Assembly: GCA_001687465.1 (NCBI GenBank)
Contig: LVLI01000912.1
Location: forward strand, 1 to 33,860
Direction: 5' to 3'
Source: Halocafeteria seosinensis
Taxonomy: Eukaryota > Sar > Bigyra > Bicosoecida
DNA: 33,860 nt
Below, in pieces: positions 1-33,860 of the stretch (its first letter is position 1; each line of letters begins with the position of its first letter). A program made the position numbers and the translations under genes. The notes under the pieces are model-generated. The model had not been told where the DNA came from and made no database searches. It saw only the letters and a list, made by a program, of their open reading frames with translations.

Positions 1-1040
1 GCGTAGCTCTAGGCGGCCAGTCTAAGCAAGAGGCACCATTACCCACTGGGTTGTTTGACGCGGTCTTAGCCAAGCGGTCGGCAGCCGAGTTCGCAGCCCT
101 GCGTATGAACCTAATCTCTGCGCTTCTCACCATTGGGAGGGAGGTTCTTAAGGTGGAACCATTCAGTCCGTGCCCTCTCGAAGAGCGGGATGAGCTTATC
201 CTTGCGGCACTGGGCTTCGCCATTCATGTGATCCACCATCGTTTGTGAGTCGCATTCCATGCGGAGGCTGGTAACTCACTTGGGGATGCTTCAAGCGCAT
301 CGAAGACCAGTTTCAATCCCAGCAGCAGGCCTTCGTATTCGGCTTCGTTGTTAGTCTTGTGTGGCCCTACGTACTGGCTTGAGAGGCCTGCCTAACTGGA
401 TTTAGTGCCAGCTGGCCCAACCCTGTAGCATACAGCCCCAGCTCCCGCGTTATCACGCGTGCCCTGGGTTGCCCTTGGAAGCGCCATCGGTCTGGCAAAG
501 GAGGCTTTCGAAGACATCCGTTTCGTTTATGACTGGTGGAAGGTCAGCTGCACCCATCAGTCCCAGCTCCGAGGGTACAGGTTCCACCACTGAGGATTGT
601 GATTCCGAGGGTGGGTGCGGAATTGGCAAGGCCAGAGCAGCCTGGCCGCCAGTCTGGCTGGGGTTCATTGCGCCACGTTGGCGTTGATGTCCCCCGCAGG
701 ATTGTTGAGGCCCTCTATCTGGGTAGTGAAGTCGTGAAATGATCCGCAAAAGGAGTCCACCATTTTGCACTGGCATTTGACCAGCGTAACCCCGAGAGAG
801 GAGATGAGCTTTTATCAAGCCGCAGAGTTGCACACAATACACTCCGTATCCCATAGCAAGGTTGCTTTGACGGTATAAAATGAGAATTGGGGCCAATACG
901 CTTAGTTGTACACCGATGGCTGTAAGAAGAACCACTGTCAACAGAATTACACGTGGCTCCGCAACGAACTTCGTGAAACAGACGGTACAGCTCCGAGGGT
1001 ACAGGTTCCACCACTGAGGATTGTGATTCCGAGGGTGGCT
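1..1040 (-). mobile_element. Decayed retroelement fragment with RNase H domain
   Basis: Read on the minus strand, this stretch carries the successive blocks of an RNase H (RVT_3-like) domain, each in a different frame: DGASKGNPG (about 455-490, end of a 162-codon ORF), TNNEAEYEGLLLGL (about 305-350), MECDSQTMVDHMNG (about 205-262) and a C-terminal block RRAANSAADRLAK (about 62-108). The first acidic residue, the E of NNEAEY and the D of CDSQ are the expected catalytic positions. Stops and frame changes between blocks show it is not a working gene. The upstream 450 bases on this strand read as a Pro/Ser-rich linker. Whether the parent was an LTR or a non-LTR element cannot be told, because no reverse transcriptase block is visible and the window starts inside it. 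Confidence 0.75.
564..1038. repeat. 51-bp perfect direct repeat (564-614 and 988-1038)
   Basis: The 51 bases at 564-614 recur without mismatch at 988-1038, in the same orientation, 424 bases apart. Both copies start CAGCTCCGAGGGTACAGG and end GATTCCGAGGGTGG. Both lie in or beside the retroelement fragment, and the first copy encodes part of the linker ahead of its RNase H domain. Perfect identity in an otherwise decayed element suggests a recent local duplication or gene conversion. Confidence 0.9.
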
Positions 1041-1643
1041 GACGGCAGACGGTACCCAGTGTATAGTTTAGTGTAGCGCATCGACCAATATTACCAACTA
1101 ACTAACCAATCGGAATGTCTTTTGTTGCTCGTGGGTTAACCGTGGATGGTCCGAACTTTTCCAACAGGAAGCAATGAAGCAGCAACAGACTTAGACGTCT
1201 ATAGATGCCCCCATAATTCCAAAAACGAGGGTGCAGTGACCGAAAAAGCCAACTTCAAATACTGTAGAAACACTGCCACACACGCATGCCATGGAATACC
1301 TCGTGTGTTTCTTTGTGTTATTCGACGCGCATATTGGGCCCGAGGAAATGCACAAGATTAGCGACAGTGCCATGGAAGTGCATACTGTACAATTGTATAA
1401 TACTGTACTGTGTTAACTGTACTACAGTGTAGAACATTGCTGCTTCGTTTTGGAGATGGTGGTACTTACTAGTAGCTAGAGACGAAACAACTGGTATTCA
1501 GTGCCTGTACAATGTACAGTATTGTGACTCTCCGTACCGATATTGCCAGTCCGAGCTGTGAAAAAGGAGTCGTGGGAAATTCAGGAGGATCAATTTTCGG
1601 CCGCGTCTTTTACGGAGGTGCTGACAGCAGGGGTGAGACGGAG
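1039..1643. other. Gap without a recognisable gene
   Basis: I see no coding region. ORFs here are short and look like no known protein. Around 1380-1440 and 1500-1530 the sequence is rich in overlapping TACTGTA/TGTACA motifs, giving several short self-complementary stretches. Confidence 0.5.
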
Positions 1644-2797
1644 CTACGTGTTGGTGCCACGGAGTGGGTCAACTTCTATGGTTTGCTTAGTCTCCGCTCC
1701 CCGATCATCCAGCTCAGTATTCGCTGTCCTTGACTCCTCGTTGCAAACAGCCTCAACATCAGGATAGGGTTCACCAAGATACGTTTTCAACACAAAATCC
1801 TCCACGTATTTGCTATCAAAGAAATAGCACATGCCGTGGTGGGTAAAGACATTCCCAGAATTGAGAAAATGCTGTAAGATGTTGGAGCGTAGTCCATGGT
1901 GTTGGAGCACCGGCGCCAATTCTTCAGCTTGGAGACAGTCCATCTTGCTTAGAGTACCATTCCTTATAGATTGAGTACGGGCTGCCAAAACCAGCAAAAC
2001 GTCCTCAAAACAAGCGCGCATCTTGTCACCAAACCTGTGTTTTGGATCCTCGAGAACTTCCAGTGATTCGGTGTGGGCTTCGAATGCTTTCTGACGAAGA
2101 ACAGATCTACGTAAATGTAGTAGGCTGTCTTTCGTAACATCACTGTGCAAAAGATCGTTGAGATCGCCGAGTTTGCCTCCGATTACATGCCAAATCCAGC
2201 AAGCCAGTTCGCCTGTGATCCGTCGAGTTTTGAACAGATATTCATTCAATTCGTCCCTTTCAAGGCTCTTAAAAATGACTTTTGCGGCTTTAACATTGTC
2301 TGAGACAGCGTTGATCTTTCCAAACCCTGCCCCCGGGGAGGTGATAAGAAGTGTATTCCACTGTTTCTTCGGCTTCCCCAAGGCGCCCAGTACGACCCAT
2401 AGGCGAACATCGTCAGCGGGAGCCAGGTTGACATCATCAATGATAACGAACGGACGGTGTGAACCACCTATTGTACCGTTCGCAGGGCCGACTGTACATA
2501 GCCTACCATCCCGGTGGAAAACACATCCCCAACCTCGACGTACTCTCTGAAGCAATTGAGAAAACGATCAATCAACTCCCTATCTTTATAAGAAAGATAC
2601 AGAACCGGGCCATCGATGGCCGAAACATTTTGGGCCAAGAGTTGTGCTTCCGTACTCTTCCCAGTATTTTTTGGTCCATACCAAATTTGAAAGGGATAAA
2701 ATTCGAAGGAAGGGAACAAGCCCGAGCGATTAAAGTAATGTTGACCTTTCAAGAACCGCTTTCTCTCCTTCATCGGTCTAGTACCCACTAACACCAT
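1644..2797 (-). pseudogene. Broken P-loop ATPase (STAND/archaeal-ATPase-like)
   Basis: Two overlapping minus-strand frames together make one P-loop ATPase. The first (2797 down to about 2468, from the Met of MVLVGTRP) has SFEFYPFQIWYGPKNTGKST, a Walker A motif. The second (about 2555 down to 1644) has HRPFVIIDDVNL, a Walker B motif, then a sensor-like strand WNTLLITSP, and further on GGKLGDLNDLL, which resembles the end of the helical lid in STAND-type ATPases. The frame changes between Walker A and B in the stretch 2468-2555. The canonical GTANG donors nearby (for example GTACGT at about 2545) give the wrong phase with any AG acceptor, so I call it a frameshift rather than an intron. Related ATPases occur in many protist and fungal accessory gene families. 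The substrate is unknown. A sequencing error could also explain the break. Confidence 0.6.
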
Positions 2798-2820
2798 GCT
2801 TACTTGCAGTATCACCTTCT

Positions 2821-3018
2821 TCACTTTTTCACGTCGCCTGCATCGCTTTTCTTTTCTTCCCTTCTAGACTTGAATGCATTCGGCATTGAGCCAATTTTCA
2901 TCCCATTTCGAGCGATCCCCTGCCATACTTCTCGTCCCTGAACTTGGACGAGGTGCGGGAAGAGAAGAGGAACCACAGTACTCATAGGAGTGTCATGTTT
3001 ACTACGACCCGCCTTCAT
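2821..3018 (-). CDS. Small ORF upstream of the ATPase, possibly its 5' part
   Basis: A 65-codon ORF starting with ATG at 3018 (MKAGRSKHDTP) and ending just before the ATPase frame begins. It is basic and rich in Lys/Arg near its end (FKSRREEKKSDAGDVKK). It has no recognisable domain. It may be the first exon or N-terminal part of the broken ATPase gene, since both lie on the minus strand and the stop at 2821 is only 24 bases from the ATPase Met, but I cannot find a junction that joins them in frame. It could equally be chance. Confidence 0.25.
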   Translation of the reverse strand: MKAGRSKHDTPMSTVVPLLFPHLVQVQGREVWQGIARNGMKIGSMPNAFKSRREEKKSDAGDVKK

Positions 3019-3672
3019 CTTGAGCAAACAGTGCTAAAAACTGAACTTTTCTAATCGGGGGAAGAAAACAAGGAGGGCAGCGCTACAATATTTAGTATAA
3101 CTCCACTGCAGAACGCAATGTCAACACATGAATCAAGAAACAGATTTTTGTTCACTCCCGCCGAAACGAAGCAACCATGCCAACACAAACTTGCGACGTC
3201 ATCATTCGGCAAATTCCGACCGATAATCAGTCCGCTAGTCCAGCCCCGCCCTTGTATAGTCCTTAACTTCTTGCCGTACTTTGACGGGGTTCCGCATCCT
3301 GTGGTGTGGCGAAGCCTCATTATGTGGTGCTTATCCATCGATGATTTTTACCTAGGGAGGATGGGCTCAAAAACGCGTTCGTTTTTTGGCAACGGATCCG
3401 GTCCTTTCGTTTTTGGGAATACAGTGAATGCTGAGCCGAGCCCGCGTAGCACTGGTAGCTTCTTGCACTGCCTTCCAGTACCGTAGTTCCAGAAGTTCCA
3501 GTACCGTACAAGTAGTTGAAGTTGAATACACACATGATCCATGATTGAAGTGTTTTGGATTGATTTCATGTGTATCGAGTCGACAACGCACAGGGTAGGT
3601 GCTCGATTGAACTCCATTCTTCCTTGCCTCCCTGTGTCGTATACTCGCTATTTCTGTGTGTATGTGGCTTTA
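3019..3672. other. Gap between divergent genes
   Basis: This is the intergenic space between the minus-strand ATPase remnant and the plus-strand ankyrin gene, so promoters of both should lie here. No convincing gene is present. A 13-base direct repeat TTCCAGTACCGTA occurs at 3473-3485 and 3496-3508. In-frame Met codons exist upstream of 3673 (at 3541 and 3568), so the ankyrin protein could start earlier. Confidence 0.5.
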
Positions 3673-5087
3673 ATGACTTCCCAAGTCGTAGAGGCGCCCG
3701 AGGGCTCTCAGGAGCAACGCGGCGATACCACGAGTATCCACGAAGATGTACTCGACGCGTACCATTTGACAGCTCCCCGGAGACACTGGGAAGAGATCCA
3801 CCCGGGCAATGGAGGCGAAAACAGAGGAAGAAATGGAAGAAACCGGGTTGAAGAAGCTGTCCTGTCATTGCGCTCTGCAGCCCATAGAGGGGATTTGACT
3901 GATTTAGACGATAAAATCGCTCAATTAGAGGTATGCTGTGTATATGTTTGTCGCTCTGGACGAGTGCGCTCATCTGTCTTGTTTTTAGCAGGAATTGGGA
4001 TTACCGGTGGATTTGCGACTGGGGCAGGACGGGAAGTCTGCACTTCATGTAGCATGCGAAAACGGTCAAGCACAGTGTATTCGCCGACTGCTCGAACAAA
4101 ATGCCTCGCCGACAGCTGCATCCCGAGAGACGGTATGTGGAATCTTGATACGACGCACGATGGTCGGACTGATGGAATTGAAATACATGACGGGTTGCAG
4201 ATAACACCTCTTATGTTCGCCGCTGCTTCGGATGATTTAGATTCTGTAGATGCGCTTTTAGAAAGGTTGAATCCAGAAGAAGCCGATTATGAAAACAATG
4301 TAAGTAAAAAACGATGTCAGTCGTTTTTCTGAATGAATGAATTGTTGGCTTGTACAGAGTGGACACACTGCTCTGCGATACGCGGCAATCTACACGTCCT
4401 CCAACGATATTATAAATCATCTCCTGAGACATGGATGTAATCCTGATCGAATCAGTGTTGCAGGAGGACATGGACATACTCCTCTTTATGATGCAGTGCT
4501 ACATGATAACTGCTCTACCGCTGGAGCACTCTTGCATGGAGGAGCTTCTCCTCACTTGTCGTTTGCGTTTCATCCGAGCCCATGCCGTATCGCGCTGTCC
4601 CATGAAGAATCCCATCCAAAGATGCTAGAGCAATTTCTGCCTTTTCTTCCGTGGCAGAGGAGAAGACTAGTCGTCATGTCGAGGCACGTCTATGAAGCAC
4701 GAAGTAATATGAAACCACGGACGAGTTCCGGTACAGAGCTTAGAAAGCCGACCGGTAGGCGTTCTTATGGTTCTGAACGGATTACAGATAGATGCGTTTC
4801 TCTTGGTCCAAAGTAAGTTATCCTTGTAAATGAGCGTCCTCTGTGGATATTCGAACCTGCTGCTCTTCTCTCTTTCTTCTCTCTTTGCTAGCAGGGGAAG
4901 ACGAAGCTTTACTGGAGCGCCAATACCTTCGCCACACTCTTGCCTTGATGTTACAGAATACCAAGCGAAACATAAACTGACTGATAAGGAAATACGTCAA
5001 TTTGGAAGCGGTGTACGCCTGGGAAATGGTCCACCGGGGCTAGGCTACACAGTGCTTCAGCAAAGTGCATCGTCTTCTCCATCGTAG
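3673..5087 (+). CDS. Ankyrin-repeat protein, five exons
   Basis: Exons: 3673-3930, 3989-4132, 4201-4299, 4358-4812, 4892-5087. The introns are 58, 68, 58 and 79 nt, with donors GTATGC, GTATGT, GTAAGT and GTAAGT. The joined frame gives 383 residues. At least three ankyrin repeats are visible: GKSALHVACENGQAQCIRRL (exon 2), TPLMFAAASDDLDSVDALL (exon 3) and GHTALRYAAIYTSSNDIINHL, followed by a weaker HTPLYDAVLHD repeat (exon 4). The residues before the repeats are acidic and polar. The tail is basic and Ser-rich, with a small SOCS-box-like region possible around LSHEESHPKMLEQFLPFLPW but not proven. Ankyrin repeats bind proteins; no enzymatic domain is seen, so the partner and pathway are unknown. 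Start chosen at MTSQVVEAPEG because the upstream in-frame residues look non-coding. The last acceptor is a TAGCAG tandem site. Confidence 0.8.
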
Positions 5088-5337
5088 CATGTACTGAAAT
5101 CACTGATGCAGTGGTTCCAGAATGTACAGTCTCCATAATGTCACCCCCTTTGTATTTTGCTCCTTACCCCTTCTCCCAACCTCGTTGTCGCTCGCCATTC
5201 GTCCAAGATGATTGAATGGCGTTATAGTTTGAGCGACTCGCCAACGTTGACTCATCGCAACACCGGCCGACACGTGGGGGTATTCAATAGTATTCAATTT
5301 GGATTGTTCGATTCTCATCCTCTAATGCAACTCATAG

Positions 5338-7257
5338 ATGGAAGGCATGACACAGCATCGTGGATTCAGGGTGGTGGTGGTGTTCATCTTCGCCTTCGTG
5401 ATGGTGGTGACGGTGGAAGCCTCCACCAGCAGTAGCAGCCACAGGGATCAGTTCCCTATGCGTATACAGTACCCGCGGGAGCCCTACCTGGACGCCAAGC
5501 ACGCATACGACTCTCTCTTAGAACACCGGAGACCGGAAATGGGGTGCTTCTCCCGAGCACTGCAGCATGTATCATCCGAAAGCTGCGAACAGATGAGCGA
5601 CCAGGAGCAGCGGAAGTTGGGGCTCGCGTTGGCGAACTGTCACTTTGAAGCTACAGGAAGGCAGACCTTCCCCTGCGATGCACAGCAGGGAGCTTTTTCG
5701 ACGAAAGAGTGCATTTCGGGAATGTCCGAAACTGCATACATCATCTTTACGCAATTCTTCCAACAAGCGGTCCAGCTCTGCATTTATATCAGAGGTACGT
5801 ACAAGTAGTACCGGCTCCCACACTGGCTTCCCTAGGAGAGGAGGAATTGAACCAGCTTTAATGTTTCCCTGATTTATACCGAAATTGCAGCGGAATCATG
5901 GACTCAGGAAGTACAGAAAACCATTGATGAATTGAGCCAGTCGTCGGCATTCATGAACAGTCTGTTGCTGGACCAGTTGAATGCACAGGAAGCAATTCTG
6001 TACCAAACTAATGTATCTATAGCAAACCAAGAATCATTGATTGAATTGCAAGGTGAAGCCAAACGAACATTATGGGGATCGATTGAATCGATATTAATTC
6101 GCATTGATTCTTTCGATGGAGCCTTCCAGCGACTAGATGATGTTACCGAAAGTTTGAGAAGGATATACAGCAGAATGAGTGGGAACATAGCAGGAATTTA
6201 TTCCTTGGGATATTACGTAGTGGCTAGCCTCGTCGTTTGGATTGTGACTTCTAGCCACTCCACCAAGTCAGCGCGGAGTCCTCTCATGATTCTGTTGGTT
6301 GCTGCTCTCTCCATAGAGGTATCTATTCAGTACGCATGGACGCATCTCTGCTCGAAAACGCCTTACGTTGCGGAAATCCAAACGTTCAGCGCTACGTGGG
6401 TACTGAAAGCAATATGCCAATTAGATAGCACTCCATGGGGTGTCCACAGTGCTAGTACGCTTGCTCCGATCCACTTTGGGCTGAAAATCCAGCCTCCGTC
6501 TGCTCTTTTGTTTACCAAGGTGGCAGATTTTACGCTTAGTCTGGAGTATTGCCAGGAGTCGTTGAGGTGGTCATGCACTTGCGTCTGTATCCTTTGGTGG
6601 ATTGTGACCTCACTCTTATATAAGGATCCTTCCAAGGCGATAGATGACAAACTAGAAACAATTCGTCACGAACAGGAAATCATGAAGCGTGACCAACGTT
6701 ACATTCGCCAATTACTTGAACAGCCGCGAAGGTTTTATAAAACAAGGTACAGCGATGTGCTGCGAGACGAAGCAAAGTGGGAGCCTGCGAAATTTGGCAT
6801 CCCACATTCGCCCGACGACCATCGTTATCAGCCACGATTCGCCGTTGAAGACCCAGAAGACAAAGTGAGATTTCATAACTCCTCTAACTTTGGGTCTCCC
6901 GTGTTTGACAGGAAAGGGCACGTATCGAACTTTGTTGCGAGTGGCAACAGAGCGAGCCCCAACCCTTCCCTTTTCACCAGGAGCTCAAATCCAGACAGGA
7001 AGGACGATAAAACTTCTTCCGCCAAAAAGAAGAGAAGTCGGGACCCGAGGGAGAGCAAGGCCACAATCGAGTGTTCACCATTGCCTGATAACCAATGGAA
7101 CGCCCAAAATGAGGATAAAGGAAGCAAGACGAAACGCCGCCGGCACAACCGCCACGACTCAACAAAGAGCTCAACGTTACAACGTAAGCGTCCGTCTGAG
7201 ACTGCTGTTGTGACAAGGAGACAGAAGCGCCAACGTAGCTCCACGGATGCACGATAA
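5338..7257 (+). CDS. KAR5/GEX1/Brambleberry-type nuclear fusion protein
   Basis: Exons 5338-5794 and 5891-7257 (96-nt intron, donor GTACGT, phase 1) encode 607 residues. There is an N-terminal signal or anchor segment (about 10-28). It is followed by the family's cysteine-rich domain: C70, C83, C101, C113, C125 and C148, including LGLALANCHFEATGR, FPCD and the aromatic stretch YIIFTQFFQQAVQLC. Then comes a long helical, coiled-coil-prone region (about 155-250), hydrophobic segments at about 252-272, 283-300 and 377-396, and a strongly basic tail rich in KKKRSR/KRRRHNR motifs. This is the layout of KAR5 (yeast), GEX1 (plants, Chlamydomonas, Plasmodium) and Brambleberry (fish), nuclear-envelope proteins needed for karyogamy after gamete or pronuclear meeting. 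The basic tail could bind chromatin or act as a nuclear localisation signal (inference). Start: the first ATG of the frame at 5338; a second at 5347 is equally possible. Confidence 0.85.
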
Positions 7258-7578
7258 CGGCACCCTCTGCCGTCTCCGTCCCCGGGATCCTTGCCGCGGT
7301 GACGTGGTACTTTGGCATTGGTGGAATGCATAATGTCTTATACGTCAACGCCCTGTTCGGGTAATACACGCAGAGGCGGCTCTCAGGGGAACGAATCTTA
7401 TATTTCACTATCGAGTGGACCATCACAGAGATGACGGGTTACGGGGAAAAGGACAAGAGGGATTGCAGCATCTACTTCAGCACGGACCACCTGCATTGGG
7501 TTAGGGTTACTGAAAAGTTAGGTGGAGTTCTCCGGCATGTTTACGGTATTTTCTCTGAGTTTTGATACGCGCAATAGA
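7258..7578. other. Intergenic gap between convergent genes
   Basis: Short space between the 3' ends of the KAR5-like gene and the large minus-strand gene. No gene is seen. One isolated GGGTTAGGGTTA stretch lies at 7498-7509. Both transcripts must end here, so their 3' UTRs may overlap. Confidence 0.6.
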
Positions 7579-10500
7579 TCAAATGGTATAAAATGATTCA
7601 ACAGAGCGTCTAACATCCGGACTCTGGCTAGGACCTTGTGAGAATTGATGCCTTGCCTTAGTCGAATTTTCCTGAGCTCTAGTAGGCGGAGGGCTCCCCA
7701 GTGAGTCTTCCCAAGTTGTCGGAGTAAGCGGGTCCTTACTATACCCTGTTACTTTCGCTGAGGTGAGCGGTTCTTTGTCGCCGCAAAAGCGCGTATCCAG
7801 TCGCCCTCTGGGAGTTGTCTCATATACGAGTTGATGTTCATCTGATCTATCGTCTACAATAGGTGAGCTGGAGACCATACTGCGCAGGTGTAGAATCCGT
7901 TTCCGAAGATTATCTCCTAGATGAAGATTTCCGCCATGCTTGTGATAGTACCCTTGGTTGGTTTTCGAAGGAGGTCCGTCATATGGTGTCTCCATAACCC
8001 TACTAGGATGCTTCGTTAACGAATCGCCAACATTTTGCTGGTTCTCTCGGAACTTGTGTGCAGGCGTTTTGAGCTGCTTATCATCTTCTTCAGACGACAA
8101 ATGAGACTGATCCAGGACATTTCTATTCTCATCTTTCGATTCACCAAAACTTCCGTCCCAATCGCCATCCTTCCTAGACAACTCACCAATCATATTCATT
8201 GCTTCCTCAATATCCCCTTCACTTAGGTCCTCGAGTTCCCTAGTATCGGCAGTACTGGTGCTAGCTGGGCGAATTTCGTCAGTCTCTTCCCTGTCAAACG
8301 GTTGGTACGTCAAGCTCCTACCATTGAGAAGGTTTCCAATTTGGGACAAGGCCTTTCTGGTATGGCCAGGAGGGCGTTCAGTCGCGCCCATGATGTTTAT
8401 AGTGAGGTCATTCTGGGAAAGTTGGTATTCCAATCGACGAAGGGTCTCCGCATCGGAAGATTTGTAGTCGTCGACAACATGTAGCAGCTCATCTAGTTCT
8501 GATAGGAGACTGTACCGCTTTCGACCTTCTAGAGAAGCCAGGCAGTTTCGTGAGTACACCCGATTCAAGTGTTGGGATCGCATGTCCTCGAAAACCATCC
8601 CAATCCGGTTTTGTGTTAATATACCAAATCTTCTCCTATAATTTCTAAATGAGTCAATCGACTCTCGTTGGTATGCAAGTATCTCACGTTTGCATTCGGC
8701 CTCCTTTTCGCGCAGCCTTCGCTGGAACTCACGCTGCATGTCAAGTGCTTGAGCATTCTTATCCTCAGTTAGTCTTCCCAAGTGCTCATTGATATCTCCT
8801 GCATGCCGGTGCTTCAGTTCTGAAACCAAAGAACGTGTATCTTCCCTCATCATGCTCATCCTCTCTTTCCAAATCCTTTCTACAGCTTTCAATGCTCCCC
8901 GATGCTCGTCGTAGTCTATACTATTTGCATATTTCGCGTTGCCTCCGTCCAACACTGCTCTATGGTTATACAACATGCGTTTTAGTTTCTTGTTTTGTGC
9001 AGCCATTTGATGGAAAACTGACTGTTTATGACGGTGAAGCGACTGATCAAGACTTTCCGCGAAACTCTTCACTGAGGTAACAAGACTGGCGACACAGCGG
9101 GCGATGTGCACAAATCTCGATTCCAGATGCTCGTAGTCATCGCGAAGTTCACGATTCTCGTCTTCCAACAGACGCAGGCATTGACTAGTATAATTTACGC
9201 TGGCCGACTGCGATCGAACAGCTCCCATTACTGTGTCCTTGGTTCTTTCGAGCTCCGAGAGTTCGTGGGACCATTGAGCCGTAATTGACGCAGAGATATC
9301 ACGGAACTCTGACGAGAGCCCAACAGAGCGATCCCTAAGTATCTTAGCATTAGTGATGATGCTGATTCTAGGCTGAGCTGCTGCAACTTGAGAATCGTCC
9401 ACAGAAGATAACTCTTGGCTTGTCGAGGAAGCGTTAGTGTGAGTCGGCTTATCGAGGTCAAAAGAAGTTAATGTTTTCAATATTGAGCTCTGCATGAGAT
9501 CGAAGTCCAGCAACGTCCGTTGGAAGCGTTCAGCGATGGCATCTGCCACCTCTTTATGGGACGAAGACAGACGGCAGAACTCAGTCTTCACTCTCCGTGC
9601 TTCCGTTGTTGGTACCAAAGGACTATCCCGGTTAACTGACATCTCATTAAGACGCGAAGCAGCCGAGAGCGACGCGGGTTGAGCAGATTGAAGAGGACGT
9701 CGAGACAACGAACAACGATGGAAGGAAATGAAGTCCACGATACTCTCGACGTCTGTCCTACAAGCATTCCTTATCTCTTCGTACTCGCCTCGAAGATAGC
9801 CAACCAGATATTGCACAAGCTTAGCTTCCCGGCGGACAGCAAAGCGGTCTGAGACATGGCAAACTTGCTCCCGAATACAAACATCGACGGCAGGATTAGT
9901 CTTCCTTAAATTGCCAGGTCGTGGTAGAGAACGCTTTAACGAGTCTGTGTACGACCTGAGACGATCAATGTCAAGCGATGCCTCCTCAAAGCAGACAGCA
10001 AGCGGTTGTGTTATAGAACGAGCAATGTCGGCAATTTGTGTGACATCCCGGTGGGTGATCTTAAGTGAGCTCCGGGGGAGGTGACACTGTCGAAAATGAC
10101 ACAATGACGTTTGTAAGCGGGCTTTGCAGCACTCTATATTACCGAGACGTTCCATCAGATTTTCCATTTTTCGCTCAATGGATATGAAAGTGTCATGGAG
10201 TTCGGTTTGAGCCTGCAAAATCAGTCCATATACATCCGTTGCAATTTTTTTCATCGCTTGTGAAAGTCTGCAATGCCGAGACTGCGTCCGTTGGCTCTCG
10301 TTGTGCATTCGTTGAATCCAAGGGAGCATTTTGTTCACAGCATTTCTCACAGCAGCCCGGCGTTTCGATTTTAGTTTCTTATGCTCTACGTATTGAAGCC
10401 GTTGTTGCAAAGCTCTCAGGCGAGATCTGTATGATTGGTAAAGCAGCCTTGCTCTCAAGGCACCCCGCCGAGCAGTACAATCCAACTGAAACCGTGCGGC

Positions 10501-12531
10501 GTGTAACTGACGCCGCAGATGAGATGTAGAATCGCAGTAGAAACGATAATGGGTAATTAGAGGACCCAGGGATTGATAGACCAGTCTTGGCATCTCCGGG
10601 ATTTGCAGATTAAAACCTCCCATTAATTCCCGAAGTTCCCTAAAACCTGCTCGTATGCTGGCAAGAGAAGTCCTTGCGTGGGACAGCGTCTGACGGGGAA
10701 TCACTTGCCTCTCACTTTTTGATTTGAGCACAGGTTCTACTTGGTCATTGAAAGGAGCCGCAATAATCAAATCTGGCTTCCTCCCATACCGAATATATAG
10801 CTTCCAGCGCATAAAGTATCGATCCATGAGCGTTGAGTATCGTAGTCTGCCGCATCTTTCCCCGCACTTGTACAACAATGACCTCTCTCGCTGGACTAGC
10901 AATTGAGAAGCCTGGGGACCTCCCCCTTCAGAGCATTTCACTTCCTCCACTATACTCTTCGAGCATTTTGTCACAGATGGTAAAAGACGAGTCTTATTGC
11001 CGCAGCGATTGCGCCACTGATAGAATGCACGAGTGAGGAGGAGTTCTCTCTGTAACGATGTGTGATATCCCAGGAAGTTATTTAACATCCTCCTTGCCGA
11101 TGCAAGCTTAGTCTCTATACCTGAACCCTCTCTGATCTCGTCTTTTACGGTGTCTCTTTGTCTACAACAGCTACGCGCATTGGAGCCATGGACTGATTGT
11201 TGAGTCAGGGAACTAGACACAGCGAGGTGCCTTAAGTCTCTCGATTGTGGGACTTCGAAAGAGACGGTGTGCTGCGCCGTGAGACATGATGTAACATTTT
11301 GGTGCCGAGTCACCGGCTGCAGAGCGAGGGGACTGCATAGAGATTTATTGATCGTCATCGCTAATCGCTCTGGAGGAACTTGAGACGCCAGAGAGTTGCT
11401 CTCACTTGGGTCGTCATATGCCCCTGCACCGTGGCTTGGCTCGTGATTGGGGTTGGCGTATCCTTCGCCCACTACATTACGCTCATGTATACGCTCATTC
11501 CAATGTTCTCCATATCGTAACCACGGAGAAGTATCTTCGCAAATGTCTGACACCGTCTTCAGCGGTGATGCGAACAAAGAGTGACTGTGGTGATAATGTT
11601 TCGAATCCGATGGAGTCGCTTCCTTTGCTGAATATGGAAAAGATGTTTCCCCTTCATCGACCACGTCTTCTGCCATGTAGCGAATCAGACGAACGAGTAC
11701 ACGTGAACGACACTTAGAGTACTGAGAGATGTGTTTCGCTAATTTGTTCCTGTCCTTCAGAATCTGATGCTGACAATCGAAGACGATTACTTTGAGGATA
11801 GCCCTAAATCTCTTTCTTTCATGTGAACCATTTGCGTTTTCGCCTGTCTCTCCAACACCACTAGACTCCTTCCTGAAAATATCCGGTATACGATTCTCAA
11901 TCGTTTTTAGAACCTGGAGTAGCAGTTCCTGCAACAGCGTTTCGCACCAAATTTTGGGCAATCTCGGCAATCTTTCATACTCTTCCCAGTATGGCTGGTA
12001 CTGCTGACGATAGTTCTGATCATCTTCATGCGTGTGCTTTCTCCCTCTAGTTGCAGGTTCCTCGAGCCGTCTCAGACGGCTCACTACTGCCGTTAGCAAA
12101 TCCTGGGAAGTTAGATCCTCTTCGGTCACGGGTGTGGATTTCTTCTCTTCCTTCTCATGTTCTGCAACCAATGCATCTGACGAGTTCGAGACAGAATGAG
12201 GGGGATAAGATGGCACATTCTGTTTGTCAGAGGCCATATCCAATAAACGCAGGGGCGCTGAGGAGCCATGTACTCGCCTCTCGAGGGTCTCTCGGACGGA
12301 TTTCAAGATGTGCACAATCACATGACGCGCAATACGCTCTCGTATATGGGTCGAAGTGCCCTGAACAGCGCCGGAAGAGGCTTTCTTGGCGTCATGATGT
12401 CTCCTGCTGGCACTTTTCGATCGTTTCCGGCCCTTCTGGGGAGGATTATAGTAGTGATAATACGCATTTTCCACCGTAGTCAAGGCATAATGGTCGAGCA
12501 ATCGAAGAGCAGGATCTGGAGATGTCTGCAT
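7579..12531 (-). CDS. 1650-residue coiled-coil protein, Sfi1-like motifs
   Basis: A single uninterrupted minus-strand frame. The first ATG is at 12531 (MQTSPDPALRLLDHYAL). The N-terminal 300 residues hold several amphipathic helical blocks separated by disordered, charged stretches. Two short segments, LLTRAFYQWRNRC (about residue 500) and LMDRYFMRWKLYIRYG (about 580), resemble the Phe/Leu...Trp-Arg/Lys units of Sfi1-type centrin-binding repeats. From about 620 to 1390 the protein is almost wholly helical and coiled-coil-like (for example the ELKHRHAGDINEHLGRL region). The last 260 residues are Ser/Pro/Glu-rich and look disordered, with possible proline-directed phosphorylation sites such as LTPTTWEDSLGSPPP. 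A structural role at a microtubule-organising or spindle-pole body would fit, but this is inference; two motifs are few for Sfi1. Intronless, unlike most neighbours. Confidence 0.8.
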   Translation of the reverse strand: MQTSPDPALRLLDHYALTTVENAYYHYYNPPQKGRKRSKSASRRHHDAKKASSGAVQGTSTHIRERIARHVIVHILKSVRETLERRVHGSSAPLRLLDMASDKQNVPSYPPHSVSNSSDALVAEHEKEEKKSTPVTEEDLTSQDLLTAVVSRLRRLEEPATRGRKHTHEDDQNYRQQYQPYWEEYERLPRLPKIWCETLLQELLLQVLKTIENRIPDIFRKESSGVGETGENANGSHERKRFRAILKVIVFDCQHQILKDRNKLAKHISQYSKCRSRVLVRLIRYMAEDVVDEGETSFPYSAKEATPSDSKHYHHSHSLFASPLKTVSDICEDTSPWLRYGEHWNERIHERNVVGEGYANPNHEPSHGAGAYDDPSESNSLASQVPPERLAMTINKSLCSPLALQPVTRHQNVTSCLTAQHTVSFEVPQSRDLRHLAVSSSLTQQSVHGSNARSCCRQRDTVKDEIREGSGIETKLASARRMLNNFLGYHTSLQRELLLTRAFYQWRNRCGNKTRLLPSVTKCSKSIVEEVKCSEGGGPQASQLLVQRERSLLYKCGERCGRLRYSTLMDRYFMRWKLYIRYGRKPDLIIAAPFNDQVEPVLKSKSERQVIPRQTLSHARTSLASIRAGFRELRELMGGFNLQIPEMPRLVYQSLGPLITHYRFYCDSTSHLRRQLHAARFQLDCTARRGALRARLLYQSYRSRLRALQQRLQYVEHKKLKSKRRAAVRNAVNKMLPWIQRMHNESQRTQSRHCRLSQAMKKIATDVYGLILQAQTELHDTFISIERKMENLMERLGNIECCKARLQTSLCHFRQCHLPRSSLKITHRDVTQIADIARSITQPLAVCFEEASLDIDRLRSYTDSLKRSLPRPGNLRKTNPAVDVCIREQVCHVSDRFAVRREAKLVQYLVGYLRGEYEEIRNACRTDVESIVDFISFHRCSLSRRPLQSAQPASLSAASRLNEMSVNRDSPLVPTTEARRVKTEFCRLSSSHKEVADAIAERFQRTLLDFDLMQSSILKTLTSFDLDKPTHTNASSTSQELSSVDDSQVAAAQPRISIITNAKILRDRSVGLSSEFRDISASITAQWSHELSELERTKDTVMGAVRSQSASVNYTSQCLRLLEDENRELRDDYEHLESRFVHIARCVASLVTSVKSFAESLDQSLHRHKQSVFHQMAAQNKKLKRMLYNHRAVLDGGNAKYANSIDYDEHRGALKAVERIWKERMSMMREDTRSLVSELKHRHAGDINEHLGRLTEDKNAQALDMQREFQRRLREKEAECKREILAYQRESIDSFRNYRRRFGILTQNRIGMVFEDMRSQHLNRVYSRNCLASLEGRKRYSLLSELDELLHVVDDYKSSDAETLRRLEYQLSQNDLTINIMGATERPPGHTRKALSQIGNLLNGRSLTYQPFDREETDEIRPASTSTADTRELEDLSEGDIEEAMNMIGELSRKDGDWDGSFGESKDENRNVLDQSHLSSEEDDKQLKTPAHKFRENQQNVGDSLTKHPSRVMETPYDGPPSKTNQGYYHKHGGNLHLGDNLRKRILHLRSMVSSSPIVDDRSDEHQLVYETTPRGRLDTRFCGDKEPLTSAKVTGYSKDPLTPTTWEDSLGSPPPTRAQENSTKARHQFSQGPSQSPDVRRSVESFYTI

Positions 12532-13599
12532 CTTGCCATGCAATGGTAAATGAGCGCTTGAGTATCAACTTGCAGCTCAATCGATCGATGATCCTCAATT
12601 ATGCCCTCATGATGCCCCGATACCGGGCTCAATCAAAGCTACCAGTGTGTATCACTATGACCTACATACAATCAATACCATGGGAGCTGTGGTCTCTGGT
12701 GTGCTTCATTCATGAAGGCGCACTACACACACCGCGTATTTGAATTTGAATCCAGCATTCCAGTTTGGGAATCATCCACTGGGGCGTGGGGCACAACTTT
12801 TTTTTTTCTCGTGCCACCGTGGCAGTGCCACGCCCGCCCAAAACACTTGGCATGCCAACGTGGCATGTCAAAATTACAAAATGTTCTTTACGTATGTAAT
12901 GCGGCGCGTTTTCGCCGGTATTCTTCGTAGTGTTGGTCTATTTTTGTTTCAAATTTTTAGCTAGAAGCGCCTTCCTGTAGTTTTCCTTCCTTCTTTATTC
13001 TCTCTTCCACGCCGCTGCTTCTTTGGAGGTACCCTAGGAATCCTAGGATGCAGAAATAGGGGCCGATTCTAAATGTGCTCTGCAGCTTTCGGCTGTCATA
13101 CGAACTGAGACGAAAGCGTAGTAAAACAGGGAGGTTATTCCCTCTTAATCCACTTGGATCCAATAGCAGCGCCTTCGAGGTTTACACCTAGCACATCGAT
13201 TTCGGATTCATAGACCCATTGTTCGCTTTCTGATTGATGATGGTACCCAAAGCGCCGGCGGCGTGGACCTTCTCGCACGTTTTAAGGTGCACCGTGCATC
13301 GGCATGTATGAAGTCGTTCTGGCTGTCACATCATTATCGCCAAAGTTGCACACGACCACTTCAAATCTTTTGATACTTGGATCTCGGGTTGCGCCATTCT
13401 CAATAAGGAAATATTCCTATGTTCAGTGCGGTGCTTTGCCCATTCGAATTTGAATCCTTGAGCCTTTTTGTGTTGTTTGGTAGTTTTCTTCCGGGGGGGC
13501 AGCGGAGGTCCTCCGGAGGAGGCTGGTGGCATGCCACGGTTGGCACAACATAGCCTTCTTGGCACAAGTGGCGCACTTTTAATCTTCAATATATTCTTC
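12532..13599. other. Gene-free region with short inverted repeats
   Basis: No gene is supported. The stretch 12800-12870 is rich in small palindromes (GTGCCACCGTGGCAG; CATGCCAACGTGGCATG), and similar ones lie at about 13528-13552 (GGTGGCATGCCACGGTTGG). A 16-base string, ATTTGAATTTGAATCC or a one-mismatch form, occurs at 12738-12753 and 13442-13457. These may be internal or terminal parts of a non-autonomous DNA transposon, or of the hAT element to the right, but I cannot delimit its left end. Confidence 0.4.
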
Positions 13600-14232
13600 C
13601 ATGGTGCTTCGTGTATGATTCCACCGATATACACGTGATCTCCTCATCCTATAGAGGCCTGTGCCGCCTCCAAACGCCAACACGGATAAGCGATACGTCT
13701 CAGGACGAACTCCTGAGGTCGTCCCAGGTAGGCAGGCCGAGCGACTCTTCAGCACAGCTGGATGGATCAACCACAAGCTTAGACGACGCTTAGGCCCTCA
13801 GAAGTTCCGTGAGATCATGATGCTACGATATGATCTCGTCAAATCCAAGCGCAATCACTACTTAGCGCCTTCTCAAGCAGAATGCCAACACGACCGCACG
13901 ACGGTACTTTGCGCGATATAAGCGTAGATTTGTTCGGGAGTGACGCCGAGCTAGACGACAACGTTTCCGTCAACACTCTCGATGAGGTAGATGAATTTCA
14001 GCACCCTTATGGACTTGACAACGACGATGAATTGGCTCATTTTTTAGCTCCTTAATTAAGACAGGGGTTCAACCGTTCAAGGCTCCCTGTGAAAACTACA
14101 AAAATCTACTGTCTACACCGTACGATCCGCCGATCCGCAAAACCGCCCGCTGTTCGCAACCCAAAATCGGCGGACGATCCGCGAATTGCCCGCGGACGGC
14201 ATGTATCCGCATTTTCAAAATCCTGCCTCTGT
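13600..14232 (+). mobile_element. hAT transposon fossil: transposase C-terminus and right end
   Basis: In the plus frame about 13690-13860 the residues QAERLFSTAGWINHKLRRRL followed by GPQKFREIMMLRYDL match the C-terminal dimerisation segment of hAT-family transposases (consensus ERxFSxAG...R..L.P......L). A stop then follows, and the acidic C-terminal tail (DAELDDNVSVNTLDEVDEF, ending at TAA 14053-14055) continues in another frame, so the gene is dead. Beyond the stop, 14120-14232 contains four ATCCGC copies (14125, 14133, 14177, 14205) alternating with GCGGAC, typical of hAT subterminal repeats. The plausible right terminus reads, on the minus strand, CAGAGGCAGGATTTTGAAAA. The left end was not found. 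Confidence 0.7.
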
Positions 14233-14569
14233 ATTGCTCTTCCCGCCTGTAACTTACAGGCTACCGGTAGTACCGGAGCTCTGCGAGTGTAGGTCAGCGG
14301 GCTGAGCCCGCTCAACAGTTCTTAAAGAACACTCGAAGCTGCGCCATCCTATACTGGTGATACTATGTATTGTACAACAATCTATATACTGTAGCATTTT
14401 GCTATTCAGCATATGATAAACACGAAGTGACTTTTTCTTTTACAGATACCACCGAATTGGCAATACGATACCGTTAAGGTATACACGTACCCGAAACTAA
14501 CTACCGGACTCCTACGTCTACCTGACAAGCTATCTACGCACTCTGGATGAAGTGGAGACAAAACGAAAA
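14233..14569. other. Upstream region of the beta-helix gene
   Basis: No gene is seen. A good acceptor-like tract (TTTTTCTTTTACAG) ends near 14446, so a non-coding 5' exon or spliced leader region upstream of the beta-helix gene is possible, but no matching GTANG donor is evident. Confidence 0.35.
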
Positions 14570-16558
14570 ATGCCTTGCTGTGGATCTAATCGCGCTTTTT
14601 ATCGGACTTTCATGCTTGCTTTATCTGTAATATGTTCAGAAAGCTCTCTCGTCGTAGCGACAAACTTTAGGAGCCATGTCATCCAGGGACTCATTCCGTG
14701 CATTGAATGGGATCCGAGGGTATTGACGTTTCGCTTACTTTGCAGTTTCAAGTGGGCGGACTTTTTTAGTGAGACCGATTTCATTGCATTGCAGGCAAAT
14801 GAGACGTTCGCTGGAGATGGCTCTTTAACGATTGACCTGGTCGGAAACACAGGGGAATATAGGGGGCTATTTATGACGGAGGCTTCATCGATGGATGAAG
14901 CGGTGACCATCAGGAATGTACATACGGAAAACGGTAAAACATTTGAATTGGCAGGTTTCATTCTAGCATGGGGATCAAATCACTATGTTGTAGAAAACTG
15001 TAGCTCCACGGGGGAAATTAGTGGCCGAGATTCTGGGGGAATAGCAGGGTTAGCAGACTTGTCCTTATCCGGCTCCTTCGGTATCATCCGATCTTGTAGA
15101 AGTTCTGGGACTATATCTGGCAAATTCGCCGGCGGTATAATTGCAAGTGCAGCAGGATCCAATGATGGACGTTTCGAAATCCAAAACTGCCATTCTTCGG
15201 GGGACATAACTGGGGAAGGAGCAGGTGGAATAGCGGGGCGGAGGACCGGGGATTCTGGCACGGTCGTGATTGCCAACTGTTGTTCAACAGGTACCATACA
15301 AGGCAAAAGTAGCGGTGGTATCTGCGGAAAAGAAACGGCCTATTTTGGTGAATCCTTTCTCATGTCGGGCTGCTTCTCCATGGGTGATATTTTGGGTTTC
15401 AACGCTGGTGGTCTGGTAGGCGATTACTCCGCGCACCATTCGAAATCTTTCGTGATTGCAAATTCCTATACTCGAGGTCACATAACGGGCTTTTCGGCTG
15501 GAGGGCTCGCTGGAGCCAATTTTGCTCAAGCGTCTGGTACAGCGTTGTTAGAAAATGTGTATGCCTCAGGGAATATTTCTGGTGAGTACGCTGGGGGCAT
15601 CACAGTAACGACACAGCAGGAATCCTTGGTCGTTAAGAACTCAGTTTTTTCCTCGGAACCGTTCGTTGGTTTTGACGGAACGTTTGAGAACATAAATAGT
15701 AGCAGCAGTATCCGTGACATCCTTGGGAGACTTTTCTCCGTAGATGGCGACGTAAAATGGGGAGACCAATGGGAAGCTCGGCCACGAGGATTGCCGACCT
15801 TGACCGGACATGAAGGTCTATGCGAAGCCGTCCAAGCCCGAACTGGATTTCTCGCTGAATCTGTCGCGCCTTCATTCAGTCCTAGCAACATGGCAACTGT
15901 GTCCCCTTCCATTACACCATCTCCTTCGGGGAGTATCCCGCCTTCATGCAGTCCTAGCAACACGGCAACGGTATCCCCTTCCACGACACCATCTCGTTCA
16001 GGGACTATTACGCCTTCGTCGAGTCCTAGCAACACGGCAACGGTATCTGCGTCCACTACAACCACCAGCACTCCCAGCTTCACAGGTACTTCCAGCTTAA
16101 CGAAAACCGTATCTCCCACCCCTCCATCGACCTGGACTGCTATTCCTGGTCTTGTGATCGTCACTGTTTTCGTTAATAACCGCCCCAGTGGAAATGCCAG
16201 TGTCTTCCCATGTCTCAAACGCGGAATCCTGGTTTCAATCTTGGGAAGCAAAGAGTTCAAACCCACTGATGTCAATGCAACCAATGTGCGTGTCGGTACT
16301 CGTTCTTTCGTCTCCAAAGGCCAAGGGTGTCGTCCTTCTTCGAACATACAACAAAAGGACGTTAACGGAGATGATAGATTAGACATGCTATTCCACTGTG
16401 TCGGAAAGCTTGGTCTCTCTTTGAAGAATGAAACACAAGTATTGGTTGCGGTGGGAATGAACCATGAGGGACAACGCTATGAGGGACATGCAAGGGTACG
16501 AATAATTGGGAGCCAAGCAAGAAGAGAACAGCTCGGTGCTCTCGAGATCCACAACTAA
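14570..16558 (+). CDS. Secreted/surface beta-helix protein with bacterial-type C-terminal domain
   Basis: 662 residues, intronless, first ATG at 14570 (MPCCGSNRAF). The N-terminus has a hydrophobic stretch (FMLALSVICSESSLVVA) that can serve as a signal peptide. From about residue 143 to 350 there are seven GLUG-like repeats spaced 25-35 residues, such as NCSSTGEISGRDSGGIAG and NSYTRGHITGFSAGGLAG, expected to fold as a right-handed beta-solenoid. A Ser/Thr/Pro-rich linker (about 425-510) carries three copies of a SPSNTATVS-type unit and is a likely O-glycosylation region. The C-terminal domain (about 515-650) has SGNASVFPCLKRGILVSILG, VNATNVRVG and a DVNGDDRLDMLFHC motif. That resembles a calcium-loop-containing domain common on bacterial and archaeal surface proteins (V-AIL...VRFG...DVNGDG...). 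It probably acts at the cell surface or wall. Lateral origin of the C-terminal domain is inference. Confidence 0.75.
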   Translation: MPCCGSNRAFYRTFMLALSVICSESSLVVATNFRSHVIQGLIPCIEWDPRVLTFRLLCSFKWADFFSETDFIALQANETFAGDGSLTIDLVGNTGEYRGLFMTEASSMDEAVTIRNVHTENGKTFELAGFILAWGSNHYVVENCSSTGEISGRDSGGIAGLADLSLSGSFGIIRSCRSSGTISGKFAGGIIASAAGSNDGRFEIQNCHSSGDITGEGAGGIAGRRTGDSGTVVIANCCSTGTIQGKSSGGICGKETAYFGESFLMSGCFSMGDILGFNAGGLVGDYSAHHSKSFVIANSYTRGHITGFSAGGLAGANFAQASGTALLENVYASGNISGEYAGGITVTTQQESLVVKNSVFSSEPFVGFDGTFENINSSSSIRDILGRLFSVDGDVKWGDQWEARPRGLPTLTGHEGLCEAVQARTGFLAESVAPSFSPSNMATVSPSITPSPSGSIPPSCSPSNTATVSPSTTPSRSGTITPSSSPSNTATVSASTTTTSTPSFTGTSSLTKTVSPTPPSTWTAIPGLVIVTVFVNNRPSGNASVFPCLKRGILVSILGSKEFKPTDVNATNVRVGTRSFVSKGQGCRPSSNIQQKDVNGDDRLDMLFHCVGKLGLSLKNETQVLVAVGMNHEGQRYEGHARVRIIGSQARREQLGALEIHN

Positions 16559-17012
16559 AAACTCGATTGGACTTTAAGGAATCTTGAACGACGATGAACA
16601 TGTGACTGAAAAATGTGAGTGTACATGGCCCACAAATTTGGGACGACTACATGAACTTGCAGTGCATGCACTTCAAACTACCAATACAACTTCAAAAGCA
16701 ACTACCCGGCCAAATAATTTTTCATGCTATTCTGCCGCTTTACCACACTTTGCTAGCAGCATTTCCACCAATTCTACCGGTGAAAGCTTGATTACACCCA
16801 TATCGTTTATATACAATACTGTACTGGGAGTGCTCCCGATACGTGAATTTCCGACAATCATGGCGCCACGGTTCGGACAGCAGCATGTACCTCCTGCCTA
16901 GGATGGTGGAGTGCACAAGCGTTAAACCGGACACAAAAGTCAATGCCGACGCGACAACGCAGTTCTCCAAGTACCGAATGGACTTAAACGAACGCAGTCC
17001 CGGGTGACGTCT
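16559..17012. other. Gap without a recognisable gene
   Basis: Downstream of the beta-helix gene and upstream of the RNase H fragment copy. ORFs are short and unlike known proteins. I see nothing further. Confidence 0.5.
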
Positions 17013-17152
17013 GCATGGAATGCGACTCACAATTTGAGTCACAAACGATGGTGGATCACATGAATGGCGAAGCCCAGTGCCGTAAGGACAAGCTCATCCC
17101 GCTCTTCGAGAGGGCACGGACTGAATGGTTCCAACTTAAGAACCTCCCAATG
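17013..17152 (+). mobile_element. Second copy of the RNase H retroelement fragment
   Basis: This stretch is the reverse complement, with few mismatches, of 130-262 at the start of the window. It encodes the same part of the RNase H domain on the plus strand (block MECDSQ, interrupted, then HMNGEAQCRKDKL and LFERARTEWF). It differs by a 12-base insertion, ATTTGAGTCACA, which makes a local duplication of the preceding GACTCACA, and by a few bases missing near its end. The flanks beyond 17152 do not continue the match, so this is a short isolated scrap. Confidence 0.8.
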
Positions 17153-17845
17153 GTGGTTGCGCAAGTCGGTTGACGTTGTAGAGGGCTGGTACCGTGGTCG
17201 TTTAACTGTAGTTAGAGGATGCGGTCAACTCCCCGGCCGGTGGTGGGCTATCTGTCCCATATATGTGTGTGGTAGCGATTACTAACTAGTCAGTGACTGC
17301 AAGCGACGACACTAACCACTTACTCGATGCAATAATGTCCAGTGGCCGTTGCTCAACCGGGAACTCGCACTTTAAATAGAGGGGGTTTCTCTTCGCGTGC
17401 TGTGCAACAAGCCAATGCAGTGCTTTGTACAGTAGATGCGTTTATGCGATTGGCACGATTTCCGTGTCTTGACTAGCATTTACATTGCTCCGAGTTCTTG
17501 ATTACTGTATCATGGGAGTGCGATACAATAGTCAAAGTGGAACCCGCAAAACACACTATTTTTGTAACCGCGTACCGGGACCTTCGCGCCTTACCTCCGT
17601 TTTGCGTTACTGACCTGACGCACAAAATTCTCGGATATAGATTTTGTCCGGTGATAAATCTACGGTGAGACCCATATACCAGGTACGGTAGTCCGAAATA
17701 TTCAGCAATGCATGACCGTACAGTACGCCTTGGTATGCTAGTTGGTGGCTCGATGGACCGGCTGTTGCAGGCAGCGAGAGTGACCAATCACAGCAGTGCA
17801 AGGCGGTGACCCGAGGAAACGGCGACATGGATTCCTTCACCAATT
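17153..17845. other. Gap without a recognisable gene
   Basis: No coding region can be supported. Short ORFs on the minus strand (17473-17843) show no family resemblance. The region precedes the broken ankyrin gene and may contain its decayed promoter. Confidence 0.5.
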
Positions 17846-18533
17846 ATGTGGAAACAGGAGGGTGACATTAATCCGCTTCATGCTGCATTTAACAATTATA
17901 AATTTGAGATAGCCCGGGTGCTGGTGACGGAATTTGGTCACGAGGGAATAAAGCAGAAAACGAGGTGTGCCACTGTGAAGTTTATACAGTATCTTACTTG
18001 GCCTAGTGGCTAAGAAAACTAGCTAGGGGCATATTTCCTGTTCTGCAGCCAGGAAACAATCCATTGCATTTTGCGTAGAAAACAGACGCCAGATTTGTTC
18101 GAGTATTTGTAATGAGTTTGGAGCAAATCCTCGGGCTAAGAACAAGGTAACTCTTTACCATTTTTTTCTTGCCCTCGTGTAAAATGTTCCTTAATATCCG
18201 ATATGTGCTTCAGGGCATGGAGACACCTCTGCACAGGGCTGCTTTGCATGGTAACCTCGATGTGTTTCGAGTGCTACTAGAGGAGTTGGGAGCACGAGAC
18301 GACCTTTACGTTCCGAATGAAGTACGGTGTTGAGAACGGTTGGCTAACGTTTCATAGGGTGGACAGCACTGTTTCATATCACCTGGAGTTCTATGACTGG
18401 TTCGCAGGAAGGGGACACTCCGGTTGATTTGGCTTTCTGGAGCCTCGAAAACAGCTTCATAGGAGAGCAAAAGGAGGGCGCGGGCGAAGTAGTTGACTAT
18501 CTGCGTGGAATCAAAACAGTCATAGGGTGTTGA
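17846..18533 (+). pseudogene. Broken ankyrin-repeat gene
   Basis: Four blocks read as ankyrin repeats: 17846 to about 17970 (MWKQEGDINPLHAAFNNYKF, then EIARVLVTEFGHEG), 18049-18146 (GNNPLHFA, then ENRRQICSSICNEFGANPRA), 18214-18321 (GMETPLHRAALHGNLDVFRV, then LLEELGARDD) and 18408-18533 (EGDTPVDLAFWSLENSF, ending YLRGIKTVIGC). Blocks three and four join in phase 0 across a GTACGG...CAG intron. In the second block, HFA is followed by an immediate TAG; the repeat resumes one base out of frame at GTAGAAAAC, as if one base were lost. The donors after the first two blocks (GTGTGC or GTGAAG; GTAACT) also depart from the GTANG rule of the window. I therefore call it a pseudogene; a sequence error in one base remains possible. 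Confidence 0.6.
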
Positions 18534-18661
18534 TCAGTGCTTCATTCTTCTTAGCTCCCGGGTGATGTCGAATAATGAGCGAAATTCTGAACACCGTTGA
18601 ACGTATCAGTGAAAGAGCCATCTCCAGTTTAGAAGAAATACTAAACAAATGAAAATACTTT

Positions 18662-19534
18662 CTATGCTTCAAGAATTTCGTAATTTATGTATGCCCTGAT
18701 GGATCGATCCGCCAAAGTTTCCTTCAAACTTCCAATATAGTTTTCTGGAGAACGATACCATTGCACCATCGTCGATGCTCCTACGGGTATAAGCGAGGAA
18801 ATGAATACGGAGTGCAGACTAGGACCAACCGCTCGAAAAAGGTTCCAGCCGATGTTTCCAAATGTTTTCGGATCTACAGGTTTGAATGTGCGGTGCAAAA
18901 ATACGAAAAGCGAAAGCGCAAGAATGGCAACTCCTGTCACCCAAAAGTATATCGGGAAGACGAAGGGAATCACGTGTGTAACACAAGGAGTGACAATCAG
19001 CGCTGTCCACAGAACTGAGGCTAGTTGCTGGCGCGTCCGTCGAAACGGAGGAATGGTCTCGTTTTCGTCCAGTGTAGAGAAGTACCATGAGGGCATGAAC
19101 ACTAGAGGAGAGCACCTCCCACCAGGGAGACTCGGAAACAAGGTGGACACATTCGGACTATTCAACATCACTAAAACAAAGCAGTCATAGCGCTCCCACT
19201 TTGAGGAAGTACTGGCTGTACTCACGTTCCAAATATCGAACCCAGCCTGAGTAAGCATACTACCTATGAGATAGAGCTCCCAGGTAACGGTAGCGTAATA
19301 CTTCGCTTTAATCCATGTTTCACTCTCCCAAATCCTCCCTTCATGCTCTTGCTCTTCGTCTTCCGTCAACCGAAGCGCTTCGTAAATCTCCTCTCGCTGT
19401 TTCTCGTGCTCGAGATTCCTCAAGACCCTGCCTGTATCCTTGGCCTCGTACGACGAAGCTGCGAGTTGCAATGTGACGGTGTGTATAATCCATGACTTAA
19501 GAAACGCGCCAATGGCGAACAAGTATAGAGGCAT
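18662..19534 (-). CDS. Multi-pass membrane protein of unknown function
   Basis: Minus-strand frame from ATG at 19534 (MPLYLFAIGAFLKSW), 290 residues. Hydrophobic segments: the N-terminal one (LFAIGAFLKSWIIHTVTLQL), one around YYATVTWELYLIGSML, two near the middle (SVLWTALIVTPCVTHVIPFV and IYFWVTGVAILALSLFVFL), and one near the C-terminus (LHSVFISSLIPVGAS). An acidic, helical cytosolic-like loop (KDTGRVLRNLEHEKQREEIY) sits between the first two. I do not recognise the family. The open frame continues 44 codons upstream to 19666 (includes CCTVRFGDKQVNYWRWW, protein-like) without an ATG, then meets a TGA at 19679-19681. Before that TGA the same frame is open back to an ATG at 19828, so the true N-terminus may lie farther upstream. 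Confidence 0.6.
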   Translation of the reverse strand: MPLYLFAIGAFLKSWIIHTVTLQLAASSYEAKDTGRVLRNLEHEKQREEIYEALRLTEDEEQEHEGRIWESETWIKAKYYATVTWELYLIGSMLTQAGFDIWNVSTASTSSKWERYDCFVLVMLNSPNVSTLFPSLPGGRCSPLVFMPSWYFSTLDENETIPPFRRTRQQLASVLWTALIVTPCVTHVIPFVFPIYFWVTGVAILALSLFVFLHRTFKPVDPKTFGNIGWNLFRAVGPSLHSVFISSLIPVGASTMVQWYRSPENYIGSLKETLADRSIRAYINYEILEA

Positions 19535-20019
19535 TGTATCATGTCTCTCGCAATGTGGGCTACCCAATTTGCAAGTAGATTCCACCGCTAACCACCACCT
19601 CCAATAGTTCACTTGCTTGTCGCCGAACCGAACAGTGCAGCATGGGAATCCAAATGACACAAACAACCCCTCGCAGCATCAAATATGAGACTTCCAGTTT
19701 TTTCGGGGTGGGTCTGACAAGACAGCAACTATCGCGTATTTTGATGACGGTACAGCGTTTCTCACTAACTTCCAGAACGCTGTGAAGTGGAGGTGGATGT
19801 GGTCTTCAACTTCACCCCACCACGCCATTAATACCTACTACGCGGCGCATGAATCATACAGTATGATACGTGGGAGAGTTTGATGCGCATATATACGGGA
19901 GTACAATACGATACTTCAACCTCTCCGTGCTGATCCATCCATGTCCCCTCGTTCGGTTGTGTGGTTGCTTCCTGCGTTCGTAGATTAGAACAATTCTGGT
20001 GGTATAGGTCCACAGCCAT

Positions 20020-22548
20020 ATGGAGGGCCAGAGTCATCGTTCAAACCCGTCAACTCATTATCATCATCATGATGGGGACTGTAGTGAAGCTGAAAAGCAG
20101 GTGAAAGGGGTTCATCACCATGAGCACATGTTGACCTCTGCGGTGGCTCCCGTCATGACAAGTGCCGCAGCCTCCTCCTTGGACCATTACATACAAGGCT
20201 CCCATGGCCATCAGCATGGCAAGAACGGTGTGAGCAGGGGAAAGCACACCACTCATCATGGTGGAGATGGGAATGACTCTATACAACATCGTATGGAAAG
20301 TGGAGACCATAGCAGCGGGGTCATCAATCCTCATTTGCTCAAGTAAGCCATACAACACAGCTTAGAGACCTATAGCAGCGTGAGATTTCTAGCAAACAAT
20401 GCTTGACGTGCTGCGCTCTTTATAATGCAGACCCGTATTCCCTTATACAAATAAATACGGAGAGCAAGTGTTACCATGGTTTCGAACACGGTTGATCTAC
20501 AGGCACGGATTATTCTGGTATGTGGGGAGAGAGGTCCTTTCCACGGTTGTCGTTTGATCAGATTCCGTTTTTGGTTTGTGTAAGTAATCTGGCGTTATGA
20601 CACCACTGTGATGCAGGATGTATGAAGAAGATGAGGAGAAGTTTTTACTCAGTGCTGTCCTCCACGAAGGAACATTTTACATTTCCCAAAACGCCACGTT
20701 TCCCGACGTATGTGTATGCTGGCATATTCGACCACCTGATACTACAAGTAGTGAGAAGTTCTTATTTGCTTTCTTGATGTGACAGAAGTTCAACAAATCT
20801 TCCCCTTCCGTGGACGAAAATGACAGTGGCGGCCACTGCATTGCTGTTACGAGACCAGGGCTCAGCAGTGGTACCTTTCAACTGTTTAGTGCCCATTGTG
20901 AGAACTGTGACGACAGATTGGGGACTTATTCGTGCGAACCAGTTGCCAATGGTCAACGTGGCACTCAGGACGAGAAGCCAGTAGATAATCGGCGTAGCGC
21001 TCTCAGTGGAGGAATATCAAAGCTACTGTCATGGGCAACCTTAGGACGAGCAAATCGGCCGGGCGATAGTTCCTTGAGCAATGTTGATGAGTTAGACGTG
21101 CAACCAAGAGAACTTCTAGCAGAGATTGAGCAGTGGCAAGAGGAGCTGATGAATGGGCAAGAAGTGTTTCGAAGGATGCGGATAAACATCCCGAGAGTTT
21201 TCGGCGACTCTAGTCGTGCTGTTTGGTGTATGCGGAACCCACCGAGCACTGGAAGTGGATTTTCTCAGCGGCTGGCACCAGGGCAGGTGAAACGCACTCA
21301 TCGCTCGAGGAACAAAACCAAGCGAAAAGTAACGTCACACTACCAACAAGCTTATTCCCCCGCGTTGTCATACTCGAAAGAGAGCGGGGACGCTTCTCCG
21401 CAAATGAGTACGTTGGATCTTTCGTCATCCGCCCCAGAGCGAAGCAGAATACCACCAGTTCATCGAGGACCGCCGTCTGTCGCCCGAGCCGATAAGGCAA
21501 TGCAGGATTCTCTGTCCTTCGACATTCCAAGCCTGAACAGTGCTGTAGGAGACGTCTGGAAGAGTAATGGCGGAGTAGGGAGTCCGGTTACGGGACGTAC
21601 TATTGGGAACAAGCCTCCTGTGCAACCCCACCGCGGCCCGCCGCTTCAGCGTGGAGGAATGAGAATGAAAGCGGAGGCTGGTCAAGGTTGCGAGGGTCAA
21701 CGCAATGGAGCTATCCGGTCTAATACAGGTTTAGCCAAAGCGGACCGCTCGATCGAAGGTCCAAAGTTACGGAGTAAGACAGATCTAGACAATGAATCTG
21801 ATGCCAACGACGCCCCTCCATTTGCCCACCGGCAGCTATCAATGGACTATCCAGAAAGCCCCCTGCGTTCAATGTCTGATCTGGACCGCTTACCTACAGA
21901 TGTGTTTCACAGGCACGTTGATGGAGGCAGCGATAGAGCCTCTGTTACGGATACTGGTACGTTTACGGGTGTTTGCATCATGTATTGAACCCGAATACTA
22001 CTATTTTTTAATATGTCGTCGTAATCACAGCGTCTTCTGCCCGGGAGAGCTTTGACGGGACTGAGGATGCCTTCGACGACATTGTAGCTGTCGAGAGTCG
22101 AGTTCCCAGATGGAGTAACCGAATCCGATCGTTTACTCTCAAATTTGTGGGAGCAGGAACAAGGGTAAAGGAATCCAGTAGCAAGAACTTTTTATTTTGC
22201 ATTGATACTGCGGAAAGTGTCATGAAACCTGTATCGGGCACTAAGACTTCCTCATTGGCCCGATCTGCTCGTCGTTCCTCGGCGAGTTCTGCCGGGAGTT
22301 CCATTAGCGACGATTCAGATCGGCAACAGTCGAATATGATACCATGTCTTCAGTTTGGAAAGATGGAAGCAGGTGCTTTTAGCTGTGATTTCCGGTATCC
22401 TTTCTGTGCTCTCCAGGCGTTCGGAAGTGCCTTGACGTCGTTCTACTGGCTACCTGCTTCGGCAAACGAACGAGAAATCAACTCAGATGCTCCCTGTGAA
22501 AATCTTTCTGACGAGGAGTTTACGGATTCTGGAGATGAGGACTACTGA
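20020..22548 (+). CDS. Tubby-like protein with split Tubby domain, five exons
   Basis: Exons 20020-20342, 20431-20517, 20617-20707, 20786-21956, 22031-22548; introns 88, 99, 78 and 74 nt, donors GTAAGC, GTATGT, GTATGT, GTACGT. The joined frame is 729 residues. The N-terminal 107 residues are His-rich (HYHHHDGD, GSHGHQHG, HTTHHGGDG). Tubby-domain features in order: EKFLLSAVLHEGTFYIS (about 145-161), a strand ending TFQLFSAHC, ELLAEIEQ plus RRMRINIPRV (about 296-305, the GPRKMxVxIP position), PRWSNRIRSFTLKFVGAGTR then SSSKNF (about 583-611, the PVWNxxxxSYxLNFxGR..SVKNF position), and LQFGKMEAGAFSCDFRYPF then CALQAF (about 664-690, the classic C-terminal signature). Between the IP strand and the PRW strand lie about 275 low-complexity residues. 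Tubby domains bind phosphoinositides and DNA or protein partners; which applies here is unknown. Confidence 0.8.
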
Positions 22549-23270
22549 ACACACGTCACACGCTAAATTCAAATCAAGGAAGGTTGAACTTCTGCTCGTG
22601 AGTGAGTCGTATCTGGTTGCTGATTATTTTTATAACTAGCGCTTTGGGAGGAACGAATGTACAATCCTGCACTGGAGCCTTGACAGTTCAAGGGATGTCA
22701 GGGAAGTACCTATGATACCATACCACTTGTATAGCCGGAGTCACGGTGACTTCGTCACCCCTGTGGTGTTGCTGCACAATATGTGAATATGACATACATG
22801 CACATCTCCTCCAGGTAGCATGGTAGTCAATGATGAAGCACTCCATCCCTACGCTTTTCTGTACAACATGATGCACCCTCTCCTCCATTCATTCCTGAAG
22901 AGTCCCAGCCCAGCTTCACAAAGAGGGACTCAGTCGGGAGCGCGTCGCGTGCCATCCCATAAGCGCGTGTGTCTGTCTGACGTGTGGGGGTGGCAAACTA
23001 TTTGAGTATACTATTGGGATGGTGTTGATTGCGCAAGGACATACGCAGTTTTGTATATATGCGCATTATCTTTCTCAAAGAGAGCGGTTCATTTCACTAC
23101 GGTAGTAGTTTGTGTGCATGGGTGGGGGTGTCTGCCGTCAAGAGTTCCAGAAGAGTGGGGAGACGAGTACTCTATTCTACGAAAAGACATCAAGACACTT
23201 TTTTCTTCTTAGTGAAATATTGACACAGGGAGCAGGCACGTAGTTAACGGAGGAAGAAATAGAAAGGAGC
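22549..23270. other. Gap without a supported gene
   Basis: Space between the Tubby-like gene and the carrier gene, both on the plus strand. A 66-codon minus ORF with ATG at 22888 (MEERVHHVVQKSVG) is the only candidate and resembles nothing I know. A perfect small hairpin GGTGAC-TTC-GTCACC lies at 22745-22759. The carrier promoter should be in the right part. Confidence 0.4.
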
Positions 23271-24680
23271 ATGCCGTCACCTGTATCATCCTCCGGGCCC
23301 TCGACGGGAAATGGTGGAGCGACGACGCAGCTTTCCCAGGCGCAAGGCGCACGCAGCAAGCACTCCCGTATATTTGCAATGATGTCCACAACACCGAGCT
23401 CCTCGCAGGGCAATCCGGCGCAACTGCAGCTTTGGCATCGATCCATGTCTGCTAGCTTCGGGGCTGTTCTGGTGTCACTGTTCACGACACCACTGGATGT
23501 GGTCCGGGTGAGAATGCAATCCTCCGGCACTGTGTCAGATTCAGCGTTACGCTCTCCCAAAAACAGTACAGCAAAGAGGAAAATGCTGACAAATGGGGAG
23601 GCTGGCCTGTATTACAATAGCTCCCCTTTCTCATCCGTGTACGGGAGACGCTATTTTGCATGCGAACGCCTTGTGGCCCACTCGCACTGCGTTAAGAAAG
23701 CCTTCGATAGGACGGTTCATAGACCGCGGAACTTATTGGAGCTACGACAGTTTTTCTCTACTTTCAAATACCATCCATGTATGAACGCATTCCATCCCAA
23801 GTCTACCTTGGCGTTCGAGGCGGCGCTACTTGGTCCGGCGACAAGTGCCTATAAACCTCATAAGATTGGCTCGAAATTGTCTCCAGATATTAGAAAGTCC
23901 CTTACTTCGCCCCGTCCGAAAGCGTTGTCCGCGCTGAAGACATTACAAAGTGTTGTCCGGAAAGAAGGAATAAGAAGCCTTTGGAGCGGATTGTCTCCAT
24001 CGTTGGTAATGGCTGTACCGTCGACCACCCTTTACTTCACAGCATATGACGAACTGAAGCTGACCATGGAGGGATATACGCAAGGTTCTCATTTGGAGCA
24101 GTATATTCCTCTAATTGCTGGATCTACGGCCCGCACTGCTGCTGCAGCTGTTACATCCCCTTTGGAGCTTGTGAGAACGCAAATGCAGAGTCGGAAGCTC
24201 GACCGTGGAATCATACAGAGCTTCCAACATGAAATTGGATCTAACGGGTACATGTCGTTATGGAGGGGTCTTGTGCCCACGCTATATCGGGATGTACCAT
24301 TCTCCGGGCTATATTGGTTTTCCTACGAGAAAATCAAGAGGCATTTGAGAACGCCCTTACTGCCCCCCAAAGATAACACGACGTTCTTCGATGAATGGAA
24401 ACTGGCATTCTTGTCTGGATCATTAGCTGGTAGTTCCGCTGCAATTGTGACGACTCCCTTCGATGTGGTCAAAACGAGAAGACAAGCGGTGCTGACGGAT
24501 AAGCCGCTCTCTAAAGCCTCATCGAGCACCATTGCGTTGTTGCAGCAGATTGTCAAAAAGGAGGGGATTTCAGCATTATTTTCAGGCTTGTTACCTCGGT
24601 TACTCAAGGTATCGCCCGCATGCGCCATCATGATTTCTAGCTACGAACTCGGCAAAATGGTGTTTGCTAATCAGCAGTGA
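23271..24680 (+). CDS. Mitochondrial carrier, SLC25A39/40/MTM1 type
   Basis: 469 residues, intronless, ATG at 23271. It has three carrier repeats with signatures TTPLDVVRVRMQ (from about 72), TSPLELVRTQMQ (repeat 2) and TTPFDVVKTRRQ (repeat 3). Each is followed by the typical second half, for example EGIRSLWSGLSPSLVMAVPS and TTLYFTAYDELK. A very long loop of about 130 residues (88-215) between the first two helices, and the sequence LWSGL..SLVMAVP..TLYFTAYD, mark it as the SLC25A39/40 (yeast MTM1) subfamily. Animal members import glutathione into mitochondria; yeast MTM1 is tied to manganese/iron handling. The loop holds three cysteines (C131, C140, C170); in human SLC25A39 loop cysteines sense iron-sulfur status. 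The N-terminal 50 residues are Ser/Thr-rich. It should lie in the inner mitochondrial membrane. Confidence 0.9.
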   Translation: MPSPVSSSGPSTGNGGATTQLSQAQGARSKHSRIFAMMSTTPSSSQGNPAQLQLWHRSMSASFGAVLVSLFTTPLDVVRVRMQSSGTVSDSALRSPKNSTAKRKMLTNGEAGLYYNSSPFSSVYGRRYFACERLVAHSHCVKKAFDRTVHRPRNLLELRQFFSTFKYHPCMNAFHPKSTLAFEAALLGPATSAYKPHKIGSKLSPDIRKSLTSPRPKALSALKTLQSVVRKEGIRSLWSGLSPSLVMAVPSTTLYFTAYDELKLTMEGYTQGSHLEQYIPLIAGSTARTAAAAVTSPLELVRTQMQSRKLDRGIIQSFQHEIGSNGYMSLWRGLVPTLYRDVPFSGLYWFSYEKIKRHLRTPLLPPKDNTTFFDEWKLAFLSGSLAGSSAAIVTTPFDVVKTRRQAVLTDKPLSKASSSTIALLQQIVKKEGISALFSGLLPRLLKVSPACAIMISSYELGKMVFANQQ

Positions 24681-25008
24681 CACCGGAGAGATAGATAAAT
24701 ATAACCTAGTGATGATACATATAGGTAATCTATTTCCAATTCAGATCGGACTTTATTATTAACAGATCTCCGACTTCGCTACGTACTTACATGTTGTTTT
24801 GTCTGATTGGCGTCCTCCTCTTCTGCGGAATGCCGGGACTTCACATCCACACACATCTGGCCAGTTTAACGGCGTAGAAGCCTCTACATGACATAGCGGT
24901 GATACACTGGTGTTATTTCGTTGGCATATACGTACATACATACACTTGATCTGTTCTTGGAGGAATACAACAAGGCTAGGAATAGTGTCCTCTGTATCTG
25001 AAGGGGCA
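24681..25008. other. Intergenic gap
   Basis: Space between two plus-strand genes; it should hold the 3' UTR of the carrier and the promoter of the F-box/LRR gene. The frame of the latter stays open upstream to 24910 without an ATG, but these residues look non-coding. Nothing else is seen. Confidence 0.5.
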
Positions 25009-27082
25009 ATGCACATGTCCTCCTCTTCTGTATGGATATGGGATACGATCGAGGTGTTGAGGAGGATATGCCAATGGCTGGATCTGGAGGATTTGTCCAA
25101 CTTGATGCATGTGAGTCGCCGTATGCGGGGGAATATTCAACGCATGGCCCATGGATGCATTCTCAACCTGAAGTACAAGCAACGAGATACCCCGACGGAG
25201 CGCATTTTCAACGCCCTCGTGTACTTGGCGCCTGTCGTCCATGGACTCATTGCACCCGGGTTCGGCTACAAAATCGATGGGGAGATGTTTGAGACGCTAC
25301 TGCGCTATGCGCAGTATCTCAAGACCTTGCAGCTATCGCACTCACCGTTTGCTCACGGGGTGATTCGCAGCGGGAATGAAAGCTTGGGGACTTATGCTCG
25401 ACTCGGGAGAATCATGCCGACATTTGGTAAGAGTGAGGCCATTCTGTATCCACCCTTCTTCGCGGAATCCGACATGCACAATCCGCTGGCCACGGACCCG
25501 AATGCTATTGACTTTGTCCCATACTACTCCATGGATATCGCGTGGAGCGGACTATTCAGTGCACTCCATGGACGGCGCATCTCACACTCGAGAAAACTGC
25601 CCGTGATGCGGTGGCACAATGCAGATTTGAACCACATAGATATTCAAGCGGGAGACCTCGAAAAAGCGCTGCGATTCCCTACTGCCTCCACACTTGTTGA
25701 CTCGATAACGAGCTTACGAGTTTACAACTTTTCTCTGGCTGTCCATGACATTGATTTCCACAGGCTTGAGAACCTTTACAACGTCGAGCTTATTGGACCA
25801 TCTAGGGCCCCCTATGGAGGATGGAATTTCACTATAGTGGTAAGGATCAGACAATTATGATTTCCTTGCACCTGCCCGTATTTAAGAAATGTCCACTCCT
25901 CGTTTGCTGCAGAAACTGCACTCTGTCTTACGTCTTGAGTCTCTCCGCCACTGCATGTTACAAGAATGTTTTATTGACGACATAGCTGTATCCGCACCTT
26001 TTCGCTCATGGGGTTCAAATTTGACCAGTTTAGTCTTGGAGAGCTGTATTTTCAGTGACTCGGACTCTCACCGAATAGAAAACACCCTGGCGAAGATGAT
26101 AGCACCGTTTCCTGCTTTGAGCGTATTGAAATTTCACCATTGCCGTGGTATTTCGGCGCTTTTGTCGAATTCTGTTCGGTCGGAACGTGTTGCTAAGGTA
26201 TGCACCATGGACGGCAGGAGACTTAAAGTGCTGTCTCTTGGTAATGTTCACGTCAATTCTGGAGGAGGCTTAAGAATGCTTCTTTCATACTTCTGGCGAG
26301 ATTTAGAGGTATTTCACATGTTTCCCGGGTACATGTTTGACAATGGATACAAACTGATGCCAACAGATGCGCTAGCTCCTCTCACCAAGTCGACCAACCT
26401 GAAATTTCTTCACTTGTCAGATGCCCGAGAAGCTGTGACCGACACGTTCTTGGAACAAGTCTTGCGCAACAACAAGTATTTGATGGATCTCCGAATAAGT
26501 TTTTGCCATAATGTTACCGCCAAAACGATAGATAACATCGCTGAATTCTGTCCGCATTTGCGCTGTGTCCATTTACGCGGACTGCACGCTGCTTGTGTGC
26601 CCCGGCTAGAAACGCTGCGGATATTGGCGCAACGAGGAGTGTTTGTTCGTTATACTCCGCCGAACAGTATGGTGCCTAGTCCGCCTTACATTGGACACTG
26701 CAGTGCAATGTCTTCCGAACTGGTCGCTGCTGATCGGTTTCGACGGGACACCCTCGACATCTCCCAGGAGCGAGAACGCCGAGGCTTAACGGAACCTCTG
26801 GATGAAGATCTTTCTGTCCTGGACAACGATCGACTGATTAGTTGTGACTACGAGATTGTCAGTCCCTTCTCTACCGGTCCTCTGGAATCAATATATGTGA
26901 TGTCGCGCGGCCAATGGACAGCGCTGCAAAAGCACAAAAACATATCCGACTTGCACATGGCGTCGCGCTCTCGCCACGTGTATCGCAAGATGAAGCGCGA
27001 ACCCAGTACTTCCTACGAGGGATGCGTGCCCGTTCCACTTCCTGGCCTAGCATCCCTAGTGCATCAGCCTTCGGCGACGTAA
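25009..27082 (+). CDS. F-box/leucine-rich-repeat protein
   Basis: Exons 25009-25839 and 25913-27082, with a 73-nt intron (donor GTAAGG, acceptor CTGCAG, phase 0); 666 residues. Start: first ATG of the frame (MHMSSSSVWIW). Residues about 9-42 (WDTIEVLRRICQWLDLEDLS followed by NLMHVSRRMRGN) fit an F-box-like helical domain. The second exon contains leucine-rich repeats of the AMN1/FBXL cysteine-containing type: LTSLVLESCIFSD, LKVLSLGNVHVNS, LKFLHLSDAREAVTD, LMDLRISFCHNVTAKTI and LRCVHLRGLHA. The C-terminal 130 residues are polar and lack repeats. F-box/LRR proteins are substrate receptors of SCF ubiquitin ligases, binding Skp1 through the F-box; the substrate cannot be inferred. The F-box is weak, so the role as an SCF subunit is probable rather than certain. 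Confidence 0.7.
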
Positions 27083-27293
27083 CGTTAGTGCTACATATCA
27101 ACGTGTCCACTGGCTACGTGGTACACTGGCTACGCGTCGTCCAACTTCACATACACAAGTTGTAGTTAGAAAGGGACCGGCGCAAGTGTACAACAGTGTT
27201 AATAAACATGTTAGGCTTGTATTTGGGCTGATTCTGCGAAATGGATGAAGGCACACAAGTCTAGTCTACGACCTACCACGTTTGTAAGCAGCC

Positions 27294-27714
27294 ATGTCCC
27301 ATAGTAAGGAGGAGGATGGTCCCAAGGTGGCCTGCCACGAAGCTGCGAATGCGCTAGCGCGATGTATACGCAAGACGCCGTGTTGGCAGCGGCAGGACCA
27401 CCCCACCGTCAAGGAATGCATGCAGGACCCCCAGACCCAGGAGCAATGCGATGTACGTCGTCACTGACGCGCCCAGCACATATTATTCAAGTACAAGGGC
27501 ATTTACTGTCACTGTCGCTGTCACTGTCTACCCAGAGAGAACGGAAAGCATATTTTGAGTGCCGACGGGGACAGCTAGATATGCGTAACCGGTAAGCCAC
27601 CTTGCCCAAGCTTCGTACAGCAGTACAGTGTTTATGTTCCCAAGTTGCGTGGGCCCGAGCAGAATCCGAGGAAACCCTTATAGAGCAGGACCCAAGAAGG
27701 AGGCGGATGCTTAA
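27294..27714 (+). CDS. COA5: COA5/PET191 cytochrome c oxidase assembly factor
   Basis: Three tiny exons, 27294-27452, 27536-27591 and 27663-27714 (introns 83 and 71 nt, donors GTACGT and GTAAGC, acceptors CAG), give 88 residues. The protein has the twin Cx9C pattern of intermembrane-space CHCH proteins: C14-x9-C24 and C52-x9-C62, with further cysteines at C30 and C42. The family hallmark after the last cysteine, CRRGQLDMRNRIRGNPY, is present and is assembled across the second intron, which is strong support for the splice sites. Family members are 70-110 residues. PET191/COA5 is needed for cytochrome oxidase (complex IV) assembly in the mitochondrial intermembrane space, imported through the Mia40 disulfide relay. 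The N-terminal conserved Ser-Cys of some relatives is not obvious. Confidence 0.9.
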
Positions 27715-27909
27715 CAGAAATAACGCAGACGCCTGGTGAACTGTCATACCATATGTGGTATGAGTGGAGCAGAAGGTTCTGCCATGGTATTGCTGCCCCA
27801 CTCGCTCTCTTTCTTGCGTGAGCATGGGGCATAGAAATCGGCATATTTACATTTTTAAAAAGAAACATCAAGACATTGTGTATTTCTTGATTTGTGGAGA
27901 AACGAGAGC

Positions 27910-29752
27910 TTAATCGAACAGCTCAGAGGGTTGGATAATATCATCAATCTTAAGGATCATCTTCACCAACTGCGTAGCCAACATGAACTGCTGTTGCTTA
28001 CCGTGCAGCGTTTCAAATACATGGTGCTCTCGCATATCTGAGAAGGGAACAATAACAGAGAGAAGAGACAGTGCCGTATAGCCTCTAGTACGCTTTGATC
28101 CGTTACTAATCTCCACTTACCATTTGTGCCACTCTGTGTACAGTCGACCCCCAAGAAAGGGTTCTTTTCGTTTATCTGTCGACTCTTTAGTTCGGAAAGC
28201 GTAGCGATGGGTGAGAAACCGCTGTTTTCGGATAAGGCGAGAGGGATGTCCTCCAACGCCTCAGAAAAGGCTCGGTATGCATACTGTTCCATTCCTGATA
28301 TAGAGTCGGCTGTGTCAGAAACCTCGAGCGAGCAAGCAATTTCCGCTGCACCACCTCCATATACAATCCTGTTGTCTCTTATCAAATTCCTAGCAACACA
28401 CATGGCGTCATGAAGGGAACGCTTCGCTTCGTCGACAACCATCCGNTTCCCGCCTCTGACGAAGACAGTAAGTGCTTTCGTATTGGAACAGTCTTCGATA
28501 ACTAGCATTTTATCGGAAGTGGTTCCAAACTGTACTTCCTTGACTTTCCCGGCCTTTCCTAGTTTCTCAGGTGTGAGCTCACTGAAGCGCGGGGCAATCC
28601 TGCCACCTGTGGCAATGGCGATGAGTTCGAGTTCCATACCGCCTACCCAACGTACGGCTGGAAGATTGTTTTGCAACAGGAGGTGGTTTGCTTCATCGTC
28701 AAATCCCCATTGACAAACCACACAGTTAGCCCCAGAATCCTTCACCTTCTGGACCATCTCCGTGAAGTATTCCTGTTCTTGTTGTTGCAGTTTTTCATAG
28801 TCTTCACGAGTCGTTATATCCAAGTGGTGCTTTGTCTTTGGTTTTGGTGGTTCAAAAGGACACGCCAGGATTGCAATTTTCGCATCCTTAACTTCTTTTG
28901 GCATTTGCGGATGGCTAAAGTCCTTCTCGATGACGATTCCTCGAATGAGTTCCGTATCCTCCATCTTTCCGCCGGGTTTGCCTTCGACCTTGATATGATC
29001 AAAGTTCACATCTTTCCGCTCGAAGTCAGCGACACCACAGATGGCATCTACAGCTACTTCAGCCATTTTGCGTTGCATACGGTTGACAATTTTCGATGAA
29101 AGCGTCGTCATCGCCGTCTGATACAGAGGTTCTAAATTGTTTCTATCAAATTCTATAGTTTGAGAAATCTGCGTTTGAAGGTTCACGCCACTTGGCAATG
29201 CTAGTCAAAGACCGGAGGATTACAGTTCAACATACCTCTGCTAGTTTCTCCACTGACTTTGAGCATGCTTTTTCAAAACCTTCTGAAATTCTGACTGGGT
29301 GTATGCCTCGATCCAGTAGATGTTGTGCTTTCTCCAACAACGCCCCTGCTAGCACTACTACTCCTGTCGTGCCGTCTCCTATCTCGTCATCTTGTGACGT
29401 TGCGAGTTCCACAATTAGTCGCGCTATTTGATGCTCCACCTCCATTTTTTGCAGAATCGTCGCTCCATCGTTAGAGATTGTGACATCTCCATCAGAGTTC
29501 ACCAACATTTTGTCCATGCCTTTGGGACCCAATGACGTCCGTAGAATGTTAGTTACCGTTCGGGCAGCTACAATGTTAGCCTGCAAGATCGATCCGCCAC
29601 ACAATCACATGATCAATAACCGCTTCCTTGTTTGTTCCCCACAAAGCTTATATACGTACTTTCTGAGCCTCGATGCCTTTCAGGCGCGACTTCTTCTCCT
29701 GGTCGCGGATGATGATGTAGGGGCGTCCATAATCGTCAAAAACGAGCGACAT
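27910..29752 (-). CDS. CCT5: T-complex protein 1 subunit epsilon (CCT5)
   Basis: Exons (minus) 29752-29660, 29580-29236, 29168-28121 and 28037-27910; introns 79, 67 and 83 nt with donors GTACGT, GTATGT, GTAAGT. The joined frame is 537 residues, against about 540 in animals. It begins [19 protein letters not shown], followed by the group II chaperonin motifs [10 protein letters not shown] (48-57), [13 protein letters not shown], the ATP-binding EIGDGTTG (97-104) and, near the C-terminus, GGGAAEI. The strings [12 protein letters not shown] and [16 protein letters not shown] identify the epsilon subunit. It is one of eight subunits of the cytosolic CCT/TRiC ring that folds actin and tubulin. The base at 28446 is N, leaving residue 387 undetermined, next to a conserved RGG in the apical-to-intermediate region. 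Intact otherwise. Confidence 0.97.
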
Positions 29753-31280
29753 ATTCGATAAATCTAGCTTTTCGTGGTTGCAGCGGTAAAATGGAACTAT
29801 TCCTACTGAAAAGGATCTGTATGGACAGGATCAGCCAAGCTTAAAATTCAAATGGGGGCGTCTGGAAAACGACAAAAACAGTGAAGGAAGCCTTGAAGGG
29901 AACACTCAGGGGAGCAAAACGATAAAGGATCAGCAGCAGCAAAAGGCTCTTTTTGAATTGCATGGCATTGTCCCAACAACAAGAGTCCTTTGACTCTAAG
30001 CAGCGAATGCAGACATCCTAAGCAAAATAACGAATTCATAATGCTCGTGACAACAGTGTCCACTTTGGTATAGGGATATTGAAGGTCAAACGTGCAGGAA
30101 TGAAGCATTGCGCCCTCCTTCCCCCCTCCCCTTTCCTTTGGAGACATTCCACTTGCATTCTTCATACGCTACGCTACGTGGAACACCATAACGGACCGTA
30201 TACTTGGAGTGCATCCTTACCTTTTCAAATAAGGAGTTCAATCAGTGGACAAGCAGCGTAGTTTGTGTCGAACTTAGCTGCCGGTTTCAAATTGCTTGAG
30301 TAAATAAGTTCCGGGCTGCAGGCCCGGAATGCGCTCATGGATTACTAACCCAGGATTAGCAATGGAAAAATGGTGGTAGACCACTGGTAGTAATGGTGGT
30401 GGTTGTACCATACAATATTAATTGACACTAATTCAATATATGCGGTGGTAGTGGACTTGTACATGTGCTGCAATGATTCGGATCCCACGATTCACGTACA
30501 GGGGTGGGGGAGGACCAGTTCTTAGTGTGCCCGTGCTGTTGACGCTCTTACCACAGATATCATCGCCTTAACCCAGCAGCTGCTGGCGTTGCAGGAACCA
30601 GAACCAGCAACCGAACCTATTGTACTCGTTGGCAAGACAAATGTGGAACGCACGAATCATCTCAGGGAATAATGAGTGAGACGAAAGCAACTCGCCGAGA
30701 ACTCAATCAAACGAGGATGAAGAAACAGAAGCATCAGAAGGACGAAAGGACATGACCTATGTGGAGTCTTTGCTGCAGACTCGATATATGATTCCGGGCT
30801 GCAATGCTAATGCAGTGAATTCTTACTCCAAGGCTAGTTGCTGCTTCACTCGCTACGATGGGAGTACGAGCCATATTGTAGGTATTCATTGGGTATTGCA
30901 AGGAATTAAATGATCGGGCAAGGCCACTATGCGAATAGGAGTGTTTTTATGATTATTTGGGTTATCCTAATTATAGTGGAGGCGATATTTGCTTCTCACC
31001 CGCTAGAAGCAAATGTTGCACCCGGTCAACGCGCTACTGCTTGCCCGGACCGAAGTTCCGTCTTGATAATCATTTATTTTTACTCATCATGAGTCATGCG
31101 CCAAATCATCCCTGCAGCAGACACTAAACCAACGTTTTGATCTTCAAGTTGTCCTGCCGATACTAAACCAAATCAAGTGTGAATCATGGTGTATGCTAGA
31201 CAACTTAAACTGCTACCGATTCACTATTACGTTGCTTCTAAGCACTCAATAAAATCCAGCTGAATCATTAGCAATCCAGA
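29753..31280. other. 1.5-kb gap without a supported gene
   Basis: Left part: promoter of CCT5, plus a 105-codon minus ORF (29848-30165, ATG start) with no family resemblance. About 30361-30450 is a GGTGGTAG/TGGTGGT-rich simple stretch. Around 30540-30680 a plus frame (TTDIIALTQQLLALQEPEPA, then ATEPIVLVGK) looks protein-like, perhaps a scrap of a gag-like gene, with a stop soon after. A palindrome CCGGGCTGCAGGCCCGG lies near 30311, and a hairpin with perfect 10-base arms (ATTTGCTTCT / AGAAGCAAAT) at 30987-31014. A small motif ACTAAACCAA is repeated near 31121 and 31161. Confidence 0.4.
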
Positions 31281-32784
31281 TTAGCGGGACGGGACACTCC
31301 TTGCTGCCCGTATCTCTTCCTCGTCTTTGTCTAACTTGCGGCTCCACTTCTCCGGCAAAGGATTGTTTCTCAGCCAATTATCGAATCGTCGTTCGTTTGC
31401 TCTATCATCAGACTTTGAAGCCTGCTTTGATCTTTCAGTTACTTCATAATCATCTTCACCAGCTTCTGTCTCAAATTCCTCTTTATTTTCCCGATAAAGG
31501 TCTTCAAGGGCCATTGCCTCCCGGGTTTCTGCAAACTATGGTTTTAAGTTTCCAGGTATACCGCTAGCACAAAATGAAGTGAAGCATACCGGAGTCAAAA
31601 ATGCTGACGATTATGTTTCCACAATCAACAACCATCCAGTCGTCCATATCGCGTCCCTCTACTGCCCAATGTCCTACTTCATGAGGAGGTTCAAGCTCCC
31701 TATCTTGCAACTGTTACGATCGTCTCCAACGCCTCATAAGAGTACATATTACGCAACCTCAATTGCTGAAACTTACGGCTTTAACTAACATGTCCCCGAT
31801 CTTTCGCATGTGCCCGACAGAACGGCCTGTAACACATATGAGATAGTCGCCCAACCCGTTCTCTCCAAGCTCAACGCATTGGACATCCTGTCCTCTCTCT
31901 GTTTCGAGAGCTTTTGTTATATCGTCAACGGTCAAAGGCTCGCTGGAACACACGCGTTAATTTGCTTGAGAGTCCTTTCAAGACTACAGCAACAGATGAA
32001 CATACCCCTTGCGAACTGGGATGCGAACCGGTCGCATTTCCTGCTCAGGAGGGACCCACGAGGGGTTAGTGCCATCATTCTGTAAAAACAGAAAAATACG
32101 ATTGCTTTATTCATTGATGGTAGCAGTTGCTAATAGCAGCACATACAGTAAAGTTTGTCTCCGCGTCAGCTCCCTTGTACATGCGAGCGAGTGCATCGTA
32201 GGCCTTGGCCGCTTTTTCAGCAGTGTCGTACATCCCTCCTGATATTTCGTTATCGTTGTGCACTAACACAGCTTCGAAATTCTTCGTTTCTGTGTCATAT
32301 ATTACACCTCTGGGATGCGAAGCAAAGCCTATTATCTACGACTAGATCGATGACAGAGATAACCTCCAGCTTACTTGTACTTCCTGACATTCTTCATCCT
32401 TGATACAAGTTTCTCCGCCGCCCCTGGATCAAAGAAGGATTTCGCTGCCATGTATGCCTCATGTGCCTCTTGTGCGGTGGAGAACGATCCTGCACAGGCC
32501 ACTCATTGCCCAGCTGGGAACTGAAGGCAAGCTTCACAGTCCTACATACCCAGGTACATCAACTTCCCATTCACCATGATACGCGACATCCAATGCTGCC
32601 GTTGCTTATTGTAATATGCCCCAGGGAGCTTCTCACCGTCCTTGTTGTTAGGTGTACGAGCTGGATTTTGTTCCTTGGTGGTCCCCTTTGGCTTTCCTCC
32701 AGTACTGAAATCACATACCGGCACGATAAGGGACTGATTCCTTCTGGTCGTTGACCAAGCTAATGTCCGGCCAAATTGCTTCAT
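31281..32784 (-). CDS. AP2-like domains fused to RsfS/Iojap ribosome silencing factor
   Basis: Seven exons (minus): 32784-32550, 32489-32375, 32309-32147, 32079-32006, 31942-31777, 31710-31590, 31528-31281; introns 60, 65, 67, 63, 66 and 61 nt, all with GTANG donors and CAG acceptors. The total is 373 codons plus stop, in one frame. The N-terminus (MKQFGRTLAWSTTRRNQSL) is basic, without acids, followed by FSTGG: a likely mitochondrial presequence. AP2-like unit 1 (about 55-99): GAYYNKQRQHWMSRI, GKLMYLGSFSTAQEAHEAY. Unit 2 (about 118-170) is weaker: GVIYDTETKNFEAVLV, GGMYDTAEKAAKAYDALA. RsfS domain (about 197-305): TVDDITKALE, LGDYLICVTGRSVGHMRKI, VEGRDMDDWMVVDCGNIIV and FDSETREAMALEDLY. RsfS (MALSU1 in human mitochondria) binds uL14 and keeps the large ribosomal subunit from joining. 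The C-terminal 70 residues are acidic then basic. If intron 4 were retained, an AP2-only protein would end at 31984. Confidence 0.85.
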
Positions 32785-32992
32785 TGTGGCAATACGAATG
32801 AAAGTATTGGAGTCTCACTCTCGCAACTGACAATACATTCGCGCACAACAACCTCAAAGTGTCTGCTTCATCGGTAGAGGCTTCTTATAAAGAGGCTAAA
32901 GTTGAAGTGGGTGGCAACGACACGAAAAACGAGCGCCCTCTCCTAGGGAAGCATGTGACAGTTCATTGGACGGAGTATGAGACAAGACGATC

Positions 32993-33008
32993 GCGATTCG
33001 CGAATCGC
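32993..33008. promoter_or_regulatory. 16-bp perfect palindrome upstream of the AP2-RsfS gene
   Basis: GCGATTCGCGAATCGC is perfectly self-complementary and lies about 210 bases upstream of the start codon of the AP2-RsfS gene, just before the composition turns AT-rich. A dimeric regulator could bind it, but no function is shown by the sequence. Confidence 0.3.
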
Positions 33009-33051
33009 AACGTTCGTTGAACGCCCGGGCGGCCCAGCAACATATAATACT

Positions 33052-33144
33052 AAAGGAAAAATGGTGAATTTTTGATGTAATGACTTTTCGCTACGCTCAA
33101 AGCCAAACATCAAAAACGCTGACGCTATTCACCATTTTTCCTTT
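33052..33144. repeat. Inverted repeat forming a long imperfect hairpin
   Basis: AAAGGAAAAATGGTGAAT at 33052-33069 is the exact reverse complement of 33127-33144. Inside it, TTTTGATGT (33070-33078) pairs with ACATCAAAA (33107-33115). The 93-base unit is thus a foldback resembling a small MITE or hairpin. Part of the arm, ATTCACCATTTTTC, recurs at 33267-33280. Confidence 0.85.
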
Positions 33145-33860
33145 CTCCATATAAAGTGTAATTTCAAAGTGAAATTTTNAAAAGTGAAATTTTCAAAAGT
33201 GTAATTTTAAAATTATAAAGTTAAATTTTAAGATTTTGATTTATATAAATTTTGAAGTGTAAAAAAATTCACCATTTTTCAAAAGTGGACAAAATCTTAT
33301 ATAAAATCTTATGTTGAAACTTTTATAATTTAATTCTATATATTTTATTAAAATCTCTTTAAGTAGAAATTTTAATGATTTTGTGAAATCGTTTTGATTG
33401 TAAGTATTGTTTTACCATCAGCGGTAACCAGAAGCTGTATATCATTTTGGATAATGTATATGTATGATTTAACGTTTATTTGTCGTGTATTAGCGATTTC
33501 CCACCACACCAACCAAACAGAGCAAGATTGACTTGATTGAATAGGCAATCTTTTGATTGTTCGGTATTTGTGGGTCATTTACAAGGTGAAATAGGCAATG
33601 AACAACTACTTTGTACATTGATTACTCTTCTCAACTCTCTAAAGAACCTATTAAAAGTATTACATTTTGATTACATCTTATATTTATTTAGCAGGGTCAA
33701 TTAGAAATTCAATCTTTGGATTGAACAGGCAATCTTTTGATTGTTTGGTTGGGAAAAAATGGTATTGACTCTATACAGCATATAGAAAATGTAATCAAGC
33801 CCTCTCCGTTGTTGATGAGGTAGTTTATTGTTTGATTTATCTGTGTGTCAAGTATTGGAC
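33145..33860. other. AT-rich tail with tandem and direct repeats
   Basis: Base composition falls abruptly to strongly AT-rich, unlike the rest of the window. 33153-33235 holds degenerate tandem copies of an AAAAGTGAAATTTT-type unit (one unresolved base at 33179). A 31-base direct repeat, starting GATTGAATAGGCAATC, lies at 33535-33565 and 33719-33749 with two mismatches, and contains the small hairpin CAATC-TTTT-GATTG. No protein-like ORF is visible. Candidates are an inserted mobile element, organelle-derived DNA or a chromosome-level repeat; the window ends before this can be decided. Confidence 0.6.

What the first reader, a model, noticed from the sequence alone, without database searches (positions are those of the whole stretch)
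31281..32784. AP2-like domains fused to a mitochondrial ribosome silencing factor (RsfS)
Six introns placed by the local GTANG/CAG rule join seven exons into one 373-residue frame that runs from two AP2-like units straight into a complete RsfS/Iojap domain. The phase-2 junction at intron 4 (GG|C) is what links the two parts; the total length is an exact multiple of three and conserved RsfS motifs are restored at introns 5 and 6. AP2 domains are known as plant and apicomplexan DNA-binding modules and in homing endonucleases; RsfS acts on uL14 of the large ribosomal subunit. I recall AP2-fold proteins being reported as structural parts of apicomplexan mitoribosomes, which would make a mitoribosome-binding AP2 domain plausible here. 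I do not know of a described AP2-RsfS fusion.
Basis: partly seen in the sequence, partly recalled or inferred. Interest (0 to 1): 0.85.

Follow-up and report, generated by a model that had tools for sequence, protein, structure and literature searches.

The report
AP2 domains fused to mitochondrial RsfS
A single-celled, apparently non-photosynthetic eukaryote carries a gene, seen in RNA-derived data, that joins a fold best known from plant transcription factors to a mitochondrial-type ribosome-silencing protein; the pairing recurs in many related database proteins, and the copy next to the ribosome part seems to have lost its DNA-gripping face.

Summary
Splicing six GT-AG introns on the minus strand (32784-31281) gives a 373-residue protein, identical to a EukProt protein filed under GECG01002183.1. 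Pfam finds two AP2 stretches and a full RsfS domain; the AlphaFold model supports both folds. The fusion is conserved: 36 of 36 family proteins with an RsfS match (window's included) carry the second AP2 unit (AP2-2) upstream of it; so do 18 of 18 found with a query that left nearly all of AP2 out. AP2-2 is net negative in 36 of 36 copies scored (most distant member, P0026, left out: it is basic), while 12 of 12 other AP2 units of the host are neutral or positive. AP2-1 is mostly basic and missing from one clade. Best reading: a MALSU1-type factor on the mitoribosomal large subunit whose AP2 arm became a protein-binding or steric module. Location and ribosome binding are inferred, not shown. 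The host is probably the bicosoecid Halocafeteria seosinensis (accession prefix recalled). No paper with this fusion was found.

The parts
31281..32784 (-). whole gene: seven exons, six introns, 373-residue AP2-AP2-RsfS protein
   Evidence: splicing; identical transcript-derived protein
32550..32784 (-). exon 1: Arg-rich N-terminus (likely mitochondrial presequence, inferred) and first part of AP2-1
32431..32625 (-). AP2-1, residues 54-98, split by intron 1 (32549-32490); net charge +3
32375..32489 (-). exon 2
32147..32382 (-). AP2-2, residues 115-171, split by intron 2 (32374-32310); net charge -3, residues at DNA-contact positions mostly replaced
32006..32079 (-). exon 4: linker between AP2-2 and RsfS; P181 invariant, W179 and P182 at 90% or more in alignment A2; low model confidence here (pLDDT 52-60)
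31943..32005 (-). intron 4, phase 2, joining the AP2 part to the RsfS part
   Evidence: absent from the transcript-derived protein
31494..31923 (-). RsfS domain, residues 203-303 (Pfam), split by introns 5 (31776-31711) and 6 (31589-31529)
31281..31528 (-). exon 7: end of RsfS and C-terminal helices with a conserved motif (W343 and W353 at 90% or more in A1, P350 in A2)

Best explanation
It is a nucleus-encoded mitochondrial ribosome factor of the RsfS/MALSU1 type with an N-terminal AP2 arm. Shown here: the gene, its splicing (through an RNA-derived record), the domains, the fused state in many relatives, the near-constant AP2-2-to-RsfS spacing in most of them, and the loss of the basic face in AP2-2. 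Inferred: import into mitochondria by the Arg-rich N-terminus; docking of RsfS on uL14m of the large subunit, where it keeps the small subunit off during assembly, recycling or low activity; AP2-2 working as an acidic protein-binding or steric block beside RsfS at the subunit interface; AP2-1, where kept, adding a basic contact, perhaps to rRNA.
Against: No localisation, binding or structure data for this protein; no targeting predictor was run. A crude search for an R-x-[FYL]-[ST] cleavage-like motif hit 10 of 33 N-termini, the window's protein not among them. The linker between AP2-2 and RsfS has pLDDT 52-60 and pTM is 0.50, so a fixed placing of AP2-2 on RsfS is not shown. Charge loss tells what AP2-2 is unlikely to do, not what it does. 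A review says that the human and kinetoplastid module does not bind RNA (PMC8998825 passage), so an rRNA role for AP2-1 has no precedent in this module. P0026, the most distant member, keeps a basic AP2 (+6; sheet +7).
Confidence: 0.6

Rival explanations
1. The AP2 arm grips mitochondrial rRNA, as AP2 proteins of the Toxoplasma mitoribosome are reported to do, and anchors RsfS on the large subunit.
For: Toxoplasma mtAP2 proteins contact rRNA, mostly by arginines (PMC11652630 passages); AP2-1 is net positive in 20 of 24 members, the other four (P0013, P0017, P0022, P0024) being pieces cut short; Foldseek lists four Toxoplasma mitoribosome chains (9g6k_Lk, 9fi8_HR, 9i05_Xn, 9hqv_Yn) at ranks 31, 32, 34 and 35, E 0.02-0.05 (the listing does not name the proteins, that they are the AP2 ones is my assumption).
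Against: AP2-2, the unit always kept, is acidic with no basic sheet outside P0026; AP2-1 is missing in one clade. The four Toxoplasma matches have TM-scores of 0.12-0.13 by the query. The second Toxoplasma paper says that its four AP2 proteins meet rRNA not by the canonical DNA-binding features but by extensions (PMC11742926 passage).
Confidence: 0.2
2. The AP2 tandem still binds DNA: a dual protein that couples mtDNA or nuclear transcription to ribosome state.
For: AP2 is best known as a DNA-binding domain, and the nearest solved tandem is WRI1 with DNA.
Against: At positions aligned with AtERF1 contacts (contact list recalled) AP2-2 has R170 to E in 27 of 36 and W172 to S in 32 of 36, and beside them L173 to G in 34 of 36; the 12 other host units keep a positive sheet. 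Those host units differ from AtERF1 at several of these positions too, so single residues weigh less than charge. AP2-1 was not scored this way.
Confidence: 0.08
3. The AP2 part is a decaying passenger or spacer with no function of its own.
For: AP2-1 is missing in a clade of eight rows.
Against: AP2-2 has invariant columns across 25 rows and is present in 36 of 36 members.
Confidence: 0.08
4. Gene-model or assembly artefact: two neighbouring genes read as one.
For: The frame needs six introns.
Against: Identical RNA-derived protein; the same order of domains in predicted proteins from many other contigs.
Confidence: 0.01

Closest known systems
MALSU1 (human and mouse mitochondrial RsfS)
   Same: RsfS domain, best solved match by sequence and by fold
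   Different: No AP2 is listed for MALSU1; it works with L0R8F8 and mtACP. Whether this host has those partners was not tested
mtAP2-1 to 4 / mL161, mS130, mL143, mL153 of the Toxoplasma mitoribosome
   Same: AP2-fold proteins placed in a mitochondrial ribosome, mS130 with a tandem
   Different: Separate ribosomal proteins, reported as conserved in Myzozoa. The words MALSU1 and RsfS do not occur in either main text. No Toxoplasma chain is listed up to E 10 with the whole-family and AP2-1 profiles, or up to E 1 with AP2-2. No alveolin domain was found in the host genome, so a separate recruitment is likely
AP2/ERF transcription factors (WRI1, TEM1, AtERF1)
   Different: AP2-2 is acidic and lacks most residues at the DNA-contact positions
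kinetoplastid mt-RsfS and fungal Atp25 (RsfS domain with extensions)
   Same: RsfS domain in longer proteins on mitoribosome intermediates (6yxy, 7aoi, 6ywv)
   Different: their extra parts were not examined here

Membership tests
RsfS / MALSU1 (PF02410) | profile match over the whole domain above the curated cut-off | tested here: met
   67.9 bits against 21.6, profile positions 2-98 of 98
RsfS / MALSU1 (PF02410) | RsfS fold | tested here: met
RsfS / MALSU1 (PF02410) | binding to uL14 and block of subunit joining | not testable with these tools
   needs biochemistry or cryo-EM
RsfS / MALSU1 (PF02410) | mitochondrial location | tested here: inconclusive
   6 K/R and 1 D/E in the first 35 residues; no hit of a crude cleavage-like motif; no predictor was run
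AP2 domain (PF00847) | profile match above the curated cut-off | tested here: met
   49.8 bits against 33.3 for the whole protein, two stretches; each alone is under the cut-off
AP2 domain (PF00847) | three-stranded sheet plus helix | tested here: met
AP2/ERF DNA-binding transcription factor | basic DNA-contact face of the sheet | tested here: not met
   for AP2-2: sheet half -5 to +2 in 36 rows, contact positions mostly replaced (P0026 left out, +7); AP2-1 was not scored position by position
Myzozoan mtAP2 mitoribosomal proteins | sequence or fold relation to the Toxoplasma chains | tested here: inconclusive
   no hit by sequence at the cut-offs used; weak fold hits at Foldseek ranks 31, 32, 34, 35

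The most novel reading that the evidence does not exclude
In this lineage an AP2 arm has taken over the job done elsewhere by the separate L0R8F8-mtACP partners of MALSU1: AP2-2, turned acidic and kept mostly 23-25 residues from RsfS, is itself the block that keeps the small mitoribosomal subunit off. This would be a second entry of AP2 folds into a mitoribosome, independent of the Myzozoa and perhaps not tied to fragmented rRNA.
Probability: 0.2. Interest if true: 0.78.

Novelty: new variant of a known kind. Interest (0 to 1): 0.62.

Why it matters
AP2 domains are commonly read as DNA-binding, and such a protein could be annotated as a transcription factor. Here one AP2 unit is coupled to a ribosome-silencing domain in every member found and has lost its basic face. 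With the Toxoplasma mitoribosome, it suggests that AP2 folds entered mitochondrial translation more than once. It also gives a covalent handle on where AP2 sits on the large subunit, since RsfS docks on a known site.

Tried and rejected
Rejected: separate genes or a wrong splice; a plastid RsfS in a red alga (no chlorophyll a/b-binding domain found); an alveolate host (no alveolin domain found; both are exon-by-exon searches, so the second is weak).

Limits: protein searches need shared 5-residue words and lengths in range; only the plant P0028 carries the source labels nr or uniref, but that is not proof of absence. Searches used queries that contain AP2, so their hits are biased towards the fusion; one search is the fairer test. 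The structure alignment used 25 of the 28 proteins then known (P0024, P0027 and plant P0028 left out). The tree used 30 of 36 members; P0024, P0025, P0035-P0038 were dropped for short or broken RsfS. P0026 and P0001 have long branches; the root is not known, so AP2-1 could be a loss or a gain. In one search up to 8 of 36 rows have a gap at a contact column, and some AP2-2 pieces (such as P0031, P0033-P0035) are partial; some host units are cut by introns.

Full report
Observation. The result is one frame of 373 codons and a stop; introns are 60-67 nt, all GTA.G...CAG. A search of about 5.8 billion proteins returned an identical 373-residue protein from EukProt, filed under GECG01002183.1 as a complete ORF. 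By its prefix (recalled) this is a transcriptome assembly record, so the six junctions are supported by RNA. I saw neither reads nor the record itself.

Domains. In the whole protein Pfam gives RsfS at 203-303 (E 9.4e-19, 67.9 bits against a cut-off of 21.6) and AP2 with two stretches (E 4.4e-13, 49.8 against 33.3). Open stretches around single exons already show AP2 (exon 3) and RsfS (exons 5 and 6). By sequence the nearest solved proteins are MALSU1 chains (E 1.1e-9) and, for the AP2 part, WRI1 (E 1.2e-4). With profiles of relatives the AP2-2 unit reaches WRI1 at E 3e-27 and AP2-1 at E 1.6e-8.

Family. Three protein searches yielded 37 proteins of this family, the window's own included, and one plant ERF (P0028). 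P0027 has no RsfS match. Of the other 36, all 36 have AP2-2 upstream of RsfS, and 24 have a recognisable AP2-1; some of the remaining 12 (such as P0023 and P0025) begin close to AP2-2 and may be cut short. Searches used queries that hold AP2. One search used residues 112-288 of P0020, which hold RsfS, the C-terminus and only the last few residues of AP2-2 (47-117): all 18 hits carry AP2-2. Its candidates had to be 0.55-1.75 times the query's length, so short bacterial RsfS proteins were out of range. The AP2-2 to RsfS gap is 23-25 residues in 27 of 36 and 27-60 in nine; the AP2-1 to AP2-2 gap spans 17-130 in 24. A tree of 30 of the 36 places eight single-AP2 rows together (87/86), which fits one loss of AP2-1 if the root lies elsewhere, and puts the window protein next to P0022 and P0023 (96/88); P0026 has a very long branch. 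Only P0001 is labelled eukprot; the others are labelled jgi, lgn, ncbi or ena. Their organisms and habitats are not known to me.

Loss of the basic face. AP2-2 pieces of 36 proteins (P0027 included; P0026 and P0028 shown apart) and 12 other AP2 units of the host genome were aligned to one profile. Net charge is -7 to -2 in 36 of 36 and 0 to +6 in 12 of 12 host units; the sheet half is -5 to +2 against +3 to +7. P0026 goes against this: its sheet half is +7. At columns aligned with AtERF1 residues (alignment; the contact list is recalled) R170 is E in 27 of 36, W172 is S in 32 of 36 and E160 is V in 30 of 36 (4 gaps); L173, beside them, is G in 34 of 36 but L in 10 of 12 host units. Host AP2 units also differ from AtERF1 at several of these positions, so charge is the stronger argument. 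Up to 8 of 36 rows have a gap at a contact column, and some pieces are partial. AP2-1 is net positive in 20 of 24; the other four (P0013, P0017, P0022, P0024) are pieces cut short. The acidity is unlikely to be a salt adaptation of one host, since it is shared across the family.

Host. The genome has 30.6 Mb in 605 contigs. No chlorophyll a/b-binding and no alveolin domain was found. Six ectoine synthase exon matches lie at two loci, over the cut-off; six P2X receptor matches lie on three contigs, four of them on C103. Halocafeteria seosinensis is reported with ectoine genes, though not it alone among protists (PMC5796728 passages), and with 13 P2X genes (PMC5447177 passages); a genome exists (PMC6972860 passage). 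I recall GECG as its transcriptome prefix; no paper text confirmed this. Against it: the only TPI found is not fused to GAPDH (the fusion as a stramenopile mark is recalled). I put the host call at about 0.8, a little lower than in my draft because the ectoine genes are not unique.

Mechanism. In animals MALSU1 with L0R8F8 and mtACP sits on uL14m, bL19m and the SRL, keeps the small subunit away and contacts GTPBP10 (PMC8492066 and PMC10693566 passages); a review holds the module to be shared with kinetoplastids and says it does not bind RNA (PMC8998825 passage). The fusion most likely does the RsfS part of this job, with the AP2 arm as a neighbour at the interface. The N-terminus has 6 K/R and 1 D/E in 35 residues; 17 of 33 Met-started rows have no acid there and 4 have one, but a crude cleavage-like motif hits only 10 of 33 and not the window's protein. 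An acidic AP2-2 suits a protein partner or a steric block better than rRNA. AP2-1 may touch rRNA. None of this has been tested.

Known or new. The two Toxoplasma structure papers (passages seen) establish AP2 proteins in a mitoribosome, reported as kept in Myzozoa; the words MALSU1 and RsfS occur in neither main text. They differ on how the AP2 proteins meet rRNA: arginines of AP2 domains in one, extensions and not the canonical features in the other. Full-text searches for RsfS with 'AP2 domain' gave two papers, unrelated by title, and for Iojap with AP2 and mitochondri one, unrelated by title; the library lacks most subscription journals. The architecture is thus a new variant of a known kind as far as I could see.

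Noticed in passing
window 33050-33860: AT-rich end of the contig (GC 0.21 at 33200-33499, against 0.44-0.49 around the gene) with an 18-nt perfect inverted repeat (33052-33069 / 33127-33144), a further overlapping inverted copy at 33263-33280 and short direct repeats; looks like the edge of a mobile element or an integrated stretch.
   Followed up: partly
window 23244-24680 +: mitochondrial carrier protein in one open frame, E 1.1e-63.
   Followed up: no
window 27963-29204 -: TCP-1/cpn60 chaperonin family match, E 5.1e-104, with an X in the translation.
   Followed up: no
window 7579-12564 -: 1661-residue open frame with no Pfam match at E 0.001.
   Followed up: no
window 14501-16558 +: GLUG-motif match (E 1.9e-4) in an open frame with a Ser/Thr/Pro-rich tract.
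   Followed up: no
protein P0026: distant AP2-RsfS protein whose single AP2 is still basic and which has a similar W-x-P-P stretch after it; a possible older stage of the fusion, or an independent one.
   Followed up: partly
L012 (G000:C161:35046-35605): another pair of AP2 units in one long open frame (1020 residues) of the host genome.
   Followed up: no
G000:C33:55312-55779 and C93:18298-18788: ectoine synthase matches split over several exons at two loci in a eukaryotic genome.
   Followed up: partly
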